The position numbers and the translations under genes are program-made. This document shows, one piece after another, positions 1 through 64,000 of a DNA stretch of 64,000 bases. How positions within the stretch are numbered: position 1 is the first letter of the stretch; each line of letters opens with the position of its first letter. The stretch comes from Chlorobiota bacterium (GTDB lineage: Bacteria > Bacteroidota > Ignavibacteria > OLB7): NCBI GenBank assembly GCA_028287785.1, contig JAQBOZ010000009.1, positions 186,001-250,000 on the forward strand. The letters are read 5' to 3'. Under the pieces are notes generated by a model that saw only the letters and a program-made list of their open reading frames with translations, was not told the DNA's origin and did no database searches.

Positions 1-13
1 TTAGTATATAAAG

Positions 14-121
14 AATGACACATGACACATATGACGCATGTATCACCTTATTCTATATGTGCAGGAGCATACACGTATAGAAAGAAGCCAGAAAACATGT
101 CTATTTGCGTCATGTGTCATT
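14..121. repeat. Inverted repeat pair at left edge
   Basis: AATGACACATGAC at 14-26 is matched by its exact reverse complement at 109-121, giving 13-bp arms about 82 bp apart. Partial direct copies of the same word (TGACACA, ATGACGCATG) lie just inside the left arm. Arms of this kind can be element ends or repressor operators. I see no transposase between them, so the role is open. Confidence 0.6.
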
Positions 122-135
122 CTGAACATTCGTTG

Positions 136-181
136 TTCAGAATAGCATCCATTCTTCAGAACGTCCCACGTCCTTCAGAAC
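136..181 (+). repeat. Iteron-like TTCAGAAy repeats, 19-bp period
   Basis: TTCAGAA(T/C) starts at 136, 155 and 174, exactly 19 bp apart. An inverted copy, TTCTGAA, lies at 120-126 and makes a short dyad (CTGAAC 122-127 / GTTCAG 135-140) with the first copy. Regular spacing suggests binding sites for one protein, such as an operator or replication or recombination iterons. No protein can be assigned, although the CI-like repressor at 1276 is a candidate. Confidence 0.5.
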
Positions 182-323
182 ATCATTCCTCGTGCATACG
201 CGCTCGGATACCGGCGATAACGCCGTCCGGTCGTTGCTGAAATCCCCATCACGTTGTTGCGCGAACGTGGACCCGCCGGCGGCTCGGCCAAGGGTATGGC
301 TTCCAACCAATTGATCTCCATCA

Positions 324-582
324 GCAGGATCGTGCTCCCCCGCAGGCACTCCCACTCCGGGAGTGTCTGCTCCCGACGCTGGTACCGCGAACGGGGGGAC
401 ACCGGACTGTGTGCTACAATTTGGCCCAGTACGGCTACCGCTACCGGCCTCCAGGCGACGAGCAGGATCGCGCGCTTTCGCATGCGCTCCCACCCCCGCA
501 GATGGTGGTACCGCGAACGGGCGGGCACCGACTGTGTGCGACAATTTGGCCCGGTACGGCTACCGGCCTCCAAGCGACGACG
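324..582. repeat. Two-copy imperfect tandem repeat (~120-138 bp)
   Basis: Copy 1 (324-461) and copy 2 (462-582) share the blocks GCAGGATCG, GGTACCGCGAACGGG, ACAATTTGGCCC and TACCGGCCTCCA. They differ by small indels, so no single frame reads through both copies with similar peptides. Several overlapping ORFs cross the repeat on both strands, but none is convincing. From 1 to about 634 I see no reliable gene; the segment looks like decayed or non-coding element DNA. Confidence 0.55.
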
Positions 583-634
583 ATCGCACGAAGGGGGTCC
601 GGTAGCAGAGCGGACGGAACGATCGATGGGGGAT

Positions 635-880
635 TCATCCATGCATACCGAACGGATGGAGGTCACGTTCAATCCGCGTCTGTCCTTCGTCGATGTTCTC
701 GTGTCTGCCCATGCCCTTGATGATGCCCGAGACACCATGCACAACCTTCTCAATACCCGTTCCCGGATTGTCCGGGTCGTTCTTCTTGGAGGAGAGAAGG
801 CCATTCTTGGCGTTCAAGCGTATGCCGCATTGTGTATCGATGTCAATGAGGATCGCGTGTTGCGTTGCGTTGCCGGTCAT
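635..880 (-). CDS. Hypothetical protein, 81 aa
   Basis: Not recognised. The ATG at 880-878 overlaps the stop of the minus-strand ORF upstream (877-1038) as ATGA, a typical translational-coupling arrangement. That is the main reason to take it as real. The composition is protein-like, mixed polar with a glycine-rich middle (GIEKVVHGVSGIIKGMG). There is no signal peptide or membrane segment. It lies divergent to the CI-like repressor gene, where phage or mobile elements often keep short early genes. It could still be a chance ORF opposite a longer, less protein-like plus-strand ORF. Confidence 0.35.
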   Translation of the reverse strand: MTGNATQHAILIDIDTQCGIRLNAKNGLLSSKKNDPDNPGTGIEKVVHGVSGIIKGMGRHENIDEGQTRIERDLHPFGMHG

Positions 881-1038
881 GATAGCGCCACCAGTCTTCG
901 TGCGGCCAGTTCGCAGGCCTCATGGTTCTTCTTGGCGCGTTCAGCGATCCGGCAGAGAGCCTCGTTGAGGATGTCCAGATCACCGCTCTTCATTCGCACG
1001 CTGGCACGTTGGTCGGAGATGCTGATGAAGACGTTCAC
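877..1038 (-). CDS. Hypothetical small protein, 53 aa (GTG start)
   Basis: Read from GTG at 1038-1036 to TGA at 879-877. An internal ATG at residue 16 is an alternative start. The sequence is helix-prone and charged (ALCRIAERAKKNHEACELA), much more protein-like than the opposite strand. Its stop overlaps the next gene's start as ATGA. No family recognised. Together with the 81-aa ORF it would form a two-gene unit divergent from the repressor-like gene. The frame stays open upstream to about 1150 without an ATG, so the true start is uncertain. Confidence 0.4.
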   Translation of the reverse strand: MNVFISISDQRASVRMKSGDLDILNEALCRIAERAKKNHEACELAARRLVALS

Positions 1039-1105
1039 GGACGCGGCTGGCTCACTGCGTGTCGCGATGGGACTAAAGCTATTTCCCCATACGGTTGAAG
1101 AACTG

Positions 1106-1136
1106 TTGACAAAGGATTGACGAAGTGTTAAGTTTG
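1106..1136 (+). promoter_or_regulatory. Promoter for CI-like repressor gene
   Basis: TTGACA at 1106-1111 is followed after 17 bp by TAAGTTTG at 1129-1136. The downstream box matches the Bacteroidota consensus TAnnTTTG exactly, and the upstream box also fits a classic -35. Transcription would start near 1142, leaving a leader of about 130 nt before the likely ATG at 1276. Confidence 0.6.
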
Positions 1137-1275
1137 TAGGCGTATTAGTCTACGAATGCGTAACGGCGGCGAATATAACTGTTGTCCAACGTCGAAAGCA
1201 AGACATTGTCGTCATGCCGTAGACGATTTTGCATACAATGTTCCGATAACCGTATTCGATGATGGGGTAGCTGCG

Positions 1276-1623
1276 ATGGGCGTGTACGGCAAAGCCGTCC
1301 TCGAACGATTGAGGGATGCGCTGAGGATTCCAAACGCACGAGGGGCACAGGTCAAGCTGGCGCACCGGCTTGGCATTACGCGGGCCGAACTCTTTCGATG
1401 GCAGAGCAGGGATCAGGTGGGGTTTGTCCGCGTTCTCGACGTGTGCGACGATGAAGGCTTCGATGCAAATTGGATTCTCTTCGGGAAGCACTTCAACGAC
1501 CTCTCCGCTGTGCAGTTCCTCGATATCCAGCCGCCCACCGATGAGATCATGGAACTCGATCAGATTGCTGAAGCCATCCAGAAAGTGCGATCGGCGGTCG
1601 CGGCTCGGAAAGGTTCCGCATGA
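1276..1623 (+). CDS. CI-like phage repressor, N-terminal HTH domain (115 aa)
   Basis: Residues 3-70 resemble the bacteriophage CI repressor helix-turn-helix domain: AVLERLRDALRI, then AQVKLAHRLGITRAELFRW as helix-turn-helix, then GFDANWILFGKH. It would bind operator DNA as a dimer. I chose ATG 1276 because the domain begins there; an in-frame ATG at 1156 would add 40 residues unlike the family. The ORF ends at TGA 1621-1623, and a LexA/UmuD-like S24 domain follows in the +1 frame. Full-length CI/LexA-type repressors join these two parts in one polypeptide, so this is either a split pair or one gene broken (or recoded) at the TGA. The upstream divergent small ORFs suit a repressor-control region. 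Confidence 0.7.
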   Translation: MGVYGKAVLERLRDALRIPNARGAQVKLAHRLGITRAELFRWQSRDQVGFVRVLDVCDDEGFDANWILFGKHFNDLSAVQFLDIQPPTDEIMELDQIAEAIQKVRSAVAARKGSA

Positions 1624-2059
1624 GTTCGGCGTTATCACCTTTCCGGTCGTCTTCCCCACGAGGCCGCACATTACCCCGTCGCCTCGCGACGATGATCATT
1701 TCGTCAACCCAATTGAGTTTTATTGGTATGCCCATCACCCCCCCCCAAACAAGCGGTGGTTTGATTATTTCTGTACGAATCATCCGAAGAACACCTACTA
1801 CGCTCGCGTGGCAGGCAACTGTATGTCCCGCGTCGGAATCCGCCAAGGCGATGTTCTCAGTATCGATGCCGCGATGGAGCCAAAACCCGGTGAGATTGTC
1901 TATGCACGCACCGGCAGCGCGGGCCTTGTAACGCAGCAATGGGCACCTCCGTTTCTCCTCTCACTCAACGATGATGCTACCCCGACACGCATGACTCCCG
2001 AGATGAATGTGCAAGTCCTCGGTGTCGTCGTATCAATGATACGCGACCTTACTCTCTAA
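1541..2059 (+). CDS. LexA/UmuD-like S24 domain, catalytic Ser replaced by Cys
   Basis: The region encoded from about 1797 reads YYARVAGNCMSRVGIRQGDVLSID, the S24 fold of LexA/UmuD/CI proteins. In that family the motif is G-D-S-M, with the Ser as nucleophile; here it is G-N-C-M, the Cys codon being 1820-1822. Where UmuD has its catalytic Lys the sequence reads LVTQQW, with no Lys. Self-cleavage as in SOS repressors is therefore doubtful. The first in-frame ATG is 1541, inside the HTH gene; no start codon lies near the HTH stop. A +1 shift at gca-t-gag (1618-1624) would fuse it to the HTH domain. A nine-C run lies inside the gene. It may be a separate coupled gene or the 3' half of a frameshifted repressor. 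Confidence 0.6.
   Translation: MRSWNSIRLLKPSRKCDRRSRLGKVPHEFGVITFPVVFPTRPHITPSPRDDDHFVNPIEFYWYAHHPPPNKRWFDYFCTNHPKNTYYARVAGNCMSRVGIRQGDVLSIDAAMEPKPGEIVYARTGSAGLVTQQWAPPFLLSLNDDATPTRMTPEMNVQVLGVVVSMIRDLTL
1738..1746 (+). repeat. Homopolymer C9 in S24-domain gene
   Basis: Nine consecutive C residues sit inside the coding sequence where the peptide reads HHPPPN. The reading frame makes sense on both sides at this length. Such tracts slip readily during replication or sequencing, so any change of one would switch off the gene. Confidence 0.85.
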
Positions 2060-2091
2060 CATCCACAATCATATCATGGAGGTTCTTCTCT

Positions 2092-3318
2092 ATGGCAGCA
2101 CAACGCAAGCACCCTCACTGGAACATCAAAGGGGGACCGGGCTATATCCGGGGGCAAGGCCCTGGCCCTATTCAACGAGCCTTTATGCGGTTCGGGGACA
2201 AGGAAATCGCTCTGGGAGTTCCCTTCACGCAGGAATACAAGCCCTACTGTTTGAAGATCCTTCGTGCCGAGCAGGATAGGCGGCGATTAGAATACGCGGC
2301 GGCGACCTTCGGCATTGATCTGCCTGGCCATCTCCGTCCTGTGTCGAATCGGCCTCCGGCGGAGCAGAAGCCGGAAGGGGTCCGTCTCACTCTTGAAGGG
2401 CTTATCGAGCAGTTTCGGATGGCGACCTATCCGAGTGTCTCGGTTCATGTGAGATCGCACTTCGAGTGCGCGATTCGTCACTACGTCCGCGTGAATTATG
2501 AGTGGAATATCCTCGATGATGGGCATATGGTCAACGTCGGGCAACGCATTCATACCTCGCTCGTCAAGGTCCACAACTCCGGGGAGATTGCGCTGAACAC
2601 CCTCTCGAAGTATCGGAAGAACATCGAACGGGTCTTCGAGTACATCGTCGCCCAGGGAGCGCTGAAGACCAATCCAGCCGCAGGCATCCCGCAACAGCGC
2701 CGGCAGTCAGGAAATGAACCCGGACGGTGGGAACCGAATGAGCTTGAGATCATCCTCGAACGGCTGGAGCAGATTCAGACGTCACCGGCCTTTGCTGACT
2801 GTGTGCGTCTGTTGATGCTCTCCGGCATCCGCATCGGAGAGATCATGAAGATCACGCGGGAGCAGGCCGCGAGCGACTATCTCCCGGCCTGTAGCAAGGT
2901 GCAGGCACATCAGAGCGCGGAGAAGGTGCGGCGGGAGATTCCGGTCAGGATGATACCGGGATTGCGGGAATGCCTGGACCAGCTGCTTGCCCTGCCGCCG
3001 TCACGAACACGTCCAACCATGCTGTTTCCTCAGACGAGCCTCGACAACATTCGGAAGGATTTCAGTACGGCCTGCGAACGTGGCGGCATTACGTGCACCA
3101 GACGCGGGATCAACTGTTGCCGGAAGTCGGCGATCTGGTTTCTGGAACACGAACTCGGATGGGATCGGCAGTTCATCATCGATATGATCGGGCATTCGCG
3201 GGAGGTCGATGACAAGCATTATCGGGAAGTTCCGAAGGGGAAGGACTTGGAGATGCGCATCATCCGGCACATGGCCGGACAGACAAATACCACCACCGAA
3301 CGGGTGATCAACGGGTAA
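2092..3318 (+). CDS. Tyrosine recombinase / phage integrase family
   Basis: 408 aa. The N-terminal third should bind DNA arms and core sites (SAM-like helices around residues 100-200), followed by a catalytic domain from about 235. Visible catalytic elements: Arg I in LLMLSGIRIGEIMKI; an NCCR segment at the place of the usual HxxR; GHS in IGHSREVDD; and the nucleophilic Tyr in DDKHYREV. The first His of HxxR is thus Asn. GGAGG at 2078-2082 is well placed for ATG 2092; an earlier ATG at 2076 is in another frame. The gene follows the repressor-like genes by 32 bp, a layout of integrative elements or prophages. It would catalyse site-specific strand exchange. I could not identify att sites. Confidence 0.85.
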   Translation: MAAQRKHPHWNIKGGPGYIRGQGPGPIQRAFMRFGDKEIALGVPFTQEYKPYCLKILRAEQDRRRLEYAAATFGIDLPGHLRPVSNRPPAEQKPEGVRLTLEGLIEQFRMATYPSVSVHVRSHFECAIRHYVRVNYEWNILDDGHMVNVGQRIHTSLVKVHNSGEIALNTLSKYRKNIERVFEYIVAQGALKTNPAAGIPQQRRQSGNEPGRWEPNELEIILERLEQIQTSPAFADCVRLLMLSGIRIGEIMKITREQAASDYLPACSKVQAHQSAEKVRREIPVRMIPGLRECLDQLLALPPSRTRPTMLFPQTSLDNIRKDFSTACERGGITCTRRGINCCRKSAIWFLEHELGWDRQFIIDMIGHSREVDDKHYREVPKGKDLEMRIIRHMAGQTNTTTERVING

Positions 3319-3331
3319 GAACCAAAAAATG

Positions 3332-3352
3332 CTGAAATTTCGAATATTTCAG
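3332..3352 (+). terminator. Hairpin 14 bp after the integrase stop
   Basis: CTGAAAT (3332-3338) pairs perfectly with ATTTCAG (3346-3352) around a 7-nt loop. There is no T-tract afterwards, so it may be a weak terminator, an mRNA-stabilising end, or part of a recombination site. A second short dyad, GCCCCGATGGGGC, follows at 3363-3375. Confidence 0.35.
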
Positions 3353-3484
3353 TAGCTGCTTACGCCCCGATGGGGCTGGGAAGACCGATGCCGGATATGA
3401 CTCTGAGCATCATCCACAGCATCTCAAATTGAGTCACTACCAATGATCGGCCACGAGTGGCGGGCGCGCGGAAAAGTTTTTGCG

Positions 3485-3603
3485 TTTTGGGAACAAAAGG
3501 GGAACTGTGGGAGTATTCACTTTCGAAGAGACCGGGGCACCAACCTTCGGCCTTCAAATTTGAAGCTGTGCGGTCAGGGGTGAGTCGCGCAGCTTCTTTT
3601 TTT
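3485..3603 (+). repeat. Family 1 structured repeat, unit A
   Basis: The unit opens with TTTTGGGAACAAAAGGGG. Hairpin P1 is CCGGGG (3532-3537) / CTTCGG (3545-3550) with loop CACCAAC. A palindrome CTTCAAATTTGAAG (3552-3565) follows. The terminator-like stem is GAAGCTGTGCG (3562-3572) / CGCGCAGCTTC (3586-3596) with a loop containing TCAGGGGTGAG, then T7. It forms a tandem pair with unit B. Confidence 0.8.
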
Positions 3604-3713
3604 ATGCCCATACCATTCACCACGCTTCCTGATCGCAATCTCCGGTGAATGTTTTTCTTTGCGCGTGGCGGCGGATCGCGATCGAAACCTCCAGCGGAAA
3701 ATTCTTTTCAACG

Positions 3714-3832
3714 TTTGGGAACAAAAGGGGAACGTGGCGAGTATTCCCTTGTGAAGAGACCGGGGCACCAACCTTCGGCCTTCAAATTTGAAGCTGTGCG
3801 GTCAGGGGTGAGTCGCGCAGCTTCTTTTTTTT
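3714..3832 (+). repeat. Family 1 structured repeat, unit B
   Basis: Nearly identical to unit A from TTTGGGAACAAAAGGGGAAC to the terminal T8. The stem is GAAGCTGTGCG (3790-3800) / CGCGCAGCTTC (3814-3824). The upstream flank (GATCG..AAAATTCTTTTCAACG) is shared with the D unit, so homology extends about 45 bp 5' of the block used here. I see no clear promoter in this family. Confidence 0.8.
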
Positions 3833-3932
3833 GCCTTTTTTGAATCACGGCATCGAACCGCAACGCGGGGCTACCATCCAACCATACCTGATCCATCGCG
3901 AAGGACGTTCCGGCATCCTGCTGCTCATGTGC

Positions 3933-3961
3933 AAAAAAGAGGCGCGACGAATCGCGCCTCT
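3933..3961 (-). terminator. Rho-independent terminator of the 935-aa T9SS gene
   Basis: On the minus strand a GC-rich 9-bp stem (GAGGCGCGA / TCGCGCCTC) is followed by six T residues (A6 at 3933-3938 on the plus strand). It lies about 57 bp beyond the stop of the minus-strand gene ending at 4018. Confidence 0.85.
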
Positions 3962-4017
3962 CCGATCGAACATCACGACAGGGAACTCTCTCATATCGTT
4001 CTGACGTTATCAGCTCC

Positions 4018-6825
4018 TTATCGAACGATCGTCAACCGGCGGTTGAGGATGCCGAGCGGCGTTTGCAGCCTGTAGATGTAGATGCCGCTGCCGACGAGCG
4101 TTCCGGTGGCGTCGGCGCCATCCCACTGTACATTATATGTTCCGGCCGGAACCTCCCGGCCCGCAACGAGCGTGCGTACGAGATTGCCGGACATGTCGTA
4201 GATCGTAATGCTGGCCTGGGTCGCAACCGGGACATGGTAGCCGATCACCGTTGCGGATGTGGCAGGGTTTGGATGGGCCGCCAGCATGCCGCCGGCGATT
4301 CCTTCGCTCTCCCCGCGTTCCGGTGTCACCGTTTTCGGCTGCTCGCCTCCCTGCGGCTCCTCGGCCGGGAACTGGAGTTCGAACGTGACGCCGCCGATGC
4401 CGTTTGCCTGAGTCACGTCGTAGTGATAATACTCATCGAACGGCAGGAGGCCGCCGGTGTTCTCGAAGCGGATGCCGATAGTCGCTTCCGAATTGGCGGC
4501 GAGCGTGATGCCGATCTTCGCATCATCGCCGGTGATCCTGATGGTGCCGTCCAGATTATCCTCCACGTTCTGCCCCGGACGTCCGGCATTCACCCACTGC
4601 TGGTAGAGCGTTGTGCCCGGATCAACACGGATATTTCCCTGCGTGAAGAGGGGGTTGATGTCCGCTTCCTCGACCGGAATCGAGAGGGAGAGATCGGCCG
4701 CCGCGCTCTGCGCCTGCGTATTGCGGATTACGATGTTCTTCGTCCCGCCGGTCGGGCCGCCGGTCATGTCATCGGGTGAGACGATGACAACATTCCGCCA
4801 GACGATGTTATTGTTGTTGATCGCGTTATCCTCGGTGTTGCTTCCCTCCGCGAATGTCATCCGATCGGTTTCCGACTCGTAGCGTGCCAGGAGCGATATG
4901 GGCGGCGTTGTTCCGCCGTACGCGACCGGATCGGGAGTGGTCCAGGGGATTTCCGCGACGTAGGATTCGCCGGGAGCGATCGACGGGATCTGCGTCGTGC
5001 CGGCGATATCGCCGAGAACCGGCCCGTTATCGCTCGTGTAGTTGTTCCAGTGCATGGGCCACGCGAGGTTGGTGGAGGCGACGCTCCAGTAGACATTTAA
5101 TGTTCCGGGGTCGGTTGCCTGGTCGCTGTGGTTTGTGATGAACGCGTAGATATAGTTGGTGCCCAGCTCGAACCGCGGGGTTTCGTTCACCAGCTCGTGT
5201 TCGTAGAGAGAGCCGTTGGTCCGGCTGATAAGCGCGTTATCCTGGGCGTCGCGCACCCAGACCGATTCCGTTGTCCATGCGTGTCCGCTCAGCACCGCGG
5301 GCTCCGGGACCGGATCGCTCTTGGTTGGGTTGCCGTTGCTGCCGGTTCCGCCGTTGGTAAATGTGTGATTGTATGGGCCATCGTTCAACGATGCGTCCCT
5401 GTAGACCGGATATTCCTGCTTGTAGCAGAGCTGCGCCTCGCCCAGGCCGATCGCGGCGGGGGTGACATCGTCGCTGGCGGGGAGGGAATGGGAGGGGGTG
5501 GACATGCCGATCCAGGCGCCGTCTCCCTGCGTGGTCACATTCAACGTCAGGTTTTCCGTATTGCAATAGCTGTCGCCATCGGCATCGGTTTTAACCAGAT
5601 AGAAATCGGAATTGCCGGTGCTGACATCGCCGCTGATGGCATATCCCTGCTCCGCGATAACAACCGACCGCGCAACGCTGGTGGCTCCCGGCGGCGCGTA
5701 TGCCTTCGAGAAATCGATGGTGCCGTCGCTGTGCAGGCGCATGAGGAACGCCTTGGAGTTGTTCGCCATGCCGGCGATCACGACGTTCTCGCCGTTCCGC
5801 TTTACATCGTAGCCGATATCGAGCGTTCCGCTGGTGCCGGCATACGATTTCGCCCAGCTGAACGTGCCGCCGGAGAGCACTTTCACCGCATAGATGTCAG
5901 CTCCCAGATTTCCGGTGGCTACATACCCGCCGTCGGCCGCGATGGCGACAGAGTAGAACGCATCGTTGGTGCTCGATCCGCCGAAATCACGCAACCACTG
6001 GAACGTTCCATCCCCTTTCACCTTCATGATAAATCCCTGCGTCCCGCCGTTATACTTGTCGATTTTGCCGGCGACAACGTACCCGCCGTCGCTCGTCTGC
6101 TGAACGGAGTTCGCGACGTAGTTCCACTGAAAATCGTTGTAGGCCTTGTACCACGCCACCGAGCCGTTCGCGTTGAGCTTGATGAGAAGCAGATCGCCGA
6201 CCCCCGTTATTCCCCCCGTAGGGCATTCGACATACCCCGCCACCATATATCCGCCATCCTTGGTCTGCGTGATGGAATATGCCTGCTCGCGGCATGTGCC
6301 GGACCCGTACTGTTTCCGCCAGGCGACATTGCCGTTGCCGTCGGTCTTGATGACGAGAATCTCTCCCGGAAGGGATGCACTACTGACCGTGCCGAAGGCG
6401 TCCCGGTTGCCGAGAATCGCGTAGCCGCCGTCGGCCGTCGCGTGGATATCGGTTCCCTGCGTCCCGAACGAACCGGCGACGTACGTCCGCGCCGGGCCGA
6501 TCTGGCTGCCGGTGAGCGTGGCGCGGACTGTCAGGATTTTGGAGCTGCCGTAATCGCTGTTGTCGCCAATCATGATGTAGCCGCCACCCCTGGTGTACTC
6601 CAGGGGATGACTGCATTTTGCCACACCATCACTTGGCGCGTGTTCTGAATATTCCTTCGTTGCGGCGTCTCCGTAGGTGTGCTGAAAGCGCCGTACGAGC
6701 GGAAAGCCCGGCTGTGCCGAGAGCGAGATGGCACAAAGTGCCGGGCCGAAGAAGGCCAGGAGAAGTGTGCGAATGATCCGGCCAGGCCGGATTCGAATTC
6801 GCGGAAATGGAGTCGTGTTGGACAT
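4018..6825 (-). CDS. Secreted T9SS type A cargo protein with repeated DGGY motifs
   Basis: 935 aa. An N-terminal signal peptide (hydrophobic LLLAFFGPALCAISL, residues about 20-36) directs export. The N-terminal half has repeated blades with the theme DGGYxxxG (ADGGYAILG, KDGGYMVAG, SDGGYVVAG, ADGGYVATG), as in beta-propeller surface proteins. The middle is Ig- or CARDB-like by composition, without firm assignment. The last ~85 residues (HPNPATSATVIGYHVP, YDMSGNLVRTL, GIYIYRLQT) are the FlgD-like / T9SS type A sorting domain that directs outer-membrane passage. It is flanked on both sides by family 1 repeats. The specific function is unknown. Confidence 0.85.
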   Translation of the reverse strand: MSNTTPFPRIRIRPGRIIRTLLLAFFGPALCAISLSAQPGFPLVRRFQHTYGDAATKEYSEHAPSDGVAKCSHPLEYTRGGGYIMIGDNSDYGSSKILTVRATLTGSQIGPARTYVAGSFGTQGTDIHATADGGYAILGNRDAFGTVSSASLPGEILVIKTDGNGNVAWRKQYGSGTCREQAYSITQTKDGGYMVAGYVECPTGGITGVGDLLLIKLNANGSVAWYKAYNDFQWNYVANSVQQTSDGGYVVAGKIDKYNGGTQGFIMKVKGDGTFQWLRDFGGSSTNDAFYSVAIAADGGYVATGNLGADIYAVKVLSGGTFSWAKSYAGTSGTLDIGYDVKRNGENVVIAGMANNSKAFLMRLHSDGTIDFSKAYAPPGATSVARSVVIAEQGYAISGDVSTGNSDFYLVKTDADGDSYCNTENLTLNVTTQGDGAWIGMSTPSHSLPASDDVTPAAIGLGEAQLCYKQEYPVYRDASLNDGPYNHTFTNGGTGSNGNPTKSDPVPEPAVLSGHAWTTESVWVRDAQDNALISRTNGSLYEHELVNETPRFELGTNYIYAFITNHSDQATDPGTLNVYWSVASTNLAWPMHWNNYTSDNGPVLGDIAGTTQIPSIAPGESYVAEIPWTTPDPVAYGGTTPPISLLARYESETDRMTFAEGSNTEDNAINNNNIVWRNVVIVSPDDMTGGPTGGTKNIVIRNTQAQSAAADLSLSIPVEEADINPLFTQGNIRVDPGTTLYQQWVNAGRPGQNVEDNLDGTIRITGDDAKIGITLAANSEATIGIRFENTGGLLPFDEYYHYDVTQANGIGGVTFELQFPAEEPQGGEQPKTVTPERGESEGIAGGMLAAHPNPATSATVIGYHVPVATQASITIYDMSGNLVRTLVAGREVPAGTYNVQWDGADATGTLVGSGIYIYRLQTPLGILNRRLTIVR

Positions 6826-7037
6826 AGTGGTTCCTGTGGTATGAATATGGAGTGAGGGGCACCGATGCGTACGGTGCCCGATGCTGGCGGGTCATCCGCC
6901 TCCCATGAAGGGCTTCTCGTATTGACCAACACGAAATCCATTCTCCCGTTGCAGTGGTCCCAGCGATAAGCATAATGCTCGCGACGAACGATTTGTAGAT
7001 GATGGTCCGATGCGCCATCCTTCAAAAAAATCACTCG

Positions 7038-7155
7038 TTTGGGAACAAACATTCCACTCGATGAGTATTCACTTTCGAAGAGACCGAGGCACCAACCTTC
7101 GGCCTTCAAATTTGAAGCTGTGCGGTCAGGGGTGAGTCGCGCAGCTTCTTTTTTT
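7038..7155 (+). repeat. Family 1 structured repeat, unit C
   Basis: P1 here is CCGAGG with CTTCGG, one G-U of unit A replaced by A-U. The terminator-like stem is GAAGCTGTGCG (7114-7124) / CGCGCAGCTTC (7138-7148), then T7. The 5' part after TTTGGGAACAAA diverges (CATTCCACTCGATG). It pairs in tandem with unit D and lies upstream of the minus-strand T9SS gene. Confidence 0.8.
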
Positions 7156-7265
7156 ATGCCCATACCGTTCGCCATGCTTCCCGATCGCAATCTCCGGTGA
7201 ATGTTTTTCTTCGCGCGTGGCGACGGATCGCGATCGAAATCTCCAGCGGAAAATTCTTTTCAACG

Positions 7266-7383
7266 TTTGGGAACAAAAGCGGAACGTGGCGAGTATTCCC
7301 TTGTGAAGAGACCGAAGCACCAACTTCGGACTTCAAATTTGAGGCTGTGCAATCAGGGGTGAGTTGCGCAGCTTCTTTTTTTT
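7266..7383 (+). repeat. Family 1 structured repeat, unit D (compensatory changes)
   Basis: The most informative copy. P1 is CCGAAG / CTTCGG, fully Watson-Crick where units A, B and E have G-U pairs. The terminator-like stem changes GCGG..TCGC to GCAA..TTGC, so both strands changed together and the pairing is kept. The loop TCAGGGGTGAG is unchanged. T8 follows (7376-7383). Confidence 0.8.
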
Positions 7384-7473
7384 GCGCCGCGCCGATATTT
7401 TCCGCCACGCATCTCTACTCTCCAAGCTCCGTGGGAACGTGCCGGTTGTAGCAGTGAGGGGTTCGTGTTCCTC

Positions 7474-7537
7474 TCAAGCTCCATCGAAGCGAGCCATCGT
7501 TGCATCCGGGGGAATGGTACGCTCCGATGGAGCTTGA
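7474..7537. repeat. 18-bp inverted repeat (one mismatch)
   Basis: TCAAGCTCCATCGAAGCG at 7474-7491 is mirrored at 7520-7537 with one mismatch and a 28-bp centre. It lies between family 1 pairs C-D and E-F. It resembles REP- or MITE-like palindromes and has no ORF inside. GCCCCGATGGGGC, also present at 3363-3375, follows near 7572. Confidence 0.7.
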
Positions 7538-7664
7538 AATCATTGGGGAAATCGTACTGCTGTAACCGGCCCGCCCCGATGGGGCTGTGAAGCGTGATGC
7601 GTTACGATCGCCACATCATGCCGCGATCCGCAATCAAAATCCTCTCTGAAAAAATTTTCCATCG

Positions 7665-7782
7665 TTTGGGAACAAAAGGGGAACGTGGCGAGTATTCCCT
7701 TGTGAAGAGACCGGGGCACCAACCTTCGGCCTTCAAATTTGAAGCTGTGCGGTCAGGGGTGAGTCGCGCAGCTTCTTTTTTT
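7665..7782 (+). repeat. Family 1 structured repeat, unit E
   Basis: Almost identical to unit B. The stem is GAAGCTGTGCG (7741-7751) / CGCGCAGCTTC (7765-7775), then T7. The sequence after the T-tract (ATGCCCATACCATTCGCCACG) is also shared with units A and C, so the repeated module includes the linker to the second unit of each pair. Confidence 0.8.
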
Positions 7783-7913
7783 ATGCCCATACCATTCGCC
7801 ACGCTTCCCGATCGCAATCCCCGATGAAATTTTTTTGGAGCGATACGCCCGGCGCATCTTCCCGCGTCGCCACGCTTCCCGATCGAAATCCCCGTCGAAA
7901 AAAAATCTCGTCG

Positions 7914-8022
7914 TTTGGGAACAAAAGCGTCGCTGGATGAGTATTCCCCCTTGAAGAGACCGGAGCACCAACTTCGGACTTCAAATTGAAGCTGTGCGGT
8001 CAGGGGTGAGTCGCGCAGCTTC
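7914..8022 (+). repeat. Family 1 structured repeat, unit F
   Basis: P1 is CCGGAG / CTTCGG, another G-U/A-U exchange that keeps the stem. The central palindrome has lost one T (TTCAAATTGAA). The terminal stem (7988-7998 / 8012-8022) is intact, but the T-tract is degraded to TTCATATATA, so termination may be weak. From 8023 to 8391 I see no gene. Confidence 0.75.
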
Positions 8023-8391
8023 TTCATATATATACCATTCCCAACGCCGAAAGCCGTCCGTTCGCCAGCTTTGTGAACATCGCGCCGATTCCCGGCTCTA
8101 TCATCCCTGAATATCACCGACGATGATCCCCTTGTTGGGATGATGAACCCGCGCATCAGAAATTTCTTCACCGCGACAACCCGTCCGCCGAACGAATCGA
8201 TTTCCCCAGGCCGCTGAAACAGCCCGCCCGTTCCGTCGCCACATCAGGGGCCGCGCGTGGAACGGCGGCAACGAATCTTGGCGCCGCGAGCGCGGATCAT
8301 GAATCATCTCCCGGCGCGGATGATTATATTCGTCCGCTCGCGGGAGATCGATCCTCATCCCGCCCATTCCCGAACGCCTCCGGACCCGATC

Positions 8392-8748
8392 ATGGACAAG
8401 GAACAGATCCGCGACTACTGTCTTTCGTTTCCCGGCGCGACCGAGCAGGTGCAGTGGGGGAGCGATCTTCTCTTCAAAATCGGCGGAAAGATGTTCGCCT
8501 GCGTCAACCTGGAGCCGGCGGAGCTGAGGACGCTGAATCTGAAGTGCGATCCTGAGATGTTCGCGGAGTTGACCGAGCGGGAGGGAATCGTCCCGAACAA
8601 ATATCTCAGCCGCTATCACTGGATCAGCATTCGCTCGATCGAGTCGCTGAGGAAGAAGGAACTGCTCGGCCTGATACGCGCATCGTACGATATGGTCCTT
8701 GCGAAGCTCCCGAGAAAATTTCAGGCGGAAATCGCGGCCATCGCATGA
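8392..8748 (+). CDS. MmcQ/YjbR family protein
   Basis: 118 aa. The sequence has the compact MmcQ/YjbR fold pattern: CLSFPGATEQVQWGSDLLFKIGGKMFA near the N-terminus, then LKCDPE, and YHWISIRS before the C-terminal helix. The family is described as DNA-binding-like with a CyaY-type fold; its cellular role is poorly known. ATG 8392 gives a normal family length; an upstream in-frame ATG (8257) would add 45 unrelated residues. The gene is followed after 46 bp by a permease gene on the same strand. Confidence 0.85.
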   Translation: MDKEQIRDYCLSFPGATEQVQWGSDLLFKIGGKMFACVNLEPAELRTLNLKCDPEMFAELTEREGIVPNKYLSRYHWISIRSIESLRKKELLGLIRASYDMVLAKLPRKFQAEIAAIA

Positions 8749-8794
8749 CCGGCAGTTCGCACGAACGTTCGAACAACTCAATGGCAGATACAGC

Positions 8795-10159
8795 ATGACC
8801 CAGACCGAAGATCAGCAGCAGCAGAAACTCGTGCGCGGGCTTGGGCTGCCGGAAGCGACGGCGCTCAACATGATCGACATGGTTGGGATAGGCCCGTTTC
8901 TGGTCGCAGCCACGGTGATCCCGATCATGGGGGGGCCGCAATCGCTGCTGGCGTGGGTGGCCGGGGCGCTGCTGGCGTTTATCGACGGGTTTATCTGGGC
9001 GGAACTTGGCGCGGCCATGCCGCTTGCCGGCGGCAGCTACATTTTCCTGCGCGAGGCGTACGGCCGGAAGAAGTGGGGAAGGATGATGTCGTTCCTTTAT
9101 ATATGGCAGACTACGATCCAGGCGCCGCTGGTGATCGCCTCCGGCGCGATCGGGTTCGCCAATTATCTCCGCTATGTGATCCCATCGCTCACGCCGATCG
9201 AACAGAAGGGGGTCTCCGGGCTGCTCGTCATCACGCTCACGCTTCTCCTCTACAGAAAAGTGAGCACGATCGGGAAGATTTCGCTGGTGCTCTGGGGGCT
9301 GGTGATCGGCACCATCGGCTGGCTGATCGTCGCGGGTGCCGGGCATTTCAACGCCGCGCTGGCGTTCGATTATCCTCCCGGCGCGTTCGATTTTTCGGCG
9401 TTCTTCTGGCTCGGGCTGGGACAGGCGACCGTGCAGACCATCTACAGTTATCTCGGCTACTACAATGTCTGCCATCTCGGCGGGGAGATTCAAAATCCGG
9501 GGAAGAATATTCCGCGCAGCATTTTTATCTCGATCGCCGGGATCGCCGTGCTCTATCTGGCGATGCAGCTTTCGATTCTCGGCGTGGTTCCGTGGCGGGA
9601 GGGGCAGCACTCGGAATTTATCGTCTCGCTCTTCTTCGAAAAAATCTACGGTCATCGCGCCGCCATCGTCGCCACCTGCCTTATCCTCGGCGTCGCGTTC
9701 TCATCGCTTTTCGCGGCGATGCTCGGTTACTCCCGCGTTCCGTTCGCCGCCGCCGCCGATGGCGCGTTCTTTCCGATTTTCGCGCGCGTTCATCCCACGA
9801 AAAAATTTCCTCACGTTTCGCTGCTGATTCTCGGCGCCACCGCGTTTGTCTTCAGCCTTCTCTTCAAGCTGAAGGATGTAATCACCGCGATTATCGCCGT
9901 CCGCATCCTTGTGCAGTTTATCGGGCAGGCGGTTGGCGTGATGGTGCTCCGGCGACGGGAGGGGAGCGCGCATCTGCCGTTCAGGATGTGGCTCTATCCG
10001 CTTCCCGCGATTCTGGCAATCCTGATCTGGGGGGCGATATTTCTCTCCACCGGATGGGTGTACATGGTGGGGGGAGTCGGCATCATCATCCTCGGCATTT
10101 TCGTGTTTCTGGCGCGCGAGGGGGGGCCGGGGGCATTTCTGAAGAGAAGCTCCGACTGA
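8795..10159 (+). CDS. APC-family amino acid permease
   Basis: 454 aa with about 12 predicted membrane helices, starting MIDMVGIGPFLVAATVIPIMGG, the glycine-rich first helix typical of amino acid-polyamine-organocation transporters. The segment GYYNVCHLGGEIQNPGKNIPRSIF is the conserved E-x-x-N-P-x-k-x-I-P-R loop of the family. It should import an amino acid or amine with cation symport at the inner membrane; the substrate cannot be told. Start ATG 8795 (MTQTEDQ) was chosen over 8699 because the extra residues overlap the upstream gene. A PIG-L family gene follows after 34 bp. Confidence 0.85.
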   Translation: MTQTEDQQQQKLVRGLGLPEATALNMIDMVGIGPFLVAATVIPIMGGPQSLLAWVAGALLAFIDGFIWAELGAAMPLAGGSYIFLREAYGRKKWGRMMSFLYIWQTTIQAPLVIASGAIGFANYLRYVIPSLTPIEQKGVSGLLVITLTLLLYRKVSTIGKISLVLWGLVIGTIGWLIVAGAGHFNAALAFDYPPGAFDFSAFFWLGLGQATVQTIYSYLGYYNVCHLGGEIQNPGKNIPRSIFISIAGIAVLYLAMQLSILGVVPWREGQHSEFIVSLFFEKIYGHRAAIVATCLILGVAFSSLFAAMLGYSRVPFAAAADGAFFPIFARVHPTKKFPHVSLLILGATAFVFSLLFKLKDVITAIIAVRILVQFIGQAVGVMVLRRREGSAHLPFRMWLYPLPAILAILIWGAIFLSTGWVYMVGGVGIIILGIFVFLAREGGPGAFLKRSSD

Positions 10160-10193
10160 TTTTCGTTTCGGCCAACAATCTTCCATACGGATT

Positions 10194-11102
10194 ATGAAAA
10201 AATATCTACGCATATCGATCATCGCGGCATTCGCCGTGCTGGTCCTGCCACTTCTCGCCGCCGCCGCGCCGCCGCGGGCGCTGATCGTGATAGCCCATCC
10301 CGACGATGAATCGGGTTTCGCGGCGACGGTCTACAAGATCACCCACGATCTTGGCGGAACAGTCGATCTTGCGCTGATCACCAACGGAGAGGGGGGATAT
10401 AAATATTCCACGCTGGCGGAGGCGTATTATCATCTGGAGTTGACGGATGAGAAAATCGGTCGGGAATATCTTCCAACCATCAGAAAAAACGAGCTGCTCG
10501 CGGCGGGAAAAATCCTCGGCATCAAAAACTATTTCTTCTTCGATCAGCTTGACCATCGCTACACGCAGAACGTCGATTCGGTGCTGAAATATGTCTGGGA
10601 TGTGAACGCCATCCGCACACGTCTGATCGATATCATGAACAAGGGGAAGTACGATTACGTCTTCTGTCTTCTCCCGACCCCGGACACGCACGGCGGCCAC
10701 AAGGGGGCCTCGATTCTGGCGATGGAGGCAGCGCAGCAGATGACAAACGGAAAGCATCCCATTGTTCTGGGAGGAAGCGTCAGCAACAAGAGCGATACCG
10801 CGGGGTTGAAATTCAGCGGTCTTCCGGCATATCCGATCACCAACATCAAATCGGGCGCGCCGATGTTTTCGTTTGATCGGACGCAGAAGTTCGGTTACCG
10901 CGACGCGCTGACCTACAAGATCATCGTCAACTGGGAGATCGCGGAGCATAAATCGCAGGGAACGATGCAGGCGGGGATGAACTACGGCGACGTGGAGAAC
11001 TTCTGGTTTTTCGATTTCAACGATCCCGCCGCCATCACCCCGACGCGGGAGCTGTTCGAAAAGCTGAAGATAATCCCGTATCCGAAGAAGGAATATAAAT
11101 AG
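10194..11102 (+). CDS. Secreted PIG-L / LmbE-like zinc deacetylase
   Basis: 302 aa. A signal peptide (residues 1-25, KKYLRISIIAAFAVLVLPLLAAA) precedes the catalytic domain. The metal-binding motif HPDDE (residues 35-39) and a downstream HGGHKGA match PIG-L family deacetylases, which remove N-acetyl groups from GlcNAc-containing substrates using Zn. Export implies a periplasmic or extracytoplasmic substrate. It is close behind the permease and may be co-transcribed. The exact substrate is unknown. Confidence 0.85.
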   Translation: MKKYLRISIIAAFAVLVLPLLAAAAPPRALIVIAHPDDESGFAATVYKITHDLGGTVDLALITNGEGGYKYSTLAEAYYHLELTDEKIGREYLPTIRKNELLAAGKILGIKNYFFFDQLDHRYTQNVDSVLKYVWDVNAIRTRLIDIMNKGKYDYVFCLLPTPDTHGGHKGASILAMEAAQQMTNGKHPIVLGGSVSNKSDTAGLKFSGLPAYPITNIKSGAPMFSFDRTQKFGYRDALTYKIIVNWEIAEHKSQGTMQAGMNYGDVENFWFFDFNDPAAITPTRELFEKLKIIPYPKKEYK

Positions 11103-11160
11103 TCGCGATTGCTTGGGCCGGTCACACGATTTCTCTCCGTTACTATCCAGGGTCTCTATC

Positions 11161-13977
11161 ATGAAATCTCTCATCCGCGTTATCGGATCGATCGCGGCGG
11201 GCATCGCGGTGATGGTGCTTCTCCATTCCGGAAAACACCACGCCTACCCGGCCCATCCCGCAACCGTGATTTCCGGCGATGCCGAGGAGGAAAATCCGGC
11301 GGAGCGTGAACGGTGGGAGTTTATGCGGCTTCGCGATCCGGAGACCGGGACGATTCCACCGGGAATCCGCGAGCGTGAGCTTGCGTTCGCGGCCACAATT
11401 CCCACGCGCGAGGGAAGCGGCGCGATGTTCAAGTCCAGCAGCCTGGCGGATTACGGCTGGCAGCATCGCGGGCCATATAATATCGGCGGGAGGACCAGGG
11501 CGCTGGGAATAGATATCACCGGCGAGGATACGCTTATCGCGGGTGGCTCAACCGGGGGAATGTGGCGGTCGAGCGATCGCGGAGCATCGTGGACGCGGAC
11601 AACGATCCCGTCGCAGCAGCCCGGCGTCACCACACTGACGCAGGATACGCGCCCCGGAAAAACGAGCGTCTGGTATTACGGCAGCGGCGAATTAATTGGC
11701 GGAAGCGGTTCGGCGAGTTACGCGTTTTATATCGGCAACGGCATTTATAAATCGACCGACAACGGGCGGTCGTGGAAATCGCTTCCGAAAACCGCGGCGA
11801 ACGCGCCGCACACGTTCAGTTCCGTATGGGATGTTGTCTGGCGCGTTGTGACCGATCCCACCAATCTGACGCAGGATCGCGTCTACGCGGCAATTTATGG
11901 CGGCATCTACCGCTCAACCGATGGCGGCACAACATGGTCCGGCGTGCTGATCGACAACACGACGATGTCTTCAACCACCGACGTTATCATCACGCCGGGG
12001 GGAGTGCTCTATGCAACGCTCAGCTCCGGGGGGGGGAAGCAGGGAATCTGGCGCTCGGCCGACGGGACCACCTGGACGAAGATCACGCCGCCGAACTGGC
12101 CCGCGAAATACAATCGGGTTGTTCCGGCCTATGCTCCCTCAGACGAAAAGAGCGTTTATTTTGTCGCGGAAACTCCAGGCACCGGGCATCTCGGGTTCAA
12201 TTTTCAACACGATTCCGTCTGGTCCAGCCTCTGGAAATATACCTACGTGTCGGGGGATGGATCGGGCGCGGGCGGGGCGTGGGAAAATCGCTCGGCAAAT
12301 CTTCCGTCGCTCGGCGGCTCCTTCGGCGATTTCAATACGCAGACCTCGTACGATCTTCATATCGAGGTGAAGCCGGATGATCCGAACGTCGTGTACCTCG
12401 GCGGCACAAATCTCTACCGCTCGAACGATGGCTTTGCAACGCCGTCCGGCGTCTGGATCGGCGGCTATCGCGATGTTCCGATCGACAGCACCGTGCGGCT
12501 GGAGCTGGAATATCCGCATCATCACCCGGACCAGCATACGCTGGTGTTTTCGCCGACAAATCCCTCGATAATTTATACCGGCAGCGATGGTGGCATTCAC
12601 CGTTCCGCTGATGGCGGCGCGGCAAATGTCTCCTGGACTTCGCTCAACAACGGATATTTCACATCGCAGTTTTATTCGGTGGCGATCGATCATGGGACGC
12701 CCGGCGATAATACCGTCGTTGGCGGGTTGCAGGATAATGGCACGTGGATGTCCGCCAATGCCGCCGAGGCAACGCACTGGGATTCCGTTGGCAGCGGCGA
12801 CGGCGCTTTCTGCGCGATAGCCGACGGGCGCACATCGATGTATGTGGCAAAACAGTTGGGGAAGGCGTATCGCGTGCTGTTGAACGGGGCGGGGAAACTC
12901 TCGCAATTTGCGCGCATCGATCCGCTTGGCGGAAAAAATTATCTCTTTATCAGCCCGTTCGTTCTCGATCCCGCCAATACCAATGCAATGTACCTGGCCG
13001 CCGGATCGGAATTATGGTACAACAATGATGTGACGGGAATCCCGCTGAATTCGCAGGAAGCCGCGACCGTCAACTGGTCGCGCATTCAGACCGCGACGGT
13101 CAGCGACACGGTCAGCATCTCCGCGCTCGGCGTATCGAAGGAGAGCCCCGCGCATCGGCTGTATTATGGCACCAGCAACGGCCGGATTTACAGAATTGAT
13201 AACGCCACAAACGCCGCCGCTGAAGTCGCGGATGTTACGCCGACGGTATTTTCTCGCAAGGGATATATCAATTGCGTTGCGGTAGACCCCCTCGATGGAA
13301 ATCACGCGGTTGTGGTCTTTTCAAATTACGGGCTGCAAAGCCTTTATCTGACGACCGATGCCGGCGCGACCTGGACGCCGATCGGCGGAAACCTGGAAGG
13401 GGGGACGCTGAATCCGGGTTCCGGCCCTTCATGTCGATGGTTTGCATTTCTTCACCGGCCGAATGGCACGATTTATCTCGTCGGCACAAGCACGGGATTG
13501 TATTCAACAACAGGTCTGTACGGTTCAAAAACCGTCTGGCTTCAGGAGGGGGCATCGACGATCGGCAATATGATCGTCGATATGATCGATGTGCGGCAGT
13601 CGGATGGGTATATCGTGGCCGGCACGCACGGCGGCGGCGTCTACAGCACCACTATCGCGGAGCTTGGCGTTGAAAACGATCGGCTTGCGGATGCCGCCGG
13701 TTTCGAACTTCGCGGCAATATCCCCAACCCGGTTTCCGATGCTGCAAAGATCGATTATTCGATAGGCGGGAGCGGAACATTTCCAGTGCAGCTCAAGGTA
13801 TTCAACGCGCACGGCGAGGAAGTCGCAACGCTGGTGGATCGTCCTCAGGGGCCGGGAGAATATTCAGTGACGTTCGATACCCGTTCGTCGGGGAATTCAT
13901 TGCCGAGCGGAGTCTATTATTACCGATTGCAGGTGGGTGCCGAAGCCCGCACGCGCGAAATGCAGGTTGTGCGGTAA
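11161..13977 (+). CDS. BNR/sortilin-like beta-propeller T9SS cargo
   Basis: 938 aa. Start ATG 11161 gives an N-terminal hydrophobic segment (IGSIAAGIAVMVLLH). The body has Asp-box type repeats: GMWRSSDRGASWT, GIYKSTDNGRSWK, GIYRSTDGGTTW, GIWRSADGTTWT, GIHRSADGG, LTTDAGATWT. This is the VPS10/sortilin-like or exo-sialidase-type propeller. The C-terminus (NIPNPVSDAAKIDYSI, VFNAHGEEVATL, GVYYYRLQV) is a T9SS type A sorting domain. It should be exported and surface-anchored or released. Enzymatic activity cannot be inferred from Asp boxes alone. Confidence 0.88.
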   Translation: MKSLIRVIGSIAAGIAVMVLLHSGKHHAYPAHPATVISGDAEEENPAERERWEFMRLRDPETGTIPPGIRERELAFAATIPTREGSGAMFKSSSLADYGWQHRGPYNIGGRTRALGIDITGEDTLIAGGSTGGMWRSSDRGASWTRTTIPSQQPGVTTLTQDTRPGKTSVWYYGSGELIGGSGSASYAFYIGNGIYKSTDNGRSWKSLPKTAANAPHTFSSVWDVVWRVVTDPTNLTQDRVYAAIYGGIYRSTDGGTTWSGVLIDNTTMSSTTDVIITPGGVLYATLSSGGGKQGIWRSADGTTWTKITPPNWPAKYNRVVPAYAPSDEKSVYFVAETPGTGHLGFNFQHDSVWSSLWKYTYVSGDGSGAGGAWENRSANLPSLGGSFGDFNTQTSYDLHIEVKPDDPNVVYLGGTNLYRSNDGFATPSGVWIGGYRDVPIDSTVRLELEYPHHHPDQHTLVFSPTNPSIIYTGSDGGIHRSADGGAANVSWTSLNNGYFTSQFYSVAIDHGTPGDNTVVGGLQDNGTWMSANAAEATHWDSVGSGDGAFCAIADGRTSMYVAKQLGKAYRVLLNGAGKLSQFARIDPLGGKNYLFISPFVLDPANTNAMYLAAGSELWYNNDVTGIPLNSQEAATVNWSRIQTATVSDTVSISALGVSKESPAHRLYYGTSNGRIYRIDNATNAAAEVADVTPTVFSRKGYINCVAVDPLDGNHAVVVFSNYGLQSLYLTTDAGATWTPIGGNLEGGTLNPGSGPSCRWFAFLHRPNGTIYLVGTSTGLYSTTGLYGSKTVWLQEGASTIGNMIVDMIDVRQSDGYIVAGTHGGGVYSTTIAELGVENDRLADAAGFELRGNIPNPVSDAAKIDYSIGGSGTFPVQLKVFNAHGEEVATLVDRPQGPGEYSVTFDTRSSGNSLPSGVYYYRLQVGAEARTREMQVVR

Positions 13978-14023
13978 TGGCGGAATCTGGAGGGGAGAGG
14001 AATCTTATTCGAATTGGAGTTTT

Positions 14024-14944
14024 ATGAGTTCACTGTTCCGGCTTCCGGCGGTATGTGCCGTTGTAATCATGGTTTCACTCTTTCTTTCCGCCTGTGGTCA
14101 GGATATCGCCGAAGGGCATCTGATCATCGCGCGCGCAAAGCAGGATAACGGCAAGCTCAGGGAAGCGCTTTCAGAATACAACGCGGCCATCGCCAGCGAT
14201 TCCTTGAATGCCGATGCGCTGTTCGAACGTGCCGCGCTGCGCGATTCTCTCGAGGACCGGCCGGGCGCAATTGAAGATTACTCCCGCGTTCTGAAACTCC
14301 GTCCGAATGATACCGATGCGTATATCAATCGCGGTATTTGCCTGGGGAGTCGCGGAAAGCTGGATGATGCGTTGAATGATTTCGAAATGGCAGTGCATCT
14401 GGCTCCCAATTACTCCAGCAGCTATCTCAACCGCGGAGTATGTCTGGAGCGGATGCATCGGTACGACAGCGCTCGTGCCGATTACAATCACGCCATCAAA
14501 CTTGATCCGACGGATCCCGAGGGATTCCACTATCGCGGGCTGCTGGAGAGCGATATGGGTAATTATCCGGAATCAATCAAGGATCAGACGCAGGCGATTT
14601 CCCTTGTGCCGACGATGGCGCGTGCGTTCCTGGCGCGTGCAAACAGTAGATTCATGATCCAGGATTTTCAGGGTTCGTTGAGGGATTGTGACACGGCACT
14701 CCGGTACGACGCCGATAATTATTATATCTATGGTCATCGCGCCATGACAAAATTCGGTTTGAGGGATTATCCGGGCGTGATCCGTGATTGCGACAGTGTC
14801 ATCAAGCATGAGCCGGGTTATGCGATTCCCTATCAGATACGCAGAGACGCGCGCAAAATGCTGGGCGATTCCGCGGGAAGCGCGTCGGATGGGAGGATTG
14901 CCGATTCGCTGGACAACGTTGAGAATAGTAGTGAGTCGAAGTGA
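14024..14944 (+). CDS. TPR lipoprotein, copy 1
   Basis: 306 aa. A lipoprotein signal ends in the lipobox LSAC. About seven tetratricopeptide repeats follow (ALSEYNAAIASDSLNADALFERA, AIEDYSRVLKLRPND, ALNDFEMAVHLAPN, and so on). TPRs mediate protein-protein contacts, so this is probably a periplasm-facing scaffold. The GGAG-like RBS is a few bases before ATG 14024. It has a close paralog directly downstream and a truncated third copy. The partner is unknown. Confidence 0.85.
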   Translation: MSSLFRLPAVCAVVIMVSLFLSACGQDIAEGHLIIARAKQDNGKLREALSEYNAAIASDSLNADALFERAALRDSLEDRPGAIEDYSRVLKLRPNDTDAYINRGICLGSRGKLDDALNDFEMAVHLAPNYSSSYLNRGVCLERMHRYDSARADYNHAIKLDPTDPEGFHYRGLLESDMGNYPESIKDQTQAISLVPTMARAFLARANSRFMIQDFQGSLRDCDTALRYDADNYYIYGHRAMTKFGLRDYPGVIRDCDSVIKHEPGYAIPYQIRRDARKMLGDSAGSASDGRIADSLDNVENSSESK

Positions 14945-14981
14945 TAGTTCCGGAAGAACGGCTAATAACAGGGAGTTTATT

Positions 14982-15944
14982 GTGAATATTATTGTTCGAT
15001 TATCTGCCGGAATTCTTCTGCTTGCGCTCTTCTCCGTTCATCTGACCGGATGTCAGGACAGCGCGCAAAAGCATCTGAATATCGCGCGTTCGAGACGTGA
15101 CAAGGGAAAGTTCCAGGAAGCGCTCGAAGAGTACAACGCGGCTGTAAGGATCGATCCGACCGATCCCCATTTGCTGTTTGAACGAGCGGTAGTGCGCGAT
15201 TCGCTGAATGATTTGCCGGGGGCGATCGAGGATTACTCTCGCGTGGTGAGGCTCTTTCCGAATGATACTCTGACCTATCTCCAACGGGCTTTCCTCGAGG
15301 CCGATCTTGGACGCCACGATGATGCGTTGAAGGATTTCGACACGGTGGTGGGCCTTGCTCCGGATTTCCCGCGAGGCCGTCTCTACAGGGGTTGTTATCT
15401 GCTGCTGCTGGATCGCTACGACAGCGCGCGCATCGATTTCGACCACGCCATCCGGCTCGATTCCACCAATGATCTGATGTATTTCTATCGTGGAAGAGCG
15501 GAGAATAATCTTGCGCGTTATCAGGATGCGATTACCGATGAGACGCGGGCTATTTCATTGAAGCCGAATCTGGGGCTTGCATTCCTGGAGCGGGGTAAAG
15601 CCAGGCTTGGGCTCCATGACGCTCAGGGCGCAAAAAACGATTGCGATACTGCACTCCGCCTCGAACCGGATTCCTATCTGATTTATTCGATTCGCTCCAT
15701 GGCGAAATCCGATCTGAAGGATTATGCCGGCGCAATGAGTGATTGCGATAGCGTCCTTGCTCACAATCGAAATTTCTATCCCTCCTATCAGATTCGCGGC
15801 GAGGCGCGCGAAAAGCTGGGGGATCGTTCGGGAGGCGCGGTGGATATCGCGCTTGCGGATTCATTGAAGAAAGTGTGGGGGAACAAGCCCATCGCCAGCG
15901 CGGAGAATTCCTTGAAGGAATTTACGGACGGCAACAGCAAATGA
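14982..15944 (+). CDS. TPR lipoprotein, copy 2 (GTG start)
   Basis: 320 aa. It starts at GTG 14982, 6 bp after GGGAG (14971-14975); the next-best starts would lose the signal peptide. Lipobox LTGC. The repeats align with copy 1 unit for unit (FQEALEEYNAAVRIDPTDPHLLFERA against LREALSEYNAAIASDSLNADALFERA), so it arose by tandem duplication. Only 37 bp separate the two genes, so they probably share one transcript. Confidence 0.85.
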   Translation: MNIIVRLSAGILLLALFSVHLTGCQDSAQKHLNIARSRRDKGKFQEALEEYNAAVRIDPTDPHLLFERAVVRDSLNDLPGAIEDYSRVVRLFPNDTLTYLQRAFLEADLGRHDDALKDFDTVVGLAPDFPRGRLYRGCYLLLLDRYDSARIDFDHAIRLDSTNDLMYFYRGRAENNLARYQDAITDETRAISLKPNLGLAFLERGKARLGLHDAQGAKNDCDTALRLEPDSYLIYSIRSMAKSDLKDYAGAMSDCDSVLAHNRNFYPSYQIRGEAREKLGDRSGGAVDIALADSLKKVWGNKPIASAENSLKEFTDGNSK

Positions 15945-16129
15945 ACGGCATGGTTCGGCGGCTTGCCGGGATTCTTCTGTTGGGCGTGCTCGCGATGTAT
16001 CTCTCCGGATGCGATCGGGATATCACGAAAGCGTATCTGATATCGATCGTGGCATCTGCCGAACGAATATGCTTTGATCTCATGGGGCGTCACGACAGCT
16101 CCCTCAGGGGCATTCTGCCCTCAACCTGA
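15941..16129 (+). pseudogene. Truncated third TPR-lipoprotein paralog (62 aa)
   Basis: The ATG overlaps the stop of copy 2 (ATGA). The protein has the same kind of signal and lipobox (LSGC) followed by DRDITKAYLI, matching DIAEGHLI of copy 1, then loses similarity and stops. All TPRs are missing. It is either a decayed duplicate or a small lipoprotein made by deletion. It is still coupled to copy 2, so it may be translated. Confidence 0.6.
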
Positions 16130-16170
16130 ACATAAAACAATTCAATCACCGATAATTATATGGAGCAACG

Positions 16171-16548
16171 ATGATCAACGGAGGAAATGTCACCGTCATG
16201 GTGTCAGATATGAACAAGGCCGTCGAATTCTACACCGGCGTGCTTGGCCTGACGATGAAGTATCGTGCTGGGGACGGATGGGCGGAGATCGCGGCGGGGG
16301 AGGGGCTTACGCTGGGGCTGCATGGCGCCGGCGCGCACGGCCCGCGACCGGGAACGCCGGGTGCGCTTTCGATCGGGCTTGATATCGATGGAACGCTTGA
16401 AGAGGAGATGGAACGGCTGCGCGAAGCGGGAGTGCAATTCCGCGGGCCGATCGTGGACAACGCAAATCAGGGGATCCGTTTCGCTTTCTTCGGCGATCCT
16501 GACGGCAACAGCCTCTATCTCTGCGAGACCACGAAAAAATCGTCGTAA
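16171..16548 (+). CDS. VOC superfamily (glyoxalase-like) protein
   Basis: 125 aa with the beta-alpha-beta-beta-beta pattern of vicinal oxygen chelate proteins: VTVMVSDMNKAVEFYTGVLGL at the start and RFAFFGDPDGNSLYLCE at the end. Members include glyoxalases, dioxygenases and antibiotic-resistance proteins; the FxDPDGN ending is shared by many. The substrate is undetermined. A strong terminator follows. Confidence 0.85.
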   Translation: MINGGNVTVMVSDMNKAVEFYTGVLGLTMKYRAGDGWAEIAAGEGLTLGLHGAGAHGPRPGTPGALSIGLDIDGTLEEEMERLREAGVQFRGPIVDNANQGIRFAFFGDPDGNSLYLCETTKKSS

Positions 16549-16568
16549 TTATCCGTTGCGTCTGTTTT

Positions 16569-16601
16569 AGCCGATGTATTTCAGCGCATCGGCTTTTTTT
16601 T
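16569..16601 (+). terminator. Rho-independent terminator after VOC gene
   Basis: AGCCGATG (16569-16576) pairs with CATCGGCT (16587-16594), followed by T7. It lies between convergent genes and ends the plus-strand VOC transcript. Confidence 0.85.
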
Positions 16602-17028
16602 ATCCACACGAGATCGGGAGAACCGTCACCAGCATTCCGCAGACGATCAGGATGGAGCCGACAATCGATTTCCACGTCAGCGGTTCGTCCAGGAAAACGG
16701 CCGCCAGAAGAATCACCATCACCAGGCTCGATTTGTCGATCGGCGCCACGGCCGATGCCTTTCCCTCCTTGAGCGCGCGATAATAGCAGAGCCAGGAGAG
16801 CCCGGTCGTGATCCCCGAGAGCACCAGAAAAACGAGGCTCCGACGGCTGATCGTTCCTATGGTCCGCACATCGCTGACGGCGAAGACTATTCCCCAAGCG
16901 ACGATCAGAATCACCACCGTCCGTATCGCGGTCGCGATATTGGAGTCGATGCCTGACACGCCGATCTTGCCGAGGATGGCCGTAAGGGCTCCGAAGAAGG
17001 CCGAGAAGAGAGCGAAAATCCACCACAT
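16600..17028 (-). CDS. EamA/DMT-family transporter, single domain
   Basis: 142 aa from ATG 17028 (MWWIFALFSAFFGALTAILGKIGV), with about five membrane helices, corresponding to one EamA domain. Drug/metabolite transporters usually have two such domains; single-domain members act as dimers. A further upstream ATG (17094) lies in the promoter zone of the RNA array, so I prefer 17028. The substrate is unknown. Confidence 0.8.
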   Translation of the reverse strand: MWWIFALFSAFFGALTAILGKIGVSGIDSNIATAIRTVVILIVAWGIVFAVSDVRTIGTISRRSLVFLVLSGITTGLSWLCYYRALKEGKASAVAPIDKSSLVMVILLAAVFLDEPLTWKSIVGSILIVCGMLVTVLPISCG

Positions 17029-17115
17029 AGCGGGTTGCCGTAGAATAAATTTCAGATATGGAACCGGATACTCGCGGGATCGTTCTCCATTCATCCTGCT
17101 TTCATCTTGTTCCGA

Positions 17116-17240
17116 TAACTTTGTACACAGTTGATGCGCCTGCGCTCAGAAATGATCCGGCAACGCAACTGGCGGGAAATCTTCCGTCGTACTACTTCTA
17201 GGAAACGCCAGCTCAGGGGATGGGGCTGGCGTTTTCTTTT
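17116..17240 (+). ncRNA. Family 2 small RNA, unit 1
   Basis: Promoter box TAACTTTG (17116-17123), with CCTG 17 bp upstream. P1 is CAGTTG / CAACTG. P2 differs from the other units but keeps a GAAA tetraloop (TCA-GAAA-TGA). P3 is GCGGGA-AATC-TTCCGT. The terminator is AAACGCCAGC (17203-17212) / GCTGGCGTTT (17225-17234) with loop TCAGGGGATGGG and a T-rich tail. The predicted transcript is about 110 nt. Changes in P1 and P2 relative to units 2-4 preserve pairing. Confidence 0.75.
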
Positions 17241-17331
17241 GCGATATAATTGCCGAACCGAATATCGCGCCACGTTTGAAATATTTTCCACGCCGCGGTT
17301 CCATATTCATTCTGTATTCATGTTCGCGCGA

Positions 17332-17456
17332 TAAGTTTGCATGCAGTTGATCGGCTGACGCCGGAAACGGTTGAAACAGATCGACTGACGGGAACACTCC
17401 CGTCGAATTACTTTCAGGAAACGCCAGCTCAGGGGATGGGGCTGGCGTTTCCTTTT
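17332..17456 (+). ncRNA. Family 2 small RNA, unit 2
   Basis: Promoter box TAAGTTTG (17332-17339), with TCTG 17 bp upstream. P1 GTTGATC / GATCGAC, P2 CCG-GAAA-CGG, P3 ACGGGA-ACAC-TCCCGT. The terminator stem is GGAAACGCCAGC (17417-17428) / GCTGGCGTTTCC (17441-17452); units 3 and 4 have GAAAAC..GTTTTC here, a compensatory exchange. Loop TCAGGGGATGGG, short T-tract. Confidence 0.75.
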
Positions 17457-17561
17457 GCGGTATCCCCGCCGGAAGGAACGTCGCCGAATTGTGTTCCGGG
17501 CCGCATTCGGCATGATTCTCAATCATCGGTAGTCGTTCATTTCCCTTTCATCTTCATACGA

Positions 17562-17686
17562 TAACTTTGCACACAGTTGATCGACTGACGCCGGAAACGG
17601 CTGAAATAGATCGACTGGCGGGAAATCTTCCGTCGTACTACTTCTAGAAAACGCCAGCTCAGGGGATGGGGCTGGCGTTTTCTTTT
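17562..17686 (+). ncRNA. Family 2 small RNA, unit 3
   Basis: Promoter box TAACTTTG (17562-17569). P1 GTTGATC (17576-17582) / GATCGAC (17609-17615) encloses P2 GCCG-GAAA-CGGC (17590-17601). P3 is GCGGGA / TTCCGT (17618-17633). The terminator is GAAAACGCCAGC (17647-17658) / GCTGGCGTTTTC (17671-17682), then T4. Used here as the reference unit. Confidence 0.78.
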
Positions 17687-17759
17687 GTAATGTCATCACC
17701 GCACTGAACAGCTCTTCTCGCCGCTGCTTTCCGTTCATTTCCCTTTCATCTTCATACGA

Positions 17760-17884
17760 TAACTTTGCACACAGTTGATCGACTGACGCCGGAAACGGCT
17801 GAAACAGATCGACTGACGGGAACACTCCCGTCGTACTACTTCTAGAAAACGCCAGCTCAGGGGATGGGGCTGGCGTTTTCTTTT
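17760..17884 (+). ncRNA. Family 2 small RNA, unit 4
   Basis: Nearly identical to unit 3, with promoter TAACTTTG (17760-17767). P3 changes from GCGGGA-AATC-TTCCGT to ACGGGA-ACAC-TCCCGT, i.e. both arms changed and pairing became stronger. The terminator is at 17845-17880 with the TCAGGGGATGGG loop and T4 after it. Confidence 0.78.
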
Positions 17885-17976
17885 GCACTGTCATCACCGC
17901 ACTGAATATTTTTTTCTGTCCGGAAATATTTTCCGTGCCATCGCTCGCCATTCATTTTGTATTCATCTCCAGATAA

Positions 17977-18099
17977 TAATTTTACGTGCAATTGATTGAC
18001 CTACGCTGGAAACGGCCGAGGCATATCAACTGATGGCGACCTTCCATCAGATTTCTCCCATAAAACGCCGGCTCAGGGACTGGGGCTGGCGTTTTTTTT
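17977..18099 (+). ncRNA. Family 2 small RNA, unit 5 (divergent)
   Basis: Promoter TTTG (17956-17959), 17 bp, TAATTTTA (17977-17984). P1 is reduced to TTGAT / ATCAA. P2 is GCTG-GAAA-CGGC. P3 is replaced by a perfect 7-bp stem CTGATGG / CCATCAG. The terminator is AAAACGCCGGC / GCTGGCGTTTT with T8; its loop is the only variant, TCAGGGACTGGG. Primary sequence is diverged but every helix is kept. Confidence 0.72.
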
Positions 18100-18147
18100 G
18101 TGCCCGTGCCATCCTGCATCATTCATATTGTCTTCATGTTCGTACGA

Positions 18148-18269
18148 TAACTTCGCATATAGTTGATGAACGAACTCCGGAGACGGATCGATCATCAGCA
18201 GACGGGTAACCTCCTGTCGAATCACTTGGAAAACGCTGGCTCAGGGGATGGGGCTGGCGTTTTCTTTTT
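18148..18269 (+). ncRNA. Family 2 small RNA, unit 6 (divergent)
   Basis: Promoter TTG (18128-18130), 17 bp, TAACTTCG (18148-18155). P1 GTTGATG / CATCAGC covaries with GTTGATC / GATCGAC of unit 3. P2 is TCCG-GAGA-CGGA, changed on both arms with a GNRA loop kept. P3 is GACGGG / CCTGTC. The terminator is GAAAACGCTGGC (18229-18240) / GCTGGCGTTTTC (18253-18264), loop TCAGGGGATGGG, then T5. The array ends here; 18270-18526 shows nothing further. Confidence 0.72.
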
Positions 18270-18526
18270 GTTTTCGCCGCTATCTCGGCCCGATCCGGGT
18301 TCAGCCATCATATCGTATCATAATCGTTTCCCATCATTCGCCGTGCTGGCTGGAATCAGGCGGGGCTGAAGCCGCGCTGTTTCGATGCGCGATCTCCATT
18401 CCATGCATATCGCGGGAATCGGTAAGTTATCACCCTTCCGGTCACGGATCGTCGTCACCATTGCGATCCTCCATCGCCGTGAACATCCCGCGCGGGATTT
18501 CCCGTCAACAACTCCGATAAACCGAT

Positions 18527-19138
18527 ATGCCGATTATCGCAACGCTTGAAGAACTGGAGCAGGTCTATGGTTTCCCCGGCGAGACCTCCACGGTCAAGGA
18601 ACTGGATTATATCACGCCGCATTACCGGGCTTATATCGATGCCTCGCCGTTTGTGGCGCTGGCAACCGGTGGCCCGGAGGGGCTGGACTGCTCGCCTCGG
18701 GGCGATCTTCCCGGCTTTGTCCGCGTTTATGATGAGCGGACGCTGATGATGCCGGATCGTCGCGGGAACAACCGGACGGACTCGCTGCGGAATATCGTTC
18801 GCGATCCGCGCACGGCGTTCCTTTTTCTGATTCCCGGAGCCGGCAACACGCTTCGCGTCAATGGTCGCGCCCATCTCTCCACCGATCCCGCGCTTCTTGC
18901 ATCGTTTGCGGTTGATGGAAAAGCGCCGCGGTCGGTGATCGTGCTTGCGGTGGATGCCGTCTATTTTCAATGCGCGCGCGCCATCGTTCGATCCGAGCTC
19001 TGGAATCCCGAGAAGCATATCGATCCCGAATCTCTTCCAAGCGCGGGGGAGATGCTGGCCGCGCTTTCTGAAAACCGCGTCGGCGGCGAGGGGTACGATC
19101 GCGAATGGAATGGCAGGGCGAAGGCCACGCTGTGGTGA
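18527..19138 (+). CDS. Pyridoxamine 5'-phosphate oxidase-family FMN protein
   Basis: 203 aa. Residues about 30-150 form the split-barrel flavin-binding fold: FVALATGGPEGLDCSPRGD, then LMMPDRRGNNRTDSLRNI, then AFLFLIPGAGNTLRVNGRA. It resembles the MSMEG_1061 branch of PPOX-like proteins rather than PdxH. These bind FMN or F420 and reduce or detoxify small molecules; the substrate is unknown. Confidence 0.8.
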   Translation: MPIIATLEELEQVYGFPGETSTVKELDYITPHYRAYIDASPFVALATGGPEGLDCSPRGDLPGFVRVYDERTLMMPDRRGNNRTDSLRNIVRDPRTAFLFLIPGAGNTLRVNGRAHLSTDPALLASFAVDGKAPRSVIVLAVDAVYFQCARAIVRSELWNPEKHIDPESLPSAGEMLAALSENRVGGEGYDREWNGRAKATLW

Positions 19139-19289
19139 TCGGCTTTCAAAACGGTGAGTGAATATCCTGACGCGCCCGCCACAAAATGAACGCGGGCGCG
19201 CCGGGGAATCGTGCTTCGACGAAAATTCGTCCGTCGCGAAAACGAGTGGAGCAACAACGGATCGCGCTGATCGACTGTCCACGCCGCGA

Positions 19290-20183
19290 TTACGGATTTG
19301 GTATGATATCCACGGCCGACAGCAAAAATCCGGGATTGTCGAAGGAGACCAGCGCGCTGCGGTTCGGCAGCAGGCGGAAACGCGTGCTGAGATTGGGGGG
19401 ACCTTCCACGCGCAGCACCCGCGCGCTGTGCCAGGCCCAGTGCGTTGCCTGAATCGCGACATGCTGTCCCGAAAGCATGATCGAGATCGCCTGCGGGCTT
19501 CGGTTGAGCGATGATCTGAAGCGTGGTTCCATCCCGTTCGCATCGTGCTTGAGATGGATCTGGAACATCACCGCCGCGGCCACGGCCGGGGCGGCGGCAG
19601 CGGGAAAACCCGGCAGGACCTGATTGATGAAATGGGCTCTCCAGAGATCCCAGAATACCTTGGGCGTCATGTCAAGGCATTTGCTCGCCTGCTCCAGCAT
19701 CTCGTTGATCTTACCGGCGGCCAATCGTGGCGCCGCGGTCAGCTCGGCGATGACTTTTCCGCCCGATAATACAAAGCTGTAGCCCATCGCATGCAGAAAC
19801 ATGATCTCGAACAGCAGCGTGTTCCTCCGGTTCCTGTTGCCGATATCGTTAACGAGTTCGGCGTGGGTGGTGAAGATGAAAAACGGCACCCGCAGCGCAA
19901 TTCCCGCCTCCAGCCAGCGGATATTCTCGGCAAGCGGGTACACTCTTTTATAATGGCGCTGAACACCGGGATTGGTGGCGTAGATCCCGCCGGCCGTGCC
20001 GATGATTGCGCCATCCCCTCCCGCGCGACCCAGCGCCCCGCGCCTGTGAACGTGATACGGGCTGAACTTCAACGTCTCGTTCTCTTCCTTGCTGCTCCCG
20101 TCGAGGTATAGTTTGAACGGGACATCCTTCTGTGTGATCTCGCCGTCGGGATAATCTTCGCCGCAGAAATAGCATCCTGGCAT
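19290..20183 (-). CDS. Hypothetical protein with N-terminal CxxC, 297 aa
   Basis: Not recognised. The N-terminus has CYFCGEDYPDG, a possible metal or redox pair. The middle contains HVHRRG followed by a glycine-rich stretch (GRAGGDGAIIGTAGG). A hydrophobic, alanine-rich segment (PGFPAAAAPAVAAAVMF) sits near residue 200. There is no clear signal peptide. It is convergent with the PPOX-family gene and divergent from the DUF1573 gene. Codon composition and the length of the open frame support a real gene. Confidence 0.6.
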   Translation of the reverse strand: MPGCYFCGEDYPDGEITQKDVPFKLYLDGSSKEENETLKFSPYHVHRRGALGRAGGDGAIIGTAGGIYATNPGVQRHYKRVYPLAENIRWLEAGIALRVPFFIFTTHAELVNDIGNRNRRNTLLFEIMFLHAMGYSFVLSGGKVIAELTAAPRLAAGKINEMLEQASKCLDMTPKVFWDLWRAHFINQVLPGFPAAAAPAVAAAVMFQIHLKHDANGMEPRFRSSLNRSPQAISIMLSGQHVAIQATHWAWHSARVLRVEGPPNLSTRFRLLPNRSALVSFDNPGFLLSAVDIIPNP

Positions 20184-20478
20184 GGCGTCTCCGGGTTCAA
20201 TTGTGTAGGAATCGGGCGCGCGATAGGGGAGGCACCCGACGCAAAGTTCGGCAACGGCATCGATACAGGCAACAGCGGGAGCCGGATCGGCGATGGCGGA
20301 CGCGGCGGGGCCTATCGATAGATCGCTTCAATACGATATATTGAGATCCTTCCATACCGCCGGACGGGGAACCCGTTTCGCGCGCGCGCTCGCGGCGCAC
20401 CGGCCGCGCAGGCAGTTACTGATTTCGATATCTCCGGGGCGTATCATCGCGTCCCGATTCAACTTCGGAGAATTATTC

Positions 20479-21339
20479 ATGGCATTTCGCGAGCATGGCA
20501 TCACAACGCCGTTCAGGGTTCTACTGGGCGGCATCATCCTGGCTTCTCTTGGCGCTGCGGGATGCAGCCAGCCGAAGGCCGGGCCGGGATCGGTCAGCGG
20601 CCCGCCGAAGATCGAGATCGTTGGCGGAAATACCGTGGCGTGGGGGAAGGTTCCCCCCGGAAAACTGAAAAAGTCGATCAAGGTTACCAACACCGGCGGC
20701 GATACGCTTCGGATCACCAATGTGCATCCATCGTGCGGCTGCACAACCGATTCGCTCGATAAGAAAGTGCTGGCGCCGGGGGATACCGCGACCATTCATG
20801 TGCAGATCGACATGGTAACGCGTACCGGCCCGCAGTCCAAATCGCTGACTGTTACCTCCAACGATTCCACGCAGAAGGATCTGATCATCTCCCTCACCGC
20901 CGATATCATCCGCGATGTGGTTGCGGTCCCGGAGATGTTCCCGGTGATCAACAGTGCAAAGGCCGGCAGGGAGGACACGAGCGCGGTGCTGATCAAGAAC
21001 CTCTCGAACGCGCCGATCACGGTTCAGCCGCCGGAGATCTCCAATCCGGGCGAAATGGTCGTCCGTTTCGATATGACATCGCCGAAGGTTCTTCAGCCGG
21101 GCGATTCGATGAAGATCGTGGCGCATGTGAAGCCGATCTCGTCATCGGTCGTTTCGTCGGAGGTGACGGTCAACACCACCAGCACGATGGTCCCGGTGAT
21201 CAAGATGAACCTGACGAGCAATGCGTCGCCGGCCAGCCCTCCGCCGCCGTCGGCTCCGACCGGCGGAACTCCGGCGCCGGGTGGCACGGTTCCTCCCGCC
21301 AAACCCGCCGCGAAGAGCGGAAAGCCGGGCGCGAAATAA
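20479..21339 (+). CDS. DUF1573 lipoprotein
   Basis: 286 aa. The lipoprotein signal ends in the lipobox-like GAAGC. A DUF1573 domain follows, with its hallmark (HPSCGCTTDSLDKKVLAPGDTATI); a second Ig-like segment comes next, and the tail is Pro/Gly/Ala-rich (residues about 250-286). DUF1573 proteins are extracytoplasmic Ig-like proteins common in Bacteroidota, of unclear role. Start ATG 20479 follows GGAG by a suitable distance; longer in-frame readings lack a signal peptide. Another DUF1573 gene lies downstream. Confidence 0.82.
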   Translation: MAFREHGITTPFRVLLGGIILASLGAAGCSQPKAGPGSVSGPPKIEIVGGNTVAWGKVPPGKLKKSIKVTNTGGDTLRITNVHPSCGCTTDSLDKKVLAPGDTATIHVQIDMVTRTGPQSKSLTVTSNDSTQKDLIISLTADIIRDVVAVPEMFPVINSAKAGREDTSAVLIKNLSNAPITVQPPEISNPGEMVVRFDMTSPKVLQPGDSMKIVAHVKPISSSVVSSEVTVNTTSTMVPVIKMNLTSNASPASPPPPSAPTGGTPAPGGTVPPAKPAAKSGKPGAK

Positions 21340-21376
21340 TCGTCGCGGCCGGTTCGTGGTTTCATGAACTCCTGGT

Positions 21377-21414
21377 CCGCCGCCCGGTCGCCATGCAGGC
21401 ACGCCGGGCGGCGG
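21377..21414 (+). terminator. Strong GC hairpin after DUF1573 lipoprotein gene
   Basis: CCGCCGCCCGG (21377-21387) pairs perfectly with CCGGGCGGCGG (21404-21414). Only a poor T-tract (AGTTGTTT) follows, so termination efficiency is uncertain. Confidence 0.6.
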
Positions 21415-21515
21415 AGTTGTTTCAGCCGTCGGGGATGATCTCGCGGGGAATCCATATCATGAGCTTCTAAACTCGTTCACCCGTTCAGCCGTCAACGGAT
21501 CATCGCTCCGGTTCA

Positions 21516-22298
21516 ATGATTGTTTTTCTCATGAGCTTTTTTCGTTCCGCTTTTCCCGGCTCGTTGTGGGTTGCGCTGGTGATGCTGGCGCTTCCGTTTG
21601 CTTCGGGCACGGCACAGGAGATGTCCACGCGGGTCCGCGTATCAATTCCGCCGAGTGGGCGTGGTTATGCGCTGATCGAAATCGTGGGGACCAGAGGGGA
21701 TACGCTCGATTTTGGAACCGGGGCGCCGGGAGTCTACCGCCGGACGCTGACGGTGCTGAATCCGGGAAGCGATACGCTTCTGTTCCAGGGCGATCCCGAT
21801 TCCGATTGCGGCTGCATCAGCGGCCAGCTCGATAAGCTGATCATTCCGCCGGGCGATTCCGCAAAGCTCCGCGTTGAGTTTCTTGTCAGCTCCATCCCGC
21901 GCCGCCTTTCGCATGATATCATCCTCTGGAGCAATGCCCGCGGTCGCTCGCCGGTGACGCTTGTGGTAACTGTCAACGTCGTCCCGGAAATCGGCGTCGT
22001 TCCTCCCACATTTCTTCTGAAAAATCTGAAGGCGGGGAAGGAGACGCAGGCGACCGTCATCATCAAAAACAGATCGGAGGCTCCCATCAGCTTTTCGACG
22101 CCGACGCTTGTCGATACCGCCGGGATGCGCGTTCGCATAAAGATCCCGGAGCGGTTTACGCTGCGTCCGTCGGAGGAGCTCAAGGTCGGGGCCGCCGTGA
22201 TCGTGCCGCGCGACCCCAATCCGACCGCGTATCTGCGGCTTGCCACATCGTGCGCCTCCCAGCCGGAAGTGCGCGTGTATCTGGTGTGGGATGATTGA
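21516..22298 (+). CDS. Secreted DUF1573 protein
   Basis: 260 aa. The signal peptide is near residues 8-33 (SLWVALVMLALPFASGTAQ). The DUF1573 signature is DSDCGCISGQLDKLIIPPGDSAKL, followed by a second beta-sandwich unit (VPPTFLLKNLKAGKETQATVIIKN). It is an exported protein without a lipobox, unlike its neighbour. The pairing suggests a tandem duplication with different anchoring. Function unknown. Confidence 0.8.
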   Translation: MIVFLMSFFRSAFPGSLWVALVMLALPFASGTAQEMSTRVRVSIPPSGRGYALIEIVGTRGDTLDFGTGAPGVYRRTLTVLNPGSDTLLFQGDPDSDCGCISGQLDKLIIPPGDSAKLRVEFLVSSIPRRLSHDIILWSNARGRSPVTLVVTVNVVPEIGVVPPTFLLKNLKAGKETQATVIIKNRSEAPISFSTPTLVDTAGMRVRIKIPERFTLRPSEELKVGAAVIVPRDPNPTAYLRLATSCASQPEVRVYLVWDD

Positions 22299-22414
22299 TC
22301 CGCAATGAACGATGGCGATTGAGGAGATGACATTGCCCGCGCGGAATCTTGTGGTGTCGGCGCAACTATTTCGAACGCGGGGGATAACCGCGCCCGGCGA
22401 AACGAAGACATCGA

Positions 22415-23362
22415 TCACGTCGCTTTCACTTTCATCCGCGACAGCTTTTCCATCAGCGGTGGGATTTCCACGAGAAGCTCCCTCGGCAGATATCCCAGCC
22501 GTCCAACGCGCCGCGCCAGCAGATCGCCTGCGCTTCCGTGGAGAAACGCTCCCCACGCCGCGGCCTGCTCCGGCGCCGCGCCACGGGCCGCCAGCCCCGC
22601 CACGATCCCCGCCAGCGTATCCCCCGATCCCGACGTTGCCAGCCCCACATTTCCAACGGTGCTGATATGGATATTTCCGGTCGGCGAAACGATATGCGTG
22701 GCCGATCCCTTCAGCAGCACAACGCAGTGGAACTGTTCGGCGGCGGTTCGGGCGGCGTTCAGCGGATCGGCGCGCACATCCCGTTTTTCGATGCCGAGCA
22801 TCGTCGCCAGCTCTCCGGCGTGTGGTGTAACGATGGCGCGACCCCGCATCGTCGCCAGAATGTTCGGATCGGTGGCGAATACGGCCAGCGCGGCGGCATC
22901 CAGGATCACGGTCGGGCCATCGATCGCGGGGAGGAGGCGACGGAGGAGGCGCGCAAGCGCTGCTTCATCGACGGCGCCGGGGCCTATCACCACCGCATCG
23001 ACGCCGTTTGCCCGGTCCGCGAGCATCGCGGCCGATGACGCGGCAATTCCTCCGCTCTTCAATTCCGGCAGAAAAAAAACTCTGCTCTCCGGCACCGCCG
23101 TGGCAATCCACGGGGCAATGCCGGCCGGCGTGGCGATCTGCAATTTTCCCGCGCCGGCGCGGAGCGCCGCTGTTGCCGCGAGGATTATCCCCCCCGGCAT
23201 CTCCGATGCGCCGCCGAGAATCAGCACGCGTCCCCGCTCATCCTTGTCGCCGTCGATATCCGGTCGCGGCAGCGGCCAGCGCGCCAGCACGCCCGGCGTC
23301 AACGTGATAGGACGGCGCGCATTCGATTTTTTTTCGCGCGAAACAGTTTTGTCGGTATTCAT
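22415..23362 (-). CDS. nnrD: ADP-dependent NAD(P)H-hydrate dehydratase
   Basis: 315 aa. It matches the ribokinase-fold C-terminal half of YjeF/Nnr: RVLILGGASEMPGG near residue 45, AIVTPHAGELATMLG, and the active-site/phosphate segment ATSGSGDTLAGIVAGLAARG. The enzyme repairs hydrated NADH/NADPH using ADP. The N-terminal epimerase domain (NnrE) of bifunctional proteins is absent. It is transcribed with the histidine phosphatase gene upstream (3-bp gap). Confidence 0.88.
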   Translation of the reverse strand: MNTDKTVSREKKSNARRPITLTPGVLARWPLPRPDIDGDKDERGRVLILGGASEMPGGIILAATAALRAGAGKLQIATPAGIAPWIATAVPESRVFFLPELKSGGIAASSAAMLADRANGVDAVVIGPGAVDEAALARLLRRLLPAIDGPTVILDAAALAVFATDPNILATMRGRAIVTPHAGELATMLGIEKRDVRADPLNAARTAAEQFHCVVLLKGSATHIVSPTGNIHISTVGNVGLATSGSGDTLAGIVAGLAARGAAPEQAAAWGAFLHGSAGDLLARRVGRLGYLPRELLVEIPPLMEKLSRMKVKAT

Positions 23363-23365
23363 CGA

Positions 23366-24136
23366 TTATTTCGCTCCCACCGGCGCGTCCGGTTTGCTTG
23401 TCACCGGCGCGCCGGCCTGTTCCAGCGGCGCCACGAAATTGAAGAGCGCCGGCTTCATTCTTCCCTGGGCTCCGGCGGCGGGATCGAATATGTACGATGT
23501 GATCGAGCAGTTCGCGATATCCCCCAGCCGGTCGATCGCCAGAATTTCCTCCTCGGTCATCCGCTCCAGCAGATAGCGGAGGCAGAGGACGATCACCTGA
23601 TGACAGAAAACCAGCACCCGTTCGCCGCGATAATCCCGCGTGATGGAGCCGATCACGCTTCGCAGGCGGAGAATCACATCGCACCAGCTTTCCCCGCCGG
23701 GGGGACGGTGATAGAATTTTCCGAGAAGCGTCCGCATCGCCGCCTGATCCGGGAAATGTTCCTCGATTCCCCGCTTGGTCAGCCGGTCCAGAATCCCGAA
23801 CTCCCGCTCGCGCAGCCGTTCGTCCACCACCATCAGCACGGAATCATGGGAGATGCCGGCGTTTTCCAGCACAAGGTTCGCCGTGGTCCTGGCGCGGAGA
23901 TAGGGGGATGTGAGGATCACGGTTGGGGGCTGCTCCGCGGTGTTTTCGCGAAACCATCGGCCCAGCGCCCGCGCCTGCTGTTCGCCGAGCGGGGAGAGCG
24001 GGACATCGACATCGCGAATCGCCAGATCGATGCGCGCCGTGCCGGCCGCCTCCGCCTGGTCGCGCGCCACATTGCCGGCGCTTTCGCCGTGACGGATAAT
24101 CCAGATCGTATCCGGCCATTTCTGGTTGTCATGCAT
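23366..24136 (-). CDS. Histidine phosphatase (phosphoglycerate mutase-like)
   Basis: 256 aa. The catalytic RHGESAGN motif is near residue 15; further conserved parts are PLSPLGEQQARALG, the region around SPYLRARTTA, and the late His in VFCHQVIVLC. The enzyme hydrolyses phosphate esters through a phosphohistidine. The substrate is unknown. It is cotranscribed with nnrD, stop to start 3 bp apart. Confidence 0.87.
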   Translation of the reverse strand: MHDNQKWPDTIWIIRHGESAGNVARDQAEAAGTARIDLAIRDVDVPLSPLGEQQARALGRWFRENTAEQPPTVILTSPYLRARTTANLVLENAGISHDSVLMVVDERLREREFGILDRLTKRGIEEHFPDQAAMRTLLGKFYHRPPGGESWCDVILRLRSVIGSITRDYRGERVLVFCHQVIVLCLRYLLERMTEEEILAIDRLGDIANCSITSYIFDPAAGAQGRMKPALFNFVAPLEQAGAPVTSKPDAPVGAK

Positions 24137-24283
24137 GATCGTCAGTCCGCTGAAAAATGAAACCGCTGGGAACCGCTCCGTTCAGTTTACGCTCAACGAG
24201 CGCGCCACGTTGCCTTTGCCGATCGCCTCAATCGCTATCTTTCGCTCGCGATATCCGTTCAATTTCCATTCCCGAGCGCGCCG

Positions 24284-26209
24284 ATGGCAACGATTTCCTA
24301 TCCCGGCAAGGTCAACGCCCCCGATTTCCCGAGCGGGCTGGACTGGCTCAACACGCCGCGCCCGATCTCCCTTCGTGAACTGCGCGGCAAGATCGTGCTT
24401 CTCGATTTCTGGACCTGCTGCTGCATCAACTGCATGCACATTCTCCCGGATCTGAAGCGGCTGGAACGGAAATATCGAGCCGAGCTGGTGGTGATCGGCG
24501 TCCACTCGGCGAAGTTCACGGCGGAGCGCGAAACCGCCGCCATCGGCTCCGCGATTCTCCGCCACGGGATAGAACATCCGGTGGTCAACGATCCCGAACT
24601 TCAGATCTGGCGGAGCTATACCGTGCGTGCCTGGCCCACGATCATGATCATCGATCCCGATGGAAAAGTGATCGGCGCGCATTCCGGCGAATATCCCGAG
24701 GGAATGCTGGATGAAATGATCGATGCGCTTATCGCCGATTGCGATGCCCGCGGCGCTATCGATCGCCGTCCCGTGGATTTCCACTCCATGCCGGGGATCG
24801 CGAACGGCCTGCCGCTTGCGTTTCCGGGGGGGATCGCCGCCGGCGCGGACGGCCGCACGCTTATCGTCGCCGATTCCGGCCACAACCGGATCATCATCAT
24901 CGCGCTCGATGATTTCAGGGTAATGGAGGTGATCGGAAGCGGGGAGGCGGGGCTGGTTGATGGCGATTTCGGCGTGGCGCGGTTCCGTGGGCCGCATGGC
25001 ATCGCGGTCGCGGGGGATAGTATTTACGTCGCCGATACGGAGAACCACGCGATCAGGCGGATCGATCTTCGCCGCCGGAGTGTTGCAACGATTCTCGGAA
25101 CCGGGGAGCAGGCGCGGGACTTCACTATCGCGGGGCGCGGTCGATCGGTCGCGTTGAACTCACCGTGGGATCTTGTCGAGCGCGACGGCGCGCTCTATAT
25201 CGCGATGGCCGGCTCGCATCAGATATGGCGGGCCGATTCCGGGACGCTGGAGGCCGCGCCGTTCGCCGGCTCCGGGCGTGAGGCGCTGGTTGATGGGCCG
25301 CTTCAGGCCGCCGCGCTGGCGCAGCCGGGCGGGATCACCGCGAGCGACGATCTGCTCTATTTCGCCGACAGCGAGGCCAGCGCGATACGTTCGGCGAGCT
25401 TCGATCAGGCGGGGGAGATCAGGACGATCGTCGGGCTGGGGCTGTTCGAGTTCGGCGATCGCGACGGCGCGGGGGATGATGTGCGGTTGCAGCATCCGCT
25501 GGGAATCCGCCATCGCGACGGAAAGATTTATGTGGCGGACAGCTACAACCACAGGATCAAGGTGATCGATCCGGTGACGCGATCGGCCCGCGCAATTATC
25601 GGCAGCGGCGCGTCCGGATGTGCCGATGGCGCGGCGGCAACCGCGCAATTGAATGAGCCGGGAGGGTTGGCGTTCGCCGGAGAAATTCTTTTTATCGCCG
25701 ACACGAATAATCATTCCATCAGAGCGTTCGATCCGTCAACGGGAATGATCTCCACGCTCGCGCCGAAATTTCCCGATCGCCACGAAAAATCGGTGGAGCA
25801 AGGGCCTGCGGGGAATGATGATATTGTTAATACGATCGATGATGAGATTATCGAACGGGTTCCGGTGATGATCGCGGCGGGGGATTCAGCGTTGGAAATC
25901 AGCCTGAATATTTCGGAGAAATTTATCCTGAACGATGAAGCGCCGCCGCGGATGCGGATCAGCGGAGATGGTTTCGTCTCGGACTTCGGCGACGAGTGGC
26001 GGACGATCGATCATCTGCGGTTTCCTCTTCGGGTTCCGCTCTCGTTCGTTCCCGGCGATGCGCGGTTGCTTGTCGAGCTGCTTCTCCACTACTGCGACCG
26101 CGGCAATGGCGCTCTCTGTTTCTTCCGGCAAATGCGCGCGGCGATTCCCGTCCGCGTTCTCGATTCCGCTGATGGCCGCTCCATCCCGCTGGCATTCCAT
26201 CTCGATTGA
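24284..26209 (+). CDS. NHLRC2-like protein: thioredoxin-like domain plus NHL propeller
   Basis: 641 aa. Residues 1-150 are a TlpA/thioredoxin-like domain with the cysteine cluster CCCINC at 45-50, as in NHLRC2. Residues about 170-510 form an NHL six-bladed propeller (PGGIAAGADGRTLIVADSGHNRI, GPHGIAVAGDSIYVADTENHAIRRID, and similar blades). A C-terminal beta domain follows. No signal peptide is visible, so the protein is probably cytoplasmic. The animal homolog has a similar order. The bacterial role is undefined, probably redox- or scaffold-related. Confidence 0.85.
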   Translation: MATISYPGKVNAPDFPSGLDWLNTPRPISLRELRGKIVLLDFWTCCCINCMHILPDLKRLERKYRAELVVIGVHSAKFTAERETAAIGSAILRHGIEHPVVNDPELQIWRSYTVRAWPTIMIIDPDGKVIGAHSGEYPEGMLDEMIDALIADCDARGAIDRRPVDFHSMPGIANGLPLAFPGGIAAGADGRTLIVADSGHNRIIIIALDDFRVMEVIGSGEAGLVDGDFGVARFRGPHGIAVAGDSIYVADTENHAIRRIDLRRRSVATILGTGEQARDFTIAGRGRSVALNSPWDLVERDGALYIAMAGSHQIWRADSGTLEAAPFAGSGREALVDGPLQAAALAQPGGITASDDLLYFADSEASAIRSASFDQAGEIRTIVGLGLFEFGDRDGAGDDVRLQHPLGIRHRDGKIYVADSYNHRIKVIDPVTRSARAIIGSGASGCADGAAATAQLNEPGGLAFAGEILFIADTNNHSIRAFDPSTGMISTLAPKFPDRHEKSVEQGPAGNDDIVNTIDDEIIERVPVMIAAGDSALEISLNISEKFILNDEAPPRMRISGDGFVSDFGDEWRTIDHLRFPLRVPLSFVPGDARLLVELLLHYCDRGNGALCFFRQMRAAIPVRVLDSADGRSIPLAFHLD

Positions 26210-26653
26210 TTTCCCCGCGTGGTTTCGCGCCGGACCGAAACGACGACGGAGAGAACCGCCGGGCCTGTCGGCTGATCTCTCCGTCATCAGGAGGTTCGTA
26301 TCATGAATCGAATGCCATCCGCCGGAGCAGACGCATATCAGGCAACCATCATCACGCGCCAAACGTTTCCGCCATCGCTCCGATCATGCAATTTTTCATC
26401 CCCCTGGAACATTTCCCCCATCCCGCGGGTCTTCCAACTACTCAGCCCGCGTCCGCGCGATCGTGAAAGACGCGACCGGAAGCCCGGCAATTTCTTCTGG
26501 CTGACTTTTTGCCGTGGTGTGCTGTTGAGAGCGATATGATGATTCGGGAAGGATTGCGGCTGGCCTGCGTGGCCGTTCGTCGCGATGTGTGAAGAATCCG
26601 CACGTTTCCCTGTCATTGAAGACGATCCTGACGGTTCCATTCCAGGAGTACCG

Positions 26654-27187
26654 ATGAAGAGCGTTCATGGCATTCTCATTCTGATTGTTCTGACGGTGTT
26701 CGCTGCCGCATGCGGCGGAAATCCAACCTCGCCGGCCGCCGACGAATACATCGGGCGCAATGGGCTTGTGATCAACGGGCCGGAATATCCAGCCGTAACA
26801 GTTGAATGCGAGCTTGCCAGCTTTCAGATTCTGGACGTGCAGCCCATGCTCTTCGGCGTGGTGATGCAGGGTTGGACGGTGGATGACAAGGATGTTCAGC
26901 TGCGCGTTGTCCTTCCGAAAAACGCATCGGGCCCCGGAGAATATTCCTGGATACCGCTTTCTCCCGGCAAGCTGGCCGATGATACCCGCGGCAGGCTGGG
27001 CGATGCCTCGGTCACGCTGGAGCACGATGGTGTTACCTATACATCGACGAGCGGGACGACCGTGGTGACGGAATTTCCGCCGATCGGGTCGGAGATGGTC
27101 GGCCGGTTTACCGGCACGCTCGTCAACCCGGAGGGGACGCACACGATAACCGTCAGCGGAAAATTCCACGCGATGCGGCTTGAGTAA
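26654..27187 (+). CDS. Small lipoprotein, 177 aa
   Basis: The signal peptide ends in AAAC, with GGNPTSPAADEY after it. The rest is beta-rich without a family I recognise. AGGAG (26644-26648) is ideally placed for ATG 26654. The upstream gap (26210-26653) contains only unconvincing ORFs. Confidence 0.75.
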   Translation: MKSVHGILILIVLTVFAAACGGNPTSPAADEYIGRNGLVINGPEYPAVTVECELASFQILDVQPMLFGVVMQGWTVDDKDVQLRVVLPKNASGPGEYSWIPLSPGKLADDTRGRLGDASVTLEHDGVTYTSTSGTTVVTEFPPIGSEMVGRFTGTLVNPEGTHTITVSGKFHAMRLE

Positions 27188-27216
27188 ATGCGGGTGTGCA
27201 TGGGGCTGTGCCCCGT

Positions 27217-27442
27217 GCACCGGATATTGCGCTCCGCTGGGGTTTTGAGAAGAGTTGTTCCGGTTGTCTGCTTTCGTGTTCGCAGCGCAGATGCGCCGGC
27301 GACATTCACTGCCGTTTCCCTGTCACCTCGCACCGGATATTGCGCCCCGTCGGGGCTTCGAGAAGAGTCTGTTTCGGCTGTCTGCCTTCAGCGTTCGCGG
27401 CGTAAATATGCCGGCGATATTCACCGCCGTTCCCCTGCCACC
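27217..27442. repeat. Two-copy tandem repeat, 113-bp period
   Basis: Units at 27217-27329 and 27330-27442 share GCACCGGATATTGCGC, the dyad CTCCGCTGGGG / CCCCGTCGGGG, GAGAAGAG, TGTCTGC and CATTCA(C)CGCCGTT blocks, with about 80% identity by eye. A GGGGCTGTGCCCC dyad precedes the first unit. There is no coding potential in common. It lies in the leader of the tex gene. Confidence 0.7.
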
Positions 27443-27529
27443 TCATCGGTTCATTTCCTTATCTTCGCACCCTTTCCGGCCGGCGCCGGATGTAATAACC
27501 ACGAACCAAACCGAACGCAGTTCGCACTT

Positions 27530-29788
27530 ATGCTGGATATTCCGCAACAACTGGTACAGGAGCTCGGGCTCAAACCGTTTCAGGTCGAAAACGCCCTGGC
27601 GCTTCAGGCGGAGGGGGGAACGCTTCCGTTCATCGCCCGCTATCGCAAGGAGAGGACCGGGGAGATGAACGAGATCGAGCTTCGCGATCTCTTCGATCGC
27701 TTTGCCTACCTGACGGAGCTTGATGCCCGGAAAAAGGCGATCCTGGAATCGATCACCGAACAGGGAAAGCTGACCGACGATCTGAAACGGAAAATCGAAT
27801 CGTGTCTTCAGAAAACCGAGCTGGAGGATCTCTATCTCCCCTATAAACCGAAACGCCGTACCCGCGCCACGATCGCCCGCGAGCGCGGGCTTGGGCCGCT
27901 TGCCGAGCTGGTGAAATCGCTCAACCTCCCGGATGCCCCCGCCGTTTCCATCGATGACGAGGCGGCAACGTTCGTTTCCGAGGAGAAGGAAGTGAAGTCG
28001 ATTGCCGAGGCGTTGCAGGGCGCGTCCGATATTCTCGCCGAGGAAACATCGGAGAAGGCGGAGATCCGCGCCTATCTCCGCGATTTCCTGGCGAACGATG
28101 GCACGTTCATCTCCCGTGTCAAGGCCGAATTCCCGGAAGGGACCACCAAGTTCGAGATGTACCGCGATTACAAGGTCCGCGTAAAGGATATCGCCCCGCA
28201 CAATATGCTGGCGCTCCGCCGTGGCGAAACCGAGGAGGTTCTCTACTTCGAGCTGGCGTTTGATGAGGAGCATGTGAGCGGCTATCTGGAATCGCACGAG
28301 CTGCGCGCGCGCGATCCCCGCGTCAGGGAGTTTTATCGCGCGATGCTGAAGGATGCGTTCGACCGGCTGATGAAATTCTCGCTGATCGGCGAGGTCCGCT
28401 ACGATAAGAAACTCCACGCCGACGTGGAATCGATCAGGACGTTTGAGTCGAATCTGCGCGAGCTGCTCCTCTCAAGCCCGGCCGGCATGAAGCCGACGCT
28501 CGGCGTCGATCCCGGATTCCGCACCGGCTGCAAGGTTGCGGTGATCGACCGGACCGGAAAATTCCTGGAATATCAGACAGTGTTTCCGCACCAGTCCGCC
28601 AACGAGCGCGATCGCGCGGGGCGGACGGTGCTGGCGATGATTCAGAAATACGATTGCGAACTGGTCGCGATCGGCAATGGAACGGCGGGGCGGGAGACCG
28701 ATGAGTTTATCGGCGATGTGATTGCCGGGCTGGAGCGGAAGCCGGTGAAGGTGCTGGTGAACGAATCGGGCGCGTCGATTTATTCCGCGAGCGAGGTGGC
28801 GATCGAGGAATTTCCCGCGCTGGATCTGACGATCCGCGGCGCCATCAGCATTGCGCGACGACTTCAGGACCCGCTGGCGGAGCTTGTGAAGATCGATCCG
28901 AAATCGATCGGCGTGGGGCAGTATCAGCACGATGTTGACCAGCGGCTGCTGAAGAAAAAGCTGGAGGAGACCGTGGAGAGCTGCGTCAACTTCGTCGGGG
29001 TGGATCTGAACACGGCGTCGAAGGAGCTGCTCGGCTACGTGGCCGGCATCACCGCCACCGTCGCCAGGAATATCGTCGCGCATCGGGATGAGCATGGCGC
29101 GTTCAACAGCCGGAAGGAGCTGCTGAAGGTCGCGAAGTTCGGGCCGAAGACATTCGAGCAGGCGGCGGGATTTCTCCGCATCCGCGGCGGCGCCAACCCG
29201 CTGGACAATACCGCCGTTCACCCGGAGAGCTACGGCATCGTGGAATCGATTGCCGGCGATGCCGGGATCAATCCCGCGAACATCACAGGCGCGGGAGAAC
29301 GCTTGAAGAGCATCGATCTGAAGAAATACGTCACCGAAACCGTCGGCGAGCCGACGCTGCGCGATATCCTCGCGGAGCTGGAAAAGCCGGGGCGCGATCC
29401 GCGCGCGGAATTCAAATACGCCACGTTCAAGGATGGGGTCAAGGAGATCAAGGATCTGCGCGAGGGGATGGAGCTGGAGGGGGTGATCACCAACGTGGCG
29501 AACTTCGGCGCGTTCGTCGATATCGGCGTGCATCAGGATGGGCTGGTGCATATCTCGCAGCTCGCCGACCGTTTCGTCAACGATCCGAAGGATGTTGTGA
29601 AGGTCGGCCAGGTTGTCCGCGTCCGCGTGCTGGAAGTAAACGAGAAGCTGAAGCGTATCGGCCTCTCGATGAAATCCGGCGAGGGGCGCGGCGGAAACAG
29701 CGGCGGGAGAAAGGAGGTCCATTCCGCGAAACCCCAGGAGCACGCATTTACGCTCGACGATCTGAAAGCGAAGTTCGGAAAGAAATAG
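27530..29788 (+). CDS. tex: Tex family RNA-binding transcription accessory protein
   Basis: 752 aa. Residues from 1: HTH-like Tex N-terminal domain (GTLPFIARYRKERTGEMNE is the Tex signature), YqgF/RNase H-like domain (PTLGVDPGFRTGCKVAVID), helix-hairpin-helix motifs (LNTASKELLGYVAGI, IVAHRDEHGAFNSRKEL) and a C-terminal S1 domain (GMELEGVITNVANFGAFVDIG). Tex binds RNA and affects transcription and RNA decay. ATG 27530 gives the normal family N-terminus. A terminator follows. Confidence 0.93.
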   Translation: MLDIPQQLVQELGLKPFQVENALALQAEGGTLPFIARYRKERTGEMNEIELRDLFDRFAYLTELDARKKAILESITEQGKLTDDLKRKIESCLQKTELEDLYLPYKPKRRTRATIARERGLGPLAELVKSLNLPDAPAVSIDDEAATFVSEEKEVKSIAEALQGASDILAEETSEKAEIRAYLRDFLANDGTFISRVKAEFPEGTTKFEMYRDYKVRVKDIAPHNMLALRRGETEEVLYFELAFDEEHVSGYLESHELRARDPRVREFYRAMLKDAFDRLMKFSLIGEVRYDKKLHADVESIRTFESNLRELLLSSPAGMKPTLGVDPGFRTGCKVAVIDRTGKFLEYQTVFPHQSANERDRAGRTVLAMIQKYDCELVAIGNGTAGRETDEFIGDVIAGLERKPVKVLVNESGASIYSASEVAIEEFPALDLTIRGAISIARRLQDPLAELVKIDPKSIGVGQYQHDVDQRLLKKKLEETVESCVNFVGVDLNTASKELLGYVAGITATVARNIVAHRDEHGAFNSRKELLKVAKFGPKTFEQAAGFLRIRGGANPLDNTAVHPESYGIVESIAGDAGINPANITGAGERLKSIDLKKYVTETVGEPTLRDILAELEKPGRDPRAEFKYATFKDGVKEIKDLREGMELEGVITNVANFGAFVDIGVHQDGLVHISQLADRFVNDPKDVVKVGQVVRVRVLEVNEKLKRIGLSMKSGEGRGGNSGGRKEVHSAKPQEHAFTLDDLKAKFGKK

Positions 29789-29842
29789 TCGCGCGCGGAA
29801 GTTCACCGATGCGATCCGCGCGGAAAACCGATTGTATCGCGG

Positions 29843-29867
29843 GCCGGAGTCATGCTCCGGCTTTTTT
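29843..29867 (+). terminator. Rho-independent terminator of tex
   Basis: GCCGGAG (29843-29849) and CTCCGGC (29855-29861) form a 7-bp stem with a short loop, followed by T6. Confidence 0.88.
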
Positions 29868-29897
29868 ATTACGCATCCGCGTCCCGGAATTTCCCGA

Positions 29898-29932
29898 CAA
29901 AAAAAACGGGACGCCCCGTAAAGGACGTCCCG
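29898..29932 (-). terminator. Rho-independent terminator of fiber-like gene
   Basis: On the minus strand ACGGGACG and CGTCCCGT (29906-29913 / 29925-29932) form the stem, followed by T8 (A-run at 29899-29906 on the plus strand). It lies about 46 bp past the stop of the 1215-aa gene. Confidence 0.85.
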
Positions 29933-29978
29933 TCGACATTTCAGCCATCATCCCACGTTCGCGGGAGATGATTGAATC

Positions 29979-32900
29979 TTAGTACTGGTGCCAGCGCGAG
30001 ACACCGTCGCTGTAGAAGCTGAAGCTTCCGGTTCCGGTGCCGGCCGAGATTGTAACCTGGGTCGAGGCGGCGTTGATCAGATCAGTGCCGTTGCGCTGAA
30101 TCGTGATGTTGTTGGTTGCCGCGTTTCCAAGCTCGTTCTTCACAATCAGGATCTTGCCGGACGGGACCGAATTGGCCGGCGGAAGCGTTACCGTAACCGG
30201 GCCGGCAGTCACATCGACGCCGACGATATCGGTTCCGGCCGGGACAGTGTACGGAGAGTTGATGTTCGAAATCGCCGCGCGGGAGAATGCAAGACCGACC
30301 GCGGGATTGCTCCATGCGACGGTGTTTGTGCCGCTGTTGTACATCAGCACCTGTCCGTTGGATGCGCCGGAACCGCTGATCTTGTCGTTGGTCACGGCGT
30401 TGGTGGCAAGATGCCGGTTGGTGACGGCGAACGTGAGGAGCTTCAGGCCGGAGATGGCGCTGTCGGCCATCTTCGAGGTTGTCACGGTTCCATTGGCGAC
30501 CTTGGATGTCGTGATCGCGTTGGCGACGATGTCGAGGTTCTGGATGCTGTTGCTCAGCGTCAGCTTCGAGTAGGGGATGCCTGCTCCCGCGATGATGTCG
30601 GCGTTGGTGATCGTACCGTCGGCGATCGTGCCGGCGTTCACCGAGTTGGCGGCGAGCGTCGGGTTTGGATACGTTCCGGTCAGGTCACCACCAGCCGCGC
30701 CGGTTGCGCCACCGGTGGCCGGAGCCGACCAGACAACACTGGTGCCGTTGTAGGTAAGAACGTCATTCGTGCTTGCGCCCGTTCCGCTGATCTTGTTGTT
30801 GGTCACCGCGCCATCGGCGATGTGCCTGTTGGTGACGGCGAACGTGAGGAGCTTCAGGCCGGAGATAGCGCTATCGGCCATCTTCGACGTGGTGACGGTT
30901 CCGTTGGCGACCTTGGATGTCGTGATCGCGTTGGCTGTGATGTCGCCGTTCTGGATGCCGTTGTTCAGCGCCAGCTTCGAGTAGGCGATGGCGGCCGTGC
31001 CGCTGACATCGGCATCGACGATCGTTCCATCGGTGATCTTTGCCGAGTTCACCGCGCCATCAGCGATGTGATTCGTGGTTACCGCATAGGTAAGGATCTT
31101 CAGGCCGGAGATAGCGCTGTCGGCCATCTTGGAGGTTGTCACGGTTCCGTTGGCGACCTTGGATGTCGTGATCGCGTTGGCTGTGATGTCGCCGTTCTGG
31201 ATGCTGTTGTTCAGCGCCAGCTTCGAGTAGGCGATCGCGGCCGTCGGGGAGACATCGGCATCGACGATCGTTCCGTCGAGAATCTTTGCCGAGGTGATCG
31301 CGCTGTTGGCGACCGTCGGGTTGGGATATGTTCCGGTCAGATCGCCGCCGGCCGCGCCGGTTGCGCCGGTGGCCGGAGCCGACCAGACAACGTTGCTGCC
31401 GTTGTAGGTAAGAACGTCATTCGTGCTTGCGCCCGTTCCGCTGATCTTGTTGTTGGTCACCGCGCCATCGGCAATGTGCCGGTTGGTGACGGCGAACGTG
31501 AGGAGCTTCAGGCCGGAGATAGCGCTATCGGCCATCTTGGAGGTTGTCACGGTTCCGTTGGCGACCTTGGATGTCGTGATCGCGTTGGCTGTGATATCGC
31601 CGTTCTGGATGCTGTTGTTCAGCGTCAGCTTCGAGTAGGCGATCGCGGCCGTCGGGGAGACATCGGCATCGACGATCGTTCCGTCAAGGATCTTTGCCGA
31701 GGTGATCGAGCTGTTGGCGACCGTCGGGTTGGGATACGTTCCGGTCAGATCACCACCAGCGGCGCCGGCCGGCGTCGGGCTTCCCCAGACGATGCTGGTT
31801 CCATTATAGATGATCGACTGATTTGTCGCGGCGCCGGTCGAGCTGATCTTCGGCAGCGTCACCGCGCCATCGGCGATGTGCGCGGTGTTCACCGCGTTCG
31901 TCAGAATCTTCAGTCCGGAGATGGCGCTGTCGGCCATCTTCGACGTTGTCACGGTTCCGTTGGCGACCTTGGATGTCGTGACCGCGTTGGCTGTGATGTC
32001 GCCGTTCTGGATGCTGTTGTTCAGGTTCAGTTTCGAGTAGGCGATAGCGGCGGCGGCGTTGACATCGGCATCGATGATCGTGCCGTCGGCAATCTTGTTC
32101 GATGTTACCGCGCCGGTTGCGATGTTCGGGTTCGGATACAATCCGGAAAGATCACCCGCGGCCGGTCCGCTCGGCGGAAGGCTGGTCGGAGCGCCGGAGA
32201 GCTTCGAGTAGGCGATGCCGCTGGCGACTTTCGCGTTGGTGATGCTGGAGTCGGCCACCTTCACGGTGGTGACGGAACCATCGGCCAGCTTCGCGGTGGT
32301 TGCGGCACCGTCGGCGATCTTCGCCGTGGTCGCCGATCCATCGGAGAGCTTGATGGTGGTGATCGCGCCATCGATGATCTTCGGCGTCGTCACTGCGGCG
32401 TCGAGAATCTTCGGCGTGGTCACCGATCCATCGGCGATCTTCGTGGATGTCACAGCGTTCGTTGCGATGGATGGGTTCGGATATGTTCCGACGAGATCAC
32501 CCGCGGCCGGTCCGCTCGGCGGAAGGCTGGTCGGAGCGCCGGCGAGCTTCGAGTAGCTGATGCCGTTGGCGACCTTTGCGTCGGTGATGCCGCCATCGGC
32601 CACTTTCTGGGTGATGATGGAGCCATCGGCGATCTTCACGGTGGTTGCGGCACCGTCGGCAATCTTCGGCGTGGTCACCGATCCGTCGGCGATCTTTGCG
32701 GTGGTCACGGCGTTTGTCGTGATTGTCGGGTTCGGATACGTGCCGGTCAGGTCGCCCGACGCCGGTCCGCTTGGCGGAAGGGAGGTCGGTGCGCCGGTGA
32801 TCTTGCTGTAGTTGATGCCGCCGATGGCGATTTTCGAATCGGTGATCGCGCCGTTGGCGAGTTTCGCGGATGTCACCGCTTCATCGGCGATCTTCTGCGT

Positions 32901-33626
32901 TGTGATGCCAAGCTCCGACACGCCGATCTGCGCCACCTGGCCTCCGCCGTCGGTGATATAAATGGACGGGTCCAGCGCAACGACGCCTTTCAGGCCGGTG
33001 CCGCTGGTCGTGATCGTGAACCTGTTGCCGCTGCGGGTGATGGTTGTGCCACCGGCGCCGACGATGTCCACGTTACCGGTAACGCCGTTCACGCTCGAAA
33101 CGCCATCGCTGTTGATCGTGATCGTGTTGCCTGCCTGCGCCACATGCGTATTGCCGCTGCCGACGATATTGACCGAGCCGGACTGGCCGTTCACATTCGT
33201 CACCACGCCACGAGCATTTGGTGAAAGCGAATCGGCGACATCGGCAAAGAGCGAGCGCATCGCAAACGGGCTGGTCGTAAGCTGCGTGCGCGGCGAAAAT
33301 TCAGGATTGTTCTCAACGGTGACGCCAAGGTAATAGGGGCGATCGAACCGCAGCGAATTAGGAAGGGGAGTAACCGAGCCGATGCCGACGTTGAACACGC
33401 CGTGCACGAACTTGACGGTCTGCGTCTCGGTATAGAGGATATTGCCACCAGTAGGAGCATCGTAAATGCTCAACTTCATGGAGCGATCGCCATCGGATAC
33501 CGGAAGCCCGGCCTGATCGGCGAAGATACCCTGGTAGCTGATGACCTTGGGAACTTGTGCCTGGGCGTTACTGACCGCCATAAAGGCGAACAGCGCCACG
33601 GCTGGAATGAGGGACCTCTTCGTCAT
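29979..33626 (-). CDS. Repetitive secreted fiber-like protein, 1215 aa
   Basis: Signal peptide (LIPAVALFAFMAVSNAQA) and an N-terminal beta domain (VISYQGIFADQAGLPVSDGDR). About 800 residues of degenerate repeats follow: GDLTGTYPNPT, then T-x-K-I-A-D-G-x-V-T-T units and SGAPTSLPPSGPA or IAYSKLxLNNSIQNGDI blocks. Such repeats resemble phage tail-fiber stems and Bacteroidota adhesins. The C-terminus (FYSDGVSRWHQY) is like fiber tips; no T9SS sorting domain is seen. DNA repeats of about 70-400 bp inside the gene are near-identical and could recombine. The long open frame on the opposite strand is a product of codon periodicity. Confidence 0.8.
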   Translation of the reverse strand: MTKRSLIPAVALFAFMAVSNAQAQVPKVISYQGIFADQAGLPVSDGDRSMKLSIYDAPTGGNILYTETQTVKFVHGVFNVGIGSVTPLPNSLRFDRPYYLGVTVENNPEFSPRTQLTTSPFAMRSLFADVADSLSPNARGVVTNVNGQSGSVNIVGSGNTHVAQAGNTITINSDGVSSVNGVTGNVDIVGAGGTTITRSGNRFTITTSGTGLKGVVALDPSIYITDGGGQVAQIGVSELGITTQKIADEAVTSAKLANGAITDSKIAIGGINYSKITGAPTSLPPSGPASGDLTGTYPNPTITTNAVTTAKIADGSVTTPKIADGAATTVKIADGSIITQKVADGGITDAKVANGISYSKLAGAPTSLPPSGPAAGDLVGTYPNPSIATNAVTSTKIADGSVTTPKILDAAVTTPKIIDGAITTIKLSDGSATTAKIADGAATTAKLADGSVTTVKVADSSITNAKVASGIAYSKLSGAPTSLPPSGPAAGDLSGLYPNPNIATGAVTSNKIADGTIIDADVNAAAAIAYSKLNLNNSIQNGDITANAVTTSKVANGTVTTSKMADSAISGLKILTNAVNTAHIADGAVTLPKISSTGAATNQSIIYNGTSIVWGSPTPAGAAGGDLTGTYPNPTVANSSITSAKILDGTIVDADVSPTAAIAYSKLTLNNSIQNGDITANAITTSKVANGTVTTSKMADSAISGLKLLTFAVTNRHIADGAVTNNKISGTGASTNDVLTYNGSNVVWSAPATGATGAAGGDLTGTYPNPTVANSAITSAKILDGTIVDADVSPTAAIAYSKLALNNSIQNGDITANAITTSKVANGTVTTSKMADSAISGLKILTYAVTTNHIADGAVNSAKITDGTIVDADVSGTAAIAYSKLALNNGIQNGDITANAITTSKVANGTVTTSKMADSAISGLKLLTFAVTNRHIADGAVTNNKISGTGASTNDVLTYNGTSVVWSAPATGGATGAAGGDLTGTYPNPTLAANSVNAGTIADGTITNADIIAGAGIPYSKLTLSNSIQNLDIVANAITTSKVANGTVTTSKMADSAISGLKLLTFAVTNRHLATNAVTNDKISGSGASNGQVLMYNSGTNTVAWSNPAVGLAFSRAAISNINSPYTVPAGTDIVGVDVTAGPVTVTLPPANSVPSGKILIVKNELGNAATNNITIQRNGTDLINAASTQVTISAGTGTGSFSFYSDGVSRWHQY

Positions 33627-33720
33627 AGGAAAACTGTTTTGATGTGTTTAGAAGGGATTCAACCTCGGACGACGGCCGCACGGTAACGGGGCAGCGCCGG
33701 TCATCATCCGTATGCGGCAG

Positions 33721-34254
33721 TTACCGGACCAGCACCATCATGATGGTGCGTGTAACGCCGTTTACAACCAGCCGGGCCGAGTAATACCCCGACTCCATGC
33801 GCTCGGCATGCACAGTCGTGGTAATACGTCCTGCTTCCCGGACCTCGTCGATAAGCGTGCTTACCTCATGGCCCATCGCGTCGATCAGCTTCAGCGAAAC
33901 ATGTCCGCTCTTTGGCATATCGAATGCGATTTCCGTCGATGTAGAGAATGGGTTGGGGAAATTCTGGTACATGACGAGGGCCTGTCCGTCAACAGCCGGA
34001 TAAGCGCTCACACCAGATAAGGAAGGGGCCGGCAACGTATACCAGAAACCCTGTCCAACAACGCCGGTGCCGTTGCTTGCAGGTCCGATAATCGTCTGCC
34101 CGATCGTGCCGGCCATAAAGGAATGTCCATCGGTGGCGGCAGTCGCGCCTCCACCGATGACGCTCGAACGCAGTATCATCTGCGCGGGAGCGGGGACGTA
34201 CATCAGGGCCAGGCAGAAGGGGGCCGCGATGAACAACCGTCCAGGAATTCTCAC
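33721..34254 (-). CDS. Small T9SS type A sorting-domain protein
   Basis: 177 aa. Signal peptide (LFIAAPFCLALMYVPAPAQ), a short glycine-rich region (SVIGGGATAATDG, GTIGQTIIGPASNG), then a T9SS type A domain making up half of the protein (NFPNPFSTSTEIAFDMP, LIDAMGHEVSTLID). It is upstream of the fiber-like gene on the same strand, 94 bp apart. Proteins of this kind (header plus sorting domain) often accompany larger surface proteins in Bacteroidota. Confidence 0.8.
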   Translation of the reverse strand: MRIPGRLFIAAPFCLALMYVPAPAQMILRSSVIGGGATAATDGHSFMAGTIGQTIIGPASNGTGVVGQGFWYTLPAPSLSGVSAYPAVDGQALVMYQNFPNPFSTSTEIAFDMPKSGHVSLKLIDAMGHEVSTLIDEVREAGRITTTVHAERMESGYYSARLVVNGVTRTIMMVLVR

Positions 34255-34773
34255 GAGAGAACCTCCATCGAATTAATATATGGGGAATGCGTTTCCTGAT
34301 CGTAAATCATGCCTGCGGGTTGGTGCAAGCAAGTGCAACGATTTCGGAAACCAACGCTCTTCCCTCGGTTCTTCCGCGGAAAAGCCGATACATCAGTTGT
34401 TTTAACGACCAGCTGAGGTCGACGGGGATATCGGATGTTGTGAACGGTAATGAAGGACCTCATGACCGATTCTCAGCCCGCAAACGCTTCGGATGGACAT
34501 CCGCCATGCATCAACAAGTGATCCATGGTGCGTATGCAAGCGGAACAAACATAACGTTTGTGGGCACCGCATTGCAAGCCTGTTACAGAATTTATTTATT
34601 TCACTTGAATATTGTGGACCCGACCGATGTGCAATTTATTAGTGGAACTGTCTGTTCGCGCGTTGATTGCTATGAGCGATGGACGGTGTTCGTCGTAGAT
34701 TGCCGCGCGTATTTTGTATGTGAACGAAGGATATCGCGCCAGCGGTTTTCCGCGTTCTCCAACTGAATCGGTA
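34255..34773. other. Intergenic, no gene supported
   Basis: A 159-codon plus-strand ORF (34287-34766) crosses this gap, but its composition is irregular and it has no recognisable domain or ribosome site. A TAACGTTTG near 34550 resembles a TAnnTTTG box with one extra base. Nothing else seen. Confidence 0.5.
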
Positions 34774-35439
34774 ATGAAATCAGATATCCCTTCGGCAATG
34801 CGCGATCCTCTCCATACGATCTTCCTGGCCGTGGTGCTGTTCACCGTCGGCATTGTCAGCGCCGGATGTGATAACACCGTCGATAAACCGATCGTTCAGT
34901 TCCCCGCTCCCGCGGCCGATTTTCCAAACGCCGTCGGGAGCCGCTGGACATATTCGGTCTATTATCTTCCGAAGAAACAGTACGACACACTCACAGTCAC
35001 TATTTACGGCGATACGATGCTGGCGGACGGCCGGCGCGCGTCGATCTGGCGATACGCGTGGAGCAGCGATGCCGATACGGAATATGTGACGAACAGGGGC
35101 GACACGGTAAAGGGATATTTCAACGACAGCGCCGGATACGAGCTGGCCGATGAATATGTTTATCCCCTGGTCCCCGGAAAGCGCTGGGCCGATGGCATTC
35201 CCGGCGACACATCCCTCGTGGTCAACACCGGCACATACTCCGTTCCCGCCGGGAATTTCTCTCAGGCGGTCCGCATCGACCGGCAGTTCCCGAAACAGCG
35301 CGATGCTCTCTGGCTTTCCACATGGGTCGCGCCGTCGGTGGGGATAATAGCGTGGAAGAAATATCATTTCGATTTCGGTCCGTTCGAGCAGGTGGGGTCT
35401 GAAGAGTATCAGCTCCTGCGCTATACGCCGGCTCCATAG
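34774..35439 (+). CDS. Lipoprotein, 221 aa
   Basis: Signal peptide with lipobox VSAGC. The mature part includes FPNAVGSRWTYSVYY and later GKRWADGIPGD and WVAPSVGIIAWKKY, a pattern seen in small Bacteroidota lipoproteins with a single beta domain. ATG 34774 or 34798 are both possible; the latter gives the more compact signal (RDPLHTIFLAVVLF). Function unknown. Confidence 0.72.
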   Translation: MKSDIPSAMRDPLHTIFLAVVLFTVGIVSAGCDNTVDKPIVQFPAPAADFPNAVGSRWTYSVYYLPKKQYDTLTVTIYGDTMLADGRRASIWRYAWSSDADTEYVTNRGDTVKGYFNDSAGYELADEYVYPLVPGKRWADGIPGDTSLVVNTGTYSVPAGNFSQAVRIDRQFPKQRDALWLSTWVAPSVGIIAWKKYHFDFGPFEQVGSEEYQLLRYTPAP

Positions 35440-35525
35440 TCGGCTGAAATAGTGCGACCCAATGATATCGGAGAAAAACCAATAACCACGATGCGATCGA
35501 TTTCGATTGCGGAACCAGAGATGCC

Positions 35526-35891
35526 ATGAAGCTCAATCATCTGAACCTGTGTGTCCCCGATATCGCGAAAACGCGCGCGTTCTTCGAAACATTCTTCCAA
35601 TTCCGATGCACGGATGTCAAGGGACCGCTTGTTGTGCTGGAGGGGGAGGATGGCTTCCTTCTCGTGCTGAGCAATCTGAGCAAGGCGACCGCGGTGGAAT
35701 ATCCCGCGGAATTTCATTTCGGATTTATTCTCGATAATCCGGCCGGAGTGCATGCGGCGTATGAGCGGCTTGCATCCGGTGGAGTTGATATCCCGCATGG
35801 AGTTCGGGAAATGCGCGGCAGCCTTGCGTTCTATTGCAGAATTCCGGGGAATATCCTTCTTGAAGTGAGCACGCCGCTGACAGCTTCGTGA
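35526..35891 (+). CDS. VOC superfamily protein
   Basis: 121 aa. MKLNHLNLCVPDIAKTRAFFE opens a typical VOC domain, and HFGFILDNPAGVHAAYERLASGG with the closing GNILLEVSTP completes it. Probably a metal-binding or glyoxalase-like enzyme, substrate unknown. It is not a close copy of the VOC protein at 16171. Confidence 0.83.
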   Translation: MKLNHLNLCVPDIAKTRAFFETFFQFRCTDVKGPLVVLEGEDGFLLVLSNLSKATAVEYPAEFHFGFILDNPAGVHAAYERLASGGVDIPHGVREMRGSLAFYCRIPGNILLEVSTPLTAS

Positions 35892-36694
35892 GTATGAATG
35901 TCCGATGTTGATGGCGTCCACGCCACTGGATTTCCAGCGCGGGCATGCAGTGGCATCGGCGGCGAACACCGGCTGCCTTCCGGTGCGATCCTTTCGGGAT
36001 GCCGATGGAAACAACCGGAACCGGTTTGAAACCTTGAAAACAGCGGTTGGCGTTGCGCGCACTGCACGAATCCACCACCCCATTCCAGATGTTTCAAACG
36101 AACGACTTCGACAAATCACCCCACCCCGGCCAAATCAAAATCATGTCCGATCCTGCTTTTTGCGGCCGCATCGATTGAAATACAGGCAGTTTAAGCCCTG
36201 GCCGCATTCTCGCACCGCTGGGAACAGGGGACATGACACGCAATGACCGTCCGTGAAATCCCTGACTACAATGACATCGCCGCTGAAAATGTGACCATCA
36301 CCCAACCGGAAATGCCGTGGTCTGAATGCTTAAAATCGATCGATGTCGGTTTGATCCATCCACTGTTTTTAAATGATGTTGACGCAGCGATGACAGCGCA
36401 TCACTTCTCCCCGACCGGATCAGCCGATAGCCCGGCGCCCGATCGGGTGGGGGTTGTGTTGTCGGAATAATTCACTTTTTAATATGATTAAATCATTAGT
36501 TCGTTTTATGAAAAAATAAATCGATAAATCAGTTACAAAACTTTCGACAGTTGTCAATGGTGAAATTATCGTGCGCCTGGCGGGTGTGAACGTCATCGGA
36601 ACATCGGATTGAAAATTCAAACCGTTGAGATCTGATATTGCAGGGCTGAAGCCACAGGCGCATGTGAACGGAGACAACAATCGGGAGTTAGCAG
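35892..36694. other. Gene-poor 0.8-kb gap with AT-rich segment
   Basis: Small ORFs at 35905-36246 and 36243-36470 lack domain or ribosome-site support. Bases 36470-36560 are markedly AT-rich compared with surroundings and may hold the promoter for the propeller genes downstream. No repeat of the two RNA families found here. Confidence 0.5.
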
Positions 36695-38347
36695 ATGAGA
36701 CTGATTCTAATCACTATCGGAGTGATATTCGGCATAGGGATATCGACGGCATATTCACAGAGCTGGACATTCCTTGGCCATGCCGGTGGAAGTGGCAATG
36801 ATTACGGCGATCGTGTTGCATTGGACGGAAATGACAACAGCTATGTGATAGGAGCATTTGAGGGAAGCGCGAAATTCGATACGATATCGCTTGTCGCGCC
36901 GGGACACTGGAATATCTATCTGGCGAAATACGATCCACGCGGTCGCATAATCTGGGCGAAGGTCGTGGCGTATACCACCGCGACGGGGTCTGACATCTTC
37001 GCAAATGCCATTGCGTTGGATGCGGCGGGAAATATCTATATCGGCGGAAGATTCCTGACCGATATCACCATCGCGGGGGTGAAGCGGGAAAGCCTGGGCT
37101 CCTCCGACATGTATCTGATCAAATTGAACCCCGACGGAAATCCGATCTGGTCCAGAACTCCGGGCGGCGTCGGGATAGGAAGTTTCGGACAGGACGCGAT
37201 CACCGCGCTTGCCCTCGATTCCGCGGGAAACTGCTACATCACAGGGCATTACAACAACGACGCGCAGTTTGATACCATCTCGCTTACCAGCACACTCTAC
37301 TACGAAGCATTTATCGCGAAATACGATAGCTCGGGAAAGGCTCTCTGGGCTCGGTCGGGGAGCAGTTACGGCCAGCTTCGTCTCGGGCTTGGAATCGCGG
37401 TGGACAAGGGGGGGAACAGCTACGTCACCGGAAGGTTCTTCAATACGCTGACCTTCGGCGCGGATACATGCGATGCGGTCGATGGCGAACAAAAGGCATT
37501 TATCACAAAGATGAGCACCGACGGAGTATGCCGGTGGATCAAAAAAGTGGGGGATGGAGGATACTACGGCGCCGGAAATGACGTGGCCGTGGACGGGGAT
37601 GGCAATGTCTATCTCGCCGGATTTTTCCGGTCGAGCATCAATTTCGGCACCACGACCTACACATACGATAATAATAATCGGTACGCGGCGCTGATCGTGA
37701 AATACGATCGCGATGGGCATTACGTCTGGTCCGCGCGTTCGGAGGGTGGTGATCAGCATTGCACCGCATCGGAGGTGAAGGTCGATAATGCGGGGAATGT
37801 TGTTGTTGTCGGATCATTCACCGGGCCTGCCACGTTTGGCGCGACACATTTGACCGGTTCCGCGGATAAGAGCAACGCATTTATCGCGGAGTTGAACCAG
37901 CATGGCGACTATATCCGGGCGGCCCAGGTTACGGGGAACGCCGGTGTTACGGGGAGTTCCTGTGTGCTGACCTCCAACGGTGACTGCGAAATCACCGGGA
38001 TTTTTTCCGACTCGATCGTCGCCGGATCGTACAGCGCACGCGGCGCGGGCGGTGTGGATATGTTCCTCGCGAAATTCAGCCTGACGGGATTATCCGTCGA
38101 TACGTTCGTGCCCCGATCAGGGGACGAGTTGCTTCTTTATCCGAATCCCGCCAGCGGCATTGTGCGTCTGATCGGCGGCCAGCCAAAAGGCAGGGTCAGG
38201 ATCTACTCCTCGGATGGCGTGCTGCTGATAGATCTTGGTTCGACTGATCGCATCGACGTAAGCCATTTTCCGGCGGGAGCATATTTCGTTCAGTCAAGTG
38301 GCCTCAGTCGCACTCTGATCAAGATCGGTGCGGGAGAAAATCCCTGA
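36695..38347 (+). CDS. SBBP-type beta-propeller T9SS protein, copy 1
   Basis: 550 aa. Signal peptide ends near SQ (IFGIGISTAYSQ). Propeller-like repeats carry the theme DxAGNxYIxGxF (AIALDAAGNIYIGGRF, ALALDSAGNCYITGHY, AVDKGGNSYVTGRF, AVDGDGNVYLAGFF). The C-terminus is a T9SS type A domain (LLLYPNPASGIVRLIG, FPAGAYFVQS). GGGAG precedes the ATG. First of three tandem paralogs. Probably cell-surface; no enzymatic motif. Confidence 0.87.
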   Translation: MRLILITIGVIFGIGISTAYSQSWTFLGHAGGSGNDYGDRVALDGNDNSYVIGAFEGSAKFDTISLVAPGHWNIYLAKYDPRGRIIWAKVVAYTTATGSDIFANAIALDAAGNIYIGGRFLTDITIAGVKRESLGSSDMYLIKLNPDGNPIWSRTPGGVGIGSFGQDAITALALDSAGNCYITGHYNNDAQFDTISLTSTLYYEAFIAKYDSSGKALWARSGSSYGQLRLGLGIAVDKGGNSYVTGRFFNTLTFGADTCDAVDGEQKAFITKMSTDGVCRWIKKVGDGGYYGAGNDVAVDGDGNVYLAGFFRSSINFGTTTYTYDNNNRYAALIVKYDRDGHYVWSARSEGGDQHCTASEVKVDNAGNVVVVGSFTGPATFGATHLTGSADKSNAFIAELNQHGDYIRAAQVTGNAGVTGSSCVLTSNGDCEITGIFSDSIVAGSYSARGAGGVDMFLAKFSLTGLSVDTFVPRSGDELLLYPNPASGIVRLIGGQPKGRVRIYSSDGVLLIDLGSTDRIDVSHFPAGAYFVQSSGLSRTLIKIGAGENP

Positions 38348-38482
38348 ACCACGAAATAATCTCCTCGCACGAAATCCAATCACGACGCCGTTCCCGCCGA
38401 TTCCGGAATCGGCATGCCATTCAATGGCATGTGCGGTGCTTCGGCGTCATCCCTCCAACATATTTCACTCAGGATTTTTGAA

Positions 38483-40123
38483 ATGAGACCGATGATCTTC
38501 ATTCCCGCCATCATGCTGGTGTTTGTCACATCCGCCGCGTTTTCACAGGGCTGGACATTTGCCCGTAATGCGGGCGGCGTCGGCGACGACTCCGGCGACC
38601 GGATTGCAATGGACAACGAGGGGAACAGCTATGTCACGGGAGTATTCACCGGAACAGCGGCCTTTGGTGGTATATCGCTTACCGGGCCGGGAAAATCCAA
38701 TCTTTATCTGGCGAAATATGGCCCCGATCACCAGATCCGCTGGGCAAGCACCGTTGCCTACACATCCGCGCCATCGGGCATCATCGCAAGCGGTATCGCC
38801 ATCGATAATTCGGGGAATACTTATCTGGGCGGTATCTTCACAAAGGATATTACGTTTGACGGCAACAAGCGCGGCAGCATTGGCGCGTCGGATATGTATC
38901 TGTTGAAGTTAAATCCCGAGGGGAAATTCATCTGGGGCAGAACGCCGGGTGGAAATAACACCGTCGGCCAGGATGCTATCGCGGCTCTCGCGCTCGATTC
39001 CGCAGGGAACTGCTATATCACCGGCAATTACGATTCCACCGCCACATTCGGCACGATCACGGTTACCGCTTCGCGAGCATATGAAATGTTCGTCGCGAAA
39101 TACGACAGCTCCGGGAATGCGCTATGGGTGCGTTCGGCGGGTGGGGATGGCACGTATCATTTCGGGCAGGGGATTTCCGTTGATAAAGCCGGAAACAGCT
39201 ATCTCACGGGGAGATTTTCAGGCGGGATGCTGCTCGGCCAATTCTCATTTGTCGTGACCGACGGGCAGCAGAAGGCTTTTATCGCAAAGGCCGATCCCGA
39301 GGGGAATTTTCTCTGGGCAAAGCAGATAGGGACGGGCAACTATTACGGTGGCGGAAATGATGTCGTCGTGGATCATGATGGCAAGGTTTCCGTATGCGGA
39401 TTTTTCAGGGGGACGATTCTGCTTGGCGATTCCACATATGTCAGCAATGGCGGATTTACATCGGCGGCGCTCTTCGTGCAATATGATCGTGAAGGAGAAT
39501 ATCTCTGGTCCGCTCGATCGTACAGGGATCAGGCGAACACATTCGCCGAGAGAATCTGTGTGGATGGCACGGGGACGGTCTTCGCAACCGGAACATTCAA
39601 CGGAACAGTGCAGTTCGGTTCCACCAGCATGACCAGCCCGAATGCATCGAGCAATACATTTGTCGTTGCGTTCGGCTCGCAGGGAGTTTACCGTCTTGTG
39701 ACCCAGGTTGCCGGAACCAATGGCGCTCTTGGCAATGGCATTGCCGCCACGGGCGATGGAAATTGTGCCGTCACTGGAAGCTTCTTCGATTCGGCCACAA
39801 TGGGATCGCTGCATCTCCAGAGCTTCGGCGGTCTCGATATGTTCGTTGCCGGGTTCAGCCTGAAGGGGGCTTCCGTCGATAATCCTGAAGGCAGACCAAC
39901 CACCGGTCTTATGCTCTATCCCAATCCGGCCAGTGATATTGTGCGGTTGAACGGTGCTGAATTACAAGGGCGGGTCGAGATCTTTTCAATCGATGGGGTC
40001 AGGCGGCTGGCGACGGACAACACGGAGAATATCGATATCAGCGCTCTTCCGGACGGAACATATTTTCTCCACGCCGGTGGAGATGTCTGCAAACTGATAA
40101 AGATCGGATCGTCCAGCAAGTAG
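38483..40123 (+). CDS. SBBP-type beta-propeller T9SS protein, copy 2
   Basis: 546 aa from ATG 38483 (signal MIFIPAIMLVFVTSAAFSQ). Same blade pattern as copy 1 (AIDNSGNTYLGGIF, ALALDSAGNCYITGNY, SVDKAGNSYLTGRF). The sorting domain starts at LMLYPNPASDIVRLNG. The middle is more divergent than the blades around the SAGNCYITG motif. The gap of 135 bp to copy 1 has no terminator, so the three may be one operon. Confidence 0.87.
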   Translation: MRPMIFIPAIMLVFVTSAAFSQGWTFARNAGGVGDDSGDRIAMDNEGNSYVTGVFTGTAAFGGISLTGPGKSNLYLAKYGPDHQIRWASTVAYTSAPSGIIASGIAIDNSGNTYLGGIFTKDITFDGNKRGSIGASDMYLLKLNPEGKFIWGRTPGGNNTVGQDAIAALALDSAGNCYITGNYDSTATFGTITVTASRAYEMFVAKYDSSGNALWVRSAGGDGTYHFGQGISVDKAGNSYLTGRFSGGMLLGQFSFVVTDGQQKAFIAKADPEGNFLWAKQIGTGNYYGGGNDVVVDHDGKVSVCGFFRGTILLGDSTYVSNGGFTSAALFVQYDREGEYLWSARSYRDQANTFAERICVDGTGTVFATGTFNGTVQFGSTSMTSPNASSNTFVVAFGSQGVYRLVTQVAGTNGALGNGIAATGDGNCAVTGSFFDSATMGSLHLQSFGGLDMFVAGFSLKGASVDNPEGRPTTGLMLYPNPASDIVRLNGAELQGRVEIFSIDGVRRLATDNTENIDISALPDGTYFLHAGGDVCKLIKIGSSSK

Positions 40124-40226
40124 TGGCGCCCCCCGGTCCCCGGCGGGTCGGAAGAGATATTCGATCCGCCGGGGTGAATATATGCCACGGGGCATTCCTT
40201 TGAATATTAATCATGAGAGATGATAA

Positions 40227-41873
40227 ATGAGATCGATAATATTTGCCTTCGCCCTGATGATACACGGCGCCGTGTTGCCGGCATTCTCCCAGAGCTGGAT
40301 ATTCGCCAGGCAGGCGGGAGGGATTGAGAACGATTATGGCGATCGTGTTGTGGTTGATAACGAGGGCAACAGCGTTGTCACCGGCGTATTTGCCACCGGA
40401 ACGGCATCGTTCGGCTCCATCACCCTTGCCGGCCCGGGCGCATTCAATCTTTACGTAGCGAAATATGATCGGTCAGGGAATGAGCTCTGGGCAAAGCTGA
40501 TAGGGTATACAACCGGCGCCGGATCGGATATTCTGGCAAATGGAATCGCGCTGGATGGCTCGGGGAATATCTACATTGCCGGCGGATATCGAGTCAATGC
40601 GATCATTGCCGGAGCGGAGCGGGCGATCGTCGGCTCATCCGACATGTATCTGGTAAAGCTGAACTCGGCCGGAAATCCAGTCTGGGTACGAACTCCGGGT
40701 GGGGTTGGGCATGGCAGTTACGGTCAGGATGGGATTACGGGAATCGGGCTCGACTCATCCGGTAATTGTTACGTCACCGGGCATTACAATGGTGACGCCA
40801 CCTTCGATTCGATCACCATCACCAGCCCGCTTTCGTACGAATCGTTCGTGGCGAAGTACGACAGTGCCGGAAAAGCCCTCTGGGCGCGCACGGCTTCCTC
40901 CATGGGAGCGCTTCATATCGGTCAGGGAATTGCGGTGGACGGGGCAGGCAACAGCTATATCACCGGACGTTTCTTCAATGAGATCACATACGGCGGATTT
41001 ACAATCAGTTCCGGTGATGCCGAGCAGAAAGGATATATCGCCAAGCTCGATCCGGATGGAATATTCCTGTGGGCCAGGGAAATAGGAAGCGGAGGATATT
41101 ACGGCGCCGGAAATGATATTGCGATCGATCCATCCGGAAACGCTTATGTCGCCGGCTTCTTTCGTTCCACTATTCATTTCACCGATGTCGATTATACATA
41201 CGATAACGGGCTGCAGTATGAGGCGCTTATCGTGAAGTATGACCGTAATGGAAATTATCAGTGGTCGAGACGGTGTGTTGGGACGGACATCGGCGCCACG
41301 GCAACGGGGATCTGCATCGACCGGAATGGGAATGCGTATGTGACGGGAGAATTCAGCGGCACGGCTGATTTCGGGGCTTCAAGAATTGCCAGCCCGGCCG
41401 GATATGGCAGCGCGTTTATCGTGAAATTGAACCCGCAGGGAAATTATGCACTGGTGACACAGGTCTCCGGGACGGGCAACGTTTCCGGAGCCGGCATCGC
41501 GGTTACGGCATCAGGCCAGTGTGAGATTATCGGAACATTCGTCGGCACGGTAAGCATCGGCACGCAGCTGATGACCAGCGCGGGCGATCAGGATATCTTT
41601 CTCGCCAGGCTGAATGGTGAAGGCTCTGCTGTCGAGGAATCCGTCGCCGGTGAAATGTCCGGTTCGATGCTCTATCCCAACCCCGCCAGTACCATGATCC
41701 GATTGAATGACATTCCACCCGGCAATCGCGTGGAAATTTTTTCCCTGGATGGAATCCGTCGCATGGAGATCCAGAACAACGGACTGATTGATGTAAGCGT
41801 TCTTCCCGCCGGAGTCTACTTCGTGAGGGCGGGAGGACGGATCGGCAAGCTGATACGAGTCCCGGGAGAATAG
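40227..41873 (+). CDS. SBBP-type beta-propeller T9SS protein, copy 3
   Basis: 548 aa. Signal FALMIHGAVLPAFSQ, then the same blade series (VVDNEGNSVVTGVF, GLDSSGNCYVTGHY, AVDGAGNSYITGRF, AIDPSGNAYVAGFF) and a sorting domain with SMLYPNPASTMIRLND. Closer to copy 1 than to copy 2 in several blades (ARTPGGVGHGSYGQDGI against SRTPGGVGIGSFGQDAI). 41874-42112 holds nothing recognisable. Confidence 0.87.
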   Translation: MRSIIFAFALMIHGAVLPAFSQSWIFARQAGGIENDYGDRVVVDNEGNSVVTGVFATGTASFGSITLAGPGAFNLYVAKYDRSGNELWAKLIGYTTGAGSDILANGIALDGSGNIYIAGGYRVNAIIAGAERAIVGSSDMYLVKLNSAGNPVWVRTPGGVGHGSYGQDGITGIGLDSSGNCYVTGHYNGDATFDSITITSPLSYESFVAKYDSAGKALWARTASSMGALHIGQGIAVDGAGNSYITGRFFNEITYGGFTISSGDAEQKGYIAKLDPDGIFLWAREIGSGGYYGAGNDIAIDPSGNAYVAGFFRSTIHFTDVDYTYDNGLQYEALIVKYDRNGNYQWSRRCVGTDIGATATGICIDRNGNAYVTGEFSGTADFGASRIASPAGYGSAFIVKLNPQGNYALVTQVSGTGNVSGAGIAVTASGQCEIIGTFVGTVSIGTQLMTSAGDQDIFLARLNGEGSAVEESVAGEMSGSMLYPNPASTMIRLNDIPPGNRVEIFSLDGIRRMEIQNNGLIDVSVLPAGVYFVRAGGRIGKLIRVPGE

Positions 41874-42112
41874 GGACCGCCGGCAATTGCCATCCAGCAT
41901 AAGGAATCCGGGCGTTGCGGAATGCAGACCGCGGCGTCCGGCGTTGCCGAAACCATCCTCCTCGATCCTATATCAGATTGGAGACGATCAAGCTGAAGCC
42001 GGGGAACCATTTCAGCATTAAAGCCGTCCTCGTTGCGATTGCTACGAAAGCCGCCTTTATCGCTCTCGGACAGTTATTTGCGTAGCATCAGCGATTAAAT
42101 TTACGATAATCC

Positions 42113-43288
42113 TCAAACCTTCCCCTCGATCGCATCAATGAACATCCCCTTTAATTCCTCCGCTCCGATCGGTATCGGGTTGCCGGCGGCGCTTGGATCG
42201 ATTGCAGCCATGGCCGCGAGCCGGTCGATATGGCGCGCGTCCACGCCGATATCGGCGAGCGTGTGAGGGATGCCGATCTCCTTCCGTAACTCGATGATCC
42301 AGTCGAACACCCCCTGATACGATCGGTCCTCCAGCTCCAGGTAGCCCGCCAGCCGCGTCATTTTCTCCTCGATCGCGCTTCGGTTGAACGCCATGACGTA
42401 GGGCATTACCACGGCATTCAAAAGCCCGTGATGGAGATCGTAGACCGCGCCGAGCGGATGGCTCAGCGCATGAATTGCCCCCAGCGCTTTCTGAAACGCG
42501 GCGGCTCCCATGCTTGCGGCGGCCATCATCTGCGCGCGCGCCATAAGGTCGCTTCCATCACGCACCGCGACCGGCAGCCATTGCTTGATTATTCTGATCC
42601 CCTCCAGGGCGATTCCCTCTGCCATCGGATGAAAGCCGGCGCCGCAGTATGCCTCAAGATTATGCGCCAGCGCGTCCATACCCGTAGCCGCGGTAATCCA
42701 GTTCGGAAGGCCGACAGTAAGCCCGGGATCGGCAATGGCGATTCCGGGGAGCATGCGCGGATGAAAAATGATCTTTTTAACGTGTGCATCCTCATCGGTA
42801 ATCACCGATGCGCGGCCAACCTCGGAGCCGGTGCCGGCAGTGGTTGGAACCGCCACCACCGGCGCGATTCCCTCCAGCTTCGCCCGTTTATAATTATCGC
42901 CGATATCCTCGAAATCCCATATCGGACGCTCCTGTCCCGCCATGAACGCAATGGCCTTGCCCGCATCCAGCCCGCTGCCGCCGCCGAACGCAATCACCCC
43001 GTCGTGATTTCCGGCGCGGTATGCGGCCACTCCATCCTCGACATTCTTTCCGATCGGGTTTGCCCGTATATCGGAAAAAATTCCGGTGGGGAGCCCGGCC
43101 GTTATATTCGCCACGATGGCATCGCGGACCATGGGAAGCGCGGCAAGACCCGGATCGGTGACAAGCAGCGGCCTTCGCATGCCGAGCGCGGCGCAGGCAT
43201 CCGCAAGCTCGGATATTCTTCCGATGCCGAAGCGGATCGAGGTTGGATAATTCCAGTTGGCGCGGAGAGAGCCTGGGTCGAGAGCCAT
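42113..43288 (-). CDS. Iron-containing alcohol dehydrogenase
   Basis: 391 aa from ATG 43288. Group III alcohol dehydrogenase: NAD-binding GGGSGLDAGKAIA and the metal-binding histidines in GMDALAHNLEAYCG and HALSHPLGAVYDLHHGLLN. It oxidises an alcohol to an aldehyde or the reverse with NAD(P). Last gene of the four-gene minus-strand operon; 41 bp behind the aldehyde dehydrogenase. In context it could oxidise the hydroxyl group of a gamma-glutamylated amino alcohol. Confidence 0.88.
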   Translation of the reverse strand: MALDPGSLRANWNYPTSIRFGIGRISELADACAALGMRRPLLVTDPGLAALPMVRDAIVANITAGLPTGIFSDIRANPIGKNVEDGVAAYRAGNHDGVIAFGGGSGLDAGKAIAFMAGQERPIWDFEDIGDNYKRAKLEGIAPVVAVPTTAGTGSEVGRASVITDEDAHVKKIIFHPRMLPGIAIADPGLTVGLPNWITAATGMDALAHNLEAYCGAGFHPMAEGIALEGIRIIKQWLPVAVRDGSDLMARAQMMAAASMGAAAFQKALGAIHALSHPLGAVYDLHHGLLNAVVMPYVMAFNRSAIEEKMTRLAGYLELEDRSYQGVFDWIIELRKEIGIPHTLADIGVDARHIDRLAAMAAIDPSAAGNPIPIGAEELKGMFIDAIEGKV

Positions 43289-43329
43289 GAGAGTAATTAT
43301 TGATGAGATCGCGATATGTCGAATTCGGA

Positions 43330-44721
<1,392 letters not shown>

Positions 44722-44770
44722 CGCGAATTTCTTTAAGAGAGTAGAGCGTTGGCCCCTCAGCCGAAGGATG

Positions 44771-46138
44771 TTATATGATCTCGAAATATCGGGCAAGCTC
44801 CCAGTCGGTAATATGCCGGCGGAATTCCCGTTCCTCCCATTCACGCGTGGCGGCATAATGATCCACGAACGCATCGCCGAACAGGGAGCGCGCGGCGGCG
44901 GAATTTCTGAGCGCGCCCGCGGCCTCGTGGAGCGTGCGTGGAAGCTCCGGGAGCGTTCCGGGGGGAAGATCGTACGCGCTTCCGGTTACCGGTTCGCCAA
45001 GCTCAAGCTCCTGTTCGATTCCCCAGAGCCCGGAGCCGAGCGCGGCGGCAACCGCCAGATACGGGTTTCCATCGGCCGCGGCTATTCTATATTCGACGCG
45101 TTGCGATTTTCCCGATCCCGGAATAACCCTGAGCGCGCAGGTTCTGTTTTCCACGCCCCACGTGGGGCTGGTCGGCGCCCAGAATCCGGGGATCAGGCGT
45201 GTGTAGGAGTTGACGGTTGGCGATACCATCGCCAGGAGTTGCGGCATCAGCGCCTGCTGTCCCGCGACGAACCGGCGCATCGTATTGCTCATCGCGTGCG
45301 GCGCGGCGGGATCGTAAAACGCGGAATCGCCCGATGTCGATTTCAGGGAGAGATGAATATGGCCGCTCTGCCCCGGATAATCGGGGGACCATTTTGCCAT
45401 GAAGGTCGCCATCATGCCGTTACGCTGCGCGATCACCTTGGTAAATGTCTTGAAGAGCGCCGCCTTGTCGCAGGCCGGGAGCGCGGCATCGACGCCGATC
45501 GCCGCCTCCAGAACTCCCGGACCCGTTTCGGTATGAAGCCCCTCGATCGGGATATCCATCTGGTCGAACGTGGAGAGGAGGTGACGGTAGAATTCGGAAT
45601 GGACCGAGCTGCGGAGGACCGAATAACCGAAATTGCCGGGGGTGATCGGTTTGAGATTCCTGTAGCCTTTTTCACGGACAGATTCCGGCGTCTCATCGAA
45701 CATGAAGAATTCATATTCACACGCCGCGTACGGCTCAAATCCCAGCGCGCGGGCGCGTTCGATAACACGGCGGAGAATTCCGCGCGGGCAGAGCGCATCG
45801 GCCGGGGGAGCGAACTCGCAGAGGAAAAAGAGCATTCCCTCCTCGAACGGAAGCTCGCGGCAGCTTTCCGGGATTATTCTGATCGGAGCATCCGGGTAGG
45901 CGGTGTGCCATCCGGTGTAGGTCACATTATCGTAGAGTTTATCGTTCACGTCCCAGCCCAGCACCACATCGCAGAAGCCGAAACCCCCGTCGAGCGCCGA
46001 GTTGAATTTTTCGCGCGAAACATATTTTCCCCTGAGCACGCCGTCAACATCGAACACGCCGAGCTTGATGTGGGCAAGCCCTCGCTCATTCACGATTGCG
46101 CGCGCGTCGGAGGTGGATCGGATTTCTGTCGGCTTCAT
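44771..46138 (-). CDS. Glutamine synthetase family gamma-glutamyl ligase
   Basis: 455 aa. GS-type active-site parts are visible: EYEFFMFDE, the GQSGHIHLSL loop and ENRTCALRVI. It is shorter and more divergent than primary GlnA, and sits between a permease and two dehydrogenases. That context and the family resemblance to PuuA- and GlnA4-type ligases suggest that it joins glutamate to a small amine (ethanolamine or putrescine) using ATP. The amine specificity is inferred. Confidence 0.85.
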   Translation of the reverse strand: MKPTEIRSTSDARAIVNERGLAHIKLGVFDVDGVLRGKYVSREKFNSALDGGFGFCDVVLGWDVNDKLYDNVTYTGWHTAYPDAPIRIIPESCRELPFEEGMLFFLCEFAPPADALCPRGILRRVIERARALGFEPYAACEYEFFMFDETPESVREKGYRNLKPITPGNFGYSVLRSSVHSEFYRHLLSTFDQMDIPIEGLHTETGPGVLEAAIGVDAALPACDKAALFKTFTKVIAQRNGMMATFMAKWSPDYPGQSGHIHLSLKSTSGDSAFYDPAAPHAMSNTMRRFVAGQQALMPQLLAMVSPTVNSYTRLIPGFWAPTSPTWGVENRTCALRVIPGSGKSQRVEYRIAAADGNPYLAVAAALGSGLWGIEQELELGEPVTGSAYDLPPGTLPELPRTLHEAAGALRNSAAARSLFGDAFVDHYAATREWEEREFRRHITDWELARYFEII

Positions 46139-46199
46139 AACGTGGAAATTTGTGACATGAACAATTCTTTTTTACGATCAATATCATTGACGACGCCGA

Positions 46200-47693
46200 T
46201 CAATCGCCGGTTCCGGCCGCGGCTCTGAACACCCGTCCCTTTTCAAGCTCCACGATGGCGAATTCCTCCTCGGGAGATTTCACCAGCCTGTGCCGCGCCA
46301 CCACCGCGAAATAGAGGAGCCCGAGCGCGTACCATACCGCCGCGCCGATTACCGCGGTGAGGTATGCGGGATCGACAATGAACATCGTCACCAGCGTAAT
46401 CCCCGCAACCACCAGCGTGAAGACCGCGCCGGCCATGCCGAACGGGCTTCTGTAGGGTCGCTCGATATGGGGCATTCGAACGCGGAGCAGGATAAACGAA
46501 ACCATCTGGAGCATATACGATATCACCGCTCCGAAGACCGCCATATGGAGGAGAAACGGCGCCACCATCGTTGGCGAGCTGATATATCGGATCGCGAGCG
46601 CCATCACCATGCCGAGCGTGGCTCCGGCGATCAGCGCGACGTGCGGGGTCTGCCGGCTGCCATGCGTCACCGAGAGAAACCGGGGGAAATATCCCGCGCG
46701 CGACAGTGAGAATATCTGGCGTCCGTACGCGAAGATCACCGTATGGAAGCTTGCGATCAGCCCCGCGACCGCGATCAGAGCCAGTGCCTTGGTTGCCATG
46801 CCGCCGCCGAAAATCGTTTTGAACCCCTCGAACAGCGGCTCCTCCGATGTCGATATCGCCGCGGCGCCCGGAGCGATCGCCGTGTTGAGATAGAGCACCG
46901 CCAGCGATGCGATGATCAGCGTGATGATCCCGAACACCATGCCGCGCGGGATATCCCGCTTCGGGTCGTGCGCCTCCTCGGATGCCAGCGGAAGCTCCTC
47001 GATTCCGAGATAGAACCAGATGGCGAACGGGAGGGCGGCAAGGATGCCGGCAACTCCCTTCGGAAGAAATCTGGTGCCGCCGGGGCCGGGGAGAATATCC
47101 AGCGCGAAGCGATTGAAGTCCACATGGGAGATTGCGCCGACGCAGAAGACCGCAAGGATCGCCAGCGCGAGAAATGCTATAAAGACCGAGAAGTTGAAGG
47201 ATGCCTCCACGCCCCAGATGTTCATCCCGACGAAGATGCCGTACGCCAGCAGCCACCAGAGCGGGGCCATGCTGTCCGGCGTTCCGAAGACCGCGCCGAG
47301 ATATCCACCGATGCCGACCACAATCACCGCGGGAGTCAGGATATACTCCATGTTCTCCGCCAGCCCGGTGATATAGCCACCCCACGGCCCCATCGACGAG
47401 CGGGCGAAGGAATAGGCGCCGCCGGTATGAGGGAGCGCCGCCGACATTTCGGCGATGCTGAACGAGAGGCTCAGATACATTACGGTGATGATCAGCGTGG
47501 CGATCAGGAGGCCGCCGAACCCGCCGGAGGCCAGGCCGAAATTCCATCCGAAGAAATCGCCGGAGATAACGGCGCCCACCCCCAGACCCCAGATATGAAT
47601 CGCACGGGCGTAGCGGCGAAGCTCGCGCTTCTTGAAGTAACCGTCCTCGACCTCGGAGTAGGCAATGCTTCCGATCCGTTCTTTTTCGGCCAT
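46200..47693 (-). CDS. Ethanolamine-type APC permease
   Basis: 497 aa with about 12 membrane helices. The N-terminal GVGAVISGDFFGWNFGLASGG matches the signature of the ethanolamine permease branch of APC transporters. A loop with EEAHDPKRDIPRGMVFG follows. ATG 47693 is preceded by GGAG on the minus strand. First gene of the operon with the glutamine-synthetase-like ligase (61-bp gap). It should import the amine that the ligase uses. Confidence 0.83.
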   Translation of the reverse strand: MAEKERIGSIAYSEVEDGYFKKRELRRYARAIHIWGLGVGAVISGDFFGWNFGLASGGFGGLLIATLIITVMYLSLSFSIAEMSAALPHTGGAYSFARSSMGPWGGYITGLAENMEYILTPAVIVVGIGGYLGAVFGTPDSMAPLWWLLAYGIFVGMNIWGVEASFNFSVFIAFLALAILAVFCVGAISHVDFNRFALDILPGPGGTRFLPKGVAGILAALPFAIWFYLGIEELPLASEEAHDPKRDIPRGMVFGIITLIIASLAVLYLNTAIAPGAAAISTSEEPLFEGFKTIFGGGMATKALALIAVAGLIASFHTVIFAYGRQIFSLSRAGYFPRFLSVTHGSRQTPHVALIAGATLGMVMALAIRYISSPTMVAPFLLHMAVFGAVISYMLQMVSFILLRVRMPHIERPYRSPFGMAGAVFTLVVAGITLVTMFIVDPAYLTAVIGAAVWYALGLLYFAVVARHRLVKSPEEEFAIVELEKGRVFRAAAGTGD

Positions 47694-48041
47694 GCGGGAT
47701 CTCCGTTGGATTGTTCGGGTTGTACTGCGTGTCGGCACCGCGAGCAGACGGGATGATCGGACAATGTCCGATTCAGTCCGCGAATCCTGTGCCGAAGATG
47801 CGTCAGGGTGATAGCGAAATGCCGGGAAATCGCATTGTTCATGAGTCCGGCAGCCTCTTCGATCGATTGTAAACGCGGAGAGGGGATCGGGGAACCATGA
47901 TGAGAAAAAAGGAAAGTACGGACCGGCGGCCAGCAAAACGCTTTGAATAATCGAATACTACGATCAATTTGCACGACCGCGATCCTCAGCGGCTCCATTC
48001 ACAGGTCTTGAATTCATATCCGGTCCCGACAGGCCCCCCGT
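47694..48041. other. Divergent intergenic region
   Basis: It separates the minus-strand amine operon from the plus-strand IgGFc-domain gene. The promoters of both should lie here, but I see no clear TAnnTTTG box with an upstream TTTG in either direction. No repeats noted. Confidence 0.5.
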
Positions 48042-50471
48042 ATGCAGCAAACCGCGTCTCCCCGGAAACTTTGCTGGAGCTTTCTTCTCACCGCGTTGCT
48101 CGTTGCAATGACGGGCGGGGTGCGAGCGCAGACGACGCGGGGGAGGGAATTCTGGACCGGCTTCATGGTGAACCCCTACACTCCCGCCGATCCGATCAAG
48201 CTGACGTTGTTCATCACCTCCAGCGTGAACGCCAACGGGACCGTTTCGATTCCGAGAAGCGGCTGGCAGACCACGTTCAGCGTCGGCGCGAACTCCGTGG
48301 TGAAGGTCGATCTTCCAACGAACGATGCGCTGGCGATCTTCTCCGACGGCCCCGAGCCGAAGGGGGTGCATATCGTGGCGAGCGACACGATCGATGTCTA
48401 CGCGCTCAACTATGTCAGGCGGAGCCTGGATGCATCGCTCGTCTTTTCCAATGAGGCGCTTGGAACCGACTATCTCGTTGCCAGTTATCCGGGGCTGATC
48501 CTTCCGGGGGGAAATCTTCCCTCCGAATTCATGATCATCGCCACCCAGGATGGGACCGATGTGGAGATCACCCCGGCCTCGCCGACCTATGGGGGGCATC
48601 TTCCGGGGACACCCTATACCATCACCATCAATTCCGGCTATGTCTATCAGGTGCAGTCCGATTCCGACCTGACCGGCTCGCGCGTCAGATCGCTCAACGG
48701 CAAACCGTTCGCGCTGATCAGCGGCTGCGCCGGGGGACAGGTGCCGGTCGGCACGCCGTACACCGACCATCTGTACGAGCAGCAGTATCCCATATCGAGC
48801 TGGGGGACCGAGTTCATCGCGATCCCGCTTGCCTCGCGGAGCGGCGATACGTATCGGATTCTGGCCGCGAGCGATGGCACATCGGTCACGCTCGACAGCG
48901 GCGCAACGTTCACGCTGAACGCCGGCCAGTTCAGGGAGCTGCTGATGACGACGGCCACGGAGATCACATCATCCGCGCCGATCACCGTGGCGCAGTTCAG
49001 CAACGGCGCCAACTTCGATCACGTGGGGCTGGCCGATCCGTTTATGCTGATGCTGACCCCGACCGACCGGCGGCGAAGGACCATCACGATCGACGCGATA
49101 GCGCTCAACACCACGTACAGGCATTTCGTCAACATCGCCACCCCCACCGCGGGCGTCGGGAGGATCAGGCTTGATGGTGGCTCGATTGCCTCATTCTTCA
49201 CGCCGCTCCCCAGCAATCCCCTCTTTTCGGTCGCATCGATCCCGCTCAACCCCGGCGATCACACTCTGGCGTCGGCGCTGGGGTTTACTGCATATGTCTA
49301 CGGCTTCGGCGATCTTGAGGCGTATGGCTATTCCACCGGCACCGAAAATCCCCCGCCATGTCTTTCGCCCTTCCCGATTGCCCTGGGCCCGACCGGATTC
49401 TGCCAGGGGGATAGCGTCGCGTTCGACGCGGGGGGCGGTTTCCTGGCCTACTCGTGGTCGAACGGCGATAGCACGCGGCTGACGAGCACCAGGGTAAGCG
49501 GCGATTACTACGTCACCACGACCGACAGCAACGGCTGCGTACAGCGTTCTCCATCGCTCATCACCACGGTTTTTGCGCTGCCGCAACCGGCAATCACGGT
49601 GCAGGGATCGCTGGTGCTCTGTCCGTGCGACAGCGTGATTCTCACCGCCGCTCCGGCGCCGAATTACCTCTGGTCGAACGGCGAGCGGACGCAGAGCATC
49701 GTTGTCAGGGGCGCTGGAACGTTTTCGGTGGGGGATAGCAACGCGTTCGGCTGTAGCGCGGTCTCGGCCCCTGTGACGGTGATCACCAACGAGCAGCGGG
49801 CATCGGTGGCGGTCGGCAGCGGGGAGGCGGCGCCGGGGGAGCGGATAGCGATACCGCTCTATCTGCGTCAGGGGGGAAGCCTGGCCGATTGCGGCATCCG
49901 CGATTTCGTGGCGACCATCAGGTTCAACCGGACGATTCTCAACCCGATGCAGATCACCGGCGCGTCGGTCGTCTCCGACGTTACGAACGGCGGGGATCGA
50001 GTGGTGACGATCAGGGGGACCCGAGGGGGCGATACCCTTGCGGTGATGGAGTTCGGCGTCACGCTCGGCAACTCGATTGCCACGCCGGTTGCGCTGGACT
50101 CATTTCGATGGGATGGATGCAATCGCCTGCCGACCGATACCGTCGGCGGCGCCGTTGCGCTGCGCGGGCTCTGCACCGATGGAGGAACGCGCCTCGTCTC
50201 CGCGCTCGGCGATCTGACGCTGAAGCGGAACGCTCCCGATCCCTTCTCGTCGGCAACCGCGATCGACTACGAGACCGTGGAGGGGGGGAGGACGCGGCTG
50301 TATCTGGTGGACGCCGTGGGACGGCGGGCGCTGACGCTTGTCGATGCCGATATTTCGCCCGGCCGGTATCGGGTGGATCTGGACGGATCATCGCTTGGCG
50401 CCGGGATCTACTGGTATGTGCTGGAGACGCCGACCGCCCGGTTGAGCAGGCCGATGCACATCGTGCGGTAG
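48042..50471 (+). CDS. IgGFc-binding-domain T9SS protein
   Basis: 809 aa. Signal peptide (SFLLTALLVAMTGGVRAQ). The following ~400 residues resemble the IgGFc-binding N-terminal domain found in bacterial surface proteins (GREFWTGFMVNPY, GVHIVASDTIDVYALNY, GTEFIAIPLASRSGDTYRI, DPFMLMLTP). Two PKD/Ig-like units with CxxDS...W features follow, then a T9SS type A domain (LKRNAPDPFSSATAIDY, GAGIYWYVLET). Probably surface-exposed and possibly adhesive. It precedes the CIS operon by 735 bp; a functional link is not shown. Confidence 0.85.
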   Translation: MQQTASPRKLCWSFLLTALLVAMTGGVRAQTTRGREFWTGFMVNPYTPADPIKLTLFITSSVNANGTVSIPRSGWQTTFSVGANSVVKVDLPTNDALAIFSDGPEPKGVHIVASDTIDVYALNYVRRSLDASLVFSNEALGTDYLVASYPGLILPGGNLPSEFMIIATQDGTDVEITPASPTYGGHLPGTPYTITINSGYVYQVQSDSDLTGSRVRSLNGKPFALISGCAGGQVPVGTPYTDHLYEQQYPISSWGTEFIAIPLASRSGDTYRILAASDGTSVTLDSGATFTLNAGQFRELLMTTATEITSSAPITVAQFSNGANFDHVGLADPFMLMLTPTDRRRRTITIDAIALNTTYRHFVNIATPTAGVGRIRLDGGSIASFFTPLPSNPLFSVASIPLNPGDHTLASALGFTAYVYGFGDLEAYGYSTGTENPPPCLSPFPIALGPTGFCQGDSVAFDAGGGFLAYSWSNGDSTRLTSTRVSGDYYVTTTDSNGCVQRSPSLITTVFALPQPAITVQGSLVLCPCDSVILTAAPAPNYLWSNGERTQSIVVRGAGTFSVGDSNAFGCSAVSAPVTVITNEQRASVAVGSGEAAPGERIAIPLYLRQGGSLADCGIRDFVATIRFNRTILNPMQITGASVVSDVTNGGDRVVTIRGTRGGDTLAVMEFGVTLGNSIATPVALDSFRWDGCNRLPTDTVGGAVALRGLCTDGGTRLVSALGDLTLKRNAPDPFSSATAIDYETVEGGRTRLYLVDAVGRRALTLVDADISPGRYRVDLDGSSLGAGIYWYVLETPTARLSRPMHIVR

Positions 50472-51206
50472 GATTTTTTTCGATCAATCGATCCATTACG
50501 GGTGAAGGTTTATCCCTTTATGATAAAGGATCATCCCGGCATGAATTAATTGTCCGAAAAATATGGATCGGCAGTTGCATTCAGGGAGGTACGGCTTTAT
50601 CTTTGCCGCGTCATGAGTGACCATCACACCGTTTACCCCCAAACGGTATTTCCGTACGTTCGCATAGTTTTGAGTTTCGCTTACCTCGCAGGAGCAAATA
50701 GCCCGAATATCTGACTGTTACCACCGTGACCGCATTGGTTATGGGCCGTATGGTATTCCGGGGCGATATGCCGTCCATGAAACGAGTTTCTGAACGGTAT
50801 CGTGTTTTTGTGCAGATGTGACGTGCCGCTGAAATCGTTGGCGTTACGGCCATACACTCCCATCAATCTCAAGCATTGAACCCTGTCCGGCGCTGCCGGT
50901 AGATTTCCGAGGAAAGGCGGACGTATGACCTTTTCAGTCGGCATGATCGATAATTATCCTATCTGATCGTGTAGAATAATCATCATCGTGGTGCCTGATC
51001 GTGGACATCCATGAATCCGCTCTGGAACATGTTTTCAGTCGAATTTGATCCCATCGCAAATCAAATCAGGCTGAGTCCTACGTGCATGGGTCGGTGGTTT
51101 ATTCCGCCGCGTGCTCTGAACGATAGTGGTGCGGGGAGTTTGCTCGCGGAAATTCCCGACGTAGTTCCACGGTCGGAACATTCAATGTCGTACAACGGCC
51201 GGTGAT
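50472..51206. other. Gap before the CIS operon
   Basis: No convincing gene. Features seen: a dyad ATCCCTTTAT / ATAAAGGAT near 50512-50531 without T-tract, and an isolated TAGTTTTG at 50665-50672 lacking an upstream TTTG at proper spacing. The CIS promoter is expected here but I cannot place it. Confidence 0.45.
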
Positions 51207-51776
51207 ATGCTCGATATCGCGCTACAATTTCTGAGGGATGAGCTGAGCTCTTATATCACCGCGCGGACAGGTTCGAGCGCCATCGACGTGAAGCTGACGC
51301 GGATCGTTGACGAAGCTGGAAAATATGCGTTCTCCGAGGAGGTGATCGGCGTCAGCCTGATCAATGTGGAGGAGGAGAGGGTTGTCAAGGAGCATCTGCC
51401 CACGTACTCCTATATCAACGGACAGCATGTTCCGCATGAGCCTCAACTGCGGCTCAATCTGAATCTGATGTTCGCGGCGAATTTCCGTCAATACGATCAG
51501 GGGCTGAAATATCTCTCATATATCCTGACATATTTTCAGTCCCATTCCTCGTTTACGGCGGGCCAGTATCCCGGGCTCGACGAACGGATCGAAAAGCTCG
51601 TCATCGAACTGCAATCGCTTACCTACGAGCAGTTGAATCAGATCTGGGCGTTCATAGGGGGGAAGCAGCTTCCATGCGTGGTCTATAAAGTGAGAATGGT
51701 GGCGCTCCAGGATACCGAGCCGGGGCCAATCATGCCGCCGATCACCGGAATCAGAACGGAAATCAACAATCGATGA
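51207..51776 (+). CDS. CIS tail cap/terminator protein, DUF4255
   Basis: 189 aa. The N-terminal pattern (FLRDELSSYITARTGSS..VKLTRIVDE) and LRLNLNLMFAANFRQYDQGLKYLSYILTYFQSH are characteristic of DUF4255, the domain of Afp16/Pvc16-type proteins that cap the sheath-tube end and set its length. First gene of the operon. Its stop overlaps the next start (ATGA at 51773). Confidence 0.85.
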   Translation: MLDIALQFLRDELSSYITARTGSSAIDVKLTRIVDEAGKYAFSEEVIGVSLINVEEERVVKEHLPTYSYINGQHVPHEPQLRLNLNLMFAANFRQYDQGLKYLSYILTYFQSHSSFTAGQYPGLDERIEKLVIELQSLTYEQLNQIWAFIGGKQLPCVVYKVRMVALQDTEPGPIMPPITGIRTEINNR

Positions 51777-52786
51777 TCATCCACTTCCGCACGCTGTGTA
51801 CTCTGAGCATCGTTCACGATTATTATCGGAATGGATGCGGGGATTTCGGGCTTCTGATACCCGAGGATACCGCGCGCGCGCTCAGAAATGGTCATATGCT
51901 GGTGAAGGAGGTCGGTGGGAGGTTTCACGTGCTGTACGGCGCCGATGAATTAAATCATCCGCTGGTGAATCTCACCGGAACCGTGATCCGAATCGGGCTG
52001 ACGCTGAACAACCCATACTTCACGAATTTCACGCGCCTCGATGCTGATTTTTCCTCGACGATAGCAATTCGCAGAAATACAACCCTTCCGGTCCTGCTCG
52101 ATCCCCCGGTCAGGGCATTGCCGGCCGGTGGGATATTCAGCCATGCGATCACCGATATCGCGCGCCCGGCAACGATCACATTAAAAAATCGCGACGGGGT
52201 TGCCCTGTCTCCATCGCGCATGATCACTGATCCCGGCATGGCGGATATTTCATTCGATCCCGGAACCATCCCGGAGGGGGAAGTGCTGGTGGAGGAGGTG
52301 TTTTCCGGGATCACGCGGATAACGAGCTACTACAGGGACGGTGAGTTCCTTCGAAATGGTGCCGTTGCCGCGGTCGAAATCGAGATAGGAAGCGGCTTCT
52401 ATGCAAGCCCGCCCGATTTTCAAATCGCATTTGTTGCGAAGGAAGAATTGCTGAAGTATTACGTGGTGGCGAAGCAGTATAACGATGCCGACTTCGGGCT
52501 TCTTTCGGTATCCGATACCGGATTTTCCGGCGATGAGCGCCCGGAGGTAGCGTTTGCCGCCGTGGCATCGGATCATTTCGGCGATGATGAAATCCCGCTG
52601 GCGCTGCTGCGGAGCGGCGATGACAGAGTGGTGCTTTTTCGATCGACCGTGCCCGTCAAACGGCAGGAGCGCGGGCGAAGAAAAATCCAGTTGAACAGGA
52701 ACGGTGAAATTCTGATCCCCCATCTTCCCCAGCCCGGAGCTGACAGGGCGGATGCGAACATGATCATCCACATTTCAAAACCATAG
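51773..52786 (+). CDS. CIS-associated protein of unknown function, 337 aa
   Basis: No family recognised. The N-terminus (MIIHFRTLCTLSIVHDYYRNGCGDFGLLIPEDT) is followed by beta-rich segments (TLNNPYFTNFT, PATITLKNRDGV, VEEVFSGITRITSYYRDGE) and a central YYVVAKQYNDADFGLLSVSD. No signal peptide. It is translationally coupled to the cap gene and 10 bp from the sheath gene, so it belongs to the structure or its assembly. A cap-adaptor or sheath-anchoring role is possible by position only. Confidence 0.7.
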   Translation: MIIHFRTLCTLSIVHDYYRNGCGDFGLLIPEDTARALRNGHMLVKEVGGRFHVLYGADELNHPLVNLTGTVIRIGLTLNNPYFTNFTRLDADFSSTIAIRRNTTLPVLLDPPVRALPAGGIFSHAITDIARPATITLKNRDGVALSPSRMITDPGMADISFDPGTIPEGEVLVEEVFSGITRITSYYRDGEFLRNGAVAAVEIEIGSGFYASPPDFQIAFVAKEELLKYYVVAKQYNDADFGLLSVSDTGFSGDERPEVAFAAVASDHFGDDEIPLALLRSGDDRVVLFRSTVPVKRQERGRRKIQLNRNGEILIPHLPQPGADRADANMIIHISKP

Positions 52787-52796
52787 GAATCATTTC

Positions 52797-54761
52797 ATGC
52801 CGACGTACAAGACACCTGACGTTTATGTGGAGGAGATTTCGCTCTTCCCGCCCTCCGTCGCCGAGGTCGAAACGGCGATTCCGGCGTTCATCGGGTATAC
52901 CGAGATAATGGACGTGGTCGGGGCCAGCATTCTGAATCCGGTGCCCATCAGAATAGGCTCGCTTCTGGAATATGAGCAGTTCTTCGGCAAAGGCCCGAAG
53001 CCTTCCATATCGAGGGTGGAGCTGGATGATGCCAGCAATTTCAAAAGCGCATCGATCGGGAATGTCTTTTTTCTCTACGACAGCGTCAGGCTGTTCTATG
53101 CCAATGGTGGAGGCGATTGCTACGTGATATCGGTGGGCTCATACGCGAGCAGCATCGCGGTTGGTGATTTCAACAGGGGGCTGAGTGCCGTGCAGAAGGT
53201 CGATGAGCCCACGCTCCTTCTTTTTCCCGACGCGGCGGTGCTTTCCGCTTCCGACCTGTATGGCACGCTCCAGGCGGCCGCGCTGGAGCAGTGCGGCACG
53301 CTGAGGGACAGGTTCGCCGTGCTGGATCTCCGAAGCGATGATCCTCTGGGGACGGCTTTCAGGAACAACCTTCCGATGAATAATCTGAAATATGGCGCCG
53401 CGTATACTCCCTGGCTGACCGTATCCCTTCCGAAGAACGTGCACTATGGCGACGTCAAGGGGACCATTTTCAAATTCGGCGCAAACACGCCGTTGAAATC
53501 GTTTACCGACAATGCCTCCGTGCAGGGGCTGATCGATAATTACGATAATCTGCTCACCGATGAGACGATGATCAGTGCCGCCATGAACGCGCTGTTCGGC
53601 ACCAATAATACATTCCGCCGGAAATTCGAAGGGCTTGTCAACGATTTTCAGGCCCATAGCGATGAGGTGAATTTCGCCAAGATCCCGAAGCTGCTGTTCG
53701 ATTTCGGCAACATGATCGACGACTGGGCGAAGCCGCTTCCACTGACCGCGAGCTCCCTCAGAAATTCCGATCTCCTCAATACCGTCAGGACGTATATCAC
53801 CTCATCGCTGGCCGGCTTCTATACCGACCTGGTGAGCTACGACAACGAGGCGAAGCATGTTGGCGATGGAGCCCCCGGCGGCGATCCTGATGGGATTTCC
53901 GGCTATGTATCGCAGTTCACGGCTGCTGACTATACGGCCACGCAGTGGGGGGTCACATTCTCCACCGCCACCGCATCCACGCTGTTCACCGATGCCGACA
54001 CCGAAGTGCAGAAGATGAACAGGATGCTGGTGGAGATCAAGGCGAGCTTCGAGAAAATCAACGGGATATTCCTTCAGGTCATGCAGGCGATGTCGGAGGA
54101 GGAGCGGAGCTATGAATCATCGCTGCTCGATCTTCATCCGGTCTATAAAAAAATCATCGCGGGCATCAACGCCAGCAGCACGATCGTCCCGCCGAGCGGC
54201 GCCATTGTTGGCGTCTACGCCTCCACCGACAGCACCCGTGGCGTCTGGAAGGCACCGGCTAACGTCGGCCTCAACTCGGTGATCGCTCCGGCGGCCACAT
54301 TTACGGCAACGCAGCTCGACGCCCTGAACATCGATGTGAACGCGGGCAAATCGATCAACGCCATCCGCGCCTTTGCCGGCAAGGGGACGCTGGTCTGGGG
54401 AGCGCGTACGCTGGCCGGCAACGATAACGAATGGCGCTATGTCTCGGTTCGCAGGTTCTTCAATATGGTGGAGGAGTCGGTGAAGAAATCGACCTACTGG
54501 GCGGTGTTCGAGCCGAACGATGCCAACACGTGGGTAAAGGTGCGGGGGATGATCGAGAATTACCTGACGCAGAAATGGCGCGAGGGGGCGCTGGCCGGGG
54601 CCACCACCAAGGAGGCATTCTTCGTGAAGTGCGGGCTTGGGACCACGATGACCTCCCAGAATATCCTGGAGGGGATGATGAATGTGGAGATCGGCATGGC
54701 GGTGGTACGTCCGGCCGAATTCATCGTCCTGAAGTTCTCGCACAAGCTGCAGACATCGTAA
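52797..54761 (+). CDS. CIS contractile sheath protein
   Basis: 654 aa. MPTYKTPDVYVEEISLFPPSVAEVETAIPAFIGYT is the phage tail sheath N-terminus, which donates strands to neighbouring subunits. The C-terminal domain (INAIRAFAGKGTLVWGARTLAG, RRFFNMVEESVKKST, WREGALAG) is the conserved inner domain. The middle insertion (about residues 230-450) is larger than in simple sheaths. Only one sheath gene is present, whereas PVC/Afp systems have two or three. Confidence 0.93.
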   Translation: MPTYKTPDVYVEEISLFPPSVAEVETAIPAFIGYTEIMDVVGASILNPVPIRIGSLLEYEQFFGKGPKPSISRVELDDASNFKSASIGNVFFLYDSVRLFYANGGGDCYVISVGSYASSIAVGDFNRGLSAVQKVDEPTLLLFPDAAVLSASDLYGTLQAAALEQCGTLRDRFAVLDLRSDDPLGTAFRNNLPMNNLKYGAAYTPWLTVSLPKNVHYGDVKGTIFKFGANTPLKSFTDNASVQGLIDNYDNLLTDETMISAAMNALFGTNNTFRRKFEGLVNDFQAHSDEVNFAKIPKLLFDFGNMIDDWAKPLPLTASSLRNSDLLNTVRTYITSSLAGFYTDLVSYDNEAKHVGDGAPGGDPDGISGYVSQFTAADYTATQWGVTFSTATASTLFTDADTEVQKMNRMLVEIKASFEKINGIFLQVMQAMSEEERSYESSLLDLHPVYKKIIAGINASSTIVPPSGAIVGVYASTDSTRGVWKAPANVGLNSVIAPAATFTATQLDALNIDVNAGKSINAIRAFAGKGTLVWGARTLAGNDNEWRYVSVRRFFNMVEESVKKSTYWAVFEPNDANTWVKVRGMIENYLTQKWREGALAGATTKEAFFVKCGLGTTMTSQNILEGMMNVEIGMAVVRPAEFIVLKFSHKLQTS

Positions 54762-54853
54762 CGCCGGCCCGCACGGGCCCGGTGGGATGATCGCCACGGC
54801 AATCATCTCGATTGAACGAAATCCTCAGGTCAATCAATCAGGAAATCAGAATA

Positions 54854-55288
54854 ATGCCAGCTCAATATCCACTTCCCGTTTTTCACTTCACCGTCGAGTG
54901 GGGGGGCACGCGTGTCGGCTTCACCGAGGTTGCCGGCCTGACGCAGGAGAACCAGGCGATAGAATATCGCGACGGCTCCTTCCCGGAATATTCATCGATC
55001 AAGATGCCGGGGCTCAGGAAGTTCAGCAACATCACCCTGAAGCGGGGGATCATCAAAAGCGATAACGAACTGTTCAAGTGGCTCAGCACCATCAAGCTGA
55101 ACACCGTGGAACGGCGCGATCTGGTGATCAGCCTCCTCGATGAACAGCATCAGCCGGTGATGGTCTGGAAGGCCCACAACTGCTTCCCCGTAAAGGTGGA
55201 GGGGCCGGGGCTGAAGTCCACCGGCAACGAGGTCGCGATCGAGTCGATCGAGATCGCGCATGAGGGACTCGAACTCCAGAACGACTGA
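54854..55288 (+). CDS. CIS inner tube protein 1
   Basis: 144 aa. It has the tail-tube fold pattern of the phage T4 gp19 / Afp1 group: FHFTVEWGGTRVGFTEVAGL at the N-terminus, KFSNITLKRG and a closing strand ESIEIAHEGLE. ATG 54854 follows AGGA; the upstream in-frame ATG (54812) adds residues unlike the family. Tube subunits stack inside the sheath. The next gene overlaps by one base (TGATG). Confidence 0.9.
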   Translation: MPAQYPLPVFHFTVEWGGTRVGFTEVAGLTQENQAIEYRDGSFPEYSSIKMPGLRKFSNITLKRGIIKSDNELFKWLSTIKLNTVERRDLVISLLDEQHQPVMVWKAHNCFPVKVEGPGLKSTGNEVAIESIEIAHEGLELQND

Positions 55289-55734
55289 TGCCGGGGTACT
55301 ATCCTCCGGTCGGATTCCACTTCAGGGTGGAGGTGCTCGATCTCTCCTCGGGCGATAATGACATGCGCTTTACCGAGGTCGGCGGGCTCTCCCTGGAGGT
55401 CGGGACCGAGGAGGTGGCGGAGGGGGGAGAGAACCGCTTCATTCAGAAATATCCCACGCGGGTCAAGTATCCGGAGCTGGTGCTGAAGCGTGGCCTGCTG
55501 GTCGATTCCGCCGTCCGGGACTGGATACAGCGATGTATCGAGCGGCTCCAGATCGAGCCGAAGGATGTGGACGTGACGCTCCTGAACGATGAGCATCAGC
55601 CGCTTCTGACGTGGCATCTGGTAAAGGCGTATCCCACCAAATGGGGGGTGAGCGATCTGAACGCCTCCAACAACGCGGTCGTGGTGGAGAGCCTCCAGCT
55701 CTTCTATCAGTATTTCACTCTTGACAGGTCGTAG
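55288..55734 (+). CDS. CIS inner tube protein 2 (initiator/adaptor type)
   Basis: 148 aa, paralog of the preceding protein (GFHFRVEVLDLSSGDNDMRFTEVGGLSLEVG, VLKRGLLVDSAVRDW). PVC/Afp loci have a second tube-like protein (Afp5/Pvc5) that lies between the hub and the main tube. The longer loop after the first strand suits that role. Confidence 0.88.
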   Translation: MPGYYPPVGFHFRVEVLDLSSGDNDMRFTEVGGLSLEVGTEEVAEGGENRFIQKYPTRVKYPELVLKRGLLVDSAVRDWIQRCIERLQIEPKDVDVTLLNDEHQPLLTWHLVKAYPTKWGVSDLNASNNAVVVESLQLFYQYFTLDRS

Positions 55735-55736
55735 CA

Positions 55737-55898
55737 ATGCCCATCATCGTCGATGAAGTCGTGATCTCCGTTGAGGTGACCAATCAGGCGTCGGGGGGAA
55801 AGGCGTCGGCGCCATCCTCCACCGATGACAAGCAGTCGATCGTTGCCGAGTGCGTCGAGCGGGTGCTCGATATCCTGGCGCAGCGGGAGGAGCGGTAG
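55737..55898 (+). CDS. DUF5908 small CIS protein, 53 aa
   Basis: Translated from ATG 55737 to TAG 55896-55898: MPIIVDEVVISVEV at the start, a short low-complexity middle and a helix AECVERVLDILAQREER. This fits DUF5908, small proteins found beside tube genes in Bacteroidota CIS loci (position of pvc6). Two bases separate it from the tube 2 stop, and the LysM gene starts 3 bp after it. Its function is not known. Confidence 0.8.
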   Translation: MPIIVDEVVISVEVTNQASGGKASAPSSTDDKQSIVAECVERVLDILAQREER

Positions 55899-55901
55899 CC
55901 G

Positions 55902-56573
55902 ATGGTCAGCCCTCGGGGAGCACTGGAGAAATTGAAGATCGAGGCGTACACGAAGGCCGATTATTCGAGCGGCATGGTGGGGCGGTTCGACGCATATGTC
56001 AACCCGAACGAGATCACGCTGGCCTACGAGATGGAGTACGACAGCGCGCAGGGGGCCGGGACCACGAACAGCAGGATGAACTTCAAGAGCGTGAAGCCGG
56101 GGGATCTGGCGCTCACCTTCTTTATCGACGGCACGGGGGCCAATGGCGTCGTGATCGACGTGCAGGGGAAGATCAGGGAGTTTCAGAAGATCACCGGATA
56201 TAACGGCGATATCCACCGGCCGAACTATCTGAAGGTGGCCTGGGGGACGATGGAGATCAAGAAGTGCGTGCTCAAGAGCGCCTCGATCGCCTACAAGCTC
56301 TTCGGGCCCGACGGCATCCCGCTGCGGGCGGTGATCACCGCCAACTTCACCGATAATTCCGACGACGAGACTCGCGTGGCGCGTTCAAGGGATCGCTCGC
56401 CCGACCTTACGCACGTTCGCGTGGTGAAGGCTGGCGAAAACCTCCCGATGCTCTGCTACCGGATCTACGGCGATCCGGGATATTATCTGGAGGTGGCGCG
56501 CGCAAACGGAATCGATGACTTCAGGGATATCGCGCCGGGAACACGAATCATCTTTCCACCACTGGAGAAATAG
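55902..56573 (+). CDS. CIS hub LysM-domain protein (Afp7/Pvc7-like)
   Basis: 223 aa. The N-terminal ~160 residues are tube-like (FDAYVNPNEITLAYEMEY, GDLALTFFIDGTG, KKCVLKSASIAYKLF). The C-terminus is a LysM domain (HVRVVKAGENLPMLCYRIYG..GIDDFRDIAPGTRIIFPP). This matches the adaptor between spike and tube in PVC-like systems. Expected in the baseplate hub rather than as a cell-wall binder. Confidence 0.9.
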   Translation: MVSPRGALEKLKIEAYTKADYSSGMVGRFDAYVNPNEITLAYEMEYDSAQGAGTTNSRMNFKSVKPGDLALTFFIDGTGANGVVIDVQGKIREFQKITGYNGDIHRPNYLKVAWGTMEIKKCVLKSASIAYKLFGPDGIPLRAVITANFTDNSDDETRVARSRDRSPDLTHVRVVKAGENLPMLCYRIYGDPGYYLEVARANGIDDFRDIAPGTRIIFPPLEK

Positions 56574-56632
56574 CCATCGCCGAGGAACGGACATTACCGA
56601 TTGCCGCCGGGCACAGGGAGTTCACCGTAAAG

Positions 56633-58342
56633 GTGGAGGGGACGGCCGTGGAGCGCGAGCATCAGTTGCTCGGCGTGTATATCACCAAGTCCGCCAACAG
56701 AATCTCATCGGCACGGTTGATCTACCTGGATGGCGCCGCCGCGCAGAGCGATTTCCCTCTGAGCAATGCCGATACGTTTCAGCCGGGAAAAAAGATCGAG
56801 ATCCTGGCCGGCCCCACCAACGATCCGGTTTCCCTCTTCAAGGGGATTGTGGTGAAGCAGAGCCTGAAGGTGCGCGATTCCTCCGCCCCCCAGCTTCTGG
56901 TGGAGTGCCGGCACAAGGCCGTGAAGCTGACGGTGGGGCGGCGCAAGGGATATTTCTTCGACAAGACGGACGCCGACATCATCGGCGAGCTGCTGGACGC
57001 GGCCGGGATCACCGCCGATGTGGAGAGCATGTCGGTTACGCACAAGCAGCAGGTGCAGTATGCCTGCACCGACTGGGATTTTCTTCTGACGCGGGCGGAG
57101 GCGAACGGGCGGCTTGTCTTCACCAACGATGACGCGGTTGCCGTCCGCGCGCCGGCGTTCGGCGGATCGCCGGTCTGCACGCTCCTCTTCGGCGCCACGA
57201 TCCTGGAGATGGACGCCGAGATCGACGCGCGCGGCCAGTACAGCGCAGTGAAAAGCTCCACCTGGGACCCGGCGCAGCAGAGCCTTCAGCAGAAGGATGC
57301 GGTCGATCCGGGGGTAAGCGGCCCCGGTAATCTTGAGAGCGGCGATCTGGCCGATGTCGTCGCGCTGGATCACCTGCCGCTGGATCACCCCGCCATCACC
57401 GAGGAGGAGGCGCAGGCGTGGGCCGATGCCGAATGGCTTCGATCGAAGATGAGCAAGGTGAGCGGCCGGGTCAAGTGCGAGGGGATAGGAACGGTGAACC
57501 CCGGCGATATCGTCGGCCTGAGCGGCGCCGGGGATCGCTTCAACGGCAATGTCTTTGTGACGGGTGTGCGCCAGAACTTCGATCTGGTGCAGGGGTGGAA
57601 GACGCATATCCAGTTTGGAAGCGTGGCACATCGTCTGGCGGAGGACCCGACGGTTTCAGCCCCCAGGGCGTCGGCGCTGCTGCCGGGGGTGAGCGGCCTT
57701 CAGATCGGCGTGGTGGTGAGCAACGAGGACCCGGATGGAGAGCATCGCGTCCGGGTCAGGATGCCCCTTGTGAGCCCCGATGCCGATGGAACCTGGGCGC
57801 GCGTTGCCGCGCTCGATGCCGGCGATAACCGGGGATTCTTCTTCCGTCCCGAAATCGGCGATGAGGTGGTGCTCGGCTTTCTGAACGACGATCCCCGCCA
57901 GGCCGTGATCCTCGGCATGCTGAACAGCAGCGCCAAGCCCGCGCCGCTGGCCGGCTCCGACGATAACAATGAGAAAGTCTATCAGAGCCGCGCCGGCATG
58001 AAGCTCTATTTCAACGACGACACAAAGGTGATCCGCCTGGAGACGCCGGCCGGCAACAAGGTGACATTGAGCGAGGATGAGAAGACGATCTCCCTCATCG
58101 ATCAGAACGGCAACAAGATCGAGATGACTGAAGACGGGATCACCATCGAAAGCTCCAAGGCGATCAACCTGAAGTCCGGCACGGAGCTGATCGTGAAGGG
58201 GGGAACCGAGCTGACGCTCGAATCAGGGACGGCGCTCAGCGTCAAGGGGGGATCGGATCTGAAACTGGAGGGCTCGTCCGGGGCGGAGGTTTCCAGCAGC
58301 GGGGTCACAAAGGTGAAGGGAAGCCTGGTGCAATTGAACTGA
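56633..58342 (+). CDS. VgrG-like spike protein (Afp8/Pvc8-like)
   Basis: At least 569 aa. Hub domain of gp27/gp5 type (NRISSARLIYLDGAAAQSDFPLSNADTFQPGKKIEI), an OB-like domain (GLQIGVVVSNEDPDGEHRVRVRMPLVS) and a C-terminal repetitive beta-helix (KSGTELIVKGGTELTLESG). The trimer forms the piercing spike capped by the PAAR protein. GTG 56633 is the first canonical start, but homologous sequence (HREFTVKVEG) is already encoded upstream in the same frame back to about 56576. The real start is probably a non-canonical ATA/ATC near 56570-56576 behind GGAG (56564-56567). Confidence 0.9.
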   Translation: MEGTAVEREHQLLGVYITKSANRISSARLIYLDGAAAQSDFPLSNADTFQPGKKIEILAGPTNDPVSLFKGIVVKQSLKVRDSSAPQLLVECRHKAVKLTVGRRKGYFFDKTDADIIGELLDAAGITADVESMSVTHKQQVQYACTDWDFLLTRAEANGRLVFTNDDAVAVRAPAFGGSPVCTLLFGATILEMDAEIDARGQYSAVKSSTWDPAQQSLQQKDAVDPGVSGPGNLESGDLADVVALDHLPLDHPAITEEEAQAWADAEWLRSKMSKVSGRVKCEGIGTVNPGDIVGLSGAGDRFNGNVFVTGVRQNFDLVQGWKTHIQFGSVAHRLAEDPTVSAPRASALLPGVSGLQIGVVVSNEDPDGEHRVRVRMPLVSPDADGTWARVAALDAGDNRGFFFRPEIGDEVVLGFLNDDPRQAVILGMLNSSAKPAPLAGSDDNNEKVYQSRAGMKLYFNDDTKVIRLETPAGNKVTLSEDEKTISLIDQNGNKIEMTEDGITIESSKAINLKSGTELIVKGGTELTLESGTALSVKGGSDLKLEGSSGAEVSSSGVTKVKGSLVQLN

Positions 58343-58362
58343 TCGCAATCGGAGTAAAGGCC

Positions 58363-58641
58363 ATGCCTGCTGCGGCGCGGGTTGGAGATGTCAGCAATCA
58401 CGGAGGGACGATCGTGGGCCCAGGCGTGGCAACGGTCCTCGTTGGCGGCATGCCGGCCGCGATCGTGGGGGATATGCACGTCTGTTCCCTTCCTCCAAAT
58501 GTCCACCAGCCGACGGCGAGCCCGTTTCCCGCGGGGAGCGCCACCGTGCTGATAGGGGGCGTTCCGGCGCTCCGCGTCAGCGATGCCTGTATCTGCGGCG
58601 CAATGGCGGCCGTCGGCGAGCCAACGGTGATCATCAACTGA
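58363..58641 (+). CDS. PAAR-domain spike tip protein
   Basis: 92 aa. PAAR-type repeats: ARVGDVSNHGGTIVGPG, AAIVGDMHVCSLPPNVH, GSATVLIGGVPALRVSDACICG. His and Cys residues in HVC and CIC positions would bind the metal at the cone tip. The protein caps the VgrG trimer. No extension domain, so no fused effector. Confidence 0.92.
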   Translation: MPAAARVGDVSNHGGTIVGPGVATVLVGGMPAAIVGDMHVCSLPPNVHQPTASPFPAGSATVLIGGVPALRVSDACICGAMAAVGEPTVIIN

Positions 58642-58643
58642 GC

Positions 58644-59126
58644 ATGAGAACGACAATGGTGGAGAACGATACCGATACAGGCTATACCTCATTTCTTGGA
58701 ACCGGCTGGAGCTTTCCCCCCGAGTTTATCAGGGAAACCGGCGGCGTTGCCATGACATCCGATGCCGAGGATATCGAGGCCAGCCTGAAGATTCTTTTCG
58801 GCACGACGATCGGTGAACGCTTCCTCCGGCCGAAGTATGGCCTCGATATGCACGATCTCCTCTTCGAATCGTTGGGCACGACCGCCCGGACCCTCATCAT
58901 GGATATGGTTTCGACGGCGATCCTGATCTACGAGGCGAGGATCGAGCTTCTATCGCTCAAGCTCGATACATCAGGCGAATACGAGGGACGTATCGTGATG
59001 ACGCTCGACTACCTTGTCACCGCCACGAACTCCCGCTATAACCTGGTCTATCCATTCAATATCACCGACGGCAACGAGATGAGAAGCCCCCTTGGCGGCT
59101 CCGGCGGACGGGGGGAGCATGGCTGA
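58644..59126 (+). CDS. CIS baseplate wedge protein, gp25/GPW family
   Basis: 160 aa. Core SLKILFGTTIGERFLRPKYGLDMHDLLFES is the gp25-like signature (Afp9/Pvc9). It nucleates sheath assembly on the baseplate. The stop lies inside the next gene (8-bp overlap). The order PAAR then gp25 is reversed relative to Photorhabdus PVC numbering. Confidence 0.9.
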   Translation: MRTTMVENDTDTGYTSFLGTGWSFPPEFIRETGGVAMTSDAEDIEASLKILFGTTIGERFLRPKYGLDMHDLLFESLGTTARTLIMDMVSTAILIYEARIELLSLKLDTSGEYEGRIVMTLDYLVTATNSRYNLVYPFNITDGNEMRSPLGGSGGRGEHG

Positions 59127-62100
59127 AAAGGATGCTGTTCAGGAGATGATTCATCAGCTCGGGCAGAGCCAGCATGAGCGGACGCCGGAGGAGCTTGGCG
59201 TCCATTACGCGGATGCCGACGAGCGGACCACGGAGGACCTCCTCCGGTTTGCGCGCGAGTTCGCGAAGTCGGTCAATTACTATCCCTCGGCCGGAGGTGA
59301 CGTGGCCGACTGGAGCCCGTTCTTCGCCCACGACGATGCGGCGATCGCGCGTCTTGCCTCGGCGACCGATGGGAATGTGGAGCCGCACCTGGCCCTCTTT
59401 ATCGCGTTCCTGAAGCTCTACGAGCGGCCCCGGGAGATCCTGAACGGGATCACCGGCCGCCATCTCGATTTTTATCTCCGTGATGTCCTTCGCCTGCACG
59501 AAAAGGACGCGGTCCCGGATCGTGTCCACCTGATCATCGATCTGAAGAAGGGGACCGCGCCGGTTGCAATCGCGCCGGAGCATCTCTTCTCCGCGGGCAA
59601 GGACGCCACCAGCGTTGAGCTGATCTATGCCCCCGTCCGGGAGACCGTGGTCAATCGGGGGACTGTCGCTTCACTCCGCTCCATCCATGTCGATCGGAAC
59701 GACAGGAACGGTCACGGGACGGTGCGGCAGGCGCCGGTCGCCAACTCGGCGGATGGCCTCGGATCGCCCTTCAAGGGACTGGAGCCGCGATGGAACGCCT
59801 TCGGCAACGGAGGTCTTCCGGCGGCGGAGATCGGCTTTGCGCTGGCTTCCACGGTGCTCAGGATGAAGGAGGGGCGGCGGTCGGTGACGATCGATCTGGC
59901 GCTCTCGGGCACGCTCCCTTCCGGCGTTGCGGGGGCGTTCGATGTGTACATCACGGGGGAGAAGGGATGGATGGGGCCGTATCGCGCGGCATCGACGATG
60001 AGCGGTGGGACGCTCCGGATCGCGTTCGATATCGACGAGAAGGAGAAAGGCGTTGTCGATTACAACGCGAAGATTCACGGCCACACGTATGCGGCGGGGG
60101 CGCCCGTGGCGCAGATTCTTCTGAACAACGAGAGCGCGGCGATCGGCTATCTTGACCTGGCTGGGCTTACCGTGCGGAGCGCCCATATCACCGTGGATGT
60201 GAAGGATATAACCTCCCTGACCCTCGAAAGCGATGGCGGAACGCTCAACCCGAAGAAGGCGTTTCAGCCGTTCGGCTCCCAGCCGACCGCCGGGTCGCGT
60301 TTCTGGATCGGATATCCCGAGGCGCTTTCGAAACGGCTGTCGCGCGTTGTGCTGAATGTGGCGTGGAAGGATGCTCCCGTGAGCTTCCAGGAGCATTACA
60401 CCGGCTACGTGGCCGCCGGCGCAATCACCAACTACTCGTTCACGGCGGGGGTGACGTTCAATGATGCCTCCGGCAGCGAGCATCATGAAACAGTGCGTCT
60501 CTTCGAGTCGCCCAACGCCGCTCTTCCGCATACGATCACGATCACACCGGGGGGATTCCAGCCCTCCATCAGGCTTTCACGGACAGCCGCCGTCCGGTCG
60601 CTCCGGGCGGCCGGCAGCCCCCTTGCGGCGCGTCAGGCGGATCTGTATCTCCGCCGGATGCCGGTATCCGCCGCCAGCGCCCCGACGGTGGCGAGGGAGC
60701 ACGACGGGTTTATCACCCTTTCGCTCACCAGGGATTTTCTGCATGCCACGTACCGGGCAAAGAATCTGGAGAACATCCTGGCGTATGTCAAGGGGCCGGG
60801 GGCTCTCGTAGTCCTCAAGGAGCCCTACACGCCGGTCATGCAGAGCCTGACCCTCTCATACACGGCGGGGTCGGAGATGGCGAATATCGCGTCGGATGCG
60901 CTTGAGGATTTCGCCGCCGACGTGAAGTTCTATCATATCACGCCGTTCGGTGAGCGGCGCGAGCATGGCTATCTCCGTCGGCAGGTGGGAGCGGGCATCG
61001 CCGGGGCGGACGTGCCGCTCCTTCCGGTCTACGAGCACGATGGGGAGCTGCTTATCGGCATGGCCGATCTCCATCCGGGGGAGAGCACCAGCCTTCTGTT
61101 CCAGGCCGCCGAGGGGAGCGCCGATCCCGATCTCCCCCCGCAGACCGTGGAGTGGTCCATCCTTCGCGATAATTACTGGAAGCGGCTGGACGCCGGGGAG
61201 CTGGTGCTTGATACCACCGGCAACCTGCTCGCCAGCGGCCTTGTCGGGATTGTGGTTCCGCTCGACGCCACGGCCGACAACACGGTTCTCCCGGCCGGGC
61301 ATATCTGGATCAGGGCCGCCGTGCGGCGCAACATCCAGGCGGTCAGCCAGTTGATCGACGTTGTGGCGAACGGCGTGGAGGCCAGGTTTATCGACAATCG
61401 GAACGATCCCCGGCATCTGGAGACGGCGCTTCCGGCCGGGAAGATTGCAAAGCTGAAGAACGGGCTGGCCGCCGTGAAGAATGTGAAACAGCCGTATGCC
61501 TCGTTCGGAGGAAGCCCGACCGAGACGCGGGAGAGATTTCAGACCAGGATATCCGAGCGGAGCCGGCACAAGGACCGCTGCGTGACGTTGTGGGATTACG
61601 AGCGGATCGTCCTTGAGGCGTTTCCCCGCGTGCATCGCGTGAAATGCGTTCCTCACGCAAAGGAAGGCTCGACCTCGGCGCCCGGTCATGTCCTGATCGT
61701 CGTGGTTCCCGATCTCCGGAACCGCAACGCGCTGGACCCGTTGCAACCCCGCGTGGATGCCGATACGATCGGCAGGATCACCAGGCATCTGGAGGCGCGT
61801 GCCGGGATGGGGGTTCGGATCAGGGTCAAGAACCCGCGCTATCAGAAAATCCGGCTGGACTTCAAGGTGCGCTTCCGCGATGGCCGCGAGTTCAACTACT
61901 ACAGTCAGGCTCTTCAGCGTGAGCTGATCCGCGTCCTTTCCCCCTGGGCGTTCGATGCCGGCCGCGAGCTGTCCTTCGGCGGAAGCATCTACAAATCAGT
62001 GCTCCTCGATATCGTGGAGGATCTGGAGTATGTGGACTATGTGACCGATTTCAAGATGTTCACCTACAGCGGCGCCGCCAATGACTCGGCGGATCTGAAC

Positions 62101-62184
62101 GAGGCGCGCGCGGCAACCCCGGATACGATCCTCGTCTCCGATGCAATTCACTCCATTTCCGAAGCACCGGAATCGGGACGGTAG
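59119..62184 (+). CDS. CIS baseplate J-like wedge protein (Afp11/Pvc11-like)
   Basis: 1021 aa from ATG 59119, with GGGGGAG directly upstream. The N-terminal ~200 residues (DWSPFFAHDDAAIARLA, HLDFYLRDVLRL) and C-terminal baseplate J/gp6 core (RERFQTRISERSRHKDRCVTLWDYERIVLEAFPRVHRVKC, HVLIVVVPDL) match large CIS wedge proteins. The middle carries Ig-like insertions. It joins the hub to the outer baseplate. Confidence 0.88.
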   Translation: MAEKDAVQEMIHQLGQSQHERTPEELGVHYADADERTTEDLLRFAREFAKSVNYYPSAGGDVADWSPFFAHDDAAIARLASATDGNVEPHLALFIAFLKLYERPREILNGITGRHLDFYLRDVLRLHEKDAVPDRVHLIIDLKKGTAPVAIAPEHLFSAGKDATSVELIYAPVRETVVNRGTVASLRSIHVDRNDRNGHGTVRQAPVANSADGLGSPFKGLEPRWNAFGNGGLPAAEIGFALASTVLRMKEGRRSVTIDLALSGTLPSGVAGAFDVYITGEKGWMGPYRAASTMSGGTLRIAFDIDEKEKGVVDYNAKIHGHTYAAGAPVAQILLNNESAAIGYLDLAGLTVRSAHITVDVKDITSLTLESDGGTLNPKKAFQPFGSQPTAGSRFWIGYPEALSKRLSRVVLNVAWKDAPVSFQEHYTGYVAAGAITNYSFTAGVTFNDASGSEHHETVRLFESPNAALPHTITITPGGFQPSIRLSRTAAVRSLRAAGSPLAARQADLYLRRMPVSAASAPTVAREHDGFITLSLTRDFLHATYRAKNLENILAYVKGPGALVVLKEPYTPVMQSLTLSYTAGSEMANIASDALEDFAADVKFYHITPFGERREHGYLRRQVGAGIAGADVPLLPVYEHDGELLIGMADLHPGESTSLLFQAAEGSADPDLPPQTVEWSILRDNYWKRLDAGELVLDTTGNLLASGLVGIVVPLDATADNTVLPAGHIWIRAAVRRNIQAVSQLIDVVANGVEARFIDNRNDPRHLETALPAGKIAKLKNGLAAVKNVKQPYASFGGSPTETRERFQTRISERSRHKDRCVTLWDYERIVLEAFPRVHRVKCVPHAKEGSTSAPGHVLIVVVPDLRNRNALDPLQPRVDADTIGRITRHLEARAGMGVRIRVKNPRYQKIRLDFKVRFRDGREFNYYSQALQRELIRVLSPWAFDAGRELSFGGSIYKSVLLDIVEDLEYVDYVTDFKMFTYSGAANDSADLNEARAATPDTILVSDAIHSISEAPESGR

Positions 62185-62185
62185 C

Positions 62186-64000
62186 ATGACGGCCATACCC
62201 TCACAGATGACCATTCCGAAGAAGCGGAAGAGAGCCGGCGGCGGCGAGCCAGCGCTGGACCACGAGCTGCTGTTTGCCGAGGGGCTGGGCTATGTGGAGC
62301 GCCTTGCCAGGCGGTTGTGGAATGACTTCAACTTCCACGATCCCGGCATCACCACGCTGGAGCTTCTCTGCTACGCGATCACCGATCTGAGCTATCGCGC
62401 ATCGCGGCCGATTCGCGATCTGCTGGCCGGGCCGGGCAACGATATCCCGCGCCTGAAGAAACAGTTCGCCACGGCGCGGCGCATCCTTCCGAACCGCTCG
62501 CTCACGCAGGCCGATTACCGGAAGCTGATGATCGATGTCGCCGGGGTGAAGAACGCATGGATAGCCCCCGAGCCCCGCCGATGCTATGCCGATACGATCA
62601 GGGGGGAGCTGCTCCGGGCCGATCCTCATCTCCCCGGCGTTATCCCCGTGGATCTGGCCGGCTTCTACCGCGTAACCATCGAGTTCGCCGACGATATCGC
62701 CACGGATCAGGAACGGGCCGGCGTCGTGGCCGGCGTTCGAAAACGGCTCGATGCCAACCGCAATCTGTGCGAGGATTTCGGGGCGATCGACGAGGTGGCG
62801 GTTCAGCAGTTCGTGCTCTGCTGCGAGCTGGAGGTGGAGCCGGCCGCCGATCTGACGGAGCTTCACGCGCAGGTGCTCTTCCAGGTCGATGAATATCTGT
62901 CGCCCGAGGTAAGGCAGTACCCGCTCTCCGAGATGATGGAGCGGAGGATGCCCGACGGGACGCTCTACACGGTGGACAGGATCTTCGAGGGACCATCCCT
63001 CTGCCACGGCTTTATCCCGGATGAGGATCTGGCGGCATCGGAGCTGCGGACGGAGGTCAGGCTTTCCGATATCATCAGCATCATCATGGATATCCCCGGC
63101 GTCCGCGCCGTGCGCGATATCGTGGTAAATCCAACAGGCATCACCGAGGCGCTTCCGAACAAATGGGTGATTCCGGTCGCGGCCGGCCGTCAGGCGCGTC
63201 TGAGCCGCGATCAATGGCGGATCGTCTCCTACAAGCGGGCCATGCCGTTCACGCCCGACAGGGTGGTTGTGCTAAAGGGATGGGATGATCTGGAGAAGCG
63301 GAACGCGAAGGTGAGAAATGTGGACGATCTGCCGATCCCCGTCGGGACGTTCAGGGCGCCGGATCGCTATTACTCGATGCAGAACCATTATCCGGTGGTC
63401 TACGGCATCAGCAACGTCGGGCTGAGCGACGCGGTCGGTGAGCGACGGAAGGCGCAGGCCGATCAGTTGAAGGGATATCTCCTCTTCTTCGATCAGATCA
63501 TGGCCGATTACCTCAGCCAGTTGCGGAATGTGGCGGAGCTGTTCTCATACGATCGATCGCTGGAGATGACGTATTTCAGCCAGGTGGTCGATTCCTTCGC
63601 CGGCTACCAGCGGATCTACCGGCCGGCTCCCGGAGATATCATCCCCGCGATCGACCTTGCCACCGCGTCCGGCGATACGCACGACGACCGTCGCCACCGT
63701 TTCCTCGATCATCTTATCTCCCGGTTCGCCGAGCGGTTTCATGATTTCGTTCACATCATGCACAGCGAGTTCGGCACCAGCGCCGCGGGCCTTGCGGCCT
63801 ACAAGGAGGAATTCCTCAGGACCTATCCCGCCATCAGCGGCCGGCGCTCGCTTGGGTACGATCATAGCCTGAGGGGGGAGGCCGATCTCTGGAACAGCCG
63901 CAATATCTCCGGGCTGGAGATGCGTCTGGCGACGCTGCTGGGGATGCGGAACCCGGCGCGCCGGGATCTGAGCCGGATCGCGATCGATGTCTACGCGGAG
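62186..64000 (+). CDS. CIS baseplate wedge protein 2 (Afp12/Pvc12-like), partial
   Basis: 605 codons from ATG 62186 without a stop; the gene runs off the right edge. The start reads LFAEGLGYVERLARRLWNDFNFHDPGITTLELLCYAITDLSYR, typical of the second large wedge protein in PVC/Afp-type loci. It begins one base after the stop of the J-like gene. Further parts (YLLFFDQIMADYLSQLRNVAELFSYD) are common to this group. Downstream CIS genes, expected to include the AAA+ ATPase and effectors, are outside the window. Confidence 0.85.
   Translation, partial: MTAIPSQMTIPKKRKRAGGGEPALDHELLFAEGLGYVERLARRLWNDFNFHDPGITTLELLCYAITDLSYRASRPIRDLLAGPGNDIPRLKKQFATARRILPNRSLTQADYRKLMIDVAGVKNAWIAPEPRRCYADTIRGELLRADPHLPGVIPVDLAGFYRVTIEFADDIATDQERAGVVAGVRKRLDANRNLCEDFGAIDEVAVQQFVLCCELEVEPAADLTELHAQVLFQVDEYLSPEVRQYPLSEMMERRMPDGTLYTVDRIFEGPSLCHGFIPDEDLAASELRTEVRLSDIISIIMDIPGVRAVRDIVVNPTGITEALPNKWVIPVAAGRQARLSRDQWRIVSYKRAMPFTPDRVVVLKGWDDLEKRNAKVRNVDDLPIPVGTFRAPDRYYSMQNHYPVVYGISNVGLSDAVGERRKAQADQLKGYLLFFDQIMADYLSQLRNVAELFSYDRSLEMTYFSQVVDSFAGYQRIYRPAPGDIIPAIDLATASGDTHDDRRHRFLDHLISRFAERFHDFVHIMHSEFGTSAAGLAAYKEEFLRTYPAISGRRSLGYDHSLRGEADLWNSRNISGLEMRLATLLGMRNPARRDLSRIAIDVYAE

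Follow-up and report, generated by a model that had tools for sequence, protein, structure and literature searches.

A tandem array of six putative small-RNA genes behind a candidate CopR-like response-regulator box in a Bacteroidota-related genome

Some paralogous small RNAs (sRNAs), such as OmrA/OmrB and Qrr, are placed under response regulators and in turn affect surface genes or lifestyle switches. Most of the multicopy sRNAs known to be under two-component systems come from Bacillota and Pseudomonadota. As an example, the multicopy sRNAs LhrC1-5 of Listeria monocytogenes are induced via the LisRK two-component system on cell-envelope stress; their loops, including the terminator loop, bind the targets and Hfq was dispensable for the target regulation that was shown (PMC4132741). 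The CiaR-controlled csRNAs of streptococci each have a terminator and their own promoter, in which a response-regulator direct repeat (TTTAAG-N5-TTTAAG) is located some 10 nt ahead of the -10 element (PMC3091779). In Bacteroides thetaiotaomicron, FopS and GibS are paralogous multicopy sRNAs with sigma-ABfr-type promoters and are associated with RbpB, an RRM-1 type protein. FopS are about 65-70 nt long, are responsive to bile salts as a membrane stress and come from separate loci (intergenic, antisense and 3'-UTR) with a conserved 5' R1 seed and no reported response-regulator box; OmrA/OmrB and Qrr are named as paralogous sRNAs in the same study (PMC11697453).

The array described here is located on the plus strand at 17090-18269 of the window, by which we mean the whole stretch of 64,000 nucleotides that was analysed, between an EamA-type transporter gene (16600-17028, minus strand) and a PPOX-type flavoprotein gene (18527-19138, plus strand). 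Six tandem units of about 150 bp, each made up of a promoter, an RNA of about 110 nt and a terminator, were found where a previous sequence-only reading had placed them, and the whole genome holds no further copy. The promoters, each of which starts with its box, and the RNAs occupy 17090-17123 and 17128-17240 (unit 1), 17306-17339 and 17344-17457 (unit 2), 17536-17569 and 17574-17686 (unit 3), 17734-17767 and 17772-17885 (unit 4), 17951-17984 and 17988-18100 (unit 5) and 18122-18155 and 18160-18269 (unit 6), so that the box starts are spaced by 216, 230, 198, 217 and 171. When aligned, the units form single blocks of 148-152 bp in which TTCAT-N6-TTCAT, N9, ATAAnTTT, the RNA, a strong terminator and a T-run follow one another. 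All six promoters have the same anatomy: in unit 1 the direct repeat is followed by GATAACTTTG (the TAnnTTTG -7 element), unit 5 carries AATAATTTTA at -7 and unit 6 deviates from the pattern at one position.

Pairwise identity between the units was observed to be 67-96%, and the aligned spacers reach approximately 34-68%, where a random alignment of spacers already gives about half. The DNA between units is about half identical at best, with the exception of units 3 and 4, which are 96% identical over promoter and RNA and appear to have been recently duplicated. In the diverged copies the identity of the RNA body is 60-76% and lies below that of the terminator. Promoter, RNA and terminator are therefore kept as a block while the spacers drift, in agreement with the earlier view that this is a functional RNA rather than a passive repeat.

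Each unit was folded alone, and the minimum free energy structures contain P1, a P2 capped by a GNRA tetraloop (GAAA as in unit 1, or GAGA as in unit 6), P3 and a terminator stem in all six cases, with full-unit z-scores of -3.0 to -7.7. The diverged units 5 and 6 (z of -4.0 and -6.1) keep the same helices, GNRA loops, box geometry and terminator; the weakest is unit 1, where P1-P3 without the terminator give z = -0.9. In a MAFFT alignment of the six units, standard pairs form 94.9% of the pair cells and fall to 33-51% if the partner is slid by 1-3 columns. Double-sided changes were observed in 3 of the 33 pairs, a number reached by 9 of 500 shuffles, and the covariation score was reached by 39 of 500. 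With these counts and six sequences the covariation is modest, and the structure is therefore convincing from the independent folds and modest from covariation. The common structure and the tetraloop in every unit had been read correctly from the sequence. The covariation claimed at that time is real but weak, and the statement that paired changes keep every helix was too strong, with three double changes only and a P1-P3 region of unit 1 that is not unusually stable by itself. Similarly, the terminator stem held up but its loop, given previously as 12 nt, is predicted to be 8 nt. This loop, AGGGGAUG, is closed by C-G and U-G pairs and is the most conserved exposed element of the RNA; the corresponding region of unit 5 contains AGGGACUG. 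Conservation is higher in the structure and in the two loops than in the remaining sequence.

No match above the gathering threshold was found for the window in Rfam 15, where sub-threshold matches had chance E-values only, and the array thus corresponds to no Rfam family; the sequence-only reading had not recognised a known family either. The proposed search of related genomes with a covariance model came back empty: among 391 genomes of the class, the same genus being represented, no homologue of the RNA was found (60 genomes were also searched). Its matches elsewhere occur at the level expected from 391 genomes and resemble ordinary terminators or coding DNA, and the five best include ordinary terminators without sRNA features. 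Exact-pattern scans of genome and viral contig collections gave no homologue, nor did BLAST searches of plasmids and of 40 relatives. The loop motif TCAGGGRNTGRG has nine further genomic copies, none of the nine in a terminator setting, and on the sense strand no short ORF is common to the six RNAs. The earlier interpretation is partly supported by these results, which bear out its picture of structured, terminated, plus-strand tandem sRNA genes.

The main clue to function is a putative response-regulator box in the promoter, which is absent from the sequence-only reading. Each unit starts with TTCAT-N6-TTCAT-N9-ATAAnTTT, where a direct repeat of 11-bp period occupies the place of the -33 element. 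Dimers of the OmpR family usually have direct repeats of this period as their footprint. The TAAnTTTG of the array fits the Bacteroidota -7 consensus TAnnTTTG (PMC7366714). Chance matches to TTCATN6TTCATN9ATANNTTT in shuffled windows amounted to 0.00. With zero mismatches, six places were found in the 4.75-Mb genome, namely five of the array units and G000:C6:47331, which lies 42 nt upstream of an OmpR-type regulator gene (regulator A); the reversed pattern had no match in the whole genome. As the array itself served to define the box that was then searched for in the genome, the evidential weight comes from the independent match at regulator A and from the reversed-pattern controls. A relaxed pattern occurs at 18 places genome-wide versus none for its reversed control, and its additions include promoters of small secreted proteins (one set on C37, comprising two Lys/His-rich proteins, and C23), of a Phenol_MetA_deg-type outer-membrane protein and of a beta-propeller protein on C2. 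The two Lys/His-rich genes (G000:C37:14331-15200, L143) each lie 73 nt behind an ATCAT-N6-ATCAT promoter and approximately 2-3 kb from a CopR-like regulator, and a similar gene with box is present in a same-genus genome (G001:C30, L148 4926).

The match at regulator A belongs to an operon-like group on one strand (G000:C6:45195-48080, L142) with the order regulator B, kinase, TTCAT-N6-TTCAT box, regulator A. The nearest NCBIfam models are TIGR01387 (heavy-metal regulator cztR_silR_copR) for regulator A and TIGR01386 (cztS_silS_copS) for the kinase; both scores are below the curated cut-offs and the two proteins are therefore considered CopRS-like, not named members. With a position matrix derived solely from the array, other CopR-like paralogues were found near repeat variants of their own, which are ATCAT-N6-ATCAT on C37, TTCAT-N6-TCCAT on C2 and TTAAT-N6-TTAAT on C31. 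All three kinds of variant also occur in G001 beside the paralogues that match in the regulator tree. Since G001 has no strict array box, no array and no close orthologue of regulator A, these three seem to be present or absent together. The box of the array was also observed in a different family of the class, where it lies before an OEP efflux protein and a related regulator is found a few kb away, and in genome G056 TTCAT-N6-TTCAT stands in front of a small secreted Lys-rich protein and of a PepSY-like one (PepSY being judged by eye). Taken together, the box-associated genes point to an envelope/metal-stress regulon. A locus in the latter genome, which is from another family (G056:C179, L063), has three TTCAT-N6-TTCAT promoters within 1.4 kb, the third before an unassigned stretch (263-1).

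Neither Hfq (PF17209) nor CsrA (PF02599) had a match in G000, an assembly of 95% completeness, and these absences are therefore not absolute; two RRM-1 proteins were found in the genome. In addition, the window contains a second sRNA-like tandem family with six units in two groups (3441-3848 and 6993-8046, plus strand). Its upstream element TTTGGGAACAAAAGGGGAAC is ECF-like (GGGAAC) and differs from that of the array at 17090-18269. The terminator loop of this family is CAGGGGUGA, so that UCAGGGG is common to both arrays, and the unit at 7341 shows covariation of the closing pair. CAGGG(G) loops were observed at the same place of a long stem in six of six units in each array, the families being otherwise unlike, and ordinary terminators in the window have loops that are short and different. 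Our guess is that the common UCAGGGG loop is a candidate seed. It is conceivable, if somewhat doubtful, that the two sequence-unrelated arrays converged on or share this terminator-loop seed, so that separate stresses, through two-component and ECF-like promoters respectively, would feed one RNA-level response with RRM-1 chaperones and without a recognisable Hfq. Other repeats were also noticed in the window. A dispersed repeat that reads like 'RYAPMGL' (CGCCCCGATGGGGCTG...) is present at several genomic places (3363-3391 and 7572-7600 of the window and the flanks of L039/L046), and 30301-32821 is densely occupied by direct repeats, in units of 30 nt and blocks of 400 nt, inside a minus-strand ORF of 1215 aa (29979-33626). 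A YPNPA-like sorting motif can also be read in the window; together with the TAnnTTTG promoters, the RRM-1 proteins and the lack of an Hfq match it suggests a Bacteroidota-type lineage.

With a probability of roughly 0.6, we propose that the array represents six tandem sRNA genes that are switched on by a CopR-like two-component system and act post-transcriptionally, most likely by mRNA pairing with additive dose. The genes, amplified in tandem, would be transcribed independently and terminated Rho-independently to give sRNAs of about 110 nt. An OmpR-family regulator (CopR/CusR/SilR-like) would bind TTCAT-N6-TTCAT, most likely from the C6 system, whose kinase may sense envelope or metal-type stress and whose regulator would then turn on regulator A along with the six sRNA genes. 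These RNAs are likely to pair through exposed loops with C-rich mRNA sites, for which the G-rich terminator loop is the best candidate, and the copies would add up in dose. The RNA-binding partners would be the two RRM-1 proteins, rather than Hfq or CsrA.

The regulator itself might be a different member of the OmpR family, for instance PhoB or another CopR paralogue that binds similar N6-spaced repeats. At least seven related regulators are present in the genome and the paralogue boxes differ by one or two positions only. Furthermore, regulator A was found to be a fast-evolving, long-branch paralogue in the regulator tree, and therefore the true activator could instead be one of its paralogues, for example regulator B from the same operon. 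We nevertheless consider a different regulator unlikely, as the exact box occurs outside the array only before regulator A and the other inspected paralogues that have a site close by all carry different repeats. The direct repeat does look Pho-like, but its genome match sits at a CopR-like regulator, and a Pho box was rejected. It is hardly credible that two minus-strand ORFs (126 and 142 aa) are the genes and the RNA structures their by-products. These ORFs overlap by ATGA, but their third-position GC is 0.50 versus 0.67-0.77 in real neighbours, an ORF at least as long appeared in 67 of 300 shuffled arrays, and they span only part of the array. Antisense genes were rejected on codon-position GC and the shuffles, and no coding-like antisense ORFs stand against a functional RNA.

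The RNAs could also be real and regulated and yet titrate a protein through the GNRA hairpin and the G-rich loops, like a CsrB/RsmZ sponge, in place of pairing with mRNA. The better conservation of structure and loops over other sequence would suit this, as would the presence of loops containing GGA and the multiple copies. A sponge of the CsrB/RsmZ type was rejected because the 95%-complete genome gave no CsrA match, and the second array shares UCAGGGG with no GGA in that loop, so that titration seems improbable to us. It would be more surprising still if the units were duplicated promoter-terminator cassettes of recent tandem origin, with a nearly neutral RNA body and no trans-acting role. 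The restriction of the array to this genome, the low body identity of the diverged copies relative to the terminator and the weak covariation agree with such cassettes, but helices, tetraloops, box geometry and terminator persist in units 5 and 6 whereas spacers of similar age are no longer recognisable.

Under our preferred reading of additive, CopR-like-controlled sRNA genes, the match of the array promoters to the box of a metal/envelope-stress system suggests a dose-amplified RNA arm of the stress response. The array would be a sequence-new sRNA family in a little-studied, probably Bacteroidota-related lineage with no recognisable Hfq, for which a candidate regulator, candidate partners of the RRM-1 type and a defined DNA box can be named. 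This makes the evolution of sRNA dosage and RNA-level stress control without Hfq testable, and indicates that a fast-evolving regulator can be accompanied by a young sRNA array specific to the lineage.

In comparison with the known systems, the array resembles LhrC in being multicopy; its promoters have a rare box in common with a response regulator gene and may be under a similar two-component control. However, LhrC, from Bacillota, has three CU-rich sites (CUCCC/CU-rich motifs in loop A, the linker and the terminator loop) and no G-rich loop, whereas the array has AGGGGAUG as terminator loop, GAAA/GAGA as P2 loop and no sequence or Rfam match to LhrC. Membership in LhrC was rejected as no CU-rich motif is present in the array RNAs. 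The csRNAs likewise consist of several sRNAs, each with its own response-regulator-repeat promoter and terminator, but differ in repeat, spacer, regulator family member and phylum; membership was rejected since the array repeat is TTCAT-N6-TTCAT and not NTTAAG-N5-TTTAAG. FopS/GibS and the array have multicopy sRNAs, Bacteroidota-type promoters and RRM-1 proteins in common, while the array RNAs are about 110 nt long and in tandem; there is no evidence of homology to FopS, from which they differ in length and gene setting. OmrA/OmrB and Qrr differ in being Hfq-dependent, gammaproteobacterial and unrelated to the array in sequence. At the sequence level only, each copy has its own regulated promoter and terminator, as in the functional class of multicopy two-component-controlled sRNA genes. 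As far as its anatomy tells, the array would work like LhrC, the csRNAs and FopS while belonging to none of them.
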